DNA from: Oscillospiraceae bacterium
GTDB lineage: Bacteria; Bacillota; Clostridia; Oscillospirales; Oscillospiraceae
DNA: 64,000 nt
Direction: 5' to 3'
Assembly (NCBI GenBank): GCA_015068135.1
Contig: SVLB01000003.1
Span: forward strand, 1 to 64,000
The notes beneath the pieces were generated by a model. It saw only the letters and a list, made by a program, of their open reading frames with translations. It ran no database searches and was not told the origin of the DNA. The position numbers and the translations under genes are program-made. Shown here in pieces: positions 1-64,000 of the stretch (position 1 is its first letter; every line of letters starts with the position of its first letter).

Positions 1-150
1 TTGGGGGTCAGCTCGAACTTAGGACTTTTTACTGATATTTGTTCTAAGGGATTCTATATATTATTCTATTCCTCTATAGGATAATGTTTTTTGTTCTTAT
101 GAGGATAATAGCCTTTGTTTTTTGTCAGAAAGCTTTATATTCTATGCTTT

Positions 151-181
151 GAGCCTGATGAGTATATAACTCATCAGGCTC
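151..181. terminator. Inverted repeat, possible terminator
   Basis: A perfect 12-bp stem (GAGCCTGATGAG / CTCATCAGGCTC) with a 7-nt A/T-rich loop. Neither flank carries a strong T-run, so it is a weak candidate terminator for a gene lying left of the window. The rest of 1-325 is A/T-rich and shows no convincing gene. Confidence 0.35.
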
Positions 182-325
182 CTATTCATATTATACCGAT
201 TATCTTGATTTTCAGATAAAATGGAGTTCACGCGGGAATATAAAGCGGACTACTGAGGCATACGGCAATGGAACAGGAAACAGGAATTAGCGCATGAAGC
301 TGTCGCCAACTTTCGATTTAATTTG

Positions 326-366
326 TCGCCAATCGTCGGAAAAATGTTTCGCCAATCGTCGGAAAA
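326..366 (+). repeat. Tandem 23-bp repeat upstream of promoter
   Basis: TCGCCAATCGTCGGAAAA occurs twice, at 326-343 and 349-366, with a 23-bp period; a partial third unit (TCGCCAAC) lies at 303-310. The array ends 3 bp before the -35 box of the ATPase gene, which suggests a regulatory role. That role is inferred. Confidence 0.6.
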
Positions 367-369
367 GTG

Positions 370-398
370 TTGCAAAAATAAGTGTCTAGGTGTATAAT
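370..398 (+). promoter_or_regulatory. Sigma-70-type promoter for the ATPase gene
   Basis: TTGCAA (370-375), a 17-nt spacer and TATAAT (393-398). Its position rules out the upstream GTG at 390 as start codon, because that codon lies inside the promoter. The ATG at 432 is then the first sensible start. Confidence 0.75.
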
Positions 399-431
399 AC
401 AGACAATGCAATTGGAAGCGAGGTGTTCCAA

Positions 432-1706
432 ATGAAAAACTACAGAAAACGAATTGCTGATGATATTCTAAAACGCAAGTTGGAAGGCAAAGGTGCGGTG
501 CTAATTGAAGGGCCTAAATGGTGCGGCAAAACCACTACAGCAGAACAGCTCGCTGCAAGTATTTTGTATATGGATGACCCAGAGAAAAAGGAACAGAATA
601 TTGCTATGTCTGAGATAAACCCGAAACGACTGTTGAAGGGTGCTGCTCCGAGATTGATCGACGAATGGCAGCTTGCTCCCAAACTTTGGGATGCTATCCG
701 TTTTGAGGTTGACCATCGTGGAGAGCTTGGCCAGTTTGTGCTTACCGGTTCTGCTGTTCCAGCTGATACCAAGGAAATCACACACTCCGGAACGGGGCGC
801 TTCACTTGGCTGACTATGAGACCTATGAGTTTGTATGAATCAGGGGATTCAACGGGGGAAGTTAGCCTAAAAGACCTGTTCGACGGAAGGACAGATATTG
901 ACGCAGACTCCAATTTAAGTATTGATCGTCTGGCCTTCCTTGTGTGCCGGGGTGGATGGCCGCAAGCAGTGGATATGCGCGATGAGATTGCATTGGACCA
1001 AGCAGCAGATTACTATGATGCCGTTGTCCACTCCGACATCAACCGGGCAGACAATGTACAAAAGAACCCTGAAAGAGTCAAACGGCTTATGCGCTCCTAT
1101 GCAAGAAATCAAGGCGGTCAAATACCCAATACGGTTCTTGCGCAGGATATCGCGGCAAATGATGAATTCCCGATCAATGAGGAAACTGTTGCCTCTTATG
1201 TCAATGCACTCCGGAAAATTTTCGTTGTAGAGGATATGCCTGCATGGAACCCGAATCTGCGGTCAAAAACCGCGATTCGCTCGTCTGATACTCGCTATTA
1301 TATCGACCCTTCTATCGCGGCTGCAGCATTAGGTATTGGCCCAAACGACCTGATGAATGACCTGAAAACCTTTGGCTTCCTCTTTGAAACCCTCTGCATC
1401 CGGGATCTGCGTGTTTTTGCAGACGCTTTGAACGGTGGGGTTTATCACTACCGTGACAAAGACGGGCAGGAATGTGATGCGGTTATCCATTTGCGAAACG
1501 GCAAATATGGCCTTATTGAAATCAAGCTCGGCGGCGACAAACTCATCGAGGAGGGCGCAAGGAGTCTAAAATCCATGGCAGCTAAAATCGATACCGATAA
1601 GATGAACGCTCCGTCTTTTCTCATGGTCTTAACGGGAATCGGTGATTGGGCATATCGTCGCCAGGATGGCGTATATGTTATTCCCATCGGCTGCTTAAAA
1701 AACTAA
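432..1706 (+). CDS. ATP-binding protein, AAA/DUF4143 family
   Basis: A 424-residue cytosolic P-loop ATPase of the AAA_14/DUF4143 family common in gut anaerobes. Walker A is GPKWCGKTTTAEQ near residue 26 and Walker B is RLIDEWQ near residue 74, followed by LTGSA, a typical sensor-like strand. The C-terminal DUF4143 part ends in a PD-(D/E)xK-like core (ECDAVI, then GLIEIKLGG). The start at 432 has AGGTG upstream and a consensus promoter just before it. The gene stands alone. The family's role is poorly known; toxin/antitoxin-like and transporter-associated roles have been suggested, but nothing here settles it. Confidence 0.85.
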   Translation: MKNYRKRIADDILKRKLEGKGAVLIEGPKWCGKTTTAEQLAASILYMDDPEKKEQNIAMSEINPKRLLKGAAPRLIDEWQLAPKLWDAIRFEVDHRGELGQFVLTGSAVPADTKEITHSGTGRFTWLTMRPMSLYESGDSTGEVSLKDLFDGRTDIDADSNLSIDRLAFLVCRGGWPQAVDMRDEIALDQAADYYDAVVHSDINRADNVQKNPERVKRLMRSYARNQGGQIPNTVLAQDIAANDEFPINEETVASYVNALRKIFVVEDMPAWNPNLRSKTAIRSSDTRYYIDPSIAAAALGIGPNDLMNDLKTFGFLFETLCIRDLRVFADALNGGVYHYRDKDGQECDAVIHLRNGKYGLIEIKLGGDKLIEEGARSLKSMAAKIDTDKMNAPSFLMVLTGIGDWAYRRQDGVYVIPIGCLKN

Positions 1707-1852
1707 TCCAAATATAGGGGTTACTTCCAGCACACCGGGCAAAACCACTCTTTGCCCCTGCGAAAGTAGAAGGAAGTGCAAAAACCGCTGTAAAAAAGGA
1801 AACAAGCTGTGACCAACTTTTGACCAACAAAAGTCTGGTAAAAGAAAATAAC

Positions 1853-2050
1853 TGGTATAATAGCACTACATCTGCACTGCTAATATACCAGCAACCACTA
1901 CATATCTACAAAGCCAAAAATCCGCCATCGAGTGGGAATAAATCAACGAGCGCTGCCTGTGGCAGATGCAGCGAGTTGATTTATTGCGCCGCGGTCGAAA
2001 AAATCGAGGAAAAGCGTAAGCCCGATGATTTTTTCGGGCACCGCAAGCGG
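1853..2050 (+). other. Structured intergenic region with extended -10, possible small RNA
   Basis: The 440-bp gap after the ATPase gene holds no gene. It has an extended -10 box (TGGTATAAT, 1853-1861). Downstream are two strong hairpins: 1937-1985 (AATAAATCAAC / TTGATTTATT arms plus an inner CGCTGC / GCAGCG stem) and 1996-2036 (perfect arms CGAAAAAATC / GATTTTTTCG). This could be a small RNA or debris of a mobile element; there is no family match I can name. Confidence 0.3.
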
Positions 2051-2148
2051 GGCCGCAGCCCATCCCGGCAATTGCCCTCACTAAAAATACGCCCCTCTTT
2101 ATCCTCCCAAGGACAAAATGTTTTCGCCTCATAGATTATACAATTATG

Positions 2149-2213
2149 GGGCTGTCTCAAAATGTTTTTCGTAGGGTCACCTCTCCCGAGGTGACCGCAA
2201 CCAAAATAAAAAA
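2149..2213. repeat. Dispersed hairpin repeat, copy 1 (truncated)
   Basis: 65 bp identical to 4309-4373, beginning GGGCTGTCTCAAAATG and containing the hairpin GGTCACCTC-tcccGAGGTGACC. Only the left part of the element is kept; the right half seen at 4374-4488 is missing and the copy runs into the terminator at 2218. Confidence 0.85.
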
Positions 2214-2217
2214 AATA

Positions 2218-2241
2218 AAGGCAGGGATCGTCCCTGCCTTT
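2218..2241 (-). terminator. Rho-independent terminator of lipoprotein gene
   Basis: Read on the minus strand, AAGGCAGGGACGATCCCTGCC forms an 8-9 bp stem and is followed by TTTATTTTTTTTATTTT. It lies directly after the stop codon of the minus-strand lipoprotein gene. Confidence 0.85.
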
Positions 2242-2243
2242 TG

Positions 2244-2981
2244 TTAATATATGATCGATAGATCGTCGATATTGTAAAAGACCGTGCCGCTGCCGTAACC
2301 GTTGCTCCACTCTTTGAATACCAATGCTTCAATTTGATGCGTATTCTGATCGATCTTGCTTCTTATGCCAGTTAAACCAACCACAATAATGTGTGTGCCG
2401 TCTGGAATGTCCACTTTTCTGTTTTTATAATCGACGGGGTAATAATCGCTGCTTTGGTTAAACTCGGCAATAAGCTCTCCAAGCCTTGCTGCGGTTTCCA
2501 GGTCTGCTATCTCCCAATAACGGATTCCCGTAAAATTATGGACATTGATATAGAACTGTTCTTTGCTGGTGGTGTCCTCTACTAGCAGATAGCCGTGGTA
2601 ATAAGAATGGGTCGAATGTTCCAAGTCCTGTTCTACAACTCGCACTTCCGTCTTATGAGGGACAGTACCGCTTTCGTTGTAGAACTGCTTATCTTTCACA
2701 TAGGTCGGGATAACCCAATTGCTTTCCTGAGTGCAGCCCTTTTTGTTGTAGGTAACGACATAACCTACTTTGCCAACAAAATCACTACCATTGCCCCTAA
2801 CATACCAATCAAAGTATGGATCGACAGCGGTTGTGTTTTCTGTGCTGCTTGTGGGCAGGGTCGTTGCAGCGGTAGGCTGATCCTCATTGTTGCTGGGTTT
2901 TCGCAGACAGGAGTGCAAAGAAGACAAAACTGCTACAACAACAAGTAGCGACAATATTCTATTGCGTGTAGCAGCTTTCAT
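2244..2981 (-). CDS. Predicted lipoprotein, unknown function
   Basis: A 245-residue protein with a lipoprotein signal peptide: basic start, hydrophobic core LLVVVAVLSS and lipobox LHSC with Cys near residue 25. A Thr/Ser-rich linker (residues 30-50) leads to a compact extracytoplasmic domain of roughly 190 residues that I do not recognise. It begins 16 bp after the HsdR-N-like gene and shares its transcript, ending at a strong terminator. Both genes lie between two copies of the same repeat, so they may have arrived as a unit. Confidence 0.75.
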   Translation of the reverse strand: MKAATRNRILSLLVVVAVLSSLHSCLRKPSNNEDQPTAATTLPTSSTENTTAVDPYFDWYVRGNGSDFVGKVGYVVTYNKKGCTQESNWVIPTYVKDKQFYNESGTVPHKTEVRVVEQDLEHSTHSYYHGYLLVEDTTSKEQFYINVHNFTGIRYWEIADLETAARLGELIAEFNQSSDYYPVDYKNRKVDIPDGTHIIVVGLTGIRSKIDQNTHQIEALVFKEWSNGYGSGTVFYNIDDLSIIY

Positions 2982-2997
2982 ATTGAAACTCCTATTC

Positions 2998-4182
2998 TTA
3001 TTTCTTATTAAGAGCTTTTAAGGTTGTTCTGTAGTCATCCCGAATCAGGGCGTAATCGATCAGATTGATAATTAAATCCGTAACAGATTCCTGGTCGATA
3101 GTAAGAAGAACATCTGTGGGAACTACACCAAGGCGCAATTCTCCGTTCTGATACACTTCGGGCATTTTGGTGGCAACCAAATCAAGCAATGCTGCGGTTG
3201 CGCCGCTGCCGCTGTGTCCTACTGAGATTCTTCCCGTATGGGTGAACCGCAGCTCATTGAATACTGGATGGGCGTATTTGTCCATCAGTAATTGCAATGC
3301 GTGGTGGGACTTCTTAAAATCGTCGATTGCAACGCAAAAAATAGTTTGATCGTTGCCATAAGCATTAAATCCAAAGCTGACAATTTGATGGTTGCCCTGG
3401 CTGTCCTTTATCAAGAAGCAGCGATAGGGAGCGACAAAATCATATCCAGCAGCATTGCCGTAGCTAGATACTCTAACGCCAATATCTTCAATGATGGAGA
3501 ATTGTTTGCCACTCGATTTGGATAGTGTTTTGGATGTATCGATAAGACACTCAAATAAGTTAATAATATGAGCTGCCATGCTGGGCTTGGTGGCAACGCC
3601 AATAATCAGATCGTCGGTGTATTTCTTTTGAATCACAGGGTCTTTGGCTGCTTCCAAAGATGGGCGTTCAATCGCTTCATAGACTTTGCTTTCACCTAAA
3701 GCACCGTTTGTCATATCGGCGTAGCAAGGGGGCTTCGCTAACTCAATGTATTTCTTCTGTTCCTCGTCGTAACGATAAGATAAAAATTCAATGCCGTTGC
3801 TAACAAACGCATAATTGATACCCAGGCGATCTGCATAGCCAAAACATTGGTCAAGGGTCTTGTCGCTGATAACAACAGAATCAGCCTTGCACTCAACAAC
3901 GGCTACAGGAGCAAGCATATCGTTTTCGACTACCTGATGAATGATAATATCCGCACGGTCTTTGCTTTCAATGTGATAATGCGATAAATGCTGTTCCAGG
4001 ATCATACAATCCCTGGGGACACCTAATGCTGCTTCGATCCAGGCGGCGACTTTTTGACGAATGATTTCTTCAGGTGTAACAGGGATAAGCTTTTCACGGT
4101 ACGGATCAAAAAAGCAATCGTGTCCGTTGCGTTGATATTTTTTCGGTAATTCAATAGGTTTTAATTCATTCTCGATCAACAT
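2998..4182 (-). CDS. Stand-alone HsdR N-terminal-like nuclease domain protein
   Basis: A 394-residue protein whose first 160 residues match the type I restriction R-subunit N-terminal family (HSDR_N_2). The PD-(D/E)xK core is visible as DRADIIIH followed about 18 residues later by VAVVECKAD, with the supporting DQCFGYADRLG segment after it. There is no helicase, no Walker motif and no HsdM/HsdS neighbour, so it is not a type I restriction subunit. The C-terminal 200 residues are unassigned. It is first in a two-gene operon with the downstream lipoprotein. DNA cleavage is plausible from the motif but not shown; a defence or structural role is inference. Confidence 0.8.
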   Translation of the reverse strand: MLIENELKPIELPKKYQRNGHDCFFDPYREKLIPVTPEEIIRQKVAAWIEAALGVPRDCMILEQHLSHYHIESKDRADIIIHQVVENDMLAPVAVVECKADSVVISDKTLDQCFGYADRLGINYAFVSNGIEFLSYRYDEEQKKYIELAKPPCYADMTNGALGESKVYEAIERPSLEAAKDPVIQKKYTDDLIIGVATKPSMAAHIINLFECLIDTSKTLSKSSGKQFSIIEDIGVRVSSYGNAAGYDFVAPYRCFLIKDSQGNHQIVSFGFNAYGNDQTIFCVAIDDFKKSHHALQLLMDKYAHPVFNELRFTHTGRISVGHSGSGATAALLDLVATKMPEVYQNGELRLGVVPTDVLLTIDQESVTDLIINLIDYALIRDDYRTTLKALNKK

Positions 4183-4308
4183 TGTATCACATCCAGTTAT
4201 AGAATCAGGAACTAAAAATGATTATACAACATAGCAGAGAAAAATGCAAATTGGCTTAAAACTGCAATTTTTTCAAATCTTCAGTTGCTAAAGTGATTTC
4301 TATGATAA

Positions 4309-4488
4309 GGGCTGTCTCAAAATGTTTTTCGTAGGGTCACCTCTCCCGAGGTGACCGCAACCAAAATAAAAAATAGCGCAAAATCTGCATATTTCTTGCA
4401 GATTTTGCGCAATTTTTACCTCCCGGACACCCGAGGACGGGTGTCCCTACAGTATACACAAGCGTTTTCGATCCAGTGAGACAGCCCC
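4309..4488. repeat. Dispersed nested-hairpin repeat, copy 2 (full length)
   Basis: About 180 bp bounded by inverted ends GGGCTGTCTCA / TGAGACAGCCC. Inside are three hairpins: GGTCACCTC / GAGGTGACC, GCGCAAAATCTGCA / TGCAGATTTTGCGC, and GGACACCCG / CGGGTGTCC. There is no coding capacity. The structure is MITE-like or REP-like, and the same elements recur at 2149 and 43121. The flank 4489-4556 shows nothing else. Confidence 0.8.
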
Positions 4489-4556
4489 CTTTTATGGGAC
4501 TTTGCTTACAGCCCCTTGTGTTAACTGGATGACCGTGTTTTAACGGAACGGTCTTT

Positions 4557-6374
4557 TTACTTCTTTTTCTTCTTGGCAATCACAACGATGACACCGCTGA
4601 GGATGACCGCTGCCACAATGACGAGCCACCAGGGGAAGGAGCCGTCTTCAGACTCGTTTGCATCATCAGAGGCTGCGGGGGTCGTTCCTTCGGTCGTCTC
4701 AGTAGGCTCGGCAGCCTCGGTGGTTTCCTCCTGACCAAGTGCAGGTGCAATTTCGTAACCGCAGATGGTGCAGGTCTGAGCGGTGGTCGCAGTTGCTTCC
4801 GCTCCGGGCTCATGGGCCGCGATCTCCTGCTTTATGCCGCATTCGGTGCATACATGCCAGTGATTATCGGCATCGGTGGACCAGCTTTCTTCGAACTTGT
4901 GCGCAGTTTCACGGGTGAAGCCGCAGATGGAGCAATCGGGATCGCAGGCATTCTCAAAATCATGGTCTGCATAGCTGCCCTTCTCTGCGCAGCCGGAGCA
5001 TGCGTACCAGTGACCGGCATCGTCCGTTGTCCAGGTCGTTGCGTAGCTGTGCTTATGACCAAGGGCCGCCTTGAGGATATAGCCGCAGGTGGTGCAGGTC
5101 TGTGCCTTGGTCTCGGTTGCCTGGGCACCGGGAGTATGGGCTGCTACGTCCTTTTTGTCCTTACAAGCGGAGCATTCATGCCAGTGGTTGGTTCTGTCGC
5201 TGCTCCAGAAGGTTTTATAGCTGTGGGTCGTGGTACGGGTTGCACCGCAGACATTGCAGTCGGTATCGCAAGCATGATCGTAGGTATGGGTGGTCAATTT
5301 GGCCACAGCTTCCGTTTTGGTTCCGTTACAGCCGGTGCAGGTGTAGGTCTTTTCGCCCTCTTCCTTGCAGGTGGGCTGCTTCGTCACACTGCCACTGTTC
5401 CAGGTGTGGTTTGCGGTTTCCTCCTTAGAGCAAACGGAGCAGGTGTGCTTGTGCGTGGTATCATTCACCTTAATCCAAGCAGCATAGGTGTGAGTCGTGG
5501 TCTTATCTGTATCTTCCAGTTTTGTTGCCTTACAGCCGGAGCAGGTGTATTGGATCTGTCCACCCTCTTTGCAGTTTGCCTGCTTGACGGTAGTACCCTT
5601 ATCCCACGTGTGGTTCTCAGACTCCTCTTTCTGGCACACAGAGCAGATATGCTTATGGGTGGTATCGTTCGCCTGTATCCAGCCGCCGTAGCTGTGACTA
5701 TCGGTTTTTGCCACCGTTTCTGTCTTGGTAGCGCCGCAGTCTGTACAGGTATATGTTTTTTCACCTGTTTCCTTGCAGGTAGCAGGCTTTGTCACAGTGC
5801 CGCTATTCCAAGTATGGCTTGCGGTTACCAGGTCGCCGCAATCGGAGCAAACCTTCTGATGCTCGGCACCGGCATTCGTCCAGTCACCGTAGCTGTGATT
5901 ACATGCAACAGTTACCGCGGCGGATGCCCCGGAAAAGGTCACCTTTGTGCCGCTGGCGTTTCTAGCCTCGCCATGCTCGATGCTCACAGAGCAGGCAGAC
6001 GCCGCTTTTAGCGCCTTAAAGGTTAGGGTCACTACCGTGCCCTGGGCCGTATTATCCGTGGTGGCAAGGGAATCTGCCCACCGCAAGGTATAAGGAGAGG
6101 TAACGGTGGGTGCAGGTGTTGTGTAGCCGTTCAGAAGTCTTGTGTCCGCAACGCTTTGCAGCTGCAGGACACTGGCATCATATACCACCCGAAAGCGCAG
6201 AGAAATAATGCCGGGATTATCCGAAATGGCAACATCCACTGTAAACACATCTCCAGTCTGCACAGTCTTTCCCGAAATACTGTATCGGGGAGAGCCAGCA
6301 GCAACACCGGAAATTGGCAGCAAACTGACTGCAAGCAGTACTATCAGCAAAAAGCAAAGGATTCTCTTTTTCAT
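4557..6374 (-). CDS. Cohesin protein with CxxC repeats and C-terminal membrane anchor
   Basis: A 605-residue exported surface protein. Residues 1-26 are a signal peptide; residues 28-160 form a type I-like cohesin (NPGIISLRF, VVYDASVLQL, TSPYTLRWADSLAT). Residues 160-550 hold 13 CxxC pairs with spaced HxW or HxY motifs, the array often seen in Clostridia surface proteins. An acidic Thr-rich linker follows, then a transmembrane helix (WWLVIVAAVILSGVIVVIA) and a KKKKK tail. There is no LPxTG. The start follows AGGAGG, which lies inside the end of the preceding gene, one base from its stop codon, so the two are translationally coupled. I infer a cell-surface receptor for the dockerin of its partner. 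Confidence 0.85.
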   Translation of the reverse strand: MKKRILCFLLIVLLAVSLLPISGVAAGSPRYSISGKTVQTGDVFTVDVAISDNPGIISLRFRVVYDASVLQLQSVADTRLLNGYTTPAPTVTSPYTLRWADSLATTDNTAQGTVVTLTFKALKAASACSVSIEHGEARNASGTKVTFSGASAAVTVACNHSYGDWTNAGAEHQKVCSDCGDLVTASHTWNSGTVTKPATCKETGEKTYTCTDCGATKTETVAKTDSHSYGGWIQANDTTHKHICSVCQKEESENHTWDKGTTVKQANCKEGGQIQYTCSGCKATKLEDTDKTTTHTYAAWIKVNDTTHKHTCSVCSKEETANHTWNSGSVTKQPTCKEEGEKTYTCTGCNGTKTEAVAKLTTHTYDHACDTDCNVCGATRTTTHSYKTFWSSDRTNHWHECSACKDKKDVAAHTPGAQATETKAQTCTTCGYILKAALGHKHSYATTWTTDDAGHWYACSGCAEKGSYADHDFENACDPDCSICGFTRETAHKFEESWSTDADNHWHVCTECGIKQEIAAHEPGAEATATTAQTCTICGYEIAPALGQEETTEAAEPTETTEGTTPAASDDANESEDGSFPWWLVIVAAVILSGVIVVIAKKKKK

Positions 6375-6375
6375 A

Positions 6376-8691
6376 TTAACCTCCTAATTCTACATTCCAG
6401 CCAGCCAGATAACGCTCCAGCACAATGGCGTCCCAGTCGGATACCTCGCCGTCACCGTCGGTATCTGCGGTCGCAGCTTCCATCGCTACGCTCCAGCCAG
6501 CCAAATACCGGTTCAGTATAATCGCATCCCAATCGGATACCTCGCCGTCACCGTCCGTATCGCCGATCAGACAGTCCAACACAGTAACACTTCCTGCGCC
6601 AGCAGCAAACTCCAGCTTTTCTCCGGCAGTATTTCTTGCTTCCACCGGGGAAACAGACACCTCATAGCTGCCGGCAGCTGCAGTATCCTTGATCCGGAAT
6701 ACCAATTTGATAATGTTTCCGTTGGCGGTATTGTTGACAGTAGCCAGAGAATCTGCCCACCGCAGGGTATAGGGTGAGGTGACGGTGGCAGAGGGTGTGG
6801 TATAGCCATTCAGCAGACCTGTATCTTCCACCTGAATCAGTTCCAGGGCAGAAGCATCATAGCTGACAGAATTTCTCAACGAAATAATGCCGGGGTTATT
6901 GCGGATGGATACATAGACCTCCACTTTAGAGCCAGCCGTACCGGTGGCGCCGGATACAGCAAAGGCAGCATCGGTGGGCGTGGAAACCGGATCATTCTTC
7001 TCCCAAACAGCATAGAAGGTATACTTCTGATTGGTGAAGCATGCCCGGAGCCAGGTGTAGTCCATCACATAGACATCGCCGCCGAGGTACAGTTTGGGAG
7101 AATAGCTGTATTCTTTCATCTTCGCTTCGGTGCACCAGCCAATATCCAGGCAGAACCATAAGTTGTCTTTGTCACGCTGCACATTCCAGCCCTTAAAGGT
7201 GTAGCCGGTTTTAGTGGGAACAGCAGAGGGAATCGTCAGCGTGCTGCCGTGGTTTACGGTCTGGGCCGGAACTGTACCGGTACCGCCGGTCAGGTCAAAG
7301 GCAATGGTAAGCTTCCGGGCAGGAGCATTGGCAGGCCAGGTAGCGTCGATGGTAAAATACTTTTGATAACTTTTGGAGCCGGTGGCTGTTTTGGCGATCA
7401 CGGTGTAGTAATACTCACCCTCCGGCCATTTTGCAAACGTGACCTCGGAATCCAAATTATACAGCAAATAACTTTTTGCATTGGGTGTCACGGTCTTGTT
7501 ATACATATTGGAGCCGGTGGTCAGATTAGTGATCATCAGCTGTACAGAGGTCAGATTTGTGTTGCTGGTGATGTAGCCGTAAACACCGTGTCCCTCACCG
7601 TAGGGGTGCACGGTTGCTGGATGGTTGATAGCCATCCGGATCCCGGAAAGAGAAGTCAAAGCCAGACCGTTCTTTCGTGTCACCATCCGGTCTATGGAGG
7701 TGCCGCTTGCCCAGGAAGCAGAGGTGTAAATATCCGTGCCGTTGTTGCCGCGATACACGTCCACGATCACAAACTTACCCTTTTCCAGGGTGGTCGTTGA
7801 GCCCTTGTAGCCAGCAACCACTGCCCAATGCTGGGCTTTGGAGCCAACGGCAGGCCGGTGAACAAGGACAGGATATCCCCTCGAAAGCTGGTCATATACT
7901 GTATCCCAGTTGATGGAGCTGTGGCTCACATAACCGCAGTTGCTCCAATAGGCATAATCATTATCCCCGTTTTTACTGACCAGAGCGTTATATACCAAAT
8001 TCTTTTCCTCTGTGGTGGTAGCTCCGTGCAGATATGCCTCAGTGGTCGCCATAGATACCACGGCACAGTCACCGGATACTTGCTGGTTGATGCGGGACTT
8101 CAGCACTTGGGAGGACAAATCGATATTATAATAGATCTGACTGGCAGATCCGGAGGATACCGTGCTATCGGAGAAGCTGTAGTGATAGCCATAAACAAAG
8201 GTGCGCTCCCCGTCAGATGCCTTCAGATTGTAGATCTTCCCGTTTTTGATGCCCCAACCGTCTTTGGAAACCCGTACCTTGTCGTCAAAATTGCCTTCTG
8301 CGGTGTAGAAGGTGTTGCCTGTGCGGGACAGGACCACAAACCAGTGGTTGCTGGTATGAATGATGTCACCGGTACGAATCTCGTTCAGATCAGTAAATTT
8401 GGTGAAACCGGAGCCTGTCCATGCTGCACTGGTGGATCCATATACGTAAGCCGCAAAATCTGCTGCATAGGCACAGCAGCCCGTGCTGGACCATTTGGAC
8501 AGCTTAGGGGTTTGACTGTCGCCCCAGGCAATGCCATTTTTCCAGCGGGCGTCACTTAGAAATGCTTGTACCTTTGTTTCAAAAGTGGATGTACTGATAA
8601 CAGCTTTGGCGGTTGGGAACATTGCAGTCACTGCTGTCAGCAGCAAAAGCAGTGTCAGAAATGCCGTAATCGCACGTTTAAATCCTCTCAT
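6376..8691 (-). CDS. Papain-like peptidase/amidase with cohesin and dockerin
   Basis: A 771-residue secreted protein. After a signal peptide (residues 1-30) comes a CHAP/NlpC-like domain (TGCCAYAADFAAYV, then HTSNHWFVVL). A C39-like papain fold follows (SGDCAVVSMATTEAYL, AQHWAVVAGYKG, FVIVDVY). Next are a linker, an InlB-B/Listeria-Bacteroides-type repeat (FDLTGGTGT, GYTFKGW), a cohesin (NPGIISLRN, VSYDASALEL) and a C-terminal dockerin with two Ca-binding loops, each DTDGDGEVSDWDAI. The start at 8691 follows GGAGG; an upstream in-frame ATG has no such site. Carrying both cohesin and dockerin means it could link to the anchored cohesin next door and also recruit or polymerise. The substrate is unknown: peptidoglycan or protein, not obviously polysaccharide. 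Confidence 0.87.
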   Translation of the reverse strand: MRGFKRAITAFLTLLLLLTAVTAMFPTAKAVISTSTFETKVQAFLSDARWKNGIAWGDSQTPKLSKWSSTGCCAYAADFAAYVYGSTSAAWTGSGFTKFTDLNEIRTGDIIHTSNHWFVVLSRTGNTFYTAEGNFDDKVRVSKDGWGIKNGKIYNLKASDGERTFVYGYHYSFSDSTVSSGSASQIYYNIDLSSQVLKSRINQQVSGDCAVVSMATTEAYLHGATTTEEKNLVYNALVSKNGDNDYAYWSNCGYVSHSSINWDTVYDQLSRGYPVLVHRPAVGSKAQHWAVVAGYKGSTTTLEKGKFVIVDVYRGNNGTDIYTSASWASGTSIDRMVTRKNGLALTSLSGIRMAINHPATVHPYGEGHGVYGYITSNTNLTSVQLMITNLTTGSNMYNKTVTPNAKSYLLYNLDSEVTFAKWPEGEYYYTVIAKTATGSKSYQKYFTIDATWPANAPARKLTIAFDLTGGTGTVPAQTVNHGSTLTIPSAVPTKTGYTFKGWNVQRDKDNLWFCLDIGWCTEAKMKEYSYSPKLYLGGDVYVMDYTWLRACFTNQKYTFYAVWEKNDPVSTPTDAAFAVSGATGTAGSKVEVYVSIRNNPGIISLRNSVSYDASALELIQVEDTGLLNGYTTPSATVTSPYTLRWADSLATVNNTANGNIIKLVFRIKDTAAAGSYEVSVSPVEARNTAGEKLEFAAGAGSVTVLDCLIGDTDGDGEVSDWDAIILNRYLAGWSVAMEAATADTDGDGEVSDWDAIVLERYLAGWNVELGG

Positions 8692-8770
8692 AATTACCTC
8701 CTTGACAATGTAAAACGCAAATCTCTCCTGCCACAAGATCAGAAATTCGACTTGTACACAGACTATTCTC

Positions 8771-8799
8771 ATTATAAATCGCCATTATTCTTATGTCAA
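8771..8799 (-). promoter_or_regulatory. Consensus promoter of the cohesin/dockerin operon
   Basis: On the minus strand, TTGACA (8794-8799), a 17-nt spacer and TATAAT (8771-8776), giving a leader of about 75 nt before the ATG at 8691. The promoter lies between this operon and the divergent XRE gene, so that regulator could act here. Confidence 0.85.
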
Positions 8800-8873
8800 G
8801 TCGTTTTTCTGCTTACAGGTTGTTTTCCAGACTGTATTCTGTGGATAGAATATATGTCAGGAGGCGATCAACT

Positions 8874-9200
8874 ATGGAATTGGATTATACGGAAATTGGC
8901 AGACGGATCGCCAGACGGCGGCGGGAGCTTGGCTTGCGGCAGGTAGAGGTTTGCGATCGTGCCGGTATCCACGATAAGTACCTGTCCTGCATTGAGCGCG
9001 CCACCTCCATTCCGTCCTTGGAGGTCATTATGAAGCTGGCGTTGGCGCTGGATACCACGCCGGACGAATTTTTGATCGGCAGTGCCCGTTACGAAAGCGA
9101 AGAATGGAGAAATGTGGCAGAGTTGATGCGAGGGATGAGCAAGGGTCAGCTAAGGCTGGCAAAAAGCTTTTTGACCTGGCTTACAGATCAAAATATGTAA
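8874..9200 (+). CDS. XRE-family transcriptional regulator
   Basis: A 108-residue DNA-binding protein. Residues 5-65 form a Cro/C1-type helix-turn-helix (IGRRIARRRRELGLRQVEV, AGIHDKYLSCIERATSIPS, ALALDTTPDEFL). The C-terminus is a short helical tail. ATG 8874 is preceded by AGGAGG at 8859-8864; an in-frame ATG at 8793 has no such site. The gene diverges from the cohesin/dockerin operon across about 75 bp that hold that operon's promoter, which suggests local control. It ends at a bidirectional terminator. Confidence 0.9.
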   Translation: MELDYTEIGRRIARRRRELGLRQVEVCDRAGIHDKYLSCIERATSIPSLEVIMKLALALDTTPDEFLIGSARYESEEWRNVAELMRGMSKGQLRLAKSFLTWLTDQNM

Positions 9201-9214
9201 AAATATCTGCGTAT

Positions 9215-9255
9215 AAACCCCCGGAGCAGACTCGCAGAGTCTGCTCCGGGGGTTT
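9215..9255. terminator. Bidirectional terminator
   Basis: AAACCCCCGGAGCAGACTC and its complement form an 18-bp stem flanked by A- and T-runs. It lies between the convergent XRE gene (plus) and the beta-helix gene (minus). Confidence 0.9.
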
Positions 9256-9279
9256 CTGTTTGTGGGCTGTTATTTCACT

Positions 9280-11487
9280 TTAGTTCTCTTCGCTGACATA
9301 GGAAAGGATGGCGTTGCCGCCTTTGCGGACATTCAGGCCCTTTCTCAGGTTATCAAAGAGCAGGATCACAGAGCTGCCTTCGGGGACATCGGCAAAGTCA
9401 CAGACGACCTTGCCGCCCTTTTCCACATCGATGGCGTGATCACCGGAGCCGCTGACGGACAGGGCATGGTCATTGCAAACGGTGTTGGAAATGTTCAGCG
9501 TTCCCTTGACCTTGATACCGTATCTGCCGGACCCGGAAATGCTTACGTTGTCCAGATTCACAGTGGTGCCATCCATCACGTAGATGCTGTCGCCCTTTAC
9601 GATCTTGACAATGTCTACACTCTTGGCGGTAACCGTTCCGGCATCATTGAAGATGCCGTGGGTCTTAGTATTTTGGGTATGGACGGTATTTTCGTTACCT
9701 TCCAGGATCACGTTGGTAAGCACCACATTGCCGCCGTTATTGGAAATAATATGGGTGGTGTTCTTGCCTGCGGCAAGGGTGATCTTGGCATCTTCGGACG
9801 CGCCTTCGATACAGAAGCTGCCGCCAACGATCCGGAACATACCGCCGGTCTGGCTGTCCGCTGCCGTAATGGTAATGGCCTGATCGCTGGTGAGGGTCAC
9901 ATCGGTATTGATCACCGTCCAGTCGGAAACTTCCATATCCTGCAGCAGGGTGATGGTGTCAGCGTCAGGAGTTTCCTTTGCCGCGGCAAGGGCCTGCTCC
10001 AGGCTGGCAAAGCCCTTACCGTTCATAGCCACATCGGCCTCCACGATCGCAAAGTCTACAGAGGCAGTAGCACCGCCGCAGGTGATGGAGGCCATACCGG
10101 TACCGGCGGCTGTGTTGTTGGCATAGGCGATCTGCAGGTCGCCGCCGAACCAGTTACCGGTATAGGTGAGCTTTGCAGGCTCCACAGGCTCACCTGCATA
10201 CGCGGGTGTACCCTCTACCGCCAGGGCAGCGGTGGCAGAGCAGCTGCTGTCGATACAGTTTTGGGTGATGACCGCGCCGGATGCGGTGTAGGTATGGTAG
10301 TGGATATGATCCGCCGCACTGGTAGAGCCCATAATCAGGCTCATGGCAAAGTCCTGTGCCTTAACCTTACTCTTGTAGTTTGCGTATGCGGTAGCATCCC
10401 CATATACAAGATGGGATACCTCGGCTGCAGACAGAGTGCTCTGACGGCTGTGGGCATAAATTGCCAGATCGTTGCCGTCATAGCTGTAATCAATATTTGC
10501 ACCGCTGTGCAAAGTCAAAAGGATCTCGCCGGTAACATAATTGGAGGTAGCAAAGCCAGTACCGGAGGTCTCGTTATAGCAGCCGCCGTAGATACGGCGC
10601 TTGATGGTGCCGCCAAAGATATCCACGGTCACATTGCCGGTCATACTAACTTTCTCACAGCCGCCAAAGACCTGCTCCATGGTACCGCCGCTGACCATCA
10701 GCTTTGTATTGCCGGTATAACTGCCATAACAGCTTCCGCCGTAGACACTCATCACCGCACCGCCGGAGACTGTCACATTGGTACCGCCCTTGATTTCTCC
10801 GGTGCCGGGACCGCCGTTGGCACCGAAAAGATAATTTGCCTGGGCATTTCCGGTATACACCGTGTAAGCTGTGCCGCCAATGTTTGCGGTTTTGCCTTCG
10901 TGGATATATCCACCGCCATAGATGCAATACGTGGCGCTATGGCTGGACGGATCGGCCTGAGGATTCACATTGCCGCCCACATACAGATGGGTATCGCCAA
11001 GAACCTCGCCATTATTGCCGCCGCCAAAGATCTGATAGTACTGACCGCCCAGCACCGTCAGATCGGTGGATTCCACCGCGGCACCTCTTTTGCCGGCAAA
11101 GATCCGGATGGGGTTGGGCATGGTTACGTCTTCTCCGATCTTCACCTTGTAGCCGCAGGCAAAAACTGCGGCATTGTCGGTAAAATTCAGGGTAATATTC
11201 TCGAAGGTAATATGGTCCCCCAAATTGATATCTCCGGTAAGACCGGTAAGATCCAGCTCGCCGCCGGTGATGGTGACGGTCTTTCCGTGGGTACCGAGGG
11301 CTGCGGTCACTGCCACGGTGCCGTCAACCACGATCCTGCCGCCGTCGGCGACCTGGGTGAGTGCTTCGGACAGAGAGCCGCCGGAAGTCAATGTAACCTC
11401 CTGTGCCAATACATTGGTAGATAATGCAAAGGGCAAAATCATTGCTACCAACGCAATTGCGATCATCAGGGACAATACTTTTTTCAT
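9280..11487 (-). CDS. Secreted beta-helix surface protein
   Basis: A 735-residue protein with a clear signal peptide (MKKVLSLMIAIALVAMILPFA) and no lipobox or sorting motif. The body is built of short beta-strand repeats rich in Gly, Thr and Val, such as YGGGYI, VYGGSCYGSY and VFGGCEKVS, then GKNTTHIISNNGG and GSGDHAIDVEKGG. This is typical of right-handed parallel beta-helix or pectin-lyase-like folds. No catalytic residues can be assigned, so adhesion or glycan binding is as likely as lyase activity. AAGGAG precedes the start. A terminator separates it from the upstream giant gene, so it probably has its own promoter or depends on read-through. Confidence 0.75.
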   Translation of the reverse strand: MKKVLSLMIAIALVAMILPFALSTNVLAQEVTLTSGGSLSEALTQVADGGRIVVDGTVAVTAALGTHGKTVTITGGELDLTGLTGDINLGDHITFENITLNFTDNAAVFACGYKVKIGEDVTMPNPIRIFAGKRGAAVESTDLTVLGGQYYQIFGGGNNGEVLGDTHLYVGGNVNPQADPSSHSATYCIYGGGYIHEGKTANIGGTAYTVYTGNAQANYLFGANGGPGTGEIKGGTNVTVSGGAVMSVYGGSCYGSYTGNTKLMVSGGTMEQVFGGCEKVSMTGNVTVDIFGGTIKRRIYGGCYNETSGTGFATSNYVTGEILLTLHSGANIDYSYDGNDLAIYAHSRQSTLSAAEVSHLVYGDATAYANYKSKVKAQDFAMSLIMGSTSAADHIHYHTYTASGAVITQNCIDSSCSATAALAVEGTPAYAGEPVEPAKLTYTGNWFGGDLQIAYANNTAAGTGMASITCGGATASVDFAIVEADVAMNGKGFASLEQALAAAKETPDADTITLLQDMEVSDWTVINTDVTLTSDQAITITAADSQTGGMFRIVGGSFCIEGASEDAKITLAAGKNTTHIISNNGGNVVLTNVILEGNENTVHTQNTKTHGIFNDAGTVTAKSVDIVKIVKGDSIYVMDGTTVNLDNVSISGSGRYGIKVKGTLNISNTVCNDHALSVSGSGDHAIDVEKGGKVVCDFADVPEGSSVILLFDNLRKGLNVRKGGNAILSYVSEEN

Positions 11488-11508
11488 AGTATACTCCTTT
11501 ATTTCTAT

Positions 11509-11538
11509 GGGGCTGTTGCAGAATACTGCAACAGCCCC
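11509..11538 (-). terminator. Terminator after giant SGNH gene
   Basis: GGGGCTGTTGCAG-aata-CTGCAACAGCCCC, a 13-bp perfect stem placed 12 bp beyond the minus-strand stop. The T-run is modest. It shares the GGGGCTG / CAGCCCC ends seen in other terminators here. Confidence 0.65.
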
Positions 11539-11550
11539 TGCAGAAAATTG

Positions 11551-14500
11551 TTATGCTTCCTCAGTGTACCAGGCGTCGATATTGTTCGTTCCAACCTGGG
11601 CAAACCAGGGTGCCATCACTGCACGGAAGGTGTCATAGTACTGACCCACAGCCGCCTTCTGGGTCTCGGTCAGGGTCGTCATACCGTTGACCGCCAGGAT
11701 GGTAGCCTTCATGGTAGTGGTCTGCATCTTGCTCTCGACGGTCTGAGTGCCGAATTTTACAAAGGCCACGGCATTGATGGACTTCTCACCGCCATCAGAT
11801 GCCATAATGCTCTTCAGCCGCAGAGTGAACTTACCGTTGGTGGGCGCCACATCCTTCTCGTAGGTCACCACCTTGCCATCAGCCACGCTCATATCGAAGC
11901 CATAGCCGGTAACCGCGCTTTGCACAGTCTCGTCACCCATCACCGTTGCTCTGTAGCCCAAAGCATCCGCATCAGGCTTCAGGGAGATGTAGTCGATCAC
12001 CACTGCATAGCGGTGGGCGGACAGCTTACCGTTGTCGCTGACGACAATATAATCCTTGCCGTTTACATTGGCGTAGGTGTTGACATCGCCGTTGACCTCT
12101 GCGTAGCCGTTGCCTGCGTAATCATCGTTTTCCGTATCGATGAGGGTCAGGGTATAGCCCTCGGCAACGGTCACATTCTTCAGAGTCTTGCCCGCCAGGT
12201 CAATGGTGACATTGGCGGCGATGGAGGTGCTGTCGGTAACATCGGTCAGCAGAGCGATCACATTACCGTTGGCATTTTCCACAGCCTCTGTCAGAGAATC
12301 GTAGGTCTGACCATTGACCGTTGCGATTCCAGTCAGTGCGTCGATCGCCTCAGTGTAGGAATGGCCGCACACGGAGCAGGTGTAGGTCATTTCACCGTCT
12401 TCGCCATAGGTGGGAGCCTTGGTTACGACACCGTCGTCGTAGTTATGCTCGCCGTTTGCGGGCACTACATTTTCGGTCCTGGTCAGGCAGCAGACCGTGC
12501 AGGTATAGGTGGTATAGCCGTCCTCTGTGCAGGTAGGCGCGGTAACAACGCCATTGTCCCAGCTATGCTCGCAGGCAGAAACGAAACGGATGGTTGCGGG
12601 AGCCAGCTCGGTCTTATTGTTGTTGCCGTCCAGAACGAAGCCGTAGTAGTGAACCTCGCTTTGCACATTTTCCACTGCATAGTTCAGTTCAAAGGCCTTC
12701 ACATCGGCTGCCTTACCGGCATTGGAGGCGGAGGTGATCAGGGTAACGTCCTTCTTGACCACGGTCTCGTAGGTGCCGTCGTTGTCGGCATCCACGTGCA
12801 GTTCCACATAGCGGATATCCTGATCATCGGTGATCGCCAGCCGGATCGTAGCCGCATTGTCCTTCAAAACAGCGGCCTGGGTGTTGTTTGCAATGACCGC
12901 GGCAGTGGTATCGCCGAAGTCGTAGGGCTTCTGCCAGTACTCAACAGCACCGAAGGAGGTCTTGTTGGCGTAGCCCTGCTGGTCAGAGGTGTGACCGGTG
13001 GAGTAGCTGGTATCCCAGGTACCTGCATTCTTCACCATAGACAGACCTCTTTCCACATCGTAGTACATAACGCTGGAAAGCTTATGGGTATAGCCGGGAC
13101 GGACAAATCTTGCAGCGGAGATGATGTCGTCGCCAGCCTCGGTCAGCGCGCCGTAGTAGTCACGAACCGCGCTGTCATCCAGCACAAACAGCCAGCCACG
13201 GCGGTTATCGTAGTCCTGCTGTACCTGGAAGCCATCCATGTAGAAGTTGGTAGCGGTGGTGGTAATATTCTGGGTCACATTGGACTGGGCAGCCCCGTAG
13301 GGGATCTCCGCAACCACCAGCTGATCCTGGTTGGGGACGATGGTCTTGGTGACAGTCTCACCGTTTTCTTCCACGTCCACCGTCAGGGTGTGGGTACCGG
13401 AATGGGCCTCCAATGCGCTGATCAGGGTCTCATAGGTCAGGGAAGAGCCGTAGTCCGTACCGGCATCCTTGGAGAACTTCACCCAAATGACCATGGTGGA
13501 GTCAGCGGGGAAGATCACTTCCTCGGGCTCCTGGTCCACCTTATCGCTCCAGTAGGAGGAGTACTTGGTGATCTGGTTGATGCCCAGATAGGACTGACCG
13601 TAGAAGATCTGATCGTTGCCGGTGAAGTAGTAGGGGTAGTTGCTGTTGTCACCGATGTCATTTTCGTAGGGATACTCACGGATATAGCCGATGGAGTAAT
13701 CCAGCAGGTTCAGGTCCTCACCGGAGGCGTTGTAGATCTCGATGAGCTCGTAGTTATCGGCGCCCTTCTTGTGATAGCCGTCATAACCGTCGGTCATGAT
13801 CTCGGTAATGATAATATCGGCATAATCGGGTTTGGTCAGGTTCAGGGTATAGGTCTTGTCAGCAGTGCCGCCGGTAACGGTGACCGTGACGGTGGTATTG
13901 TCTTCCACAGCAATGTACTGGGAGAACTCGCCGGACTTCACCGTCTTGCCGTTGACCTGGATGGTCAGGTTACTGCCGCCCTCTGCCACGAGCCGGACCT
14001 GGCGCTGGTACTGATACAGCTCCACATCATAGGTGGTCTTGCTGGGATCGAAGCCGATGGCCGGTGCGCCGACCACTCTCAGTGCGGTCAGATCATTGGT
14101 CTCGAAGTAAGGCTCGGTGTAGTTGTTGCTGGTGGTCAGCGTGACCTGCACGTCCTTGAAGCGGTAAGTAACGCCATCCTTCTCACCGTAGACGGTGATG
14201 CAGGGATTGGAGTGAGGTGCTTCCAGGCTCTGGCCTGCATCGCCCAGGATCCAGGGGTTGATCACAGAGCCGATGCCGATGGCAGGGATCACAGCCACCC
14301 GCAGGTTGGTGTAGCCCTGAGCGGCAATGGCGGAAGCATCCACAGTCAGGTTGCCGCCGCTGACGGAAACACCGTAGCTGAGGTTTTCCTTGATCACACC
14401 GCTCTTGTACAGACGCTTGTCGGAGCTCAGGCGCAGGTTGTGGCTTGCCAGCTCGCCCATGTGGGTGGGATTCTTGCTGGCGGTGCCGCTGGTATAGTAG

Positions 14501-17500
14501 GGGTAGTTGGCATTGACGAAGAACGCATATGCCAGGTCTGTTGCGCACAAGGGAGAAATATGCATGCTGTCGTCGAACCAGTTGGTACCGACAGTTGCCA
14601 TACGCTCGTTCATGAACCGGTTGGCATCGAAGAACAAGACAGAGGGATCTGCAGTTGCGATCTGACGAACCGCCTCTGCATAGTCATCGATGTAGCCGTT
14701 GACGGTTGCATCCACAGATGCCAGGGGAGTCCACAGAACAATGGGCTTACCGGCATTTTCTTCGATCAGGCTCAGGAGATTGGCCTTGTAGGCGGCAACC
14801 TTGTCCTCACTGTGGACATAGCCGGCGGCGTGAACCTCGGGCAGCTCAGGCAGGACCATCAGCACATCGTACCGGTAACCGCTCAGAGCGGCACTGTACT
14901 GGGCCACAGTCTGACCGGGCTTTGCCAGGTTCATCATACGGATATCACGGTAAGAGCCGGGCTCGTTGGCGCCGCCGCGCATACCGTTATTGAGCAAACG
15001 GAACAAAGAGAAGTTGGGCGTCTGGCCCAGGTAGCCGGACATCTGATCCGCACCGATCACAGCCCAAAGGTTATTGACCGCAACGGTGTCGGTCCACTGG
15101 GCAGTCTCGCCCAGGCCGCTGAGCTCACGGATCTGCTGTGCAGTCAGCGCACTGCCGTAGAACTGCCAGAAGTCGAAGTCGCCCTTGAGCTTGTAGGAGG
15201 TACCGTCAGATACCGTGCCGTAACGGCCGATCTGAACGGCAAAGTTTTCACTGTTGGCAAACAGATCACCGAAGGTGGTATAGCCGGTCTTCATGCCGAA
15301 GCCCGCCGTCTGACCCATCTGAACGCCGTCCACATAGTAGGTCAGGGTACCGTTATCATAGGTAACCGCCACGGTATGGAACTGGCCATCGCCATTGACG
15401 TTTGTACCCTCTACTGCAGGCACACCGGAAACGGCTGCCTTGCCGTCATGGCAGTTAAAGTACAGCTGATTGCTCTTGGCAGGCACACCAAGCACCAGTG
15501 CGTTATCCCAGTTATCGGTGCCATTGGCAGAGATGAACACAATGGGCTGATTGGTGTTGTAGGTGCCGTCCAGCTTGGCGCGGAAAACAACGGAGAAGCT
15601 ATTCTTCAGAGTTGCCGCCTCAGCCTGGGTCAGGGTGTCGATGGTATAGCCCTCGGTTGCGGTATCGATCCGCAGACCTGCGGCATTGCCAAAGTCCAGA
15701 TAGCCGTTTTCACCGGTGAACTCCACGCTGGCCAGGGGTGTTGCGCCGGAGGCGCTGGTCATGGTCTTGTTCATCTGCACCCGATCGTCAGCCATACCGG
15801 CATTGTCGGCAATAGCCTTGACCTCATCGGCATTCAGCGCACCGCTGTAAAGCTGATAGAAGTCCATCTTTGCCTTCAGGTTGTAGGTACCTGCGCTGTT
15901 CTTGGCAAAGGAACCCACATGGGCGGTGATCTCGGTGGCATCTGCAAACAGGCTGCCCAGGGTCACGCCGTCATTCAGCTTGTGGTCCAGGGTTTGGGCC
16001 AGCACGCCGTCGATATAGTAATCCATACCGTCGGTTCTCTGTACGATGGCAATGGTATGCCATCCGTCGGTCACGTTGGCAGTATCGGTTGCCAGGGCTG
16101 CCACATTGGCGTAAGGAACATTCTCCTTGCCGTCCTTACGGACCTCATAGTAAAGGTTGTTGGCCTTACCGGGGCCACCCACAGAAATGGCATTGTTCCA
16201 GTCGTTATCGGTGCCGGGAGTCATCATCAGCAGGGCCTGATGCACCTGATGGGTAGTAGAATCCAGGCGGCCGCGGAACACCAGGGAGAACTCTCTGCCC
16301 ATTGCCTGAGCTTCTTCCAGGGTCAGAGCATCGTCCATAACATTGGCATCGGTCAGGTCCACACGGGTGGCCTTGGCGTAGTCACTGCCGCCCACGAAGG
16401 TGCCGTTGGTGGCATCGAAATCCACACTTGCCAGCAGCTCGGGTGTCTGTCTGACTTCCTCGGCAGGTGCCTGAGGCATGGTGCTGTTCATCTGGGCGGC
16501 AGTATTGGAGCCATTACCCAGGGTCGCAACCTGCTCAGCAGTCAGAGCCTTGCCGTAAAGCTGGTAGTAGTCCATATTTGCCTGCAGGCAATAGGTACCG
16601 GCACTGTCCCGCGCAAAGCTGCCGAAATGTGCCATGATATCCGTGGCATTGGCAAACACACTGCCCATGGTCACGCCGTCATTGAGCTTGTAGGCCCAGG
16701 TTTCTGCCAGCACACCGTCAATGTAGTAATCCAGGCCATCGGTTCTCTGAACGATAGCGATGGTGTGCCAATCATTTCTCACATTGGTAGTGGGGGTGTT
16801 TTTCAGGCTGATGGTATTGGGGGAACTGGTTTTCTCAGCGCCGCCCTGGCGAACCTCGTAATAGAGGTTGTTACCATTGCCGGGGCCACCCACAGCAATC
16901 GCATTGTTCCAATTCACGGAATCCGCGCCGGGTGTCAGCATCAGCAAGGCCTGATGGGGCCGGAAGCTGGTGGAAGCCAGTTTCGCACGGAGCACGATGG
17001 AGAACTCCCGATCCAGTGCCTGGGCCTCCTCCAGGGTCAGCACATCATCCACGACCTCTGCATCGGTCAGATCCACCAGCTTGGCCTTGCCAAAGCTTTC
17101 CGCGTAGGGGAAGTTACCGGTGGTGGAATCAAAGTCCACGGAAGCCAGGGGGGTCGCATCGGAAATGACGCTGGGCATGGTCTTGTTCATCTCAGCCCCA
17201 TCGTCCACTGCAGTACCGTCGCTGTCTGCCAGGGCCTTGATATCGTCCGCGCTCAAAGCGCCCTTATACAGCTGATAGTAGTCCAGGTCGCCGTCGAGAT
17301 GATAGGAACTGGCAATCGTGCCATAGGAACCGATATGGGCAGCGAAGAGGCTGGGATTGGCAAAGACCTGTCCAATGGTGTTGCCTTCCTTCACATAGTA
17401 AGCCAGGGTGTTGACCTTTGCACCGTCCACATAGTATTCAAGACCGGCAGTGGTCTGAACATAAGCAATGGTGTGCCAGGCACCGTTGGAAGCGGTCTTG

Positions 17501-18879
17501 TTGGTATCAATCGCAGGTGTAGCGTTTGTATTACTCAGGACAGATGTGCTTCCACTCTTGATGCTATAATAGATCTGATCGCCGTTACCCTGGGCACCCA
17601 GAGCCACAGCACCATCCCATGTCTTCTGATCACCGACAGCAGTGATCCACAGCACGGGCTGATTCTTCTGGTGGGACGGATCCAGCCGGGCACGGAACAC
17701 CAGGGTGTACTCCCGCTCCAGGCTCTGTGCCTCTGCCAGGGTCAGGGCATCGTCCATAATTTCCGCATTGGTCAGATCCACACGGGTAGCGCCATCGTAG
17801 GTAGAGCCGCCCACGAAGCTGCCGTTGGTGGAGTTAAAGTCGATGGCAGCCAGCAGCTCAGGACCATTGTCCTGTACCTCCTGGATCTCCAGCTCGGGCA
17901 TGACCTTATCCATCTCACTGGCATGCTCGTCATAAGAATCAGGATGGTTCACGCCGTAAGAGCCGGTATAGCTGATAGCGGTGTTGTCGCCATACAGGGC
18001 CGCATCGGTAAGATCATCGTAGGATACCTGGAAGATGGGCATAGAAGCATCATACAGGCCCAGTTCCTTACAGATGGTTTGGAACATAAAGTACTGACCG
18101 GCGGCATTGGGGTGGATCTTGCCGTCAGAGCCATCGGTGAAGAAGGTATAGTGGTAACGGTCGCCCAAATTGATGGACTCGTCGATCATTGCCTGCCGCA
18201 GATCCACAAACTCCAGTCCACGCTCCCGGGCGATGCCGTCCAGCATGGTGGAGAAGCGCTTGACGGAATCTGTGAAGGCTTCATCGGTGGAATCGGAACC
18301 GAACTCGCCGGAGCTGATGCCGAATTCACCGGACAGAGGGGTGGGAGACAGCAAAATGACCTTGGGGGTCTTGCCGTTCTTTGCGCCCTCGGCATAGATG
18401 CCGTCGAGCATTGCGTTATACAGGGAAGTAAAGTTGGCATTGCTCATACCACGGTTGTTCATGCCAAGCTTAATGAACACCACATCGGGGTCATACTTGG
18501 TCACAAACTGCTCCAGGCCCATACCCGCATCGGCCTTTGCGCCCTGGCCGTTGGCGGTATTGGCATAGTACTGGAAGTCCTGAATGTCCGCACCGCCCCA
18601 GGCAGTGTTGATCAGGACGTCGCCACCACGGCCAATATCATACAGATATTTCTCAAACCAAGCGGCATAGTCGTTATCGCCGTTGGTATAAGTGCCGTTG
18701 TGGGTGATGGAGTCACCGGCAAACACCCAGGTCAGATCCTCATCCAGGTCGAGGAGCTGTCCCATGGTCATGTCATGGTAACTCACAGCTTCAGCGCTGG
18801 CAGACGGCACATAAAAGCTCAGCAGCATGCTCAAGCAAAGTGCCATAGCCAGCAATCTCTTTACGGGACTGTTTTTCAT
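11551..18879 (-). CDS. Giant secreted SGNH hydrolase with LamG repeats and lamin-tail domain
   Basis: A 2442-residue exported protein. After a signal peptide comes an SGNH esterase (about 45-290) with GDSITHN, the LGMNNRG block and catalytic DGKIHPN. Four LamG/concanavalin-like repeats of about 230 residues start near 345, 575, 815 and 1046. A second SGNH-like domain (about 1270-1510) has GADQ in place of GDS but keeps DDSMHIS, so it is probably inactive or altered. A cadherin-like beta-sandwich (1600-1685), a lamin-tail domain (1688-1950), CxxC repeats (2100-2170) and a C-terminal domain (2296-2442) shared with the GH95 protein follow. The start at 18879 follows GGAGG; the ATG at 18894 overlaps that site. 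Likely role: deacylation and binding of complex glycans at the cell surface. It has its own promoter, sharing a module with the GH2/ABC operon. Confidence 0.85.
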   Translation of the reverse strand: MKNSPVKRLLAMALCLSMLLSFYVPSASAEAVSYHDMTMGQLLDLDEDLTWVFAGDSITHNGTYTNGDNDYAAWFEKYLYDIGRGGDVLINTAWGGADIQDFQYYANTANGQGAKADAGMGLEQFVTKYDPDVVFIKLGMNNRGMSNANFTSLYNAMLDGIYAEGAKNGKTPKVILLSPTPLSGEFGISSGEFGSDSTDEAFTDSVKRFSTMLDGIARERGLEFVDLRQAMIDESINLGDRYHYTFFTDGSDGKIHPNAAGQYFMFQTICKELGLYDASMPIFQVSYDDLTDAALYGDNTAISYTGSYGVNHPDSYDEHASEMDKVMPELEIQEVQDNGPELLAAIDFNSTNGSFVGGSTYDGATRVDLTNAEIMDDALTLAEAQSLEREYTLVFRARLDPSHQKNQPVLWITAVGDQKTWDGAVALGAQGNGDQIYYSIKSGSTSVLSNTNATPAIDTNKTASNGAWHTIAYVQTTAGLEYYVDGAKVNTLAYYVKEGNTIGQVFANPSLFAAHIGSYGTIASSYHLDGDLDYYQLYKGALSADDIKALADSDGTAVDDGAEMNKTMPSVISDATPLASVDFDSTTGNFPYAESFGKAKLVDLTDAEVVDDVLTLEEAQALDREFSIVLRAKLASTSFRPHQALLMLTPGADSVNWNNAIAVGGPGNGNNLYYEVRQGGAEKTSSPNTISLKNTPTTNVRNDWHTIAIVQRTDGLDYYIDGVLAETWAYKLNDGVTMGSVFANATDIMAHFGSFARDSAGTYCLQANMDYYQLYGKALTAEQVATLGNGSNTAAQMNSTMPQAPAEEVRQTPELLASVDFDATNGTFVGGSDYAKATRVDLTDANVMDDALTLEEAQAMGREFSLVFRGRLDSTTHQVHQALLMMTPGTDNDWNNAISVGGPGKANNLYYEVRKDGKENVPYANVAALATDTANVTDGWHTIAIVQRTDGMDYYIDGVLAQTLDHKLNDGVTLGSLFADATEITAHVGSFAKNSAGTYNLKAKMDFYQLYSGALNADEVKAIADNAGMADDRVQMNKTMTSASGATPLASVEFTGENGYLDFGNAAGLRIDTATEGYTIDTLTQAEAATLKNSFSVVFRAKLDGTYNTNQPIVFISANGTDNWDNALVLGVPAKSNQLYFNCHDGKAAVSGVPAVEGTNVNGDGQFHTVAVTYDNGTLTYYVDGVQMGQTAGFGMKTGYTTFGDLFANSENFAVQIGRYGTVSDGTSYKLKGDFDFWQFYGSALTAQQIRELSGLGETAQWTDTVAVNNLWAVIGADQMSGYLGQTPNFSLFRLLNNGMRGGANEPGSYRDIRMMNLAKPGQTVAQYSAALSGYRYDVLMVLPELPEVHAAGYVHSEDKVAAYKANLLSLIEENAGKPIVLWTPLASVDATVNGYIDDYAEAVRQIATADPSVLFFDANRFMNERMATVGTNWFDDSMHISPLCATDLAYAFFVNANYPYYTSGTASKNPTHMGELASHNLRLSSDKRLYKSGVIKENLSYGVSVSGGNLTVDASAIAAQGYTNLRVAVIPAIGIGSVINPWILGDAGQSLEAPHSNPCITVYGEKDGVTYRFKDVQVTLTTSNNYTEPYFETNDLTALRVVGAPAIGFDPSKTTYDVELYQYQRQVRLVAEGGSNLTIQVNGKTVKSGEFSQYIAVEDNTTVTVTVTGGTADKTYTLNLTKPDYADIIITEIMTDGYDGYHKKGADNYELIEIYNASGEDLNLLDYSIGYIREYPYENDIGDNSNYPYYFTGNDQIFYGQSYLGINQITKYSSYWSDKVDQEPEEVIFPADSTMVIWVKFSKDAGTDYGSSLTYETLISALEAHSGTHTLTVDVEENGETVTKTIVPNQDQLVVAEIPYGAAQSNVTQNITTTATNFYMDGFQVQQDYDNRRGWLFVLDDSAVRDYYGALTEAGDDIISAARFVRPGYTHKLSSVMYYDVERGLSMVKNAGTWDTSYSTGHTSDQQGYANKTSFGAVEYWQKPYDFGDTTAAVIANNTQAAVLKDNAATIRLAITDDQDIRYVELHVDADNDGTYETVVKKDVTLITSASNAGKAADVKAFELNYAVENVQSEVHYYGFVLDGNNNKTELAPATIRFVSACEHSWDNGVVTAPTCTEDGYTTYTCTVCCLTRTENVVPANGEHNYDDGVVTKAPTYGEDGEMTYTCSVCGHSYTEAIDALTGIATVNGQTYDSLTEAVENANGNVIALLTDVTDSTSIAANVTIDLAGKTLKNVTVAEGYTLTLIDTENDDYAGNGYAEVNGDVNTYANVNGKDYIVVSDNGKLSAHRYAVVIDYISLKPDADALGYRATVMGDETVQSAVTGYGFDMSVADGKVVTYEKDVAPTNGKFTLRLKSIMASDGGEKSINAVAFVKFGTQTVESKMQTTTMKATILAVNGMTTLTETQKAAVGQYYDTFRAVMAPWFAQVGTNNIDAWYTEEA

Positions 18880-18910
18880 ACTTTTTACCTCCATAAGTTT
18901 ATTTTTTTGT

Positions 18911-18978
18911 ATTATATCATTGGGTTTATCCTATCAACAATGGAGATTCCTCGCATCTAAAGGGAACATATAAGCATG
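18911..18978 (-). promoter_or_regulatory. Promoter module A, shared with 38281-38348
   Basis: Minus strand: TTGTTG (18935-18940), 18-nt spacer, TATAAT (18911-18916). Directly upstream lies GATGCGAGGAATCTCCATTG (18938-18957), 100% identical to the site at 38308-38327. The plus-strand alignment with the second site continues without gaps from the -10 box to an ATG at 18976, which here opens no gene. It drives the giant SGNH gene. Confidence 0.75.
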
Positions 18979-18981
18979 GGC

Positions 18982-18999
18982 AAAAAACCGGCGGTTTTT
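18982..18999 (-). terminator. Possible terminator of isomerase/GH31/AraM unit
   Basis: AAAAACC-GGC-GGTTTTT, a short stem with built-in T-run, 30 bp beyond the AraM-type stop codon. It is weak because the stem has only two GC pairs. Confidence 0.4.
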
Positions 19000-19028
19000 C
19001 CTCCAATACCCTTGTATATCCCCTCAAA

Positions 19029-20342
19029 TCAGAGCTTTTCTGCCAGTTCCTCTAAAATTCCCAGATCCCAGGCCAGCCGGGAAAGGACATATTTATCCCG
19101 GATATCCTTGGTCGCCTGAAAGGTAAGCTTTGCGCATTGGGCATCCACGCCGATGGTATTGAGATCTGCGGAAATGCCGATCACCTCCAGGATCCGGGAC
19201 AGCTCCGCTGCAGAGGGCAATTCCTGATCCAGGATCTGCAAAATGTTCTCCCAATTGTCCGCAATTTTTTGATATCTTGCCGGGTGGGTGGATTTATCGT
19301 ACTTACGCTCTTTTTTCTCCTGGGCGATCATGGTCTCGCCGCTTGTCCCCAGGAAGCTGCGAAGCTGTTCGCTCCAGGCTTCGTAATCAAAAGCCTCCAC
19401 AGCGGCAAAGGCCTTTTCCCGGTCGGGCGTCATCCCCTTGACCGCCTCATAAAGCTGTACCGCCTTCAAAGTACCCATGGCGCACTGAATGCCGTGCAGA
19501 TCCACCGGTGTGCCAAATTCCAGCCCACGCATATCCCACACATGGGAAAAATAATGCTCCACCCCGGAGGCAGGACGGGATACCCCTGCATAGGCCATGG
19601 CAACGCCGCCAATAACCAGGCCCTCAAACACCGCCTCCACAGCAGTTTCGTCCCGTTTCAAAAGGCCCTCTGCGTTATCCACGCATTTTTTCAGGGCCCC
19701 GCGGATCAGCTGGGCCACCCGCTCGCAGTAGTATTCGCCCGTAATCAGGTGGGCGATGCGCCATTCGGCAATGGACACATATTTTGCAAGCATATCTCCC
19801 AAGCCGGCCTTGAGCATATGCTCCGGTGCCTGCTTAAGAATATCGGTGTCACCGATGATCACATCCGCGCAACGGCTGTTCAGGGACACCTTCAGACCGT
19901 CCATGGACATGGAGGAGGTGGCGGAGGCATAGCCGTCCATGGAGGGGGCAGTGCCCACAATGATATACTTTCTGCCGGTCACATTGCTCAAAATCTTGCC
20001 GATATCGTTGATCACACCACTGCCCACACCGATGATCAGGTCACAGCTTGCGTCAAAATGCATAACTGCAGAGCCCACAGCCTCCTCATCGGGCTCCAGG
20101 GCATCCGCCTGGAAAATATAGGCAGAGAAAGCAATGCCCGTATCTCGAAGAAGCTGTGCCACCCTTTCTCCGGCGGCCTGGTAGGTATTGCGGTCAGCCA
20201 AAACAAAGGGCTTCTTTGCTCCGTACTTTTCCACAAATTCCGGCAGACGGGCAACCGCGCCCTTTCCCACCACAACATCATCGATAGCAACGGTATGTGT
20301 TTTCCCGCAGGAACACTCCGGTGATCCCAAATAATTTATCAC
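19029..20342 (-). CDS. araM: sn-glycerol-1-phosphate dehydrogenase-family protein (AraM type)
   Basis: A 437-residue cytosolic NAD(P)-linked dehydrogenase of the iron/zinc alcohol dehydrogenase superfamily, AraM/EgsA branch. Signature stretches are IIGVGSGVINDIGK (nucleotide loop), GTAPSMDGYASATSSM and metal ligands in DTDILKQAPEHML, VEHYFSHVW and DLHGIQCAMG. Family members reduce dihydroxyacetone phosphate to sn-glycerol 1-phosphate; in Bacillus subtilis araM sits in the arabinose operon. It is about 40 residues longer than that relative. Here it is last in a unit after a sugar isomerase and GH31, so the true substrate may instead be a related sugar-derived ketose phosphate. Confidence 0.85.
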   Translation of the reverse strand: MINYLGSPECSCGKTHTVAIDDVVVGKGAVARLPEFVEKYGAKKPFVLADRNTYQAAGERVAQLLRDTGIAFSAYIFQADALEPDEEAVGSAVMHFDASCDLIIGVGSGVINDIGKILSNVTGRKYIIVGTAPSMDGYASATSSMSMDGLKVSLNSRCADVIIGDTDILKQAPEHMLKAGLGDMLAKYVSIAEWRIAHLITGEYYCERVAQLIRGALKKCVDNAEGLLKRDETAVEAVFEGLVIGGVAMAYAGVSRPASGVEHYFSHVWDMRGLEFGTPVDLHGIQCAMGTLKAVQLYEAVKGMTPDREKAFAAVEAFDYEAWSEQLRSFLGTSGETMIAQEKKERKYDKSTHPARYQKIADNWENILQILDQELPSAAELSRILEVIGISADLNTIGVDAQCAKLTFQATKDIRDKYVLSRLAWDLGILEELAEKL

Positions 20343-20371
20343 AACGATCTCTCCTTACTGTAAAAATGTCA

Positions 20372-22852
20372 TTATGAAAGCTGACTGCCAAGGTATTCGC
20401 ACTCGGTCAGGCTCAGCAGTTCCTTCAGGGCATCTGATACCGCAACGGTCTGCCTTGCCTGCCAATACATGAGGGTGGTTTTCTTGTGCAGGGGCTCCTG
20501 GGAGGCGCAGATCCTTGCAAGGGTCTCCTTCTCCCCGGTGCCGATATAGCTGCGCTGTAACAGGCGGTTGATCCGCTCCGGCACATCGGCATTGTCGTGG
20601 ATCAGCTTATTTCCGGATATGAGAAGCTCCACCCGGTCTGCTACCGCCGCCGTAACCGCAATACAGGTGGTATTCCCCTCCCGGGTGCTTTGGGCTGCCA
20701 CTTCTTCTCCGTTCACCAGGACACGCACACGGATATCCTTATGGAACCCACGCAGCTTCATATTCCAGCTGCGCTTTTGAGGGATCAGAGAACGGTCACC
20801 GGCGGCAGGGGCAATGGTAAACGTAGCCCTGTCGCCCCACACCAGTTCCATACGGGTCTTAGCTAAGGCGCCCTTCTGATAGTCGCTGTAGTCGCCACTA
20901 TCCTCATACAGCTCGAAAACATTGCTTGCACCGGGAAATACCAAAACATCCATCCGGGGCGCGTTGCCCAGGCGGTTGTCGTGCTTTTCATAGTTTGCCA
21001 TAGGGACGATGGCACCGGCCCTGGCAAGGACCGGCACTGTGTCCAAACCCCTGTGCAGCTGCAGCTTTCTGCCCTTTTTACTGGCATAATGCAGTCCGGT
21101 AAACAGATCGAACCAGCTGCCTGCAGGCAGCCATGCCTCCACCCTTGCCAAACGGCTGTTCTCATCTGCAGGCTGGGTGATCGGTGCCACCACAAGCTCA
21201 CTGCCGAACCAGTACTGGTTGGGCACTTCATAGGCCGCCTGACATTTGGGATGGCTGTAATACATGGGCTGCACCAAGGGCAGCCGCTGGGTATGGGTGC
21301 GATAGTTCATGGTGTATAAATAGGGGAACAGGCTGTGCCGCAGCCGCAGCCACTGCCCCACGATCTGCTCGGCCTCCGGTCCATAGGACCAGGGCTCTTT
21401 CCGGGTAAATTCACTGTTGGAGCTGTGCAAACGGTTGATGGGCGACAGAACACCCAGCTGCAGCCAGCGGACAAACAGCTCATCATCCCGGTAGCCGCCC
21501 ATATGACCGCCAATATCATGGCTCCACCAGGCGTAGCCGATATTGGAGGCCTTTGCGGTAAACTCCGGCTGGAACCGGAGGGATTCCCAGGTAACAAAGG
21601 TATCCCCGGAAAAGCCCACCGGGTAGCGCTGGCTTCCGGGACCGGCATAACGGGAAAAGAACATGGGCCGCTTGCCGTTTCGGGAAATGTCCAGAATATG
21701 CAGGTGGTTCAGCATCCACAGAGGGTCCAGCCGTTCTCTGGGATCTGGATACTGTCCTGGCTTGTTGGGGGCATGAATCCATGCGTAGTCGGTCCCCTGC
21801 TGCCAGTCCATCCACCAAAAGTCCACACCATCTTCTTCATAGGGATGGTGGATAATGTCAAAATAATCCGCCATACGTTCCGGAGAGAGGATATCCAAAG
21901 GTACCCGTTCCCCGGTTGCGGGATCGATCCCGGCGGCTCTGGCCATTTTTTCATACATCACCTCGTGATGCCGGACACCGGCCGCCGGATGCAGATTCAA
22001 GGCTGTTTTCAAGCCACAGGCATGAAGCTCCCGGATAAAAGCCTTATAGTCCGGGAACAGTTCTTCATTCCATGTGTAGCCCGTCCAGCCGGGAAGATCG
22101 TTTGGAAGCGGACTTGGCACATCGATATCCACCAAATGCCAGTCCATATCCACAACGCCCACAGAAAAGGGAATATCTTCCTCACGGAACCGATGGATCA
22201 GTGCCAGATATTCCTCCTGCGTATACGCATGATACCTGCTCCACCAGTTACCCAGCGCATAAGCAGGGAGCATAGGCGGAACACCGGTCAGACTGTAAAA
22301 GTCCCGGACCGCAGCCACATAATCAAAGCCGTAGCCAAAGAAATAGGTATCGACAGTGTTTTCCTCACGGACACCCACCCAACCGTCGGCCTCCAATATC
22401 AGGGTATTGCTATCGTCCAGCACGGAGAAGCCGTTACGGGATACCACGCCCCGTTCCACGGGACATGCGCCGTTCACCGTATCCAGGGTCTTGAGCGTCC
22501 CCCCAAGATCCTCAAAATCCTCGCCGAAATGCCATGCCGATGCCGGCTCCTGCTTCAGGCGCAGGCAAAGGGTATCTGCACGGAAGGGCGCATCTTCCCG
22601 GTAAGTAAGGACAAGATGCTCCGTTTCCAGTATCATTTCACCCTTTTCCCGATCAATTGTAAAGGGTACTGGCGGAAGATCCCGGTAGAATACCGACTGA
22701 CTGGCTCGGTCTTCAAAGCATCCGCCGGGAGAATACTCCAAACGGATTAGCCGTGAGGTCAGTACCGTAAACCGAAAGCGCGTTCCCTGCACCATATTTT
22801 CTTTTTCCGCCAAAGGCCGTACCGCCCAGCGAAAACGATCGTTTCTGTCCAT
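20372..22852 (-). CDS. Glycoside hydrolase family 31 (alpha-glycosidase)
   Basis: An 826-residue GH31 enzyme without signal peptide, so probably intracellular. The N-terminal beta-sandwich is followed by the catalytic barrel: GNWWSRYHAYTQEEY, VVDMDWHLVDID, nucleophile Asp in FWWMDWQQG (about 346) and acid/base Asp in GFSGDTFVTWESL (about 416), then NIGYAWWSHDIGGH. C-terminal beta domains follow. The retaining mechanism and alpha-glucosidase, alpha-xylosidase or related activities are family knowledge; specificity cannot be set here. The start at 22852 has GGGAG upstream; a longer frame runs back into the isomerase gene and is unlikely. It lies 22 bp after the isomerase gene. Confidence 0.9.
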   Translation of the reverse strand: MDRNDRFRWAVRPLAEKENMVQGTRFRFTVLTSRLIRLEYSPGGCFEDRASQSVFYRDLPPVPFTIDREKGEMILETEHLVLTYREDAPFRADTLCLRLKQEPASAWHFGEDFEDLGGTLKTLDTVNGACPVERGVVSRNGFSVLDDSNTLILEADGWVGVREENTVDTYFFGYGFDYVAAVRDFYSLTGVPPMLPAYALGNWWSRYHAYTQEEYLALIHRFREEDIPFSVGVVDMDWHLVDIDVPSPLPNDLPGWTGYTWNEELFPDYKAFIRELHACGLKTALNLHPAAGVRHHEVMYEKMARAAGIDPATGERVPLDILSPERMADYFDIIHHPYEEDGVDFWWMDWQQGTDYAWIHAPNKPGQYPDPRERLDPLWMLNHLHILDISRNGKRPMFFSRYAGPGSQRYPVGFSGDTFVTWESLRFQPEFTAKASNIGYAWWSHDIGGHMGGYRDDELFVRWLQLGVLSPINRLHSSNSEFTRKEPWSYGPEAEQIVGQWLRLRHSLFPYLYTMNYRTHTQRLPLVQPMYYSHPKCQAAYEVPNQYWFGSELVVAPITQPADENSRLARVEAWLPAGSWFDLFTGLHYASKKGRKLQLHRGLDTVPVLARAGAIVPMANYEKHDNRLGNAPRMDVLVFPGASNVFELYEDSGDYSDYQKGALAKTRMELVWGDRATFTIAPAAGDRSLIPQKRSWNMKLRGFHKDIRVRVLVNGEEVAAQSTREGNTTCIAVTAAVADRVELLISGNKLIHDNADVPERINRLLQRSYIGTGEKETLARICASQEPLHKKTTLMYWQARQTVAVSDALKELLSLTECEYLGSQLS

Positions 22853-22874
22853 AAAATCACTCCCGGAACGATCC

Positions 22875-23771
22875 TCACATGAGTGTAACCATATACTGTC
22901 CCAGTTTTCTTGCAAAGGTGACCGCCTCCTGATGGAAGCCCGCATCGAAGCCCTTGGAGAAATTGTGGATCTCATAGGTAAATTCTCCCTGATAGCCGAT
23001 CTGTCCCAAGGCTTTCATAAATTTCTCCCATTGGATGGTGCCCTGGTAGGGCAGGATATGGTCATCCCACTGCTCTTTATTGTCGTTGACATGCAGGCAC
23101 ACCAGCCGCTTGCCCATTTGCCGGACTGCCGCAGCCTGATCCACACGGTTCAGGTTTCCGTGACCGGTATCCCAGCAGATACCAAACAGCTTGTCATCTC
23201 CCAGAAGATCCACAAGCTCGATCAGATCGTCACTGGATGCGCCAAATTTCGGCATGGTGCGAATAAACATATTTTCAATGGCGATGCCCACACCGTGCTT
23301 TGCCGCCGCATCACCCAAACGCCGAAACATCTCCAAATTCTTTTCCAAAGAGAGCTTTGGGGAGTAATACACTTCATCGCAATAAGATTGGGGATGTACC
23401 ACCAGCCAGCGGATGCCGCACAGTCCTGCCGCTTCAATATCCCTGAGGATCGCCTGATCCCGGTGCGCCTGCTCCTCCTGGGATAAGCGCTCACAATGCT
23501 CCACATTGTAAAAATGGGCATGGCCCTGGGTCATGGGCAGACCGACCTCCCCGGCCGTTTGGATCTGCCGGTCCAGCCACTGCCTCCAGTTCTTCCCGGC
23601 CATGGGATCCTCCTGCTGACGCCAGAAGGCAAGGTCCAGGTCGATGCTGTCATAGCCGCCCTCCGCGATCATGCGGATGGCATCCTCGCTGGTATAATAA
23701 TCCCGGTCCCAGTCCCAAAGGATATGGTTGCAGATATTGGTAGAGGTGGAAATATTGATCTTTGCGCACAT
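22875..23771 (-). CDS. Sugar phosphate isomerase/epimerase, xylose-isomerase-like barrel
   Basis: A 298-residue AP-endonuclease-2/xylose-isomerase-like TIM barrel. Metal-site stretches are GVGIAIENMFI, FGICWDTGHGNL, LVCLHVNDNKEQWDDHILP and GEFTYEIHN. Such enzymes interconvert ketoses or act on inositol or keto sugars; the exact substrate is unknown. It heads the isomerase, GH31, AraM group. There is no clear promoter in the 66 bp before it, only the terminator of the preceding operon, so expression may depend on partial read-through. A second, distinct member is encoded at 39910. Confidence 0.85.
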   Translation of the reverse strand: MCAKINISTSTNICNHILWDWDRDYYTSEDAIRMIAEGGYDSIDLDLAFWRQQEDPMAGKNWRQWLDRQIQTAGEVGLPMTQGHAHFYNVEHCERLSQEEQAHRDQAILRDIEAAGLCGIRWLVVHPQSYCDEVYYSPKLSLEKNLEMFRRLGDAAAKHGVGIAIENMFIRTMPKFGASSDDLIELVDLLGDDKLFGICWDTGHGNLNRVDQAAAVRQMGKRLVCLHVNDNKEQWDDHILPYQGTIQWEKFMKALGQIGYQGEFTYEIHNFSKGFDAGFHQEAVTFARKLGQYMVTLM

Positions 23772-23794
23772 AGTCTATTCTCCTAACAAAGTCC

Positions 23795-23831
23795 CGAAGA
23801 CCCGCATCCGCCTGGCGAATGCGGGTCTTCG
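23795..23831 (-). terminator. Terminator of the GH2/ABC operon
   Basis: CGAAGACCCGCATTCGCC and a near-complete complement form a 14-bp stem just beyond the stop codon of the BIG2 lipoprotein gene. The T-tract on the minus side is weak, so some read-through into the isomerase gene is possible. Confidence 0.7.
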
Positions 23832-23837
23832 TTTGTA

Positions 23838-25019
23838 TTACTCAAACACCAGCAAATTAGCAAGATTGTATTCGCTGTTTCCGGAGGCGATGGTTACATA
23901 GAGCTTACCCTCGGAAACGCAGATCGCGGCAGGCACATAGTAGTCCGTATCCGGCAGGTTCTCCAGCCGGTGGCAGTACTGCAGTGTTCCTTCCAAGTCA
24001 AACACACTCAGGTAAATACTGGAGTTGCCGCTGAACTGATAGAGGTAGCCGTTATACAGCGCGTAGCCGCGCACAGAGGCATTGTACCGCCCCTGGCTGT
24101 CGTCCTCCCCTGCCACGGGGGTCTGATTGGCCTTGCAGGCAAAGGAATACACATAGCTGGGTGCCGTTTCTCCCGCGAGCATTTCTGCCCGATCGTATAT
24201 CCGGTAGCATTTTTCGGTGCGGTCATAGGCCAGCACCATATTGTTTTCGGTATCTGCCGTGACCGTCATGCCGCCCCGGATGCCCTGCAGCTGAAAGGTC
24301 TGACCGTAGGAATCCAGGCCATAGCCGCCGTCGCTCCACTCCATCAGGGAAACCGCCTTGCCGTAGCCCATATAGTCTCCGCCGGCCTCCATCCAAAGCC
24401 GGGAGGTGGCGCCGTCATTGTCAACGCAGACGGTACCCTTTCCGCTGCCGCTGAAGCGCATCCAGCTGCCAAGCTCCCAGGTATCTTCCTTTCGTTCCAC
24501 TTTATTGATCAGAATGTCGGAATTCAGGGGCACATAGCTGCTGGTACCGTAGCCCTGGGACAGATACACCACTCCGTTTTCCCCATCCATGGTCATGCCC
24601 GTGATCTCTGTGGCGGAATGAAGCGCCAAGTCGGTAAACACTTCTTTGGCAGACAGCTTGGTCACGTCAATGAAGCTTTCCTCTCCTCTGACCAGGACAC
24701 CGCAAAGGGCAGATTCTCTGCCGTCGGAAACGGTGATCATCGCCATTCCCTTCCCCACAGCGGTCACAAGGCCGTTTTGATCTACAGTGGCCACGTTTTC
24801 GTTGCTGGAGGTGAAGGTTGCATTCTCAGGAAGATACAGCTGAAGGGTCTGCCCCCGATCCAGTAGCTGAGAGCGCTGGGGGGCAAGGCGTTCTTCCAGG
24901 GTCTGCGTCTTTTCCCCGGAGGGAGCATCCGGGGATGCTGACTTCTCAGAGCAGGCAGCAGCGCACAGAGCAAATGCCACAAGCAAGGCGATCCATATCA
25001 CAAATCTCTTCTGTTTCAT
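23838..25019 (-). CDS. Lipoprotein with BIG2 domain and beta-propeller-like body
   Basis: A 393-residue lipoprotein: signal peptide with Cys in AAACSEKS near residue 23. Residues 50-110 look like a bacterial Ig-like BIG2 domain (TFTSSNENVATVDQNGLVTAVGKG). The remainder repeats strand pairs such as GVVYLSQGYGTSSYV and GGMTVTADTENNMVLAYD, in the style of helveticin-J/TarC-like or YncE-like propellers. It is last in the GH2/ABC operon, 15 bp after the giant beta-helix gene, with AAAGGAG before the start. An extracytoplasmic glycan-binding or scaffolding partner of the transporter is a reasonable inference. Confidence 0.7.
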   Translation of the reverse strand: MKQKRFVIWIALLVAFALCAAACSEKSASPDAPSGEKTQTLEERLAPQRSQLLDRGQTLQLYLPENATFTSSNENVATVDQNGLVTAVGKGMAMITVSDGRESALCGVLVRGEESFIDVTKLSAKEVFTDLALHSATEITGMTMDGENGVVYLSQGYGTSSYVPLNSDILINKVERKEDTWELGSWMRFSGSGKGTVCVDNDGATSRLWMEAGGDYMGYGKAVSLMEWSDGGYGLDSYGQTFQLQGIRGGMTVTADTENNMVLAYDRTEKCYRIYDRAEMLAGETAPSYVYSFACKANQTPVAGEDDSQGRYNASVRGYALYNGYLYQFSGNSSIYLSVFDLEGTLQYCHRLENLPDTDYYVPAAICVSEGKLYVTIASGNSEYNLANLLVFE

Positions 25020-25034
25020 TGCTTTGTCACTCCT

Positions 25035-28000
25035 TTACTGCTCTTTTACGAGGGTCGCCTGCCAGGGAGCCGCAGTGGAATACTGAAGCTTCAGGGTCTT
25101 TGCCGCATCCACACCCAGCTCGATATAGCCCCGGCTGGCGTTCATAACCGCTTGGCTGCCAAACACGATACCCGTCTTGCCGGCCATTTCTCCGCACTTA
25201 TCCAGCCGCCAATCGATGATCACCGCACTGTCGGCTGTCAAAGCACCGTCAACGGTGACACTATGGGCCTGATTGTTCCAAATGGTCGCTACGATCTTTC
25301 CGGAGATCTTGACCTCACCGCCATTTCGGCTGTCCGCGATCCGGATATCTCCGTAACCGTTGGTGGTCTGGGCGGCATTTACCTGGGTAGTCTTGTTATT
25401 GGTGCACTGGATATTATGCAGTGTCAGGGATTTTCCCGTAGCCACCGACACCGCGCCGCCCTGGCCGCCGGAGTTGCCGATAAAGACGGTATCCCGGATC
25501 TGCGCAGTGGCCAGCACCAAAACCGCACCACCGTTGCCGGTAGCAGCATTGCCCTCGAAGCTGCAATTGGTCACAGAGGTCTGCTCAGCGATCCGCAGAG
25601 CACCGGCCTCTCCGCCGCTGACCTGGGCCTTATTGTCCCGGAATACACACTGATCCAAGGACATTCCGCCGCCGGCCTTGGTCTCCACATTGATGGCACC
25701 GCCGAATTTGGAAGAATTCTTTTGGAAGGTACAACCGCTTACCTGCACCGGGACAGAGCTCTTGGCATAGATGGCACCGCCCAGATTGTTTGCATTGGTA
25801 GCGGTGGAATTATGGAAGAATTTACTGCCCGTAACGGTCATCTTGTGGTCGTCCTGCACATGGATGGCACCGCCGTTCTTTGTCACGGAGTTGCCCTTGG
25901 AGGCATCCTGCTCATCACCAAACACACAGCCGGTGATGGTCGTGGTGCCGCCGCTCCAGGAGGCTACCGCACCGCCGTGCTCCTGGGTGGTATTGCCGGT
26001 AAATACACAATCGGTCAGCTCCAGCTTACCTACGGAATTATCCTTCGTTCCGCCAAAGCTACCGCTGTCGGCCATGTAATTCATAATCGCGCCGCCGCTA
26101 AACTTGGCGGTATTCCCGGTAAACCGGCTGCCGCTGATCGCCGCACTGCCGCCCCAAATGCCAATGGCGCCGCCCCAGTTGGTAGCGTTGCTGTTATTGG
26201 CGAAGGTAGAACCAACGGCGATCAACGTACCGCAGTTTACGTGTACCGCACCGCCTCTTTGACCTTCAAAATACTGTAATGTTGTATTCTTCAGGGTCAA
26301 AGTCGCAGTCTTGGGAACAATGATATGGGCCGCCTTTGCGGCAGAAGTGCCACCTACCGTCAGGTTTTCCAGGGTCAGTTCCGTGTTGCCTTCGAATGTA
26401 AACGGGGAAACACCGGAAGCTACCGAAATGGCAGGTGCGCCGGAGTCTGCCGACACCTTGACCTTGACCCCCTCGGGGACCGTCAGGGACGTATCGGCTT
26501 TCCAATCGTCGGCATTGCCTTCCACCCGGTATTCGGCAAAGCTGTCGGCGGTCATGGCGCTAACCTTTGCGCACAACTCGCTCCAGCTGGTCACCGCAAT
26601 GTAGGTTTCCACCTCTTCCAGGGTTGCCGCCTTGCCTGCAAAGCTCAGCACCTTGTTTGCGCCCTGAACACTGCCCAGGGTAATACGGTCTTTGGAGGCA
26701 TTGAGCATAGCTTCATCGGTAAACTCTATCGCATTGCCGGTGGGTGCGTTTTTCCAGTCCACCACCAGCTGATCGCCGGTGAGCGCCTTGTTTACCTTGA
26801 TCACTCTGCCGGGAGCGGTGGCGATGTAAATCTCCACATCCATTTCACCGCCAATGGTCAGCCAGCCTGCACCGCTGTAAAGCTCCCGCTGACCTGCGGC
26901 GGCATTCACCGTCACGTCATTGAGGGTCATGGGGCCGCCATTGAGGTTGATTACATGGTCAGAGCCGTCATTGGCAAGCTTTGCACCGTTAACCGTAAGC
27001 TTTGCATCTGCACCGGAGGTGTAGATGGCATGGGTCCCGCAGTTTTCTGTAATCAGGTTGCTCAGGGTTACGTTGGCGACAGCATCTGCCTGCCGCAGGT
27101 CAACGCCTGCTTCTTTGGTATTGCGAACGGTGATATTGCGGATCTGAACCGTTCCGCACTTGATGCTCAAGCCGGTTTTTGCCCCGTCGATCACCACATC
27201 CGCCGCATCCACAACACTTCCTTCGGTATTTGCGCGAATACCGGAGCTAAGGGAATCCCCAATGGACACATTCTGCAGGTAGACCTTGCCGTTTTTGTCT
27301 GCCAGTACGCTGTGATTGCCGCCGGTAACCGCAGAATCGGTCATGTAAACCGTACCGCCGTCAATGGCTACCACATTATTCTTGGCAGATGCCAAAACAT
27401 TTACATCATTCAGCCGAACCACACCCGTTCCGGTGGCTCGGATATTGTCCTCCGTGGAAGTACCGATCTGGGACAGATTGCCGTCAGCATAGCCATTGAC
27501 GGTCAATTCCACATTGGAAGCATGGATGCTATTGGCACAACCGGAAATATGGGCACCCTTCAGCACCATAGTGCCGCCGGTTACATATACACCGATCCGG
27601 CTGTTGCTGAGGGTGGTATTTTGGGCGGTCAGTTTTCCGCCGTCTGCCCAAATGCCGTAGCGACCGGTCTGCTCGGAGGTAAAGTCGGTTGCCGCAACTT
27701 CACCGGCAGCAATGCGCAGGGCATCACCGGCCGCATTCAGAACCGTCACCTTCTCCAGCTTGACCTTCGGAGCCTTTTGGCAGACAAAGATCGTGTGGAT
27801 ATTATCGGCAGTGCCGCTCTTATGTCCCCGGATCTTTGTGTTCTGCAAGGTCAGCTCACCGGCATCGGCCTGTACGCTGTGCTTGGCAGTAAGGCCCAGG
27901 TCGCCGTTTTTGATCACAATACTGCCTACATTTCCGGCATTTTCCTTGCTGTTGATATAGATGTTCTGCTCACCGATATTCTCCGTGGTCAGACCGTCAA

Positions 28001-30863
28001 TTTCCACATGGCTTCCATCCGCACTGCACACCACGCGGACAGCACTGCCCTTGGTGTCCTTCACAGTCAGATTCTCGCCGTAGATCCTGCCGTCATTCTC
28101 CACGATAATGCCGTGATTGGTCTTCGTGCCCAAAACAGTGGAATCCTTCAGGGTGATCGTACCCTTTTCCTCTGCTTTCACACTGTTGGTTCCGGAGATG
28201 CCAAACTCGGAATCCGAGAGCACCAGGTTTGCGGTATGGGTTGCCAGCACCGTTTGATTGGTGATGTTTTCGGTACGCACATTGGAAAGATCAGAAGTGC
28301 CCGCCTCGGCCTTGATGGCTACCGGCACACCGGTGATCTGCACACCTTTGCCGGAAACATGGCTGGTATCCTTGTTGATCCGGATACCGGCACCGTCGGT
28401 ATTGGCTGTATGGCCTGTGATCTTCACGTTTTCCAGGTGTACATCACCGCCCTGGGCCAAAACGCCGTGGCGATCCTTGGTCAGGGAAATGGCAACGGAA
28501 ATATTTTGCAGTGTCAGCTTTGCGCTGTTTTCGCTCTTGGCACCGTGGCTCGTGGTATTGCTGATACTGCCGCCGTTTACCGTGATATTACCGGTTCCCG
28601 TGGCAGAAACACCGGCAGACTTCGCCTTCTTGATCACAAGATTGGAAATGGCAGCATTGCCCTCACTGATCCACACACCGTCTGCGCCGGCATCGTTCAC
28701 CGTTAAGCCTTGAATATTCGCCGTACCGGTTTTTACACGAAGGCCCGCATTGGAAACATTCTGAACGGTAATATTGCCGCCGGTCAGGGTACCGCCGCTG
28801 ACAAACAGGGCATGGACATCGCTCACATGGTCCTCGGTATGTCCGTTGACCACAACATTCTGCAGGTCCACTTCGCCGCCGTTCACGCGCACATTGTTAC
28901 TGACCGTGGCACCCATGGTGGAATTGCGCAGTTTGATGGTACCGCCATGGTTGCCGATATTATAATGGTTGTTTTCCGTGGTCAGGCCGTCAAAGCTGAT
29001 CTGACCCCGGGACTGGTCGATGGCATACTCGCCGCAATCGGAAATGGTGACCTTGCTGCCGTTGATCACTGCTGTGTCACCATCCACACGCAGACCGCTG
29101 AATTTGCCGTTGGAGATTTTTACATTCTCGGCCTCGATGGTGCCGCCGGTGGCGTAGACCGCATGGTTTCTGCCGTCGGTATCCGCCAGGTTGCCCAAAA
29201 TATCCACATTTTTCAGAGTCAGGGTACCTGCGGTGATCTTGGTATTGTTGGTGCCGGATTCCAGCAGCTGACCGTCGGTGATGCTTAAGCTTCCGCCGTC
29301 CACAACGATATTATTGTAGCGGATATTCTCAACGGTCAGGTTTTTGACCTCCATCACACCGGGGACCCCGGTATGGTCCTGGAGCGTATTGTTGATGCCG
29401 CCTGCCTTGGTGGATTTGCTGATCACCAGGTTTTCCGCTGTGACCGCACCGCCCTTGTTGCGGATGCCGTAGCCGGTGGCATTTTTGACAGTGACATCTG
29501 CCACCTCCAGCTTACCGCCCTCCAGCAAAATGCCGTGGGTGGAAGCAGAACCGGCACTGGAATTGCCCAAAACCTGCACATTGTTCATGGTCACTTCCGC
29601 TTTATAAATGCGCACATTGTTACTGCCCGACGCACCCAGGGAAATATCGTGAATATTCACCTTGCCGTCATAGGCGTAGACATTGGTCACCGTGGTCAGA
29701 AGGACCTCTGCCCCGGTCAGCTCCAGGGATGCCGTATCTTCATTGGCAATGGCAAAGCGGTTGCCGCTGAACATAACCTTTTGGCCGGAAATCAGAGCCG
29801 TGCCGTTGTGCTTATTGAGAACTGCTTTATTTTTCACATTGTCCAGGAAGCTGCCGCCGGTGATCTCCAGCTCGCCCGTATTGACGATGCCGCAGTTGTA
29901 GCTATTGCTGACAGAGCCGCCGGTCATCACCAGCTTACCGGCATTTTCAATGCTGTGATAGCCGGAATCCGCCAATGCTCCGCCATGCAGGTTCAGCGTT
30001 CCCGTCTTGCTGACCTTCAGCAGGGTGTCACCGCTGTTATTGAGGGTGATCCCATCCACAGTGGCCTCACCGCACAGATAAATGCCTCTGACACCGGAGC
30101 CGGTAACGGTGGCACTCTTGGCCGTAACAAACAGCTTCGCCCCTTCCGCAACATAGATACCGTCACGGACACTCTTCTGATTGTTACCGCCGTTAAAGGA
30201 AAACTCGCCGGAAATGACCGTTACATTATGATAGGCATCCCGGACGGTGCCGCCGTTTTGGGTGAGGGTGCCCTCGCTGTAAATACCGGCATATTTTTCT
30301 CCGCTTCCGGCGATCTCGCCTTCGGAAAGGGTCATTTCGCCCTTATTGTAAATATTGTGTCCCATTGCGCCGGACATGGTGCCGCCATTCATGTGGAACA
30401 CGCCTTCGACCAGGGTATTTGCCGCCCCGGCAGAAGCATTTTTCACAGAAGCGGTCTGCTCAATGCTCCAAACGGCACCCTCGGCTGCGTGGATGCCGCC
30501 GGCAACGCCGTCTGCGTCAATGGTAACCGCGTCTTTTACTGTCAGCTGTGCGCCGGAGGGGATAACGATCATATACTCGTCCCCTGCCCAACCGTCACCG
30601 CCGGCTGTGATGGAGCCATCTCCATAAAGGATCTTGGTCCCCTTTACCTCCAAAGGAGCCTTCAGGACCAGATCTCCCTTCACAGCGATCTTCGTAACAG
30701 AGGCATCCGCCATTTTTTCCCGGAGGTCGTCCTCTGTCGCGGCTTCTGACTGATCGCGCATACCCGCAAAGATCAGGTAGCCCGCGATACAGGCGATCAC
30801 CAAAATAATGGCGGCAATCATCAGAAGCAGTTTATTTTTCGAAATTGCCTTTTTTCTTATCAT
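25035..30863 (-). CDS. Giant N-terminally anchored beta-helix protein
   Basis: A 1942-residue protein. Residues 1-11 are basic and 12-34 form a hydrophobic segment (LLLMIAAIILVIACIAGYLIF) without an obvious cleavage site, so it is probably an uncleaved signal anchor. Residues 60-1400 are dozens of short Asn/Gly/Thr-rich beta-helix coils (for example YGIRNKGGAVTAENLVIS). Residues 1500-1880 carry polymorphic-membrane-protein-style units with GGAI and FxxN motifs (RGGAVHV, STFANNSN, FSGGAIMNY). No catalytic residues can be assigned. It sits inside a sugar ABC transporter operon, 55 bp after the second permease. I infer a surface adhesin or polysaccharide-capture scaffold serving that transporter. 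Confidence 0.8.
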   Translation of the reverse strand: MIRKKAISKNKLLLMIAAIILVIACIAGYLIFAGMRDQSEAATEDDLREKMADASVTKIAVKGDLVLKAPLEVKGTKILYGDGSITAGGDGWAGDEYMIVIPSGAQLTVKDAVTIDADGVAGGIHAAEGAVWSIEQTASVKNASAGAANTLVEGVFHMNGGTMSGAMGHNIYNKGEMTLSEGEIAGSGEKYAGIYSEGTLTQNGGTVRDAYHNVTVISGEFSFNGGNNQKSVRDGIYVAEGAKLFVTAKSATVTGSGVRGIYLCGEATVDGITLNNSGDTLLKVSKTGTLNLHGGALADSGYHSIENAGKLVMTGGSVSNSYNCGIVNTGELEITGGSFLDNVKNKAVLNKHNGTALISGQKVMFSGNRFAIANEDTASLELTGAEVLLTTVTNVYAYDGKVNIHDISLGASGSNNVRIYKAEVTMNNVQVLGNSSAGSASTHGILLEGGKLEVADVTVKNATGYGIRNKGGAVTAENLVISKSTKAGGINNTLQDHTGVPGVMEVKNLTVENIRYNNIVVDGGSLSITDGQLLESGTNNTKITAGTLTLKNVDILGNLADTDGRNHAVYATGGTIEAENVKISNGKFSGLRVDGDTAVINGSKVTISDCGEYAIDQSRGQISFDGLTTENNHYNIGNHGGTIKLRNSTMGATVSNNVRVNGGEVDLQNVVVNGHTEDHVSDVHALFVSGGTLTGGNITVQNVSNAGLRVKTGTANIQGLTVNDAGADGVWISEGNAAISNLVIKKAKSAGVSATGTGNITVNGGSISNTTSHGAKSENSAKLTLQNISVAISLTKDRHGVLAQGGDVHLENVKITGHTANTDGAGIRINKDTSHVSGKGVQITGVPVAIKAEAGTSDLSNVRTENITNQTVLATHTANLVLSDSEFGISGTNSVKAEEKGTITLKDSTVLGTKTNHGIIVENDGRIYGENLTVKDTKGSAVRVVCSADGSHVEIDGLTTENIGEQNIYINSKENAGNVGSIVIKNGDLGLTAKHSVQADAGELTLQNTKIRGHKSGTADNIHTIFVCQKAPKVKLEKVTVLNAAGDALRIAAGEVAATDFTSEQTGRYGIWADGGKLTAQNTTLSNSRIGVYVTGGTMVLKGAHISGCANSIHASNVELTVNGYADGNLSQIGTSTEDNIRATGTGVVRLNDVNVLASAKNNVVAIDGGTVYMTDSAVTGGNHSVLADKNGKVYLQNVSIGDSLSSGIRANTEGSVVDAADVVIDGAKTGLSIKCGTVQIRNITVRNTKEAGVDLRQADAVANVTLSNLITENCGTHAIYTSGADAKLTVNGAKLANDGSDHVINLNGGPMTLNDVTVNAAAGQRELYSGAGWLTIGGEMDVEIYIATAPGRVIKVNKALTGDQLVVDWKNAPTGNAIEFTDEAMLNASKDRITLGSVQGANKVLSFAGKAATLEEVETYIAVTSWSELCAKVSAMTADSFAEYRVEGNADDWKADTSLTVPEGVKVKVSADSGAPAISVASGVSPFTFEGNTELTLENLTVGGTSAAKAAHIIVPKTATLTLKNTTLQYFEGQRGGAVHVNCGTLIAVGSTFANNSNATNWGGAIGIWGGSAAISGSRFTGNTAKFSGGAIMNYMADSGSFGGTKDNSVGKLELTDCVFTGNTTQEHGGAVASWSGGTTTITGCVFGDEQDASKGNSVTKNGGAIHVQDDHKMTVTGSKFFHNSTATNANNLGGAIYAKSSVPVQVSGCTFQKNSSKFGGAINVETKAGGGMSLDQCVFRDNKAQVSGGEAGALRIAEQTSVTNCSFEGNAATGNGGAVLVLATAQIRDTVFIGNSGGQGGAVSVATGKSLTLHNIQCTNNKTTQVNAAQTTNGYGDIRIADSRNGGEVKISGKIVATIWNNQAHSVTVDGALTADSAVIIDWRLDKCGEMAGKTGIVFGSQAVMNASRGYIELGVDAAKTLKLQYSTAAPWQATLVKEQ

Positions 30864-30918
30864 AGCTTTACCCTTCTCGTAAAGTTTCGGAAGCCTGGCG
30901 GCCTACAGAAAGACCGCA

Positions 30919-31779
30919 TCACTTCACGCCACGGTATGCCATTGCCGCAATGATCTTCTTACTTGCCGCAAGGAACAGAAGCAGGACGGGCAGCACCAGG
31001 ATGCAGTTGCCTGCCATAATAATGGGCCACTGCAGTCCGCCTTCCAGGGTCTTCATGCTCTCAATGGCAATGGTAATGGGACGGACCTCATCGTGATAGG
31101 TCATGACCAGAGGCCAGAAATAGGAGTTCCAGGTACCGATCACGCTGAGCATCATAACGTTTGACAGGGTCGCCTTGGACATGGGCAGCATGATCTTGGT
31201 AATGATCTGCAGTTCACTTGCCTCATCCAGCCGGGCAGACTCCAGCAGCTCCTCGGGAACCTGCATAAAATTCTGACGCAGCAGGAAAATGCCAAAGGCA
31301 TTGCAAAGGCAGGGCACGATCTGCGGGATCAAAGTTTTGATCATCCCTGCTTCCATAAACATTTTGGATACGCTGGGATAGGTGATGACAGTAGGCACCA
31401 TAAATGCCACCATCAGCAAACCGAAGAAAAATCCGTTGCCCTTAAACTTATATTTTGCAAAGGCATAGGCCGCGGGAACCATCACCAGGAACTGTCCGAC
31501 GGTGGTTGCCACAAGGATCAGCAAAGAGTTTCCGATGTATCTGCCCAGGTTCAATTCGCTGAACACCGATATGTAGGCTTCGATCGTGGCCTTCACAGGC
31601 AGCAGCGTAGGCGGGAATTGGATTGCTTCGGCATTGGTTTTGAAGGAGGTGGCGACCATCCACAAAAACGGGAAGCCAAAGAAAACGCACACCACTACCT
31701 TCATGATGGTTCCAATGATGGTACCGGAGATCTTACGGGCCTTGCGAAGCCGCCGGACTTGTTGTTTTGACATTGCCAT
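30919..31779 (-). CDS. Carbohydrate ABC transporter permease, MalG type
   Basis: A 286-residue inner-membrane permease of the CUT1 class with six predicted membrane helices. The cytoplasmic EAA loop that docks to the ATPase is visible as ESARLDEASELQIITKIMLP. It follows the MalF-type permease by 18 bp and is preceded by a GGGG-rich ribosome site. Together with 31798, 32711 and 33906 it forms a full importer. Confidence 0.93.
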   Translation of the reverse strand: MAMSKQQVRRLRKARKISGTIIGTIMKVVVCVFFGFPFLWMVATSFKTNAEAIQFPPTLLPVKATIEAYISVFSELNLGRYIGNSLLILVATTVGQFLVMVPAAYAFAKYKFKGNGFFFGLLMVAFMVPTVITYPSVSKMFMEAGMIKTLIPQIVPCLCNAFGIFLLRQNFMQVPEELLESARLDEASELQIITKIMLPMSKATLSNVMMLSVIGTWNSYFWPLVMTYHDEVRPITIAIESMKTLEGGLQWPIIMAGNCILVLPVLLLFLAASKKIIAAMAYRGVK

Positions 31780-31797
31780 AATTCTTCGCCCCCCTTA

Positions 31798-32718
31798 TTA
31801 TTGGTAGTGGACCCGCTTGCCAAGAACGCGGAAATAGATAACGGTAAAGATCATCAGAATGATCAGAAGCACCGTGCCGGCTGCAGCTGCCACACCGGCC
31901 TGACCGGAGGTCTTGTTCAGCGTATAGATCAGGAACACCAGCACGTTTGTGTCGCACAAACCGTTGGTCAGGATACGTACCGAGTCAAACACCTTGAAGG
32001 AATTGATGGTAATGGTGATGAGCAGGAAAAAGATCTGCGGAGACAGCATGGGCAGAGAGATCTTGAAGAAGGTCCGCAGCTTGCCGGAATCATCCAGGTC
32101 CGCCGCTTCCAGCAGCTCCGTGGGAATGGATTTCACCGCAGACAGCAGGATCAGCGCATAGTAGCCAATGCCCTTCCAAATAGAAACGATCATAATGGAG
32201 ATCATTGCCGTATCGGAGCTGTTAAACCACTTCAGACCGGGCAGATTAAACCAGCTCAGCACAAAGTTGAACAAGCCCTCATCATCCATCAGCCACTGGA
32301 AGATCATCGCCACGCTCAAAAGCGCGCAGATATGAGGCAAAAACATAAATCTCTGGACGATGCCGTTGATAAAGGTGCTTCTTTGCAGCCACAGTGCGAA
32401 GATCAGACCCAAAACGATCAAGAAGAACACAGATCCGAGGGTGTAGATCAGGGTATTGCGCACAGCGGGCCAAAAGTCTGGGTGGTTGAACAGCCGGACA
32501 TAATTGTCAAACCCCACAAAGGTATTGCCCTTGAACACATTGATATCGTAAAAGCTGTTGATGATCATATCAATGGCCGGATAGAAGGTAAACACAGCCA
32601 GCAGAAGTACGGTGGGTAATACCATGGCATAAGGAAGCACGAGCCTGCCAATATAGACCTTCTTGCGTTTCGGGTTGGAAAGCGCGTTGGCGGGGACATC
32701 CACTTTTGCCTTAGTCAT
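31798..32718 (-). CDS. Carbohydrate ABC transporter permease, MalF type
   Basis: A 306-residue CUT1 permease. The EAA loop reads EAADLDDSGKLRTFFKISLP, and the first membrane helix is VLPYAMVLPTVLLLAVFTF. Its start overlaps the stop of the ATPase gene by 8 bp, with AAGGAGG inside the ATPase reading frame, so translation is coupled. It pairs with the MalG-type permease downstream. Confidence 0.93.
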   Translation of the reverse strand: MTKAKVDVPANALSNPKRKKVYIGRLVLPYAMVLPTVLLLAVFTFYPAIDMIINSFYDINVFKGNTFVGFDNYVRLFNHPDFWPAVRNTLIYTLGSVFFLIVLGLIFALWLQRSTFINGIVQRFMFLPHICALLSVAMIFQWLMDDEGLFNFVLSWFNLPGLKWFNSSDTAMISIMIVSIWKGIGYYALILLSAVKSIPTELLEAADLDDSGKLRTFFKISLPMLSPQIFFLLITITINSFKVFDSVRILTNGLCDTNVLVFLIYTLNKTSGQAGVAAAAGTVLLIILMIFTVIYFRVLGKRVHYQ

Positions 32719-33775
32719 GGAGCTCCCCCTCCTTTGTCATCTCATAACAGCCGGTCAAGACAGATGCATCGCGGATGCGCAGACCTTCGGCATCAAAATA
32801 GTACAGATCCTCTTTCTCAACGCCCACATAGATCTCATCATCCACGGCAAAGTCCATATTCAAAGACTTAGACATAACCGTAACCTCTTTGTCCATAACC
32901 TTTATCTGGAGCTTATAGAGGGTCTCGGAGCCCAGCATTTCACGGGTCATGATCTTTGCCCTGCGGCAGTACATCCACTGGCCCTGCTCCCGGGACAGCT
33001 GAATCTTCTCGGGACGGTAGCCGATCTGGGTCTTGCCGTCCTTCATCAGGTGGATATTCATAGGCGGTGTACCGATAAACTGGGCCGTAAACACATTGTT
33101 GGGATCATTATAGATGACCTCGGGAGGTGCCAGCTGCTGGATCTCACCGTGGTCCATCAAAATGATGGTATCGGCCATACTCATAGCCTCGGTCTGGTCA
33201 TGGGTAACATAGACGAAAGTGGTCTTCAGCTTGTGGTGCAGCTCGATCAGCTCCGTACGCATGGATACACGCAGCTTGGCATCCAGGTTACTCAGGGGCT
33301 CATCCAGCAAAAATACCTTGGGCTTTTTGACCATGGCACGGGCCAAGGCCACACGCTGGCGCTGACCGCCGGACAGCTCAGAGGGCTTTCTGTCCAGGTA
33401 GGGGGTCAGGCCGACAGTCTCCGCCACTTCCGCGATCAGCTTTTTCCGCTCAGCCTTGGGGACTTTCTTATTCTTCAGGCCAAACTCGATATTGCCGTAA
33501 ACGGTCATGGTGGGATAAATTGCGTAGTTCTGGAAGACCATTGCGATGCCCCGCTTTCCGGGAGGCACATCGCTGATCTCCTCATCGTCAATGTAGAGCT
33601 CGCCGGAGGTAGCAGGGCCGATACCTGCGATCATGCGCAGCAGGGTCGTCTTGCCGCAGCCGGAAGGTCCTACAAGAACAGTAAATTCTCCGTCCTTAAT
33701 GGTAAGATCCAAATCGTCAATGATCTTGGTTTCACCAAAGGACTTACATATATTCTTAAATACGATCTCGCCCAT
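32711..33775 (-). CDS. Sugar ABC transporter ATP-binding protein, MsmK/UgpC type
   Basis: A 354-residue ATPase: Walker A GPSGCGKTTLLRM, signature LSGGQRQRVALARA, Walker B VFLLDEP and switch His in YVTHDQTEAM. A C-terminal TOBE/regulatory region follows (about 240-354). In many Firmicutes this ATPase is encoded elsewhere and shared between importers; a dedicated copy inside the CUT1 operon is less common. It is first of the coupled ATPase/permease trio, after a stem-loop separating it from the binding protein gene. Confidence 0.93.
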   Translation of the reverse strand: MGEIVFKNICKSFGETKIIDDLDLTIKDGEFTVLVGPSGCGKTTLLRMIAGIGPATSGELYIDDEEISDVPPGKRGIAMVFQNYAIYPTMTVYGNIEFGLKNKKVPKAERKKLIAEVAETVGLTPYLDRKPSELSGGQRQRVALARAMVKKPKVFLLDEPLSNLDAKLRVSMRTELIELHHKLKTTFVYVTHDQTEAMSMADTIILMDHGEIQQLAPPEVIYNDPNNVFTAQFIGTPPMNIHLMKDGKTQIGYRPEKIQLSREQGQWMYCRRAKIMTREMLGSETLYKLQIKVMDKEVTVMSKSLNMDFAVDDEIYVGVEKEDLYYFDAEGLRIRDASVLTGCYEMTKEGELHD

Positions 33776-33866
33776 AAGTATTCATTCCTTTCTGTATCCG
33801 GTCCCGCCCCATCGGCACATAGGGTCCTATGCGCTCACCGTGGACGGAGCCATATCGTATGCGGCA

Positions 33867-33899
33867 ATAGGGCAACCGCCGTGTATGCAGTTGCCCTAT
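33867..33899 (-). promoter_or_regulatory. Intercistronic stem-loop after binding protein gene
   Basis: Minus strand ATAGGGCAAC and GTTGCCCTAT form a perfect 10-bp stem with a 13-nt loop, 7 bp after the binding protein stop codon, with no T-run. Such hairpins commonly stabilise the upstream mRNA so the binding protein is made in excess; that role is inferred. The rest of 33776-33905 is non-coding. Confidence 0.6.
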
Positions 33900-33905
33900 C
33901 TTTTT

Positions 33906-35222
33906 TTAAGAGAAGATTGCCTCAGCCTGGGTGCGCAGGAAGTTCACCGCCTGCTCAGGAGTCATAGACTCATCGGTAATGACAAAGGCAAAGGCTGCGG
34001 CGATCTTATCACGCCACTGCTCCAGATATACGGACCACTCGTTGTAAGTGGCATACTCCAGCTGATCATAGGCGACCTTCGTCTGGGGATTCTCGTCCCA
34101 GTAGGCTACCATGTCGGCATTGGTGCCTGCGCTGATGGTGTAGGGCAGATAGCCGGTACGGATGGCATTGTCCACCACCTGCTTGTCTTCAAACAGGAAC
34201 TTGATGAACTCCCAGGCTGCCGCGGCTTCCTGAGCAGAAGCGGTGTCCAGAGCAACGATGCCGCCACCGCCGATGGGTGCGCAGTAGCCGCCGTAGCCAA
34301 CGAACTTGGCAACGCCCAGGTTGATATTATTGGCCTTGCAGTCTTCGATCACCTGCTTCAGGTCAGCGCTGGACGCAACATAAGCCGCCAGCTTGCCGGA
34401 GAGGAAGGAGTTCTTCATCTTGGTGATGGAATCCACAGCATCCACAGTGGCACAGTAGCCGCCATCGATCCAGCTCTTCCAGTCGTTCATGTGGGTAACG
34501 AGGTAATCGTCATCCAGCAGTGCGGGCTTGTCACCGCCGCCCAGGGTCAGGCCGGGTGCGCCAAGGGAGCGCAAAATGGGTCTTTGAATAAAGCCGGTAT
34601 CCAGGCCAATGCCCATACCCATAATGTCAGGGTTGTTGGCAGTGATCTGCTCAGCCATTTCGGCAAAGTTTTCCAGGCTGGTGGGCTCAGCGGTATAATA
34701 GTCCTTGTTGTAGTAGATGATGGCAGAAGAAACCAGATAGGGGAACTCAATGATCTGATTCTCGTAGTGCTCCATGTAGTAGCGCAGGCTTTCGGGGATG
34801 TTTGCGACATCCCAGTTGTCCTTGGTCACATAAGCGGACATATCCTTCAGCGCGCCGTTTTCGGCAAGCTCTTCAATGCCGCCTGCACCGACCAGTGCCA
34901 GAACAGGCGCAGTGTCTGTGCCATAGGCGGTCTTGATCTTGGACAGAACGTCATAGTAGCTGCCCTGATAGGTGCCTACCACAGTGATGCCCAGGCCGTT
35001 GGTCTCGTTAAACTGCTTGATCTGCTCATCGAGCAGCTTGCCATGCTCACCGGCACGGGTATGCCAAAACTCAATGGTGACAGGACCGCTGACAGATACA
35101 GCTTCGCCGGAATCGCCTTCCTTGTCTGTCTTGGAACCGGAATCGGAACCGCAGGCGCAGAGGCTCAGCAGCATCACAACGCAAAGCATTGCCGCAACGA
35201 ATTTCTTCCAATTATACTTCAT
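33906..35222 (-). CDS. Sugar-binding lipoprotein of ABC transporter
   Basis: A 438-residue extracytoplasmic solute-binding protein, cluster B/SBP_bac_1. Signal peptide with lipobox LCAC (Cys near 23), then a Ser/Asp/Gly linker and typical stretches TIEFWHTRAGEHG, FNETNGLGITVVGTYQG and AAAWEFIKFLFEDKQ. The start at 35222 has AAGGAG at good spacing; the in-frame ATG 42 bp upstream does not. The imported sugar is unknown; the neighbours suggest a beta-linked oligosaccharide. Confidence 0.93.
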   Translation of the reverse strand: MKYNWKKFVAAMLCVVMLLSLCACGSDSGSKTDKEGDSGEAVSVSGPVTIEFWHTRAGEHGKLLDEQIKQFNETNGLGITVVGTYQGSYYDVLSKIKTAYGTDTAPVLALVGAGGIEELAENGALKDMSAYVTKDNWDVANIPESLRYYMEHYENQIIEFPYLVSSAIIYYNKDYYTAEPTSLENFAEMAEQITANNPDIMGMGIGLDTGFIQRPILRSLGAPGLTLGGGDKPALLDDDYLVTHMNDWKSWIDGGYCATVDAVDSITKMKNSFLSGKLAAYVASSADLKQVIEDCKANNINLGVAKFVGYGGYCAPIGGGGIVALDTASAQEAAAAWEFIKFLFEDKQVVDNAIRTGYLPYTISAGTNADMVAYWDENPQTKVAYDQLEYATYNEWSVYLEQWRDKIAAAFAFVITDESMTPEQAVNFLRTQAEAIFS

Positions 35223-35263
35223 GATAATACGCTCCTTTTTTATAATTGTTTTCTTTGAAAACA

Positions 35264-36244
35264 TTACTCACTAATATCGCCCAAAAGGCTGAAATCATAA
35301 TGGATCTTATAGGCACGGCCGCCGTTGCCGGCATAGAAGGTGATATAATACTCGCCGTTATGGTTAAACAGAGCTTCCTGCTCAGAAACGCTGTCCACCC
35401 GGAAGATCCCCACATATTCGCCGTTCCAGTCGTAGACCTTCACCACTTCCATACCGGGCATAACACCGACGCCGCTGTTGCCCACATAGATGTAGTTGTC
35501 ATCACAGTCCACATCCTGACTTCCCAGCCCGCAGTTGTTGCCGGGATACCAGCCAAGCTCCACAAAGTCGGCATCCAAGACAGCGAAGGCTGCCGAGTTG
35601 CCCTTGATGCCCGCTACATACAGGTCCCGCTTGGGGTTATAGTCGATGGCGTTGAGGGCCAGGGCCAATTCCCGGACCTCCGCCAACTCCAGGGTATCCG
35701 CATCCACAAAGGCCACACATTTGGTTTCATCCAGGTCGGCAGTGTTTTCCACATCGTTACACATGGCAACCACCAGTTGGTTGCGCTTAGGGTTGTAGCA
35801 CATGCCGTTGCCGTGGCCCAGGGACATGGGCTCGGAAACCGCCACCACCTGCCAGGTGGTCATATCCACCTTGCTGATCACATGGCCCTTTTTATAGTTT
35901 TCGCCATCGATGAGCACATTGCTGCCTTCCAGCACAAAATACGCATACTGCCCGTCGGTACAGCCGCCCTGCATCACATAGAAGCCGCCGCTGGTGGACT
36001 CGTGTTCGTAAATGTCCAGGGCAAAGAAGGTGCCGTCATCCTGCACGCCGCTCAGGGTCGCCAAGGGAATGTAGTTCAGGCAATCTTTCATATAGAAGAA
36101 GTCCTCTGAAGTAAAGTCATAGGGGTAGGTCACCTCAGTTTCCGTGGGCTGGGTGGTTACCTCTACCGCGGCCTCAGAATCGCAGCCCCACAAAGCTGCC
36201 GCGGTCAGGAGTGTGAGCAGTAAGCATTTCCAACTGTTTTTCAT
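35264..36244 (-). CDS. Beta-propeller-like lipoprotein
   Basis: A 326-residue lipoprotein: signal peptide ending LWGC (Cys near 19), Thr-rich linker, then repeated strand motifs such as GHVISKVDMTTWQVV, GHGNGMCYNPKRNQLVV, NAIDYNPKRDLYVAG and NYIYVGNSGVG, which fit a YncE/TolB-like propeller. The ATG at 36244 overlaps the TGA of the GH2 gene (ATGA) and uses a GGAGG inside it, so the two are translationally coupled. Probable surface glycan-binding partner of the transporter; enzymatic activity cannot be excluded. Confidence 0.75.
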   Translation of the reverse strand: MKNSWKCLLLTLLTAAALWGCDSEAAVEVTTQPTETEVTYPYDFTSEDFFYMKDCLNYIPLATLSGVQDDGTFFALDIYEHESTSGGFYVMQGGCTDGQYAYFVLEGSNVLIDGENYKKGHVISKVDMTTWQVVAVSEPMSLGHGNGMCYNPKRNQLVVAMCNDVENTADLDETKCVAFVDADTLELAEVRELALALNAIDYNPKRDLYVAGIKGNSAAFAVLDADFVELGWYPGNNCGLGSQDVDCDDNYIYVGNSGVGVMPGMEVVKVYDWNGEYVGIFRVDSVSEQEALFNHNGEYYITFYAGNGGRAYKIHYDFSLLGDISE

Positions 36245-38004
36245 ACACATCCTCCTTCGTCTTCAATGGCTGCCTTAGCCGTATTGATTTTTCTGAAGAT
36301 CTCCATATCAAACTTGGGGACACGGTGATAGGTATAAAGGCCGTTGGTCTCCTGCTCCACATCATAAAGCTGGGTATAGCAGAAGCCGCAGATCTTATCA
36401 TTGTCCAAAAGCGCCTTGGTCAGGCCCTCATACCGACTTATAAATTCTTCCTTCGTCTGAGGACCGGTACCGTAGCCCCAGTTTTCTTTGCGGTTGCTCA
36501 TATCCCACTTGATGCCGCCGTATTCGCTGATGAATACCGGCTCGCCCTTGTAGGTGTGGCGCAAGGTGTCTCCGGGACCCTTGCCGCAGTTAAAGGAAAC
36601 ATCGAACGCTCCCGTTTCCTTCAGCTCATCATAACGGGCCTTGAAGGTCTCGGGGTTCTGGTCGTAGTCGTGGACATCGAAAATATCCGTGATCACATGG
36701 TAGTTACCGCTGGTATCGATGCAGGGGCGGGTGGGATCCATAGCCTTGGTCACCCGGTAGATCATGGCATGAACCTTGTTGCACTGCTGCCGTCCCTCAA
36801 AATCCCAGGTCTCATTGAGGGGACACCAGCCCACAACAGACGGATGATTGAAATCCCGTTCCACCAGTTCCATCCATTCCGGCAGGAAACAGTCCAAAGC
36901 CTCATAATGGGTCACATCCAAATTCCAGTTGGCATGCTCGCCCCATACCATATAGCCCATCCGGTCACAATGGTATAAAAACCGGGGTTCAAAGGCCTTC
37001 TCGTGGAGTCTTGCCCCGTTAAAGCCCGCTGCCAGGGACAGCTCAATATCGTGGATCAGAGCTTCCTCATCGGGAGCGGTGTAGATGCCATCGGGGTAGA
37101 AGCCCTGGTCCAGCACCAGGCGCTGGAAAACACTTTTGCCGTTGAGCAGGAACTTGAGCCCCTCCATGCGGACACTGCGCAGGCCAAAGTAGCCTGTCAC
37201 CCGGTCCTGCCCAAAGGAAAACTCCAGATCATACAGTCTGCCGGCGCCCAGCTCCCACAGATGCTTCTCCGCCAGCTCCAGGTATATATCGGTCTGATCG
37301 TGAAATGCCGCCACCGTCTTTTGTGCCATGAGCCTTCCCTCATAGAAGGCTTTTACCGTCAGCGGGCCATCGCCGGAGGTCCTTACGCTGATGCGCACAG
37401 CGGAATTTTCCGGATCCGGATATACCCGGTAGCCGGTAATATAGCTTTGGGGGACTCTTTCCATCCATACGGTCTGCCAGATACCGGTGGTTCTGGTATA
37501 GTAGCAGCCATAGGAGTGAAGCTTATCGCTCTGCTTACCGGCAGGCTGCTTATGGCTGCGCAGGTCGTCCTCCGCGCAAAGGGTGATCACCACTGTTTCT
37601 CCTTCTATATATTCGGTGATATCCACACTGAAGCCGCTGTAGCCGCCCTTATGTACGCAAACCTCTTTGCCTCCTACGTAGACCGTCGCCTGATAATCCA
37701 CGGCACCAAAGTGCAGGATCACTCGCTCCCCTGCCGCGATCGCCACCTGCCATTGGGGAGAAAGCTTCACTTCCCTGCGGTACCAGACGCAGCCCATAAA
37801 GTCCCGAAAGCCAACGCCGGACAGCTCGCTTTCCGGACAGAAAGGGACTGTGATCCTGTCTTTTAAGGAAGCGGCATTGGGTAAGCCCCGTTCTTTTCCG
37901 CTAAAACTGTTATCGATCTCGAACTCCCACCGGCCATTGAGATTCTGCCAGCAATCTCTTTGCATTTGAGGCCGGGGATATTCCGGTCTGGGAATATTCA
38001 GCAT
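36241..38004 (-). CDS. Glycoside hydrolase family 2
   Basis: A 587-residue GH2 enzyme without signal peptide. N-terminal sugar-binding jelly roll (WQNLNGRWEFEID, VWYRREV, HFGAVDYQATVYVGG), Ig-like middle domain, then barrel with acid/base Glu in VGWCPLNETWDF (about 397) and nucleophile Glu in PVFISEYGG (about 493). It is shorter than LacZ-type enzymes and closer to beta-glucuronidase-size members; it could be a beta-galactosidase, beta-glucuronidase or arabinosidase type. It is first gene of the ABC operon, divergent from an AraC regulator, with a leader of about 270 nt from the promoter at 38283. Confidence 0.9.
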   Translation of the reverse strand: MLNIPRPEYPRPQMQRDCWQNLNGRWEFEIDNSFSGKERGLPNAASLKDRITVPFCPESELSGVGFRDFMGCVWYRREVKLSPQWQVAIAAGERVILHFGAVDYQATVYVGGKEVCVHKGGYSGFSVDITEYIEGETVVITLCAEDDLRSHKQPAGKQSDKLHSYGCYYTRTTGIWQTVWMERVPQSYITGYRVYPDPENSAVRISVRTSGDGPLTVKAFYEGRLMAQKTVAAFHDQTDIYLELAEKHLWELGAGRLYDLEFSFGQDRVTGYFGLRSVRMEGLKFLLNGKSVFQRLVLDQGFYPDGIYTAPDEEALIHDIELSLAAGFNGARLHEKAFEPRFLYHCDRMGYMVWGEHANWNLDVTHYEALDCFLPEWMELVERDFNHPSVVGWCPLNETWDFEGRQQCNKVHAMIYRVTKAMDPTRPCIDTSGNYHVITDIFDVHDYDQNPETFKARYDELKETGAFDVSFNCGKGPGDTLRHTYKGEPVFISEYGGIKWDMSNRKENWGYGTGPQTKEEFISRYEGLTKALLDNDKICGFCYTQLYDVEQETNGLYTYHRVPKFDMEIFRKINTAKAAIEDEGGCV

Positions 38005-38159
38005 AGTTCCTCCATTCTGCGCACCCGATCCCCAAATATCGTTTTTTTACCGGCACCGTTTTTCCCTCAGGAGATTTCGGCCCGATCTGACACGTTTTCG
38101 CTCATTTCGGGTACAAGAATGCGCATAATCATCCTTTTTCTTCATTGCATAAGTGTTGT

Positions 38160-38185
38160 AAAATATACATGTGCAAAATATACAT
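38160..38185. repeat. Direct repeat in divergent control region
   Basis: AAAATATACAT occurs at 38160-38170 and 38175-38185, a 15-bp period, within the 340-bp gap between the GH2 operon and the AraC gene. Paired direct repeats of this kind can be regulator sites. No gene is seen in 38005-38345. Confidence 0.4.
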
Positions 38186-38280
38186 CTGTTACAGCGATTC
38201 GAATCATATTTTTTGTTGGTTTGTGGTAATTCCGCCACTTTTTTCCAATGGCATTCGGATCGAATCAGGTGTATATTTAC

Positions 38281-38348
38281 ATTGTATCATTCCGGTTATT
38301 GTGACAACAATGGAGATTCCTCGCATCAAAAGGGAGAATGTGCGCATG
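38281..38348 (-). promoter_or_regulatory. Promoter module B of the GH2/ABC operon
   Basis: Minus strand: TTGTTG (38305-38310), 18-nt spacer, TACAAT (38281-38286). The upstream motif GATGCGAGGAATCTCCATTG (38308-38327) is identical to the one at 18938-18957. On the plus strand the same stretch holds the ribosome site (AAAGGGAG) and ATG (38346) of the AraC gene. The AraC protein is the obvious candidate to bind here. Confidence 0.7.
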
Positions 38349-39170
38349 ATAGAAGACAAAAAAGATTTCCCGGGCATCGATTATGAAAATATGCCTTTTG
38401 CCATGGAATGTTTTGGCACCTCATACTGTGACGAAAGCTATTACATGGAACGCAATTGCGCTCACCTGACCGTCATCGAGTATGTGATCAGCGGAACCGG
38501 CACCGTAGAATCCCCCAAGGGCACCTTCCGCCCCTCTGCCGGAGACGCCTATTTGCTGCGCGCTAACGAGCCCCACAAATACTATGCCGACCCCAAGCTC
38601 CCTTGGGTGAAGATCTGGGTAAATCTCCAGGGCAAGCTGATCACCCCCATTTTGGACGCCTACGGCCTGACCCACAGTATGTATCTGCCCAAAATGAACC
38701 TTTACGATTTCCTGAAGCGCATTCACGATATCGCCTCCCCTGACGATATCGACGTGAGCGATGCAATGGACCGCTGCTGTCAGGTTTTTTTGGAGCTGTG
38801 TCAGTATATCCGGAGCAATCTGAATGCCGGCGAACTGGAAAAGCCTGTTCCCCGGAACATCTCTTTGCTGAAGGAATATCTGGATATCCATCTGGAAGAA
38901 CGGCTGACCCTGGAAAAGTGCAGTGAGATCACCTTCCTGTCCATATCCCAAACTATCCGCCGCTTCCGCAGTGCTTACGGCGTAACTCCCTACGAATACC
39001 TCAATCAGCGGCGGATCCTGACGGCAAAGCAGCTGCTGCAAAACTCCACTTTGAGCATTGAGGAGATCGCCACCCAAACCGGCTTCATGGATCACAATTA
39101 TTTTTCAAAGTATTTTAAGAAAAAAGTGGGGGTATCCCCCAGCAAGTTCCGCAGGGAATCCGAACAATAA
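38346..39170 (+). CDS. AraC-family regulator, GH2/ABC operon
   Basis: A 274-residue regulator: N-terminal cupin (ISGTGTVESPKGTFRPSAGD, LRANEPHKYYAD) and two C-terminal helix-turn-helices (LTLEKCSEITFLSISQTIRR, STLSIEEIATQTGFMDHNYF) ending KKVGVSPSKFR. I chose ATG 38346 because AAAGGGAG precedes it; the frame stays open upstream. It diverges from the GH2/ABC operon. AraC proteins of this shape usually activate glycan operons on binding a sugar; target sites at 38308 and 18938 are proposed from the shared motif. Confidence 0.9.
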   Translation: MIEDKKDFPGIDYENMPFAMECFGTSYCDESYYMERNCAHLTVIEYVISGTGTVESPKGTFRPSAGDAYLLRANEPHKYYADPKLPWVKIWVNLQGKLITPILDAYGLTHSMYLPKMNLYDFLKRIHDIASPDDIDVSDAMDRCCQVFLELCQYIRSNLNAGELEKPVPRNISLLKEYLDIHLEERLTLEKCSEITFLSISQTIRRFRSAYGVTPYEYLNQRRILTAKQLLQNSTLSIEEIATQTGFMDHNYFSKYFKKKVGVSPSKFRRESEQ

Positions 39171-39173
39171 AAA

Positions 39174-39204
39174 GGGCCTGTTGCGAAATGGCCGCAACAG
39201 GTCC
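39174..39204. terminator. Terminator between AraC and SGNH genes
   Basis: GGGCCTGTTGCG / CGCAACAGGTCC form a 12-bp stem. On the minus strand it is followed by TTTTTATTG, so it best serves the SGNH hydrolase gene; it may also stop the convergent AraC transcript. Confidence 0.75.
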
Positions 39205-39234
39205 TAACATTCATTTCATTTTGTTGCCAAACAG

Positions 39235-39894
39235 TTACAGTGCCTCCAAAACCCTTTGCAGGCACTCCGCCACCAAGCCGGCGCCGGCATCGTTGGGATG
39301 CAGGCCGTCGGGCATATACATTTGGCGAAGGGACTCCACACGGGGCTGGATCGGGCAGTCGGCAAACAGGTCCACCAGCGGCAGTCCGTAAAACTCCGCG
39401 ATCTCCCGCAGGGCCTGCACATAGACACGGAGGGGGCCGACCCGGCGGACGCCCAGCTCATTATACAGCACCTCGTCCTCGGACATCCGGTGCAGAGGGG
39501 TCATCAGGACCACCGTGGCCTTCGGATATTTTTCATAAAGCTTCTGTACCAGCAGATGGCAGGCACCGTAGAAGGTGTCATTGGTTTGATCGCTGATGGT
39601 GCCAAGGGCAGCATCACCGGTACCGAAATCATTGGTGCCGCCAAATACCACCACGATATCCGCATCCGGGATCAGCTCCTCTACCCGGCTGGCAAAATAA
39701 CGCTCCTCCCAGGGACGCTCCGTGCCGGGAAACCGCTGGGGCGTGATACGGCTGCCGCCGATGCCGTTTGCAAAAACCTGGGCGCCGGTACGCTTTGCAA
39801 ACTGATTCCAGTAGATAAACTCCTCAGCGGATGTACCGCAGCCGTCTGTAATGCTGTCGCCCAGAAATACGACCTTTTTCCCTTTTAATTCCAT
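39235..39894 (-). CDS. SGNH/GDSL hydrolase
   Basis: A 219-residue cytosolic SGNH esterase with all blocks: FLGDSITDG (Ser), GIGGSRI (Gly), FGGTNDFG (Asn) and MPDGLHPNDAG (Asp/His). Likely an O-deacetylase acting on imported sugars; the substrate is unknown. It follows the isomerase gene by 15 bp and ends at a terminator, so the two form a short operon. Confidence 0.9.
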   Translation of the reverse strand: MELKGKKVVFLGDSITDGCGTSAEEFIYWNQFAKRTGAQVFANGIGGSRITPQRFPGTERPWEERYFASRVEELIPDADIVVVFGGTNDFGTGDAALGTISDQTNDTFYGACHLLVQKLYEKYPKATVVLMTPLHRMSEDEVLYNELGVRRVGPLRVYVQALREIAEFYGLPLVDLFADCPIQPRVESLRQMYMPDGLHPNDAGAGLVAECLQRVLEAL

Positions 39895-39909
39895 ATTCTA
39901 TTCCCCTTT

Positions 39910-40848
39910 TCAAACAGTGGCGTTCTCTTTGCGCTGTGCCAGCGCATCTTCGTAGATCTTTACAAGGTAGCAGCCGTTTTCGTAGGTCAGCCGCAGGATG
40001 GCATCCTGAAGGGTCCCCTCGGCCTTGATGCCTACCTGATTGGTCTCATAGGCCAGGTCGCCGTCATAACCGATCTCTGCCAGCACAGGGATCAGCTGAA
40101 ACCAATCGATGGTGCCCATGAATGGCTGCAGATGCTCATCCCGGGTACCGTAATGATTGTCGTTAATGTGGGTATTTTTCAGACGGTGTCCCACAGCGCG
40201 CAGTGCCCGTACCTGGTCAAAGCGCATTTGGTTGGCGTGGCCCGTATCCCAGCAAATGCCCACCATGGGGTCGTTGTAGCTGTCTACCAGACGGATCAAT
40301 TCCTCATAGCGGGTACAGTACCGGTCCGGCCAGGAGCGGTTCAGACTGGGCAGCATGTTTTCAAATGCGGTGCCCACGCCGTTTTGAATACCAAGCTCCA
40401 CAAACCGATCGTAGTATTTGCGGTTTTCTTCCAGCTGGGGCTGCTCCTCAAAATTATACTCCGGAAAGCTCATGGGGTGGGCAGTGGCATAGCGGACACC
40501 CAGCATGGCGCTTCCGATATAGGCCCTGCGCATACACTCGTCAAAATACTCCGCATAGCCGGGCTTCTGGAAATTGGCATCGGTGCAGTACATGGTATCT
40601 GTGATATAGGGCAGGTGGCTTTGGGAGAAGGTCACACCCAGCTTCTGTGCCAGGTTCGCGATCCTGTCGATGCGCTGCTGCCAGTCGTCGGCCCGGAGGA
40701 TGTAGTTGGGATAATTGTGGCAAACGAAGGCGAAATCCAGTACACGGTAGCCTGCGTCATACAGTCTGCGGACGGTTTCCTCATAGTCGTTCAAAAGCGG
40801 GTTGCCGAAGCTGCGCAAGGCGACCCCTATGGTGGTTGACGGTCTCAT
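39910..40848 (-). CDS. Sugar phosphate isomerase/epimerase
   Basis: A 312-residue xylose-isomerase-like TIM barrel, distinct from the one at 22875. Key stretches: VTFSQSHLPY, NGVGTAFENM, MVGICWDTGHANQM, LKNTHINDNHYGTRDEH and DLAYETNQ. The second of two close ATGs (40848) sits 8 nt after AGGAG. A TATAAT box on the minus strand (40893-40898) is the likely -10. Substrate unknown; its pairing with an SGNH esterase suggests handling of an acetylated sugar or acid. Confidence 0.87.
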   Translation of the reverse strand: MRPSTTIGVALRSFGNPLLNDYEETVRRLYDAGYRVLDFAFVCHNYPNYILRADDWQQRIDRIANLAQKLGVTFSQSHLPYITDTMYCTDANFQKPGYAEYFDECMRRAYIGSAMLGVRYATAHPMSFPEYNFEEQPQLEENRKYYDRFVELGIQNGVGTAFENMLPSLNRSWPDRYCTRYEELIRLVDSYNDPMVGICWDTGHANQMRFDQVRALRAVGHRLKNTHINDNHYGTRDEHLQPFMGTIDWFQLIPVLAEIGYDGDLAYETNQVGIKAEGTLQDAILRLTYENGCYLVKIYEDALAQRKENATV

Positions 40849-41007
40849 ATCCATTCTCCTTTGCTGTGGGAAGTCTTTTGGTCGTACCTGCTATTATATA
40901 CAAAATCCCCCGGAAATGGAATTGATAAAATCGCCCAATTTTTGATAAAAAGGGTAGCATCTCAGCATTTTTCTCCCGGTAGGCTTCAACGGAACTGACG
41001 GATCGCT

Positions 41008-41025
41008 GTGTTTGGATCCAAACAC
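41008..41025. promoter_or_regulatory. Perfect 18-bp palindromic operator
   Basis: GTGTTTGGATCCAAACAC is a perfect palindrome 44 bp before the dehydrogenase start, in the promoter zone of the dehydrogenase/kinase operon. The shape suits a LacI/GalR-type repressor; no such regulator is encoded in this window. Confidence 0.6.
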
Positions 41026-41068
41026 TTAAATATATCATTATGAACGTAATTTACAGGAGGATAACAAA

Positions 41069-42118
41069 GTGAAGGACCTTATGAAAGTAGCAGTTATGGA
41101 GGGCATCGGCAAAATGGGGTATATCCAGCGCCCCATTCCTACGCCCAAGGCAAACGAGGCGCTGGTAAAGCTGGAGTATGTAGGCATCTGCGGAAGCGAT
41201 ATGCACTACTACGAAACCGGTGCCATCGGTGATTATGTGGTAGAGCCCCCCTTCGTATTGGGTCACGAACCCGGCGGTGTTGTGGTGGCTGTGGGTGAAG
41301 ACGTCAAGCACCTGAAGGTGGGCGACCGGGTGGCACTGGAGCCCGGCAAAACCTGCGGTCATTGCGAGTTCTGCAAGACCGGGCGCTATAACCTCTGCCC
41401 CGATGTGATATTCTTTGCCACCCCGCCTGTGGACGGTGTTTTCCAGGAGTACGTTGCCCATGAGGCAGACCTGTGCTTCAAGCTGCCCGAAAACGTCTCC
41501 ACCCTGGAAGGTGCCCTGATCGAGCCTTTGGCCGTTGGCTTCCACGCCGCAAACCAGGGCGGTGCCCATGCCGGACAGACCGCTGTTGTCATGGGTGCAG
41601 GCTGTATCGGCCTTGTGAGCATGATGGCGCTGAAGGCGGAGGGTGTCAGCAAGGTCTATGTGGTAGATATTATGCAGAAGCGTCTGGATAAGGCTTTGGA
41701 GCTGGGTGCGGACGGTGTGATCAACAGCAAGGACCAGGATGTTGTGAAGGCCATCATGGAGCTGACCAACGGTGCCGGCTGTGATCTTGCCATTGAAACT
41801 GCCGGAACGGAGATCACCACCCGTCAGTGCATCCACATGACCAAAAAGGGCGCTACCATCGTGCTGGTGGGCTACTCCAAGAGCGGTGAAATGACCCTGC
41901 CGCTAAGCCTTGCGCTGGATAAGGAGCTAACCTTCAAGACCATATTCCGCTATCGCCATATCTATCCCATGGCCATTGAGGCTGTAGCCGCCGGCAAGGT
42001 AAACCTGAAGGGTATCGTTACCGACCTTTTCGACTTTGATAATATCCAGGAAGCCATGGACAAGAGCGTGCAGGATAAGGCAAACATCGTTAAGGCTGTG
42101 GTAAAGATCGGAAAGTAA
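41069..42118 (+). CDS. Zinc-dependent polyol dehydrogenase (sorbitol/xylitol type)
   Basis: A 349-residue medium-chain dehydrogenase. Catalytic zinc ligands in VGICGSDMHYYETG and LGHEPGG, four-Cys structural zinc loop CGHCEFCKTGRYNLC, Rossmann loop VMGAGCIGLV and NAD-specific Asp in VVDIM. It oxidises a polyol such as sorbitol, iditol or xylitol to a ketose. The start is GTG with AGGAGG 8 nt upstream. The PfkB kinase gene follows by 26 bp, so polyol oxidation followed by ketose phosphorylation is a consistent pathway. Confidence 0.92.
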   Translation: MKDLMKVAVMEGIGKMGYIQRPIPTPKANEALVKLEYVGICGSDMHYYETGAIGDYVVEPPFVLGHEPGGVVVAVGEDVKHLKVGDRVALEPGKTCGHCEFCKTGRYNLCPDVIFFATPPVDGVFQEYVAHEADLCFKLPENVSTLEGALIEPLAVGFHAANQGGAHAGQTAVVMGAGCIGLVSMMALKAEGVSKVYVVDIMQKRLDKALELGADGVINSKDQDVVKAIMELTNGAGCDLAIETAGTEITTRQCIHMTKKGATIVLVGYSKSGEMTLPLSLALDKELTFKTIFRYRHIYPMAIEAVAAGKVNLKGIVTDLFDFDNIQEAMDKSVQDKANIVKAVVKIGK

Positions 42119-42144
42119 TACTTACAAAAGGGTGTGAATCAGCC

Positions 42145-43116
42145 ATGAATCCTAAGAAAAATCAACCGGTCCATGTGGTAGCCCTGGGGGAACTGCTCAT
42201 TGATTTTGCCACCGTCTCCACGGATGCCGACGGCTATCCCACTATGGCAGCCCATCCCGGCGGCGCCCCTGCCAATTTCCTGGCGGCCCTGAGCAAATAC
42301 GGCTTCGGCACGGCACTGCTCGGCAAGGTAGGCGCCGATACCTTTGGCAAGCTGTTGCTGCAAACCATGGAAAAAGCGGGGATCGAAACCCGCGGTCTGG
42401 TGCAGGCGGAGGATGTATTTACCACCCTGGCCTTCGTCACCTTTGACGATACCGGTGACCGGGAATTTGCCTTCTCCCGAAAGCCCGGTGCAGACACCTG
42501 CATTACCTATGAGGAGCTGGATCTGCGCCTGATCGACGAAGCGCAGGTGTTCCATTTCGGCACGCTGTCCCTCACCGATGCGCCCGCGCGCGAAGCCACC
42601 CGGCAAGCGGTGGCCTATGCCAAAGCCAAGGGCAAGCTGATCACCTACGACCCCAATTTGCGAAAGCCCCTTTGGAACGATATGGAAAACTGCAAAAAGC
42701 AGCTTCTGTGGGGATTGGCGCAAGCCGATGTGGTGAAGATCAGCGACGAAGAAGTGGAATTCCTGTTCGGCTGTGCCCCCGAAATGGGCGCGGACAAGCT
42801 TTTGGCAGAATACGGTGTCAGCCTGGCCATGGTCACCCTGGGACCCAGGGGTGCATACCTGAAAAACAGCAAGGGCAGCACCTATGTCACATGTCCCAAG
42901 GTCACCCCCATCGATACCACCGGTGCCGGTGACATCTTTGGCGGCAGTGCCCTGAGCCGTCTTTTGAAGCTGGGCATCCACCCGGCGGAACTGACTCCGG
43001 AGCAGTTGTATGCCATTGGCAGCTTCGCCTCTGCCGCCGCCAGCCTCTCCACCGAAAAATCCGGCGGTATCCCCAGCATCCCCGACGAAGAAACGGTATT
43101 GTCTTTCATCGGTTAA
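42145..43116 (+). CDS. PfkB-family carbohydrate kinase (fructokinase-like)
   Basis: A 323-residue ribokinase-fold kinase: GELLIDF, PGGAPANFLAALSKYG at the sugar site, DPNLRKPLW and the catalytic signature DTTGAGDIFGGSAL. Best guess is fructokinase, which matches the dehydrogenase before it: sorbitol to fructose to fructose 6-phosphate. Other ketoses are possible. It is second and last in the operon; a hairpin-rich repeat copy follows it and may end transcription. Confidence 0.9.
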   Translation: MNPKKNQPVHVVALGELLIDFATVSTDADGYPTMAAHPGGAPANFLAALSKYGFGTALLGKVGADTFGKLLLQTMEKAGIETRGLVQAEDVFTTLAFVTFDDTGDREFAFSRKPGADTCITYEELDLRLIDEAQVFHFGTLSLTDAPAREATRQAVAYAKAKGKLITYDPNLRKPLWNDMENCKKQLLWGLAQADVVKISDEEVEFLFGCAPEMGADKLLAEYGVSLAMVTLGPRGAYLKNSKGSTYVTCPKVTPIDTTGAGDIFGGSALSRLLKLGIHPAELTPEQLYAIGSFASAAASLSTEKSGGIPSIPDEETVLSFIG

Positions 43117-43120
43117 TAAG

Positions 43121-43226
43121 GGGCTGTAAACCCAATCCTATCCGCTGCAGGGACACCCGTCCTTGGGTGTCCGGCACGTAAAAATAGCACAAAACCTGCA
43201 GATAATACGCAGATTCTGTGCTATTT
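43121..43226. repeat. Dispersed nested-hairpin repeat, copy 3 (inverted)
   Basis: In reverse orientation to 4371-4458: the hairpin GGACACCCGTCCTTGGGTGTCC and the stem AAAATAGCACA / TGTGCTATTTT match, with the same spacing. It starts with GGGGCTGT, 5 bp after the kinase stop, and lies between convergent genes, where it could act as terminator. Nothing else is seen in 43117-43276. Confidence 0.7.
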
Positions 43227-43276
43227 TCGTTATTTACGAAAGCGCCAATGTGCCTCAACCGGCCCCGAAAGCTTTT

Positions 43277-44011
43277 TTACAGTCTGCCCAGCACCTTCAT
43301 CAGTGCGGTGGGATCGTTGGCGGTGATCAGATCCGCGCCCTTTTCGATGCACATACGGACATCTTCTTCCGTGTCTGCGCAGTACATGTGGATCGGCCAG
43401 CCCTTTGCCAGGTAGATGGGCAGGATCTCAGAGCGAACAATGTTCAGTCCAAGGCCCAGCTCGCAATAGTATTCATAGGTATCGGGGGCATACTCTCCCA
43501 TCAAAAAGTCCGGATAGCCCATGGTGCGTCCGTTATACTTCGTCTTCAGGTACTTAATGATCCGGCCGTTGAAGGCATAGAAATAGCAGGTATCAAAGAA
43601 GCCGTACTTTTTCAGCAGCGCAACGGTGATATCCACATTCTCCTCGGTGAATTCCTTGATCTCCACGCCCAGCTTGATATTCGGATACTTCTGCTTGCAC
43701 AAAATCAGAAGCTCCTCCAGAGTGGGGATCTGGATATCCTGCCCCTGAAAGGTATCGCCGAACTTTTCCTCATAGGTGGCCCGCAGCTGCTTTACCTGGC
43801 TTAAGGTAAGGTCACGGACATGGACATCCTCACCGCAGGTCCGGCGGCAGTTGCCGTCATGGATCAGAACCGGCACTTTATCGGCAGTCAGCCACACATC
43901 AAACTCGATGGCATCCACGCCCATTTCCAGGGCCGCCTGAAAAGAGATCATGGTATTTTCAGGATACTTGGCACAAAAGCCTCTGTGACCTTCCACAAGG
44001 ATCTTTTTCAT
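43277..44011 (-). CDS. Glycerophosphodiester phosphodiesterase
   Basis: A 244-residue GDPD-family enzyme: EGHRGFCAKYPENTM (catalytic His, Glu), AIEFDVWLTAD (metal Glu/Asp) and PVLIHDGNCRRT (second His). It hydrolyses glycerophosphodiesters to glycerol 3-phosphate and an alcohol. No signal peptide, so intracellular. The start at 44011 follows GGGAGG; a nearby upstream ATG has no site. It lies 90 bp after the AraC gene on the same strand and could be co-transcribed. Confidence 0.9.
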   Translation of the reverse strand: MKKILVEGHRGFCAKYPENTMISFQAALEMGVDAIEFDVWLTADKVPVLIHDGNCRRTCGEDVHVRDLTLSQVKQLRATYEEKFGDTFQGQDIQIPTLEELLILCKQKYPNIKLGVEIKEFTEENVDITVALLKKYGFFDTCYFYAFNGRIIKYLKTKYNGRTMGYPDFLMGEYAPDTYEYYCELGLGLNIVRSEILPIYLAKGWPIHMYCADTEEDVRMCIEKGADLITANDPTALMKVLGRL

Positions 44012-44101
44012 AGGTATTCCTCCCATATTTATTATCATATGTACAGCAAACTATAGCAACAAAAGCTACTCTTGTAAAGGGAGAAAATACGTAAAAAGCT
44101 G

Positions 44102-44872
44102 TCATTTTCCCCTACGGAGCGAACTGGGAGGATAGCCATAATAAGCCTTGAACTTTCTGGAAAAATTGCACAGGTCAGAAAACCCGGTCAAAGACGCCAC
44201 ACTCGTTACGCTGTGGCCCTGCAGCAGAAAGTCTCTTGCTTTTTCCAGTCTGAAACGGGTCAGATATTCCTGGGGTGAACACCCGTAGGTTTTGGAAAAA
44301 AGTGCCGTCAAATACCGTCTGTCAATATGAAGGGATTTGGCGATCTGGGCAATACTGACCTTTTGCATATAGGTATTGTCCAGACAGGTCTTGGCTTTGA
44401 CTGCATAATCTGAAACAGACAGATTGCCCTCTTTACTGTCCCGGGACAGAATGCACAGCAGTTGGAAGGTAAGCCCAAAGATCTCCGCGTCCAGGCCGTC
44501 CTGATCACAGCGGTCCCGGATCCTCTGAAAAACGCCCAGTGCCTGGCTCTGACGAATCACGGGAGTGGACAAAAAATCAAATTCCCCCGAAGCGGTAAAC
44601 CCGATCCATGCGTACCGCCAGGGATCACGGTCGCTTGCATAATAGGTGGTGATCTGACCGGGAGGGATCACAAAAATATCCCCTTGTGTAAGGGGGTAGG
44701 TAACCCCTTCCCGCTCAAAATAACCGTTTCCCGAGAAGACATAGTGGAGCAGGTAATATTCCCGCACTGCCGGACCATGGCAGTGTCCCGGCAAACATTC
44801 CTGGTAGCCGTAGTTGACCGGTGCGACCGTATGCCAGATCCCAGGGATAATAAAATGATCTCTCACGTTCAT
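44102..44872 (-). CDS. AraC-family regulator beside alpha-galactosidase
   Basis: A 256-residue regulator: N-terminal cupin (HYVFSGNGYFEREGVTYPLT, IFVIPPGQITTYYASD) and a C-terminal double helix-turn-helix (VSIAQIAKSLHIDRRYLTAL, HSVTSVASLTGFSDLCNFSR, YYGYPPSSLR). It diverges from the GH4 gene across 110 bp, so it most likely controls that gene in response to an alpha-galactoside. Confidence 0.9.
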   Translation of the reverse strand: MNVRDHFIIPGIWHTVAPVNYGYQECLPGHCHGPAVREYYLLHYVFSGNGYFEREGVTYPLTQGDIFVIPPGQITTYYASDRDPWRYAWIGFTASGEFDFLSTPVIRQSQALGVFQRIRDRCDQDGLDAEIFGLTFQLLCILSRDSKEGNLSVSDYAVKAKTCLDNTYMQKVSIAQIAKSLHIDRRYLTALFSKTYGCSPQEYLTRFRLEKARDFLLQGHSVTSVASLTGFSDLCNFSRKFKAYYGYPPSSLRRGK

Positions 44873-44981
44873 ACGCCCCCTTCATTATATTCCATTTTAC
44901 CAAATATCACCTCCATTTTGCAATAGTTTTTTCGTTGCTCCATGTTATAATCAAAATAAAAATATCACGGAGGGAAATACC

Positions 44982-46307
44982 ATGCTGAAAATTACCTTTT
45001 TGGGCGCAGGCAGTACCATCTTTGCCCGCAATGTTCTTGGTGATGTCATGTGCACCCCGGCGCTGTGCCAATGCGAGATCGCGCTGTATGACATTGACGA
45101 AACACGGCTGAAGGAAAGCGAAAAGATCTTGCAGACCATCAACAAAAACGTCAATGAGAGCCGGGCGGTGATCAAGTCCTACCTGGGACCGGAGAACCGC
45201 AAGGAAGCCCTTCGGGGTGCCCGTTTTGTGGTCAACGCAGTTCATATCGGCGGTTATGAGCCCTGCACCGTCATTGATTTCGAGATCCCCAAAAAGTACG
45301 GCCTTCGTCAGACCATTGCAGATACCCTGGGCATTGGCGGCATCATGCGTGCCCTGCGCACCATCCCGGTCATGGAGGAATTTGCCCGGGATATGGAAGC
45401 GGTATGCCCGGATGCGTGGCTGCTCAATTATACCAACCCCATGGGTATGCTCACGGGCTACATGCAGCGCTATACCAATATCAAAACCGTAGGACTTTGC
45501 CACAGTGTGCAGGTCTGTGCCAAGTGGATTTTGGAAAGAGTGGATATGCTTGACAAGCTGGAAAACCATCAGGAGCTGATCGCAGGCATTAACCACATGG
45601 GTTGGCTGCTGGAGATCCGGGACAAGGACGGAAACGACCTGTATCCCGAGATCCGCAAAAGAGCCAGGGAAAAGAATCAGGCCGGAAAGCATGATGATAT
45701 GGTCCGCTTTGACTATATCAACCGGTTCGGTTATTACTGCACGGAATCCAGCGAGCATAACGCCGAATACAATCCTTTCTACATCAAAGAAAAGTACCCT
45801 GAGCTGATCGAGCGGTACAACATTCCTCTGGACGAGTATCCCAGACGCTGTGTCAATCAGATCAAGGAATGGAAAGAGCTGAGCGAAAAACTGGTGTCGG
45901 ACAGCAGCCTGACCCATACCCGGTCTCATGAATACGCATCCTACATCATGGAAGCCATGTGTACGGATACCCCCATCCGTATTGGCGGTAACGTTCTCAA
46001 TACCGGGCATCTGATCTCCGATTTCCCCGAACAGGCATGTGTGGAGGTTCCCTGCCTTGTGGACGGGGCAGGCATCCATCCTACCTATGTAGGCGCACTG
46101 CCTCCGGTCCTGGCCGCCATGAATATGACCAATATCAACGTGCAGCTGCTGACCATCGAAGCGGCAAGAACCAAACGCGTTGAGGATATTCTTCACGCAG
46201 CCATGCTCGACCCCCACACCGCCGCAGAGCTTTCTATCGATGATATCGAGAAAATGGTCCTGGAGCTGATCGAAGCACATGGCGAATACATGTCCATGTA
46301 TCACTAA
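44982..46307 (+). CDS. Glycoside hydrolase family 4, alpha-galactosidase (MelA type)
   Basis: A 441-residue NAD- and Mn-dependent GH4 enzyme: nucleotide loop FLGAGSTIFARN, LNYTNPMGMLTGYM and metal-binding Cys in GLCHSVQ followed by GINHMGWLLE with its His. CHSVQ is typical of the alpha-galactosidase branch; alpha-galacturonidase is an alternative. GH4 cleaves by redox-assisted elimination in the cytosol. A -10 box TATAAT at 44946-44951 and GGAGG before the start are visible. It ends at a terminator. Confidence 0.92.
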   Translation: MLKITFLGAGSTIFARNVLGDVMCTPALCQCEIALYDIDETRLKESEKILQTINKNVNESRAVIKSYLGPENRKEALRGARFVVNAVHIGGYEPCTVIDFEIPKKYGLRQTIADTLGIGGIMRALRTIPVMEEFARDMEAVCPDAWLLNYTNPMGMLTGYMQRYTNIKTVGLCHSVQVCAKWILERVDMLDKLENHQELIAGINHMGWLLEIRDKDGNDLYPEIRKRAREKNQAGKHDDMVRFDYINRFGYYCTESSEHNAEYNPFYIKEKYPELIERYNIPLDEYPRRCVNQIKEWKELSEKLVSDSSLTHTRSHEYASYIMEAMCTDTPIRIGGNVLNTGHLISDFPEQACVEVPCLVDGAGIHPTYVGALPPVLAAMNMTNINVQLLTIEAARTKRVEDILHAAMLDPHTAAELSIDDIEKMVLELIEAHGEYMSMYH

Positions 46308-46350
46308 CCATCCATTTAAGTGGTTTAATCCAATATTCTTATCAAAAATA

Positions 46351-46379
46351 CCCAGCTTGGATCCTTTTCCAGGCTGGGC
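46351..46379. terminator. Terminator after GH4 gene
   Basis: CCCAGCTTGGA / TCCAGGCTGGG, an 11-bp stem with one wobble pair, followed on the plus strand by CATTTTCTGTTT. It lies between the convergent GH4 and kinase genes. Confidence 0.75.
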
Positions 46380-46420
46380 ATTTTCTGTTTGGAACAGTAT
46401 TGAAATACAGGTTGCGGTCC

Positions 46421-47122
46421 TTATAATGCTGCCCGCAGTTCGGCAGCAGTTTGGTAGCGTTCATCCGGATTTACTGAGGTGCATTTGCGGACGATTCGGC
46501 CGGCCTTTCCGGAGGCCATGGTCACACTTGGGTGCTGGCCGGTTAACATAACATTGTACAGGACACCGGCGGCATAAATGTCGGTTCGGGCATCAGTCTG
46601 AGAAAGACCCAGCTGTTCCGGTGACACAAAACCTACAGTACCCATAATCACGGTGTCACGGTTGCATTCCTTCACGCACCGGGAGGCATTAAAATCAATC
46701 AGCACCACTCTGCCCTTATCTGAGATGATCACGTTTTCCGGCTTGATATCCCGATGTACCAGGCCACGGCTATGGAGCACTTCCATTGCGTGACATAGCG
46801 CAATCATAATGCGTTGCGCACCTTGTTTGTGGTAACGGTTGGATTCCATGATCTGGGCAACGGTCATGCCGGGAATATATTCTTCCAAAACAATTTGCCC
46901 ATCGTCTACCAAGATCGTGTCAAAGATTTCCGGCAAGTTTTCGCATCGGATCTTTGCCAAACGTTCGTAGCCATCCAATTGACGAGGGTAACTGCGCAAA
47001 ACCAGGTCTCTGCCCAGTTCCCGGTGACGCAGCTGTAACACCTTACAGCCGTTCTTGGTGCTGAGTACTTCCACCAGCGCAAGGGTGTTTCTCAAGCTGC
47101 TGATATACGCTTCTCTCGTCAT
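46421..47122 (-). CDS. Small serine/threonine kinase-like protein
   Basis: A 233-residue Hanks-type kinase domain without membrane or sensor region. The catalytic loop is intact (LVHRDIKPENVII) and the metal loop reads LIDFNASR instead of DFG. GTVGFVSPEQ and RTDIYAAGVLY match the C-lobe. In the N-lobe the usual VAIK lysine position appears as LVLRSYP, with Arg, and no Gly-rich loop is evident, so activity is uncertain. It is third in an operon with a zinc-ribbon membrane protein and an HTH-like protein, 21 bp after the former. A phosphorylation-based signalling cassette is inferred. Confidence 0.85.
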   Translation of the reverse strand: MTREAYISSLRNTLALVEVLSTKNGCKVLQLRHRELGRDLVLRSYPRQLDGYERLAKIRCENLPEIFDTILVDDGQIVLEEYIPGMTVAQIMESNRYHKQGAQRIMIALCHAMEVLHSRGLVHRDIKPENVIISDKGRVVLIDFNASRCVKECNRDTVIMGTVGFVSPEQLGLSQTDARTDIYAAGVLYNVMLTGQHPSVTMASGKAGRIVRKCTSVNPDERYQTAAELRAAL

Positions 47123-47143
47123 ATTCCCCTCCAGATGAATTGG

Positions 47144-47872
47144 TTAGATCAGCGCATCCTGCCAGCGAAAACCGTAGTCTGCCGCTAAATCAGACCACAG
47201 GCTTCCTTCTTTGTTTTCCAGATAGTCCGGGCAATGGATGATGAAGTGTTCTGTGCAACCGGAAAATGCCATCAAGTCAATAAAAACATCCTCATGCAGG
47301 TGCAAATCCGTCAAAGGATATCCGCCAAAGGCATCCCCCCACACAAAGCACACATTGTACCCCAGGTCAATGACCCGTGCATCTGTGCCGGAAAAAGCGC
47401 CGTCTGCGATAACGGTCACCAGTGTGTTGGTGTTGTCGTTTACAAAGGATGGAACCCGGTATACGCCATCCGGCGGTGTTCCTTCCACCCGGATCAGCAC
47501 ATAACAGTTATGCAAATTCACCGCCGTGGGGTGATCCTCCCCGGTAGCCGGGCGAAATGTATAGCGTACACCGTCCACTGTCTGGGTAACCGTGGTAATG
47601 GGCTCCCGGGATACTTCCGTGGTTTGTGCAGCCGCCGAGGAAGCTTCCGCTGTGCCGGACTGAGATGCGTTCTCCGATATGGCAGAATCTGAACAGACAA
47701 TCACAAGCACCAGTGCCACCAAAAGCAGGGAGCAAAGCACCACCAGCGGCCACCGGCGGGTTTTGTACACCGGTGGCTGGATTTGTTCTTTTTCCTCCAA
47801 AGAGGTCATACAGCGCAGGCAAAAATGGGCATTTTCGTCCAGCTCTGCCTTGCAATTAGGGCATAGTTTCAT
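47144..47872 (-). CDS. Zinc-ribbon membrane protein with LRR_5-like ectodomain
   Basis: A 242-residue protein: N-terminal zinc ribbon (CPNCKAELDENAHFCLRC), one transmembrane helix (WPLVVLCSLLLVALVLVIVCS, about 42-62), a Ser/Thr-rich linker and an outer domain with BspA/LRR_5-like units (VIADGAFSGTDARVIDLG, WGDAFGGYPLTDLHLHEDVF). The topology places the ribbon inside the cell and the repeats outside. The ATG overlaps the stop of the HTH-like gene (ATGA). Position between an HTH protein and a kinase suggests it senses or transmits an outside signal. Confidence 0.8.
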   Translation of the reverse strand: MKLCPNCKAELDENAHFCLRCMTSLEEKEQIQPPVYKTRRWPLVVLCSLLLVALVLVIVCSDSAISENASQSGTAEASSAAAQTTEVSREPITTVTQTVDGVRYTFRPATGEDHPTAVNLHNCYVLIRVEGTPPDGVYRVPSFVNDNTNTLVTVIADGAFSGTDARVIDLGYNVCFVWGDAFGGYPLTDLHLHEDVFIDLMAFSGCTEHFIIHCPDYLENKEGSLWSDLAADYGFRWQDALI

Positions 47873-48303
47873 GTCGTATTCTGTCCTAACGTTTCCATAC
47901 CGTAGTCATATAAAAGCTCGTTGATCTGCACCACAGACATTTTTTTGCAAATACCGTAAAGAACAATACTGTCAAAGGGGCGCTTCACATACAAAGTACT
48001 ATAGCCGGCAGTTTTTAAAAGCTGCTGAACCTGCTCTAGATTCAGTCCCATACCGATGGCCAAAGCCAATACTTTTCCCCGTTCCGGAATCCGGCTGCCG
48101 GCAAAAATATGGTAACCGTAGACTTCACTCATTTCCGCATTCTTGATGGCGGCAGCTTTGCTGATGCCGGTTTGTTTCAAAAGCTGCATCAAAAGCTGTG
48201 ACAAGGATTTATCTACCATATATTCCTTGTTGTCCTGATAAAAGCTTTGAAAATCCGAAGAAAGCTGCAGCTGCTTTACAATTTCTGATGTGTCCTTCTG
48301 CAT
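47869..48303 (-). CDS. HTH-like regulator of kinase operon
   Basis: A 144-residue protein of a type found beside small Ser/Thr kinases in Firmicutes: GISKAAAIKNAEMSEVYGYH, IFAGSRIPERGKVLALAIGM and YSTLYVKRPFDSIVLYGICK. The central part resembles a Cro/C1 helix-turn-helix. The start at 48303 lies 9 nt after AAGGGG; the ATG three codons upstream touches that site. It is first of three overlapping or closely spaced genes. Confidence 0.75.
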   Translation of the reverse strand: MQKDTSEIVKQLQLSSDFQSFYQDNKEYMVDKSLSQLLMQLLKQTGISKAAAIKNAEMSEVYGYHIFAGSRIPERGKVLALAIGMGLNLEQVQQLLKTAGYSTLYVKRPFDSIVLYGICKKMSVVQINELLYDYGMETLGQNTT

Positions 48304-48357
48304 AAAACGCATCCCCTTGCTTTTTTATATTTATAGCACGATATTCCTTAAAATGCA

Positions 48358-48387
48358 ACAAAGGAGATGGAAACCCACCTCCTTTTG
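48358..48387 (-). terminator. Terminator after XRE gene
   Basis: Minus strand AAAAGGAGGTGGG / CCATCTCCTTT forms a stem with a short loop followed by TGTTGCATTTT. It separates the XRE gene from the kinase operon on the same strand; nothing else is seen in 48313-48474. Confidence 0.65.
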
Positions 48388-48474
48388 CAAAATCGCAGTA
48401 CTATAACATATTCTCTCAAAAAAATCAAGATACTGACAGCAAATGAAAGAAAAATTTTTTTGTAGTATCTTAAA

Positions 48475-48756
48475 TTAAAGATTGTCCAAAAAATCCAGTA
48501 ATAGCTTCTTTTGCTTGGGGGACAGCTTGGAAAGCGCAACGGAGATCTCGTCTTCGCTTGTTGCTTCGTCAAAGAACTCCTTCAGTGAGATATTCATCGC
48601 ATCGCATAGCAGTTGCAAATGACCGATGGTAATATCAGATTCTCCTAACTCGACCCGGCGCAGATGTGACTGCGAAACGCCGGCACGTTCTGCCAGACCG
48701 TTCTGCGTATAGCCGCATTGTTTTCTTAAACTGATCAGGCGTTTACTGATATCCAT
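48475..48756 (-). CDS. XRE-family repressor
   Basis: A 93-residue regulator: helix-turn-helix at residues 5-62 (LRKQCGYTQNGLAERAGVSQ, SHLRRVELGESDITIGHL) and a helical tail (LSKLSPKQKKLLLDFLDNL). It diverges from the coiled-coil/YidD-like operon; two operator-like sites lie in the gap, one at its own start and one inside the opposing promoter. That arrangement fits an autoregulated repressor. Confidence 0.9.
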   Translation of the reverse strand: MDISKRLISLRKQCGYTQNGLAERAGVSQSHLRRVELGESDITIGHLQLLCDAMNISLKEFFDEATSEDEISVALSKLSPKQKKLLLDFLDNL

Positions 48757-48768
48757 AGTATCACCTCT

Positions 48769-48855
48769 AAAATAGTCTTATAAGGATTATTTTAGCAGAA
48801 AACCAATAACAATATTAGTTAGATAAGGTTGACAAAATAGTCCTATAAGAATATA
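48769..48855. promoter_or_regulatory. Pair of operator-like sites
   Basis: AAAATAGTCYTATAAG occurs at 48769-48784 and 48834-48849. The first copy extends to an imperfect palindrome with arms AAAATA / TATTTT (48769-48793). The second copy fills the spacer between the -35 and -10 boxes of the divergent promoter, so binding would block polymerase. Confidence 0.7.
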
Positions 48856-48857
48856 AT
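48829..48857 (+). promoter_or_regulatory. Consensus promoter of coiled-coil/YidD-like operon
   Basis: TTGACA (48829-48834), 17-nt spacer, TATAAT (48852-48857), a perfect match to the vegetative consensus with an operator-like site in its spacer. Strong when not repressed. Confidence 0.88.
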
Positions 48858-48924
48858 GTAATTATCTATCTTCTAAGTAGAAATAAAACTGTGATTTTAC
48901 AGATTAAAGAAAGGTTGATGATTT

Positions 48925-50172
48925 GTGGAGTTGACGCAGAATGAACTTATAGGAAAACTGGAAAAGATTTCAGGGTTGTATAAGGCGACTGTGGCGATCC
49001 GGACTGAAATGGACGAATTCGTGCCGGATGATCACTACAAAAGGGAAGTAATTGTGCCTGCGTTTCCCGGAGATTTTCAGACAGAAGAGGAGCGGGCGGT
49101 TTGGACAGACCGTCTTGACCACACTGGTGCGGAAGCCCCAGAGGTTGCGGAGCAGGCCCATCGGCGGTTCTATGGCCCTAAAAAACCAGAAAAACCAAAA
49201 ATCAAAGATTTTGAAAAGCCGGAAGATCGTGAACTACGCAATAAGCAAACGAAGTTTAACGGTTTATCCAAGCTTTTTGCGGGTATTGCTATTTTCTTTT
49301 TCCTCGGCACATTGTTAAACCTCAATGATGAGTATTCCGTCTTGCCTACATTGATTATCATCACGGTGCTTGCGGCCGCGGCATTTTTGTTCTTCGGATA
49401 TATGGTTAAGCAGCTAAAAGCCGAGGAAGCAAAGAAAGAAGCCGAGGCACTTGCTGCCTATAACCGTCAAAAGGAAGAAATTATGGCAGAATATGCCAAA
49501 AAGATGAAGGTTTATGAAGGCGAATGCACAGAGTATGAGGTCACACTGAAAAGTTTCCTGGAGGACTATCTGGCTTGGCGGGAAATTTTTATCCAAAGCG
49601 TGAAAGAAGAAGCGCAGATTGCTGAGAAGCTGGAAGCTGACAGAAAAGCTGCGGTAGAGAAAATCTATGAGGAGCGGTATCTTCCTGCGGAGGCAGCGCT
49701 GAATGAATGCAATGATCTGGTTTCAGAAGAGTATCTGCCGAATCTGAAGGTGATCATCGATCTGCTGAAAAGCAAGAGAGCGGATGACCTGAAAGAAGCC
49801 ATTAACCTATACGAAGAATTGGTATACCGTGAAAGACAGCTGCAGCTGCAGCGGGAACAGGAAGAGCAGAGAAGACGGGAGGAAGAACAGCGCCGTCAGG
49901 ATGAGGAGCGCCGCCACAAAGAGGAAATGCAGTTCCGCGAGAGTCAAGAACGACAGCGGAGATATGAGGAAGAACAGCGGCGCCGGGACGAGGAACGTCA
50001 CCATCAGGAAGATATGAAACAGCGCGAGCAGCAGGCCCGGGACGAAAAGTTGCGTGCGGACAAAGAGCGTCAAAGTCAGAAAAGATGTGTTTGGTGTGCA
50101 CATAGATCAACGTGCAGACAACAGTATTATGATGGTGCGTACAATTGCACCGGCTTTACACCCAGAAGATAA
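48925..50172 (+). CDS. Coiled-coil membrane protein with C-terminal Cys cluster
   Basis: A 415-residue protein of unknown function. Residues 1-115 are soluble, with a KKPEKPKIKDFEKPED-type linker. Two membrane helices lie near 117-132 and 139-160 (GIAIFFFLGTLL, LIIITVLAAAAFLFFGY). A coiled coil (165-255) and a highly charged Glu/Arg/Gln stretch (302-386) follow. The C-terminus holds four Cys (CVWC, STC, NC), a likely zinc site. The start is GTG, about 10 nt after AAAGG. It is first gene of an XRE-controlled operon. Both ends are predicted cytosolic; a membrane-tethered scaffold is the most I can infer. Confidence 0.8.
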   Translation: MELTQNELIGKLEKISGLYKATVAIRTEMDEFVPDDHYKREVIVPAFPGDFQTEEERAVWTDRLDHTGAEAPEVAEQAHRRFYGPKKPEKPKIKDFEKPEDRELRNKQTKFNGLSKLFAGIAIFFFLGTLLNLNDEYSVLPTLIIITVLAAAAFLFFGYMVKQLKAEEAKKEAEALAAYNRQKEEIMAEYAKKMKVYEGECTEYEVTLKSFLEDYLAWREIFIQSVKEEAQIAEKLEADRKAAVEKIYEERYLPAEAALNECNDLVSEEYLPNLKVIIDLLKSKRADDLKEAINLYEELVYRERQLQLQREQEEQRRREEEQRRQDEERRHKEEMQFRESQERQRRYEEEQRRRDEERHHQEDMKQREQQARDEKLRADKERQSQKRCVWCAHRSTCRQQYYDGAYNCTGFTPRR

Positions 50173-50250
50173 AAATAGAGTATTTAGCGCAAAAGCAGAG
50201 ATAAAAAAATAAAAAAGACACATAGTCTTGAAAATAAGGAGGAAAAGAAC

Positions 50251-50853
50251 ATGTCACAGAAGGAATATCAGTATCTTAAAACCGCCAGAAGTTTTCTCGT
50301 ACTTGGAGAAATGGATAAAGCATGTGTCCATTACGCCAAGGTTTCGCAAGACCATCCTGGAGAGGTGGCAGAGGCCGAATTCTTTGAAGCTTATATGGGA
50401 TACCAAAGCTTGCTGGCAGAAAACGATACAGCATCTGCCGTCAATGCGTTTAGGGCTATGGCAGCATGTGTGGAAAATGCCGTTAAATGTGTGAAGGCAT
50501 CTGACGAAGAGGAGATTGGGAAGATTCTTATTGTAACTGCAATGGTACAAGCTTATGTACCTGTTACCCGTTATTTGTATACCAGACGCATTTCTACCTC
50601 CAGTAGCACCATCGAGACCGGCGTGCTGGGTTTGTATGCTTTAGGTGATGCGATTAAGAATGCATTTGGTGCAAATCCTGAGACAATGAAGCAGGCAGCG
50701 GAGGCATGGAAGGAAGGCGTGTCCATCCAGCAACAATTCCACGCCTACAAGTATCAGGGTGCTCGGGCGGAGGATTATGCAGCGAAAATCCAGAAGGTAG
50801 AGCCGAACTATACAATGCCCAGCAAGGCGGGATGTATTTCTGTGGCGAAGTAA
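50251..50853 (+). CDS. Helical-repeat protein of unknown function
   Basis: A 200-residue soluble, mainly helical protein. The N-terminus reads like a TPR unit (KTARSFLVLGEMDKACVHYAKV); the middle (ILIVTAMVQAYVPVTRYLYT) and C-terminus are helical without known motifs. AAGGAGG precedes the start. It lies between the coiled-coil membrane protein (78 bp) and the YidD-like protein (30 bp), probably as an adaptor in the same assembly. Confidence 0.75.
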   Translation: MSQKEYQYLKTARSFLVLGEMDKACVHYAKVSQDHPGEVAEAEFFEAYMGYQSLLAENDTASAVNAFRAMAACVENAVKCVKASDEEEIGKILIVTAMVQAYVPVTRYLYTRRISTSSSTIETGVLGLYALGDAIKNAFGANPETMKQAAEAWKEGVSIQQQFHAYKYQGARAEDYAAKIQKVEPNYTMPSKAGCISVAK

Positions 50854-50883
50854 TTAGAGACCCTCATTCATTGTGGTGATGCT

Positions 50884-51336
50884 ATGAGTTCACCGGAATG
50901 GCAAGCCTATCTCTGTGCTTACTATGAACAAAAGAGGTTGGAAAGGTATCAACAGGAGCGTGTGCTTCCAAAACCCAAAACGACGAAGCTAACGGTTGTC
51001 CTATATGTGGCAGGTCTGTTGGTGATACTTTTTGGAGGCGTTGCGATGCTGCTTGCAGTTTCTGCTTTGGTAATGTGGCTGAATGCCCTTATTTCAATAC
51101 TATATGTTATCTGTGTGGCAGAAACATACGGTCGGCTGTTAGGAGTAAAAATTGTGGAATGCTATCAGCATTATGCACCAGAAGCAACAAGAAGAAGGTG
51201 CAAGTGTGTACCGTCGTGTTCCGAATATTCTATTTTGTGCCTCCAAAAGTATGAACTGATTTATGCCTTACTGAAAATCCGGAAACGGTTGTTTGTTACC
51301 TGTAAAGGCTTTGATTACATTGTTGACGAACCCTAA
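50884..51336 (+). CDS. Membrane protein with YidD-like domain
   Basis: A 150-residue protein. A basic N-terminal segment (1-35) is followed by two membrane helices (about 36-55 and 58-79) and a C-terminal domain (about 85-150) resembling YidD, the membrane-insertion efficiency factor. The matching signature is CKCVPSCSEYSILCLQKYEL, then KIRKRL, a single Cys and GFDYIVDEP in place of GxDPVP. Normal YidD is about 70-90 residues, lacks these helices and sits by yidC/rnpA; here there is no such context. It is last in the operon, ending at a strong terminator. Role unknown. Confidence 0.75.
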   Translation: MSSPEWQAYLCAYYEQKRLERYQQERVLPKPKTTKLTVVLYVAGLLVILFGGVAMLLAVSALVMWLNALISILYVICVAETYGRLLGVKIVECYQHYAPEATRRRCKCVPSCSEYSILCLQKYELIYALLKIRKRLFVTCKGFDYIVDEP

Positions 51337-51367
51337 AAACAGCGGCAGAATATTCTGCCGCTGTTTT
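51336..51367 (+). terminator. Terminator of YidD-like operon
   Basis: AAAACAGCGGCAGAAT / ATTCTGCCGCTGTTTT, a perfect palindrome of 32 bp with T-run, right at the stop codon. The following 51368-51516 contains no gene. Confidence 0.92.
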
Positions 51368-51516
51368 CTATATAGGGGATTGACGCCAACGCTGACACTA
51401 ACGTGCTTCAAATTGCCTATATGTCATAGTGTTAAATGTTTCTTAAAAGCGAGAAAACTGGAGAAAAGCATTGAGAAACCCAAAGAAAAAGCACAAATAC
51501 GCGCGGAGCGCGTTTA

Positions 51517-51561
51517 CTCATAACCCGGAGGTCGTAGATTCGAGTCCTGCCTCCGCAACCA
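51517..51561 (+). pseudogene. 3' fragment of initiator tRNA (fMet), probable integration scar
   Basis: CTCATAACCCGGAGGTCGTA begins the fragment, followed by TTCGAGTC and CCTCCGCAACCA. That corresponds to the CAU anticodon loop, anticodon 3' stem CCCG, variable loop, T-arm and acceptor 3' strand with CCA of initiator tRNA. The 5' half is absent: the upstream bases cannot pair with the anticodon or acceptor strands, and the T-stem has an A/C mismatch. Such a tRNA 3' end is the classic remnant left at one end of an element integrated in a tRNA gene. No integrase or intact tRNA is in the window. Confidence 0.75.
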
Positions 51562-51567
51562 TGAAAA

Positions 51568-51600
51568 GGGGCTGTCTCACTAAGAAAAGTGAGGCAGCCC
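51568..51600 (-). terminator. Terminator of GH95 gene
   Basis: GGGCTGCCTCACTTTTCTTA with GTGAGACAGCCC forms a 12-bp stem followed on the minus strand by CTTTTCAT. It shares the GGGCTGTCTCA end with the dispersed repeat family. Confidence 0.75.
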
Positions 51601-51637
51601 TAAAAACATAAGGATGTCAGCTCGGTTGGGAGATGGC

Positions 51638-54600
51638 TCATCGGATGTTCCCGATGGCCCAGTTTTTCATGATGGCTTCATAACGGGTCACCAGGGAAAG
51701 GACCGCTTCCTTTTGGGCCTGGCTGAAGGTATCAAACTGGGCATTGATCCGTTCCAGCATGGTTCTGAGGCTGTAGGAGCAGGTTGCACTGGTAACGGTA
51801 GTTCCGTCCTTCAGCTTCAGGAAAGCCTCTGCGTTTACGGGTGTCTGACCATGGTTCTCTACGTCAAATCCCTTCAGAAGCAGGGAGTATTCCCGGCTGC
51901 TGTCCAGGGTGCTGCCCGTCAAAGACTCAGTGACCACCTTATCCATGCCGGAAAGCCGGAGGGTAAAGCCGAAGCTGTCGATCTGTGCCAGAACATCCGG
52001 ATCTGCGCAGAACCGGGCCTTATAGCCAAAGCCGGTGTCGCCGGGGCGCAGGCTCAGCTTGGTAATGCCCACATAGAACCGGTGGAAGGTATAGCCGTTT
52101 TCATCGGCAATTGCCATATACCGCAGGGTGTTTCCGGTCACATCGGTCTTAAACTGGGGCGCTGCCACACAGCTGACCGTACCCGTGATCCGGCCCATAG
52201 TATCCGTGGTGAACCCATTGGTGGCAGAATCCATGCCAAAGAGGATTCCCGCGCCGGATACATTGCCGGTAAGGTCACAGCCATTCAGATCCAGGTACAC
52301 TGCCTTGCTGACGGTCAGATCACCGGTCACATCGCTCAAAAGCTTCCAGTATCCCTTTTCACTGTCCAGATACAGCGTACCGGTTCCCTCCAGGGATGCG
52401 CCAAAATCCTGAGTATCGAAGGTAACAGTCACATTTTTGCTGACAAGCTTTTCGATGACCGTGTTTCCGCCAATGGTAACCAACGGATCGTAGGTATTGT
52501 TTGCATCGGTCAGATACAGCGCATGGATGGTGGCATTTTCCACCGTCAAAGTAGCGGCATTTTTGGCATTGTTGCTTGCGCCCGCTGTTTCTGCCACCAT
52601 GTTGATCGCCACATCAGAAAGCGTGCCGCCGGTGACGGTCACCGCCGCGCCCTTATCGGCGTAGACGCCGCCGCCCTGGCCGGTATAGCTGCCGCTGAGG
52701 ATCTGACCGCCGGTAACATGCAGCTTGCCGGAGTCCCAAATGCGGATATTGTGGGAGGTGTTGCCCTGAAGCGTACCGCCGGAAACGGTGGTAGTCGTAC
52801 CGCTGGTAATGAGCAGGTTGGCTCCCTTGGCAGGTGCCTGGATCCGGCCATCAGTGACGGTCATCGTGCCGCGGTTGCAGAGATTACCGCCGTTTGCGGC
52901 ACTGCCGGCTTCCACAGTACCGCCATGGATCTCCAAACTGCCGTAGTTTGTGATATTGCCGCCATATTCCGCTGCGTTGCCGCCGGTGATCACGCCGCCG
53001 TAGATCTGCGCCGTGCCCTTGCCTGCCACATACATAACGCCGCCGCTGGTGGCTGTACTGCTTGCGGTAAACACGCCGCCATACAGCTTGACCGTGCCGT
53101 TTGCACCGATATAGAAGGTACCGCCGTTGGTGGTGTCACCACCGCTGACCGTTCCCGGCATTTCCGTGCAGTCACAAATGCCCAGGGTGCCGAATACGGA
53201 ATACACATTGTTATCCGGGCAGGATACATGATAGCCGTTCAGGCACAGCCGGATATTTTGGCCTTCCGCCACAGTCTGCTCCCCGGTCAGGGCAATATCG
53301 CCGACCAAATAATAATCGCCGCTGGCTGTGGGAAGGGTCGTCCGCTCCGACTGCGTATCACCCCAGGCGGTCCAGGTAATGGGGGTATGGTCCTGGCTGC
53401 CGCCGCATTCGCAGTGGCTATGATGATCCTGCACGGTGACAAAGCAGGAGGCGGTACTTCCGTCGGTTCCGGTAACGGTAACCACAGCCGTTCCGGCAGA
53501 AAGGGCGGTAAGATCACCGTTACCGTCCACGGACAACACGGTACTGTCAGAGGAGGTCCAGCTGCTGACCGTGCCGGTGGCAGTGAGGTTTACAGCTTTT
53601 CCGGCAGTGGCCTTCAGAACCGAGGCAGAGAGGCTCACGCCGGTGGTATTGACCTTTTGACCGTAGGCCTGCAGCTCGTAAATGGTAATGCGCTTATTCT
53701 CGTTGTTCACAAAGGTCAGCCGCACCTGATTGCCGGTGACGGACTGGTCAAACACGAAGGCTGTGGTTGCCGGGTAGGTTCCGGGCTTGTCCGGGGTGGA
53801 GGTCAGGCTCGCGCCGGATACCGCCGTGATCCACTGGGTACCGTCGTACACTTCGATCTTCACATCCTTACCCCGGGTAAGGGTGTTTTTGTTTAAGTAC
53901 TCCTGGACAAATACCGCCTCGATATGGTACATCCCGTCCAAGCTCACCGTTGCGGTCACGGAAGGGCCGGTGTCGTTGGCGGCAAACCGGGTGGAGTAGT
54001 TCTCATCCACCATGAGCGCCGGACCATATTTAGAGGTATTGTTGTTATAGGCGGGGACATCTGTGGTCACCGTTTGCTTTTTGAAAATGTTGGTTCCCTG
54101 CAGGGCGTTATTCAGATCCCGCACCGCAAGATCCACCGCCGTTTGGGTGGCATCGGCATTTTGCAGCACTGCCTCTGCCGGGGCCTTTGCGGTCAGATAT
54201 GCCAGCTTTACCCCAAAGGCTGCGCTGTCATAGGTCTGCAGAAGCTTGACAAGCTCCGTCTTGTCCACACTGCCCATGGGGACCGCAGAGCAGGTGATCT
54301 CCGTAATGGAGGCAGATTTGGCGGCCTTGGTATTTTCAAAGGTCATCCGGATCTGCTTTGCCACGATGCCGCCCATATCCACCTGGGTCGCCCCACCGGG
54401 ATTCAAAGAGAACCCGGCTTTTACCGTTACCCACTGTCCCTGGGGAGTCAGCACTTCCAGCTTCGTGTTGTCGGAACGGGTGGTCTTCTCGTTGGGCAGC
54501 CACTCCCAGAAGGTAAAGGTATCCAGCTTGTAAGTACCCTGCAGGTCTGCAGTAACGCTGTAGGCTTCCTGCTTGTCGGTAACCGCCCAACGCTTAGTGG

Positions 54601-57600
54601 AGGAGGTGTTGGTCTCGATGACCCCATCCACACCCAAAGACAAGGGGTATTTATTGCTGATAATGGAAACATTGTCTGAAAGGGTCAGGGGCTTTCCCAA
54701 AAGGATATTCTCCCCCGCAAACAGCTGCGCCGCAACTGCCACACTCTCCCGACCCTCAGATACGGCGCTGACCGTATAGGTCTTGGTGCTCTCCGCGTTT
54801 TCTACGATTGCCACACGGTAGGGTGTCTCCAGGATCAGGCTTCCGTTTTGGTATACCTTATAGCTGCTGCCGGATCCGCCGGTGATCTCCAGCTGAAGAT
54901 CTGCTCCATAAAATTGCCCGGACACCGCTTCCGGTGCGGTAACCGGCAGACTGTAGGCCAGGCTGCCCACACTCTCCCGTCCGCTCGCGCCCACTGCGGT
55001 AATACGCATGGTGACCCGGTCCGCGCCGGTAATGTCATCGGCGGTATAGGTGTAGGAAGTGCTGGTGATACCGGTGGCCACCTGCTCGTAGGTAGGCGCA
55101 TCGTTTACGGCTCTGTAGATATTATAGGACACAGCATCGGCGCTGGCAGTCCAGCTCATATCCATGGTGCTGCCGGCAGCGGCAATGGTCAGGCCACTGG
55201 GAGCCGCCACCTTCACCGTAGGAGAAATGCCGGTAATGGTATAGGTTTCTCCTTCGGAGGTCGCAAAGCGGATCCGATCCGTCCCCTCCGCGGTCACGGA
55301 AACAGGATTGCCCTGGGAGTCTACCACCGTGGCGGTAGCGATGTTCTGATACTTTACACTGCAGGCTTCCCCTGCCTTGGAATGGATCACAAACTTGGTC
55401 GCCTGGCCGTTTTCCCAGGCCGCATCCACTTCAAACGCGCCCCGGGTGGTCAGACCCGTAAAGCTGCCGGTTGCCCAGGCAGAGGGCAGAGCGGGCAAAA
55501 ATTCCACATAGCCCGCGTGGCCCTGCACCAGCATTTCCGCCACACCGGCGGTGTAGCCGAAGTTGCTGTCGATCTGGAAGGGAGGATGGGTGGTCCACAG
55601 ATTGGCGTTGGTACGGGTGGTCATCAGCCTTTGGATCAGCTGATAGGCGCGCTCTCCGTCCAAAAGCCGTGCCCATGCCAGCAGACGGTGGCAGATGGAC
55701 CAGCCGGTGGTACCGTCGCCCCGAAGATCCAAAGTGGTTCTTGCCGCATCCAGCCAGGCCTCCGTGGTGCCGTTGATGGCGGTGCCGGGATACAGGCCCA
55801 CAAGCTGGGAGATATGCCGGTGCTTGGGATCACCGATATCGCTGTAGTAATTCTCCTCCCGATACTCCTTCACCTGACCGGAGTAACCGATGTTCACCGG
55901 GTCCAGATGATCGATCTGCTCTGCCAGAGTTGCAAGGAGGGGGTGATCGGCCTCGGTGTAGCCCAGGAGCTCCGCAGATTTCAGGGTGACCAGGTGGTTT
56001 TCGTACACCATCTGCTGGTCAAAGGCCGTGCCTACGGTGCGGTAGCTGTTGGCGTTTTCCGGGGAAGCGGAGCTGGCGACCAGCCACTTGCCGTCCTCGT
56101 ATTCCTTCAGAGTCTTACTCAGGAAATTGGCCATACCCTCCACTGCCGGGTAGGTATGCTGTGCCAAAATGGTCTCATCCCGGGTAAAATCATAATAGTC
56201 CCAGAATAGCAGGGAGGTAAACGCGCCGGTACCGGGGCCGGAGTGCCCGGTAGTTCCGGGTGCGCCTGCCCGGTAGGGGTTGACATTGGTGCCCACCGCC
56301 CAGCCGTTCTGCCCCGTTCCTGCCGGGTCCATGGTTTCCGAACCGATGTTTTTCAGATAGGTATCCGCGTTCTTTTGGGTGGTGGAGCGGAAGGTCTCAT
56401 TGAAGTCCACATAGCTTTGGAACAGCTCGGCAAGGTTGGTATTAAAGGCAGGCCAATAATTCATCTGCACATTGATATTATGCCAGTAGCCGCCGGACCA
56501 GGCCGCCGTATCTCCGAAGTTCCAAACGCCCTGCAGGTTGGAGGGCAAACACCCCTCCCGGGAGGAGGCGATCAGCAAATACCGGCCATACTGGAACAGC
56601 AGTTCTTCCAAATAGGGGTCGCAGCTGCCGTTTTTATAATTGGCAAGCAGCTGGTCGGTGGTCAGGGTCTCGGAGCATACGCCGCCCAGATCCAGGGCCG
56701 CCCTGTCAAAGAAGGATTTATGGTCTGCAAGATGGGCCTGCAAAAGCTGATCATAGGTCTTCTCTGCGGCAGCATTGATATAGCCCAGTACCTTTTCATG
56801 GGGGTACTCGCCGGCATCCATCTTCACGCCCGTATTGCCGGAAACAAAGCTCTCCGGCACCATGTGGTAATTGGTCCCCACTGCCAGCAGGATCAGGGCA
56901 CTGTCCGCGCCGGTGACGGTGATCGTTCCGTTTTCGCCCTTTTCGTCATTGGCAGCCACCATGGTACCGCCCTGGGGGATGACCTTGTACATGCCCTCGT
57001 AGTTGATATCATACCAGTCCATCATGCCGCTGACGATCACCGTATCGCCGTTTGCCACGGTTTTTCCGGTCTTACCCATGCCGTCACCGGGCGTGTTGAG
57101 ATAGTCATGGACATAGGGCGCAATGGGGCGTAAGGTAAAGGACAGCGCACCGCTTTGGGAGGCGGTCAGCCGCATAACGGAGACCTTGTCCGGATATGTA
57201 GAAAAATACTCACGGGTATAGTGGACACCCTCTGCATCATAGCTAACAGAAGCAACAGCATCCCCCAAATTCAGATCTCTTTGATAATTGCTGACATTGC
57301 TGTGACCAAAGTCAATATAGGTCTTCGCCAGCAGACCCAAGCCGCCGGTAGCGGACTTGCAGCGCTCCTCACCGCCGGGAGTGGTGGCATTACCATCCAC
57401 ATAGGGATTAAAGAGGCTGTTTTCCGTAACGGAGATCAGCTCCGTTTCCACGCCACCGAAGACATTCAGTCCCATATAGCCGTTTCCGATGGGCAAGGAC
57501 CATTCCTCAAAGCCCAGCATGGTCTGGGGTGCTTCCTCATCGAACCAAATTCGGTACTGTTTTTCCTTCACAGCAATTTCCTCCTCTCCACTTACTAAAA

Positions 57601-57667
57601 TAGCCGTCATAGGCAGCAGTAACGCCACCAGCATCAGAAGGCTCAGGAGTCTGTTTGCCCGTTTCAT
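51638..57667 (-). CDS. Giant secreted GH95 fucosidase/galactosidase with binding domains
   Basis: A 2009-residue exported enzyme. Signal peptide (LLSLLMLVALLLPMTAILV), then GH95 (about 30-790): LPIGNGYMGLNVFGG, SNLQGVWNF, HNINVQMNYWPAF (substrate Asn pair) and catalytic Glu in SSASPENANS (about 537). GH95 covers alpha-1,2-L-fucosidases and alpha-L-galactosidases, acting by inversion. Then FnIII (820-905), two F5/8C-like modules (about 990-1125 and 1200-1340), BIG2 (1342-1412), a beta-helix stretch (1460-1755) and a C-terminal domain (1869-2009) shared with the giant SGNH protein. The start at 57667 has AAAGGTG upstream. No sorting motif. Likely releases fucose from mucin or plant glycans outside the cell. 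Confidence 0.9.
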   Translation of the reverse strand: MKRANRLLSLLMLVALLLPMTAILVSGEEEIAVKEKQYRIWFDEEAPQTMLGFEEWSLPIGNGYMGLNVFGGVETELISVTENSLFNPYVDGNATTPGGEERCKSATGGLGLLAKTYIDFGHSNVSNYQRDLNLGDAVASVSYDAEGVHYTREYFSTYPDKVSVMRLTASQSGALSFTLRPIAPYVHDYLNTPGDGMGKTGKTVANGDTVIVSGMMDWYDINYEGMYKVIPQGGTMVAANDEKGENGTITVTGADSALILLAVGTNYHMVPESFVSGNTGVKMDAGEYPHEKVLGYINAAAEKTYDQLLQAHLADHKSFFDRAALDLGGVCSETLTTDQLLANYKNGSCDPYLEELLFQYGRYLLIASSREGCLPSNLQGVWNFGDTAAWSGGYWHNINVQMNYWPAFNTNLAELFQSYVDFNETFRSTTQKNADTYLKNIGSETMDPAGTGQNGWAVGTNVNPYRAGAPGTTGHSGPGTGAFTSLLFWDYYDFTRDETILAQHTYPAVEGMANFLSKTLKEYEDGKWLVASSASPENANSYRTVGTAFDQQMVYENHLVTLKSAELLGYTEADHPLLATLAEQIDHLDPVNIGYSGQVKEYREENYYSDIGDPKHRHISQLVGLYPGTAINGTTEAWLDAARTTLDLRGDGTTGWSICHRLLAWARLLDGERAYQLIQRLMTTRTNANLWTTHPPFQIDSNFGYTAGVAEMLVQGHAGYVEFLPALPSAWATGSFTGLTTRGAFEVDAAWENGQATKFVIHSKAGEACSVKYQNIATATVVDSQGNPVSVTAEGTDRIRFATSEGETYTITGISPTVKVAAPSGLTIAAAGSTMDMSWTASADAVSYNIYRAVNDAPTYEQVATGITSTSYTYTADDITGADRVTMRITAVGASGRESVGSLAYSLPVTAPEAVSGQFYGADLQLEITGGSGSSYKVYQNGSLILETPYRVAIVENAESTKTYTVSAVSEGRESVAVAAQLFAGENILLGKPLTLSDNVSIISNKYPLSLGVDGVIETNTSSTKRWAVTDKQEAYSVTADLQGTYKLDTFTFWEWLPNEKTTRSDNTKLEVLTPQGQWVTVKAGFSLNPGGATQVDMGGIVAKQIRMTFENTKAAKSASITEITCSAVPMGSVDKTELVKLLQTYDSAAFGVKLAYLTAKAPAEAVLQNADATQTAVDLAVRDLNNALQGTNIFKKQTVTTDVPAYNNNTSKYGPALMVDENYSTRFAANDTGPSVTATVSLDGMYHIEAVFVQEYLNKNTLTRGKDVKIEVYDGTQWITAVSGASLTSTPDKPGTYPATTAFVFDQSVTGNQVRLTFVNNENKRITIYELQAYGQKVNTTGVSLSASVLKATAGKAVNLTATGTVSSWTSSDSTVLSVDGNGDLTALSAGTAVVTVTGTDGSTASCFVTVQDHHSHCECGGSQDHTPITWTAWGDTQSERTTLPTASGDYYLVGDIALTGEQTVAEGQNIRLCLNGYHVSCPDNNVYSVFGTLGICDCTEMPGTVSGGDTTNGGTFYIGANGTVKLYGGVFTASSTATSGGVMYVAGKGTAQIYGGVITGGNAAEYGGNITNYGSLEIHGGTVEAGSAANGGNLCNRGTMTVTDGRIQAPAKGANLLITSGTTTTVSGGTLQGNTSHNIRIWDSGKLHVTGGQILSGSYTGQGGGVYADKGAAVTVTGGTLSDVAINMVAETAGASNNAKNAATLTVENATIHALYLTDANNTYDPLVTIGGNTVIEKLVSKNVTVTFDTQDFGASLEGTGTLYLDSEKGYWKLLSDVTGDLTVSKAVYLDLNGCDLTGNVSGAGILFGMDSATNGFTTDTMGRITGTVSCVAAPQFKTDVTGNTLRYMAIADENGYTFHRFYVGITKLSLRPGDTGFGYKARFCADPDVLAQIDSFGFTLRLSGMDKVVTESLTGSTLDSSREYSLLLKGFDVENHGQTPVNAEAFLKLKDGTTVTSATCSYSLRTMLERINAQFDTFSQAQKEAVLSLVTRYEAIMKNWAIGNIR

Positions 57668-57830
57668 TCGCGCCACACCTTTCAAATATGGATTTTTTAT
57701 CCACCGACTGTTGATTTTTCTAAAAATCATGATATTCTTTATGATAGAACGTCAAGTTTTCAGCTTAATTATAGCATTTCTCCAACAAGTGAAAAATGTA
57801 TGTGATATTACAAAATATGGAGATCTCATT

Positions 57831-58625
57831 ATGTTGTTGTTCTATCAGAACGAAAGTCTTTTGCAGCTTTCCATTATGCGCAGTGATTACGTGCAGCTGA
57901 CCAGCCGCTGGCGGGATCCGGATGCCTATCTTAGCATGACCCGATTATACTTTGTAGAGTCCGGAAGCGGCTATTTGCAGACCCCTGACGGGATCATCCC
58001 CCTGGAGCCCGGGTATGTGTACCTGATCCCCTCCTACCTTCACTTTGGCTATGGCTGCAGCGGACTGAAAAAGCTGTATTTTCATATCCGCATCTCCTCC
58101 GTGGAGCAAAAGGACCTGCTGTCGGGGATCGGCAGGATACTGAAGCTGCCCTATGAGCCGGAGCTCCTCCAGGCTCTGCTGGGATGCCGGGAAGGCACGG
58201 AGCTTTATGGGCTTTTGCGGCTGCAGATGCTTTTACAGCAAGTGATCTGCCGTTTTGCAGAAGCTTACACCCTCCCCCAGCTTCCCATCAAAACCTATTC
58301 AGAAACCGTCACCCAAGCCATCTCTTATATCCAGGCCGCGCCATCGCTGAAGCACACAGGCAAAAGCATCGCAAGCCATCTGTTTATTTCGGAAAGCAAG
58401 CTGCGCAACGCCTTCAAAAAAGAGCTGGATACCACCATTGGGGACTATATTGACCGGTGCGTATTCCGCCAAGCCAAGCAGTTGCTCCAATCCCGGCTGA
58501 GCATCGAACAGATCAGCAGTCAGCTGGGCTTTTGTGACCAGTTTTATTTCTCCCGCCGATTCAAACAGCGTTATGGGATCACCCCATCCCAGTACCGCAA
58601 GCGGCTGTTAGCCGAACGCACATAA
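57831..58625 (+). CDS. AraC-family regulator beside GH95 gene
   Basis: A 264-residue regulator: N-terminal cupin (YFVESGSGYLQTPDGIIPLE, PGYVYLIPSYLHFGY) and C-terminal double helix-turn-helix (GKSIASHLFISESKLRNAFK, LSIEQISSQLGFCDQFYFSR) ending RYGITPSQYRKR. ATG 57831 is preceded by GGAG at 8 nt; the longer open frame overlaps the GH95 gene and is rejected. It diverges from GH95, whose -10 TATAAT is at 57768-57773 on the minus strand, so it most likely controls that gene. Confidence 0.9.
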   Translation: MLLFYQNESLLQLSIMRSDYVQLTSRWRDPDAYLSMTRLYFVESGSGYLQTPDGIIPLEPGYVYLIPSYLHFGYGCSGLKKLYFHIRISSVEQKDLLSGIGRILKLPYEPELLQALLGCREGTELYGLLRLQMLLQQVICRFAEAYTLPQLPIKTYSETVTQAISYIQAAPSLKHTGKSIASHLFISESKLRNAFKKELDTTIGDYIDRCVFRQAKQLLQSRLSIEQISSQLGFCDQFYFSRRFKQRYGITPSQYRKRLLAERT

Positions 58626-58677
58626 AAAGAAGCGGATCTACGGATGCCCCTCAGGAACACTTTCCTAACAGTGAACA

Positions 58678-58707
58678 GCCCTCCTGCAAAGCGACTGCAG
58701 GAGGGCC
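58678..58707. terminator. Bidirectional terminator
   Basis: GCCCTCCTGCA / TGCAGGAGGGC, an 11-bp stem, followed on the plus strand by CTTTAT. It lies between the convergent AraC and EamA genes. Confidence 0.85.
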
Positions 58708-58718
58708 TTTATCTGGAT

Positions 58719-59618
58719 TTATTCTGCCTTGCCCTTATCGGCAACGGCAATGAGGATGCTGGCGGCGATCACCAGTACGGAGCCGATGATGCTTCTGGGA
58801 TTGAGATTTCCCGTTTCCCCTAAAAACAGATATCCCGTGATCATACTGGTCAGAGGCTCTGCGGTGGAGAGGATGGAGGCACGCTCACCGCCTGCGATGG
58901 CGGTTCCCTGCTGGAACAGCACCATGGCTCCCACGTTGACCACCAAAGCCAGCAGAATACAAAGGAGCCATCCGGTGGCATTGGTGGGAAGGGTGAGGGT
59001 ATCGGTCACCAAGCAGATCGCCAGCATAGCCGCAGCACAAATAACAGAAACATAGAAGCTCAGCTTAAAGCTGGAAACATCCTTATTCTTAAATACGGAC
59101 AGCAAAACCACATACACCGCATAGGTCAGGCCGGAAAGCAGCGCCAGGCCGCAGCCGGTCAGGTTCAAAGGATCCGCAGGGTTATAGAACAGGGCAATGC
59201 CACCGATGCAGATGACCAGTGCCAAAACGGTTTTGCCATTGATGGTTTTTCGCAGGAACAGCCAGCTGAGCAGCACCACCAGAGCGGGGTAAATGAAATG
59301 AAACACCGTGGTGGGACCGGTACCGATGCTATTGTAGGCAGAGAACAGAAGCAGCGGTGTGATACAACAACCAAGCAACGCAATGGCAGAGGTCATGGGC
59401 AGTGTCTTCCAGCAGATCCGGAACGCGGATGCCTTAAAACCGTGCTGTTTCCAGGCCAGCACCGCCAAAAAAGGGATCGCCAGGAAGTTTCGCATAAATA
59501 CCGCTGTTTCCCGGGTGATATCCTGCTGATAAATATGGGTAGTGATCAGGCCCATACAGCCATACAAAATCGCGCTGGTGATCACCATCGCATAGCCCCA
59601 GTACAGTTTCTTATTCAC
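58719..59618 (-). CDS. EamA-family (DMT) transporter
   Basis: A 299-residue inner-membrane protein with about ten helices in two EamA repeats, each ending in the typical AEPLTSMITGYLFLGET or FHFIYPALVVLLSWLFLRKT stretch. Members export or exchange small metabolites; the substrate is unknown. It follows the RpiR-type regulator by 12 bp, so the two are co-transcribed. Confidence 0.9.
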   Translation of the reverse strand: MNKKLYWGYAMVITSAILYGCMGLITTHIYQQDITRETAVFMRNFLAIPFLAVLAWKQHGFKASAFRICWKTLPMTSAIALLGCCITPLLLFSAYNSIGTGPTTVFHFIYPALVVLLSWLFLRKTINGKTVLALVICIGGIALFYNPADPLNLTGCGLALLSGLTYAVYVVLLSVFKNKDVSSFKLSFYVSVICAAAMLAICLVTDTLTLPTNATGWLLCILLALVVNVGAMVLFQQGTAIAGGERASILSTAEPLTSMITGYLFLGETGNLNPRSIIGSVLVIAASILIAVADKGKAE

Positions 59619-59630
59619 GGATAATCCCCC

Positions 59631-60470
59631 TTACAGAATTTCTGCCCGCTGAAACAGTGTCTCACACTGTTTCATACGGCGCATGGTTTTCTCGGTATCG
59701 GTCATGGCAACGGCATTGCACAAAAGGTCCGCCAGGCACACCGGCGCCAGTGCCGAGTTTTTGATGCCCCCCGCATCCACCTGGCATACAAGCAGGACTG
59801 TGGCAAAGGCGCTGACCCGGTCGCAAGGTTCTGAGGTGATCAGGATCACCTGCACGCCCCGGTCCTTCAAAAGCTCCAGGATCCGCAGGGCCTGCCGGGT
59901 ATACCGGTGAAACAGATATACCACACAGACATCTGCCGCCGTCAGACTCAGCACCGCTTCGGCATCTGCGGAATAGCCGTTGCACAGCATAAATACATTT
60001 TCCCGCACGGTCAAAAACCGGGTATAGGCATAATGGGCCAAAGCAAAGGACTCCCGCATCCCAAAAGTAAACACCCTTTGGGCCTTCGCGATCCGCTCCA
60101 CCGCCTCCCGGATCTGGGCTCCGGGAAGATCCCGGAAGGTCTGCCGGATGCAGTCAAGCCCCTGATTGACCGTGTTGGCGATCAGGGTCTCATCCTCGTG
60201 GCTTCCTGCGGTCCGCTGCAGCTTTTCCATCAGGTCCGGTTGGGAGCGCAGTTCCTTTCGGACCGCCTGCTGAAAGTCGGAAAAACCGGAAAAGCCCAGT
60301 CTCCGGCAAAAGCGCAGTACGGTGGTCGTACTGACATCCACCCGCTGGGCAAACAGCTCCAAAGTATAAAAGGCCACCTCCTGCTGCTGCTCCAGCACAT
60401 GGGCCGCCACCCGGGCTTCAGAACGGGTCAGTGTATCCAATTGATTGGTGATCTGCGCGGCAATGGACAT
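59631..60470 (-). CDS. MurR/RpiR-family regulator
   Basis: A 279-residue regulator: N-terminal HTH_6 (RSEARVAAHVLEQQ, VDVSTTTVLRFCRRLGFSGF) and a C-terminal SIS sugar-phosphate-binding domain (RVFTFGMRESFALAHYAYTR, VCVVYLFHRYTRQALRILEL). ATG 60470 follows AGGAGG; an upstream in-frame ATG lies before that site. It diverges from the operon at 60677; direct repeats flank that operon's promoter and are candidate targets. Confidence 0.9.
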   Translation of the reverse strand: MSIAAQITNQLDTLTRSEARVAAHVLEQQQEVAFYTLELFAQRVDVSTTTVLRFCRRLGFSGFSDFQQAVRKELRSQPDLMEKLQRTAGSHEDETLIANTVNQGLDCIRQTFRDLPGAQIREAVERIAKAQRVFTFGMRESFALAHYAYTRFLTVRENVFMLCNGYSADAEAVLSLTAADVCVVYLFHRYTRQALRILELLKDRGVQVILITSEPCDRVSAFATVLLVCQVDAGGIKNSALAPVCLADLLCNAVAMTDTEKTMRRMKQCETLFQRAEIL

Positions 60471-60548
60471 AGCTGTTGCCCCTCCTTTTTTCTTTGTACA
60501 AGCATACGGCAAAACAGAAAAATTGTCAATGGTCAGAATGTATTATTT

Positions 60549-60660
60549 ACTACATTTTTCAATTGCACTTACTGCACTGTTGCCCCCGAAAATAAACTTG
60601 ACATCCATATATGTGTGGACTATAATCCAAGTATCCAAAAAAGGAAACACTACATTTTCG
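60549..60660. promoter_or_regulatory. Two direct repeats flanking the promoter, possible RpiR sites
   Basis: ACTACATTTT occurs at 60549-60558 and 60649-60658, exactly 100 bp apart and on either side of the promoter at 60598-60626. The first also forms ATGTA-N8-TACAT (60538-60555). The layout fits loop-forming repression by the adjacent regulator; inferred. Confidence 0.5.
60598..60626 (+). promoter_or_regulatory. Consensus promoter of the OCD/ceramidase-like operon
   Basis: TTGACA (60598-60603), 17-nt spacer, TATAAT (60621-60626): perfect vegetative consensus about 50 bp before the first start codon. Confidence 0.9.
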
Positions 60661-60676
60661 AAAGGATGTATTCGCA

Positions 60677-61795
60677 ATGGGTAAGCATACACAGTTCCTC
60701 TATTTGAATGAGGAAGATATGATCAAAGCAGGCGTTTTGGATTCTGCACGCTGTATCGATGTGGAGGAAGAGCTTTTCGGCCTTCTGAGCAAGGGCGACT
60801 ATGTGATGGGCGGCGACAAGCACAATGCCCACGGCATTGCCCTGAAGTTCCCCAAGGAAAGCCCCTTCCCCAATATGCCCCTGGATGCCCCCGACCGTCG
60901 GTTTATGGCGATGCCCGCATACGTGGGCGGTCGCTTCAACGTTGCCGGTCAGAAGTGGTACGGCTCCAATATCATCAATCCCCAGAGAGGTCTGCCCCGT
61001 TCCATCCTTATGATCATGCTCAACGATGCCGACACCTGCGAGCCCATCGCCCTCATGTCCGGCAACCTGGTCAGCTCTGTGCGTACCGGCTGTGTTCCCG
61101 GTGTTGCTACCCGGTATCTGGCCCGGAAGGGTGCAAAGGTCTGTACCTGCATCGGCGCCGGACCCGTGAGCAAGGCCTGTTTCGAGGCCATCGCACTGGA
61201 AGCCAAGGAGCTGGAGGAGGTCATCATCTGCGATCTGTTCCAGGAGAAGGCCGATGCCTTTGCCGCCGAAGTAACGCAGAAGCTGCATCTGAAGGCCCGC
61301 GGTACCACCTGCCTGGAGGAGGCTGTGAAGGCCGCCGATATTATCAGCGTTGCCGCCTCCTCCGTCAAGCCCATCAACATCCCCAATGAGTGGCTCAAGG
61401 CCGGCAGCCTGATCATGTTCACCGGCCGCTGTAACATCGATGAGCCCTACTATCTGTCCTCCAAGGTCATTTGGGACCATGCCGGTATGCACGAGGTTTA
61501 TTACGACGAGCATCTGCTTCTGCCCGAGAATGAGCGGTTCATCAACGGCATCGGCGTGCAGATCTACCGGATGATGTACGAGGGCAAGCTGCCCCCCATC
61601 ACCGAGGCCACCAGCCTGGGCGACGTGATCAACGGAACCCGTCCCGGACGTGAGTCCGATGAGGAGCGGATCTGCTTCGTCACCGGCGGTCTGCCCGTGT
61701 GGGACGTGGGCTGGTCCTACGAGATCTATCAGAACGCAGTGAAGATGGGCCTGGGTCAGACCCTGAAGCTGTGGGACGAGCCGTATCTCAACTAA
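60677..61795 (+). CDS. Ornithine cyclodeaminase/mu-crystallin family protein
   Basis: A 372-residue NAD(P)-dependent protein. SGNLVSSVRTGCVPGVATRY matches the OCD family substrate motif, the nucleotide loop is CTCIGAGPVSKACFEAI, and DIISVAASSVKPINI follows. Family reactions include amino-acid deamination/cyclisation and imine reduction; the substrate here is unknown. AAAGG precedes ATG 60677. It is first of a three-gene operon with a ceramidase-like protein 12 bp on, so an amine or N-acyl compound is a plausible substrate. Confidence 0.87.
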   Translation: MGKHTQFLYLNEEDMIKAGVLDSARCIDVEEELFGLLSKGDYVMGGDKHNAHGIALKFPKESPFPNMPLDAPDRRFMAMPAYVGGRFNVAGQKWYGSNIINPQRGLPRSILMIMLNDADTCEPIALMSGNLVSSVRTGCVPGVATRYLARKGAKVCTCIGAGPVSKACFEAIALEAKELEEVIICDLFQEKADAFAAEVTQKLHLKARGTTCLEEAVKAADIISVAASSVKPINIPNEWLKAGSLIMFTGRCNIDEPYYLSSKVIWDHAGMHEVYYDEHLLLPENERFINGIGVQIYRMMYEGKLPPITEATSLGDVINGTRPGRESDEERICFVTGGLPVWDVGWSYEIYQNAVKMGLGQTLKLWDEPYLN

Positions 61796-61807
61796 GGAGG
61801 AATGATC

Positions 61808-63166
61808 ATGCAGTATCAGGCAGGCTATTGCCGCAGGACGAGCCATCCCAATGCTCCGATCCCGCTGACGGGCTTCAGCAATGAGGCGGTGCGGCTGCAT
61901 ACCGCCATTACGGAGGATATCTGCATTTCCTGCGTAGCCATTTCCGACTGCATTACCACCATTATGGTCATCAGCCTGGATATTTGCACCCTCCGGGATC
62001 AGTTCTCCACCTTGTTCCGGGAGCTGGTCAGCAAGGCTACCGGCCTTCCGGAGGAGCGGATCTTCATTGCCGCTACCCATACCCACTCCGGCCCGGGGCT
62101 TTACTGCGATCAGTTTGAAAGTGTCCGGGAGTATATGGCAAAGTTCTGTAAGGATCTGGAGGATGCCGCCCGGGAAGCGATGGCAGACTTAAAGCCTGCC
62201 AAGCTGTTTGCAGGCTCCATCGAAACGGAAAAGCTGAACTTTGTAAAGCACTATAAGATGCGGGACCGGGTAACCGGCGAGGTCTCCTGCATCGGTGACC
62301 AATACGGCACGGAAGTCGGCAAGATCTATGTGGACCATATGACCAAGGCCGACCCCACCCTCCACGTGCTCCGGTTTGCCAGAGAAGGCGGTAAGGATGT
62401 GGTGCTGGCCAATTTCCGGGCCCATCCCCATTTCACCGGCGGCTACGATAAGCATGACCTGTCCTCGGACTATATCGGAGCGTTCCGCATGGCACTGGAA
62501 GCCATGTATGACTGCCACGCCATCTACTTCCAGGGCGCCAGCGGCAATATCAATTCCTCTTCCCGGATGTCCGGCGACCGGCTGTATACCACCTGCCGCA
62601 GCTACGGTGCCGCCCTGGCAGCCGCCGCCCTGGAGTGCCTGGGCCGTTACATGAAGGAAGTCACCTTCGCCCCCATCAAAACCAAGCAGCTGAAAGTTTA
62701 CGCAGAGATCAACCACACCATGGATCATTTGGCGGCAGAGGGTAAACGGATCTGGGATCTTTGGCTGGAAACCTATGACCGGGAGCTGTGTAACAAGGAG
62801 GCAAAGCCCCTTGGCATCACCAGCGTTTATCATGCCTGGGCGATCTATGCCAATTCCCGGCGCACCAAAGAGGCAGACGGCGGTCTGATCCTCAACGCGG
62901 TGATGTTGGGCCAGGAGCTGGCCTTTGTGACCTATCCCGGTGAGCTGTTTGACAGTCTGTCTGTGCGGATGGAGGACAATTCTCCCTTCCAAACCACCCT
63001 ACTTTTCGGCTACTGCTATCACCATATGTTCTATTTGCCCTCCATGGCAGCCTATAAATACGGCAGCTATGAGGTATGCACCACCCGTTTCCAGCCCGGT
63101 ACCGGCGAAATGGTGGCAGATACCTTTGTGGAAATGCTCAAAGAACTAAAGGAGGATATTACATGA
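61808..63166 (+). CDS. Neutral ceramidase-like protein, cytosolic
   Basis: A 452-residue protein like the N-terminal domain of neutral/alkaline ceramidases: THTHSGPGLYCD, ANFRAHPHFTGG and YFQGASGNINSSSRM correspond to the zinc/His and catalytic-Ser blocks (compare GDVSPN in true ceramidases). It has no signal peptide and lacks the C-terminal ceramidase domain, so it may hydrolyse another N-acyl or amide substrate. ATG 61808 lies 7 nt after AGGAGG; the ATG at 61802 is too close. It overlaps the next gene by ATGA. Confidence 0.8.
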   Translation: MQYQAGYCRRTSHPNAPIPLTGFSNEAVRLHTAITEDICISCVAISDCITTIMVISLDICTLRDQFSTLFRELVSKATGLPEERIFIAATHTHSGPGLYCDQFESVREYMAKFCKDLEDAAREAMADLKPAKLFAGSIETEKLNFVKHYKMRDRVTGEVSCIGDQYGTEVGKIYVDHMTKADPTLHVLRFAREGGKDVVLANFRAHPHFTGGYDKHDLSSDYIGAFRMALEAMYDCHAIYFQGASGNINSSSRMSGDRLYTTCRSYGAALAAAALECLGRYMKEVTFAPIKTKQLKVYAEINHTMDHLAAEGKRIWDLWLETYDRELCNKEAKPLGITSVYHAWAIYANSRRTKEADGGLILNAVMLGQELAFVTYPGELFDSLSVRMEDNSPFQTTLLFGYCYHHMFYLPSMAAYKYGSYEVCTTRFQPGTGEMVADTFVEMLKELKEDIT

Positions 63167-64000
63167 AAAAAAGCTTTGTTCTGTTGCTGACTGCCACATT
63201 ACTGCTTTCCTGCTTTGTCGGATGCGGCAAGGAGGAGGCTCCTGCCACCCAGGCCCCGACAACGGCAGCAACCACCGAGGTCACTACTGTCGCTGCCACC
63301 GAAGCCCCCACCCAGCCTACCACCGAGCCCATTGACCCCACCGAGGGTGTGGATCCGGAAAACATCTATTATGTAGGACCCGAACGGGAGCATAAGAGCC
63401 TGACCCAGCTGTTTTTGGACCTGAAGGACAATTATCTTCCCAAAACCATTTTTGTGGACGAGGGCACCTATGATATCTTCCGGGAATACAAGGATGCCGG
63501 GATCCCCTCTCCTCCCGATGATGTGGAGTCTCCCGACTACTTCGATTACAATGCTTTTTTGCCCATCAATACCCGTCTCATCGGCGTGGGCAATGTGCGA
63601 CTGGAATTCAATCCCGGTCCCTTTGAGATCACCTACGGAGAAAGCCGTACCTGGTCCCCCCTGAATGTGTTGGGCGAGTGCTACATTGAAAACCTGGAGA
63701 TCTTCTGCAAAAACGGACGTTACTGCATCCACGACGACTCCCATAATGACTTCCAGGACAGCACCCACTACTATAAGAACGTGCGCTGCACCTATCAGAT
63801 GAGCGATTACGGCGCCAACGGTCAGCGCCTGGGCTTCAACAACACCATCGGCAACGGCATGGCCCAGGGTACCACCTTCCTGTTTGAGGACTGCACCTTT
63901 GTCTTTAAGGGCGGTGACAAAAATTCCGCCTTCTATACCCACGAGTCCGGCTCCTCCGATCCCTGGCATGCTCCCACTCTGACCTTCCGCAGATGCGTAT
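63163..64000 (+). CDS. Lipoprotein with beta-helix domain, partial (cut by window end)
   Basis: At least 279 residues, open to the window end. Lipoprotein signal (MKKSFVLLLTATLLLSCFVGC), Thr/Ala-rich linker to about residue 60, then a pectate-lyase-like start (KTIFVDEGTYDIFREY, NTRLIGVGNVRLEFNP, VLGECYIENLEIFCKNGRYC, HDDSHNDFQDSTHYYKN). Its ATG overlaps the stop of the ceramidase-like gene, with GGAGG 7 nt before, so it belongs to the same operon. Possibly a surface glycan lyase or binding protein; the catalytic part cannot be judged from this fragment. Confidence 0.85.
   Translation, partial: MKKSFVLLLTATLLLSCFVGCGKEEAPATQAPTTAATTEVTTVAATEAPTQPTTEPIDPTEGVDPENIYYVGPEREHKSLTQLFLDLKDNYLPKTIFVDEGTYDIFREYKDAGIPSPPDDVESPDYFDYNAFLPINTRLIGVGNVRLEFNPGPFEITYGESRTWSPLNVLGECYIENLEIFCKNGRYCIHDDSHNDFQDSTHYYKNVRCTYQMSDYGANGQRLGFNNTIGNGMAQGTTFLFEDCTFVFKGGDKNSAFYTHESGSSDPWHAPTLTFRRCV

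Follow-up and report, generated by a model that had tools for sequence, protein, structure and literature searches.

Cohesin-dockerin pairs are best known from shared fibre-degrading machines. The 64,000-nucleotide stretch analysed here (the window; positions 1 to 64,000 of contig SVLB01000003.1, Oscillospiraceae bacterium, assembly GCA_015068135.1) holds two neighbouring minus-strand genes that put these modules into another arrangement. The upstream gene encodes a protein of 771 residues (P1) that bears both a cohesin and a dockerin, and the downstream gene one of 605 residues (P2) with a cohesin of its own and a membrane anchor. What, then, does the P1 dockerin bind? Judging from sequence comparison, we favour, with a probability of roughly 0.65, a private tether of two genes, in which the P1 dockerin would bind the P2 cohesin and so hold secreted P1 at the cell.

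Gene layout and domain composition

The stop codon of P1 and the start codon of P2 (6376/6374) are one base apart and the ribosome-binding site of P2 lies inside P1, as the sequence-only reading had it; by this spacing, the translational coupling proposed there may hold. The site upstream of P1 is the sole 12/12 match among ten sigma-70-type matches (4.7 expected from shuffles), and terminator-like hairpins, one of which follows P2, numbered two against 4.9 expected. Because of this promoter and hairpin scan, the one-base gap and the position of the ribosome site, P1 and P2 probably form one transcript. Searches of the window against Rfam (gathering threshold) and for tRNAs returned nothing.

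Table 1. Features of the P1-P2 locus in window coordinates
Feature	Positions	Strand	Detail
P1 CDS	6376..8691	(-)	secreted type; two cysteine-peptidase-like domains, Flg_new repeat, cohesin, C-terminal dockerin
P2 CDS	4557..6374	(-)	secreted type; N-terminal cohesin, Cys/His repeats, C-terminal membrane anchor
Sigma-70-type promoter, TTGACA-17-TATAAT	8771..8799	(-)	12/12; upstream of P1
P1 signal-type N-terminus	8602..8691	(-)	hydrophobic helix 2-22
P1 domain 1, residues 34-171, possibly CHAP/NlpC-like	8179..8592	(-)	Cys72 at helix start, His116 at strand start
P1 domain 2, about residues 190-345, probably C39-like	7657..8124	(-)	Q203, C209, H288, D311
P1 Flg_new / List_Bact_rpt repeat, 462-510	7162..7308	(-)	E 3.4e-10
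P1 cohesin, residues 571-707	6571..6981	(-)	type I; profile match and cohesin fold
P1 dockerin, C-terminal	6379..6564	(-)	PF00404; two near-identical Ca-loop repeats, both DTDGDGEVSDWD
P2 ribosome-binding site, AGGAGG	6380..6385	(-)	inside P1
P2 cohesin, residues 25-159	5898..6302	(-)	same class as P1 cohesin; profile match and cohesin fold
P2 Cys/His-rich beta repeats, about 158-545	4740..5903	(-)	invariant columns; beta strands
P2 transmembrane helix, 583-602, then basic tail	4569..4628	(-)	helix and sequence
Terminator-like hairpin, 14 pairs	4376..4410	(-)	downstream of P2; T-rich tails on both strands

The assignment of a cohesin and a dockerin to P1, and of an anchored cohesin with 13 CxxC motifs to P2, was confirmed by Pfam (PF00404), by cohesin profiles and by the transmembrane helix. 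The P1 dockerin (E 1.1e-9, with further matches to solved dockerins) is type I-like by sequence: it has two EF-like calcium loops that each lead into a helix (720-730 and 752-762), in repeats that are 0.91 identical. In P2 the CxxC motifs follow the cohesin and lead to the transmembrane helix and a KKKKK tail, by which P2 would count as a surface-anchored cohesin, a feature that cellulosomes also have; in an alignment of P2 with 50 homologues (51 sequences), many Cys and His of its repeats are invariant. The P2 cohesin alone had no phmmer match to solved structures at E ≤ 1.

Less firm is the earlier naming of the P1 N-terminal domains as papain-like, for which the conserved residues speak and the profile matches are weak. 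Domain 1 has no Pfam match. In a 46-row alignment that includes some other proteins, its C72 is kept in 23 of 24 ungapped rows and H116 in 23 of 28, and domain 2, which has the Gln, Cys, His, Asp order of C39-like domains, keeps Q203 in 32/37, C209 in 36/44, H288 in 33/42 and D311 in 31/42. Against PF13529, domain 2 reaches 13.2 bits (E 0.14) and the homologue P0010 22.3 bits (E 2.2e-4), both under the curated cut-off of 24. We therefore regard domain 2 as probably C39-like and domain 1 as possibly CHAP/NlpC-like. Fold searches returned mostly cohesins. The N-terminal part of P1 is rare: its own genome aside, it is matched at E ≤ 1e-20 in seven out of 393 genomes from the order, and the enzyme part has no match in 36 same-genus relatives, whose matches span the Flg_new-side part only.

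Recurrence of the gene pair

The sequence-only reading saw no other dockerin in the window. In its genome the pair is not unique: this genome (82.6% complete) holds four pairs in which a cohesin gene follows a dockerin gene, and one cluster. Its cohesins (seven by Pfam, nine by our own profiles) each lie in a separate ORF, and no multi-cohesin scaffoldin ORF was found in this incomplete genome. Five dockerin proteins were found: that of the window (C39-like), C11, which carries Peptidase_M23, and C19, C37 and C54, in which no plant-polysaccharide enzyme family was seen. This is in line with the earlier statement that, unlike in cellulosomes, no carbohydrase is attached and, within the limits of the completeness of the genome, the absence of a multi-cohesin ORF and of a plant-polysaccharide dockerin enzyme rules out a cellulosome. 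Two of the four pair cohesins (C11 and C37, the latter perhaps cut short) have no C-terminal anchor.

The pair type also recurs in related genomes. We sampled 100 loci from 54 other genomes of the genus, called cohesins and dockerins by our own profiles, and counted as paired those genes on the same strand with -60 to 350 bases between them (G100:C25, a look-alike of G100:C8, was left out of the fetched loci). These loci contain 80 cohesin-only ORFs, and in 40 of them a dockerin gene on the same strand immediately precedes the cohesin; among the remaining 40, the dockerin gene is directly 3' of the cohesin in 13 and head-to-head in 5, while 15 have no directly adjacent dockerin gene and 7 are too near a contig end. 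The corresponding fractions are 4/6 in the own genome and 5/9 in the named loci. Chance adjacency is ruled out by this recurrence, which extends from the own genome to its genus and to some of the named genomes. Outside the genus pairing is weaker, with a dockerin gene immediately before 8/38 cohesin-only ORFs (from 40 order-level loci, those that have the best-scoring cohesins, one per genome).

The architecture of the pairs is fairly constant. In the 54 compared pairs, which take in five head-to-head cases, the dockerin lies at most 12 residues from the C-terminus in 46, and an N-terminal hydrophobic segment is present in all 54 cohesins and in 37 of 41 assessable dockerin partners. A C-terminal transmembrane segment is found in none of the 54 dockerin partners; among same-genus pair cohesins 29/40 have one followed by a basic tail, and in 8/40 a C-terminal anchor is absent. 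The Pfam dockerin model matches 31 of 44 dockerin partners at E ≤ 0.001, the others being called by our own profile, and loop positions 10-11 are identical between both repeats in 32 of 53 dockerins.

On a different reading, several dockerin proteins would use P2 as a common surface socket, next to which P1 lies incidentally. This would fit RGIG10266, where 40 dockerin ORFs have this dockerin type and cohesin-only proteins are few (5 of 19 cohesin ORFs), and the order, where 16 of 18 transmembrane-anchored cohesin-only ORFs are without a directly adjacent dockerin gene; C19 and C37 of the own genome, moreover, are alike in type, with identities of 0.58 between their cohesins and 0.66 between their dockerins. 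However, the own genome has the 'DW'-type dockerin on P1 only, although a partner could be missing from an incomplete assembly, and the next-best dockerin, that of C11, is 40% identical and adjoins a cohesin whose type differs and whose identity to that of P2 is 26%. We consider a general socket improbable.

Dockerin and cohesin types tend to change together

From the type of a dockerin one can predict that of the cohesin beside it. Across the 54 pairs, whose loci and comparisons are non-independent, the identity matrices of dockerins and adjacent cohesins correlate with r 0.772 (maximum of 2000 permutations 0.116), their clusters agree with an ARI of 0.41 (permutation maximum 0.13), and a partial r of 0.563 is left once the similarity of the rest of both proteins is removed. 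Where cargo is related, mean cohesin identity is 0.56 if the dockerins are similar (55 comparisons) and 0.19 if they are unlike (30), and where cargo is unrelated it is 0.38 (28) and 0.18 (1009), respectively, these comparisons being likewise non-independent. Single cases follow the same line: L101 and L104 share cargo (0.76) and P2 remainder (0.58) more than dockerin (0.38) and cohesin (0.16), and in L083/L085, L111/L118 and L093/L094 divergent cargo goes with closely similar dockerins and anchors. Co-inheritance of neighbours gives part of the correlation; as a full explanation it is ruled out by the partial correlation and the exchange comparisons. The earlier proposal that the dockerin plugs into the anchored neighbour thereby gains comparative support from type co-segregation, from which we infer the binding itself.

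Some results go against this reading. Of 41 comparisons with related cargo (L087, L105 and L122 dropped), only 21 show weaker conservation in the dockerin than in the cargo, and 31 show it in the cohesin relative to the P2 remainder. Between the window pair and that of SIG426 (L016), dockerin (0.81) and cohesin (0.69) are conserved above cargo (0.63) and P2 remainder (0.37), so that the window pair gives no sign of fast change.

The cargo itself is often wall-active: in the 44 of 54 dockerin partners taken by the Pfam scan (which also took 40 of 54 cohesin partners), GH24 lysozyme occurs 12 times, SH3_3 11 times and CHAP 4 times. One could imagine an immunity-like pair, in which the membrane cohesin restrains a lytic partner near the cell's own wall. 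This would explain the paired change of type, and it agrees with the gene order, in which a membrane partner follows lytic cargo, and with the joint change of the recognition modules in some operons. Yet the module used for recognition is the dockerin rather than a catalytic domain, and in L083, L099 and L107 the cargo is of LRR type and no lytic domain was seen in it, which makes this reading very unlikely.

For the genus as a whole we offer, as a rather doubtful generalization, that a set of surface proteins is fastened by dockerin-cohesin locks that are private to each operon, as a rule one for each, and largely orthogonal. The halves of each lock would diversify or be exchanged jointly while lysozyme-type cargo and anchor stay, a cell would keep its own wall-lytic enzymes and not capture those of its close relatives, and an extra same-class cohesin as in window-type operons would yield a self-assembling chain. 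One lock per operon fails for C19 and C37, because both pairs share one type.

Proposed mechanism and closest known systems

The private tether would work as follows. P1, which has an N-terminal hydrophobic segment, would be exported, and its dockerin, with two near-identical calcium-loop repeats, would bind the cohesin of P2, a protein whose visible C-terminal helix would hold it in the membrane; the type co-segregation across loci argues for this step. The Cys/His repeats of P2, stabilised by metal or by disulfides, probably serve as a spacer and raise the socket above the membrane. P1 would thus stay on the producing cell, where its cysteine-peptidase-like domains may act on peptidoglycan stem peptides or on surface proteins; the lysozyme, CHAP, M23 and SH3 domains seen in sister pairs speak for the former. 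If this is true, operons of one cargo and one anchor use the cohesin-dockerin plug as a dedicated display device, often for wall-active proteins. Since both halves tend to change type together, the 54 aligned loci would also be a natural collection of candidate pairs for the recognition code, useful for protein display.

No description of the pair type was found in the literature searched, a search with most subscription journals outside it. The nearest system is the ScaE surface branch of Ruminococcus flavefaciens, with RflaF_05439, a protein of two NlpC/P60 modules and an X-dockerin, and with group-4 dockerins (PMC3573020, PMC5301203, PMC2930009). It resembles the present pairs in having papain-like modules on the dockerin protein (in P1 probable ones), a surface cohesin to which proteins dock, dockerins that are symmetric, and cargo of peptidase, transglutaminase and LRR type; the dockerin of ScaH recognises its own cohesin (PMC5301203), as that of P1 may. 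ScaE is one shared, sortase-anchored cohesin serving several proteins within a cellulosome, whereas here a cargo gene is followed immediately by a gene for an anchored cohesin of its own, which bears a transmembrane helix and Cys/His repeats. When tested for one anchor and many cargoes, the own incomplete genome gave a single DW-type dockerin and RGIG10266 many.

In Archaeoglobus fulgidus, we take the genes of O30294 and O30295 to be contiguous, with one of the two proteins presumably bearing both modules. These proteins contain AfuCoh76 and AfuDoc75, which are non-cellulosomal, like the modules here, and have strong mutual specificity (PMC9705933). The Ruminococcus bromii amylosome likewise has an enzyme with both cohesin and dockerin, the Amy4/Sca1 system with its calcium-dependent surface binding, and differs in its starch enzymes and shared scaffoldins; the available text was not found to describe a one-to-one anchor gene (PMC5814915). 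The Limousia mucinolysome is a gut system outside plant fibre, and differs in its tandem-cohesin scaffoldins, shared cell-wall anchor cSca5 and glycan-active cargo (PMC12997984).

The second cohesin of P1

The cohesin of P1 itself could serve as a second socket. The resemblance of the two cohesins claimed at the outset was borne out: they are of the same class, and the P2 cohesin ranks first of 54 by identity to that of P1. One conceivable consequence is that the P1 dockerin folds back on its own cohesin and masks both until P2 competes. The two modules are adjacent and the P1 cohesin is of the P2 class, which speaks for it; but the spacer between them, from the end of the last cohesin strand at 704 to the dockerin near 709, measures about five residues, and 44 of 54 dockerin partners are without a cohesin of their own. 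Such control in cis seems to us most improbable.

The other consequence is that the P1 cohesin could possibly take another P1, giving short chains on top of the private tether. In the stronger form of this idea, the dockerin of each P1 binds the cohesin of the next and P2 only seeds a non-covalent surface fibre at the membrane, which we regard as unlikely, if the most serious of the alternatives. By analogy with ScaH, chain building by P1 is plausible. The short spacer may be a geometric constraint on it, and since only 10 of 54 dockerin partners have a cohesin of their own, chains would not be general. For L154 and L105, furthermore, this own cohesin differs from that of the partner, which ranks 44 and 42 of 54, respectively. 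On the other hand, RGIG10266 has such a cohesin in 14 of 40 dockerin ORFs, and the identity of the P1 and P2 cohesins is concentrated in the b3-b6 block (40/56, against 28/75 elsewhere), which we picked as what we take to be the dockerin face of type I cohesins. As in P1, the partner's cohesin is the closest of the 54 in L013, L097 and L122, and it ranks second in L016 and L087.

What appears to be new here is a repeated operon of one cargo (the non-dockerin part of a dockerin protein) and one anchor (the adjoining cohesin-only protein), whose recognition types tend to change together; cohesin-dockerin docking itself is known. The A. fulgidus cohesin and dockerin genes are presumably adjacent. 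These two modules are credited with high mutual specificity (PMC9705933), R. bromii Amy4 joins cohesin and dockerin in one protein (PMC5814915), and the ScaH cohesin is recognized by ScaH's own dockerin (PMC5301203). R. flavefaciens RflaF_05439 is a dockerin protein with papain-like modules, as the window dockerin gene product (P1) may be, and docks at a surface cohesin (PMC3573020); the dockerin proteins tabulated for that species (PMC2930009) include a single GH24, along with ten transglutaminases and 28 modules of leucine-rich repeats. In the parts of the literature that were searched, we found no description of a repeated one-cargo, one-anchor operon with types that tend to co-change.

The gene pair and its genome

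P1 and the membrane-anchored cohesin protein (P2) are separated by a single base from stop to start, and the AGGAGG ribosome site of P2 lies inside the final codons of P1. Because a TTGACA-17-TATAAT match (12/12 consensus) lies upstream of P1, its end about 80 bases from the ATG, and P2 is followed by a hairpin of 14 pairs that has T-rich tails, both genes are likely carried on one two-gene transcript; consensus matches fall short of proof, and terminator-like sites in the window are not above shuffled frequency (2 versus 4.9 in shuffles).

Coordinates of the features discussed
Feature	Coordinates	Strand	Length	Content
P1	window:8691-6376	minus	771 aa	
P2	window:6374-4557	minus	605 aa	Cys/His repeats at residues 158-545
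Large window protein	window:11551-18894	minus	2447 aa	GDSL/SGNH, Laminin_G_3 (4 stretches), cadherin-like and LTD matches
GH95-type protein	window:51638-57730	minus	2030 aa	F5/8 type C domains
Three-gene cluster, own genome	L012:4604-11209			collagen-repeat protein with terminal cohesin, small cohesin protein, cohesin-dockerin protein, in that order
C37 anchor gene	L015:6453-7460			ends within Cys/His repeats

The sequence-only reading saw no second dockerin in the window and proposed a minimal surface assembly; in the genome the pair is not alone. In this genome (82.6% complete; 2.4 Mb in 79 contigs) Pfam counts 7 cohesins and 4 dockerins, and our own profiles, seeded from these Pfam-found sequences, 9 and 5, arranged as four dockerin-then-cohesin pairs (window, C11, C19, C37) and one three-gene cluster (C54) with collagen-like repeats. 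The C11 pair is like the window's, a protein with M23 peptidase, cohesin and dockerin being followed after 14 bases by a cohesin protein; each of the two has a separate recognition type, and the only 'DW'-type dockerin found in this genome (the type of P1) is that of the window pair. C19 and C37 have a common type (identity 0.58 for cohesins, 0.66 for dockerins), which slightly reduces our confidence in reading the pairs as tethers. The C37 anchor lacks a transmembrane helix, which may reflect a gene break or an assembly break, and the gene order of the three-gene cluster is opposite to that of the window pair.

Pairs of this kind are also present in related genomes. Across 121 same-genus genomes, our own included, cohesin occurs in 55 and dockerin in 63, and ORFs were searched in 100 cohesin-centred loci from the 54 other cohesin-bearing genomes. 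Half of the same-genus cohesin-only ORFs (40/80) sit immediately 3' of a dockerin gene on the same strand; the other 40 have a dockerin gene directly 3' (13) or head-to-head (5), none adjacent (15), or reach a contig end (7). The corresponding fractions 3' of a dockerin gene are 4/6 in our own genome and 5/9 at named loci. Beyond the genus, 40 loci were picked by best-scoring cohesin; of their 38 cohesin-only ORFs, 8 lie 3' of a dockerin gene, 6 have such a gene on their own 3' side and 24 have none beside them. The arrangement thus belongs chiefly to this genus and occurs only here and there outside it. Six loci (L129, L132, L134, L141, L143, L158) carry a small protein of 205-216 aa behind a dockerin gene, with cohesins 0.86-0.98 identical, a C-terminal end without transmembrane helix, and asymmetric dockerin repeats.

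Recognition types and their possible exchange

Over 54 pairs, the identity matrices of dockerins and adjacent cohesins correlate at r 0.772 (maximum 0.116 in 2000 permutations); since neighboring genes are co-inherited, similarity outside these modules, in either protein, was removed, leaving a partial r of 0.563. We then took cargo as related at E<1e-10 and dockerins as agreeing above 0.5 identity and differing below 0.35, in comparisons that, like those that follow, have loci in common and are not independent. With related cargo, cohesin identity is 0.56 where dockerins agree (n=55) and 0.19, at background level, where they differ (n=30); with unrelated cargo and agreeing dockerins (n=28) it is 0.38 versus a background of 0.18. 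L101 and L104 are 76% identical in cargo and 58% in the P2 remainder, but 38% in dockerin and 16% in cohesin, and L083/L085, L111/L118 and L093/L094 have divergent cargo, yet closely similar dockerin and anchor. Other results speak against a simple picture: among 41 related-cargo comparisons the dockerin falls below the cargo in conservation in only 21 and the cohesin below the P2 remainder in 31, and for the window and its SIG426 counterpart the recognition modules are the better-conserved parts.

Cargo, anchors and enzyme domains

Among 44 dockerin partners scanned with Pfam, related operons counted separately, GH24 lysozyme occurs in 12, SH3_3 in 11, polysaccharide deacetylase in 5, CHAP in 4, LRR_5 in 3, and M23, transglutaminase and M6 in one each, with lysozyme alongside several dockerin types. 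Given these families, peptidoglycan would be the likeliest common substrate, by analogy also that of P1. That P1 is papain-like, as first proposed, is supported by its recurring residues but not at profile level: Q203, C209, H288 and D311, and in the first domain C72 together with H116, recur among homologues, Cys72 and Cys209 being at helix starts, and Pfam C39 gives only E 0.14 (2.2e-4 for the homologue P0010, yet below the curated cut-off). Domain 2 is probably C39-like and domain 1 possibly CHAP/NlpC-like.

Pfam cohesin is found in 39 of 40 anchors scanned and a cadherin-like domain in 8. Numerous Cys and His residues of the P2 repeats, which no Pfam domain covers, are invariant across 51 aligned sequences, and our guess is a zinc-site spacer; at E<=1e-3 a P2 query matches 1790 proteins, and the 120 matches listed include some that have no Pfam cohesin. 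Neither large window protein has a Pfam dockerin. The GH95-type carbohydrase stands outside the cohesin-dockerin system, and a 2470-aa open frame runs opposite the 2447-aa protein.

Ten of the 54 pairs have a dockerin protein that also carries a cohesin. The partner's cohesin is the most similar to it in four (window, L013, L097, L122), second in two, third to fifth in two, and unlike it in two (L154, rank 44; L105, rank 42). The likeness noted between the two window cohesins is confirmed; their identity is concentrated from strand 3 to strand 6 (40/56 versus 28/75; Fisher p 0.0002), as in SIG426 (37/56 versus 27/73; p 0.001), a block that we take to include the greater part of the surface with which type I cohesins bind dockerins. 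This would fit one dockerin binding either cohesin, and hence chains.

The yak rumen MAG RGIG10266 (30 loci within L017-L051) reads as a large shared network on the window's recognition type: DWD occurs in 40 of 42 dockerin domains, 14 of 40 dockerin ORFs have their own cohesin, and 31 scanned carry subtilase, CotH, lipase, GDSL, LRR, transglutaminase and one GH123, among others.
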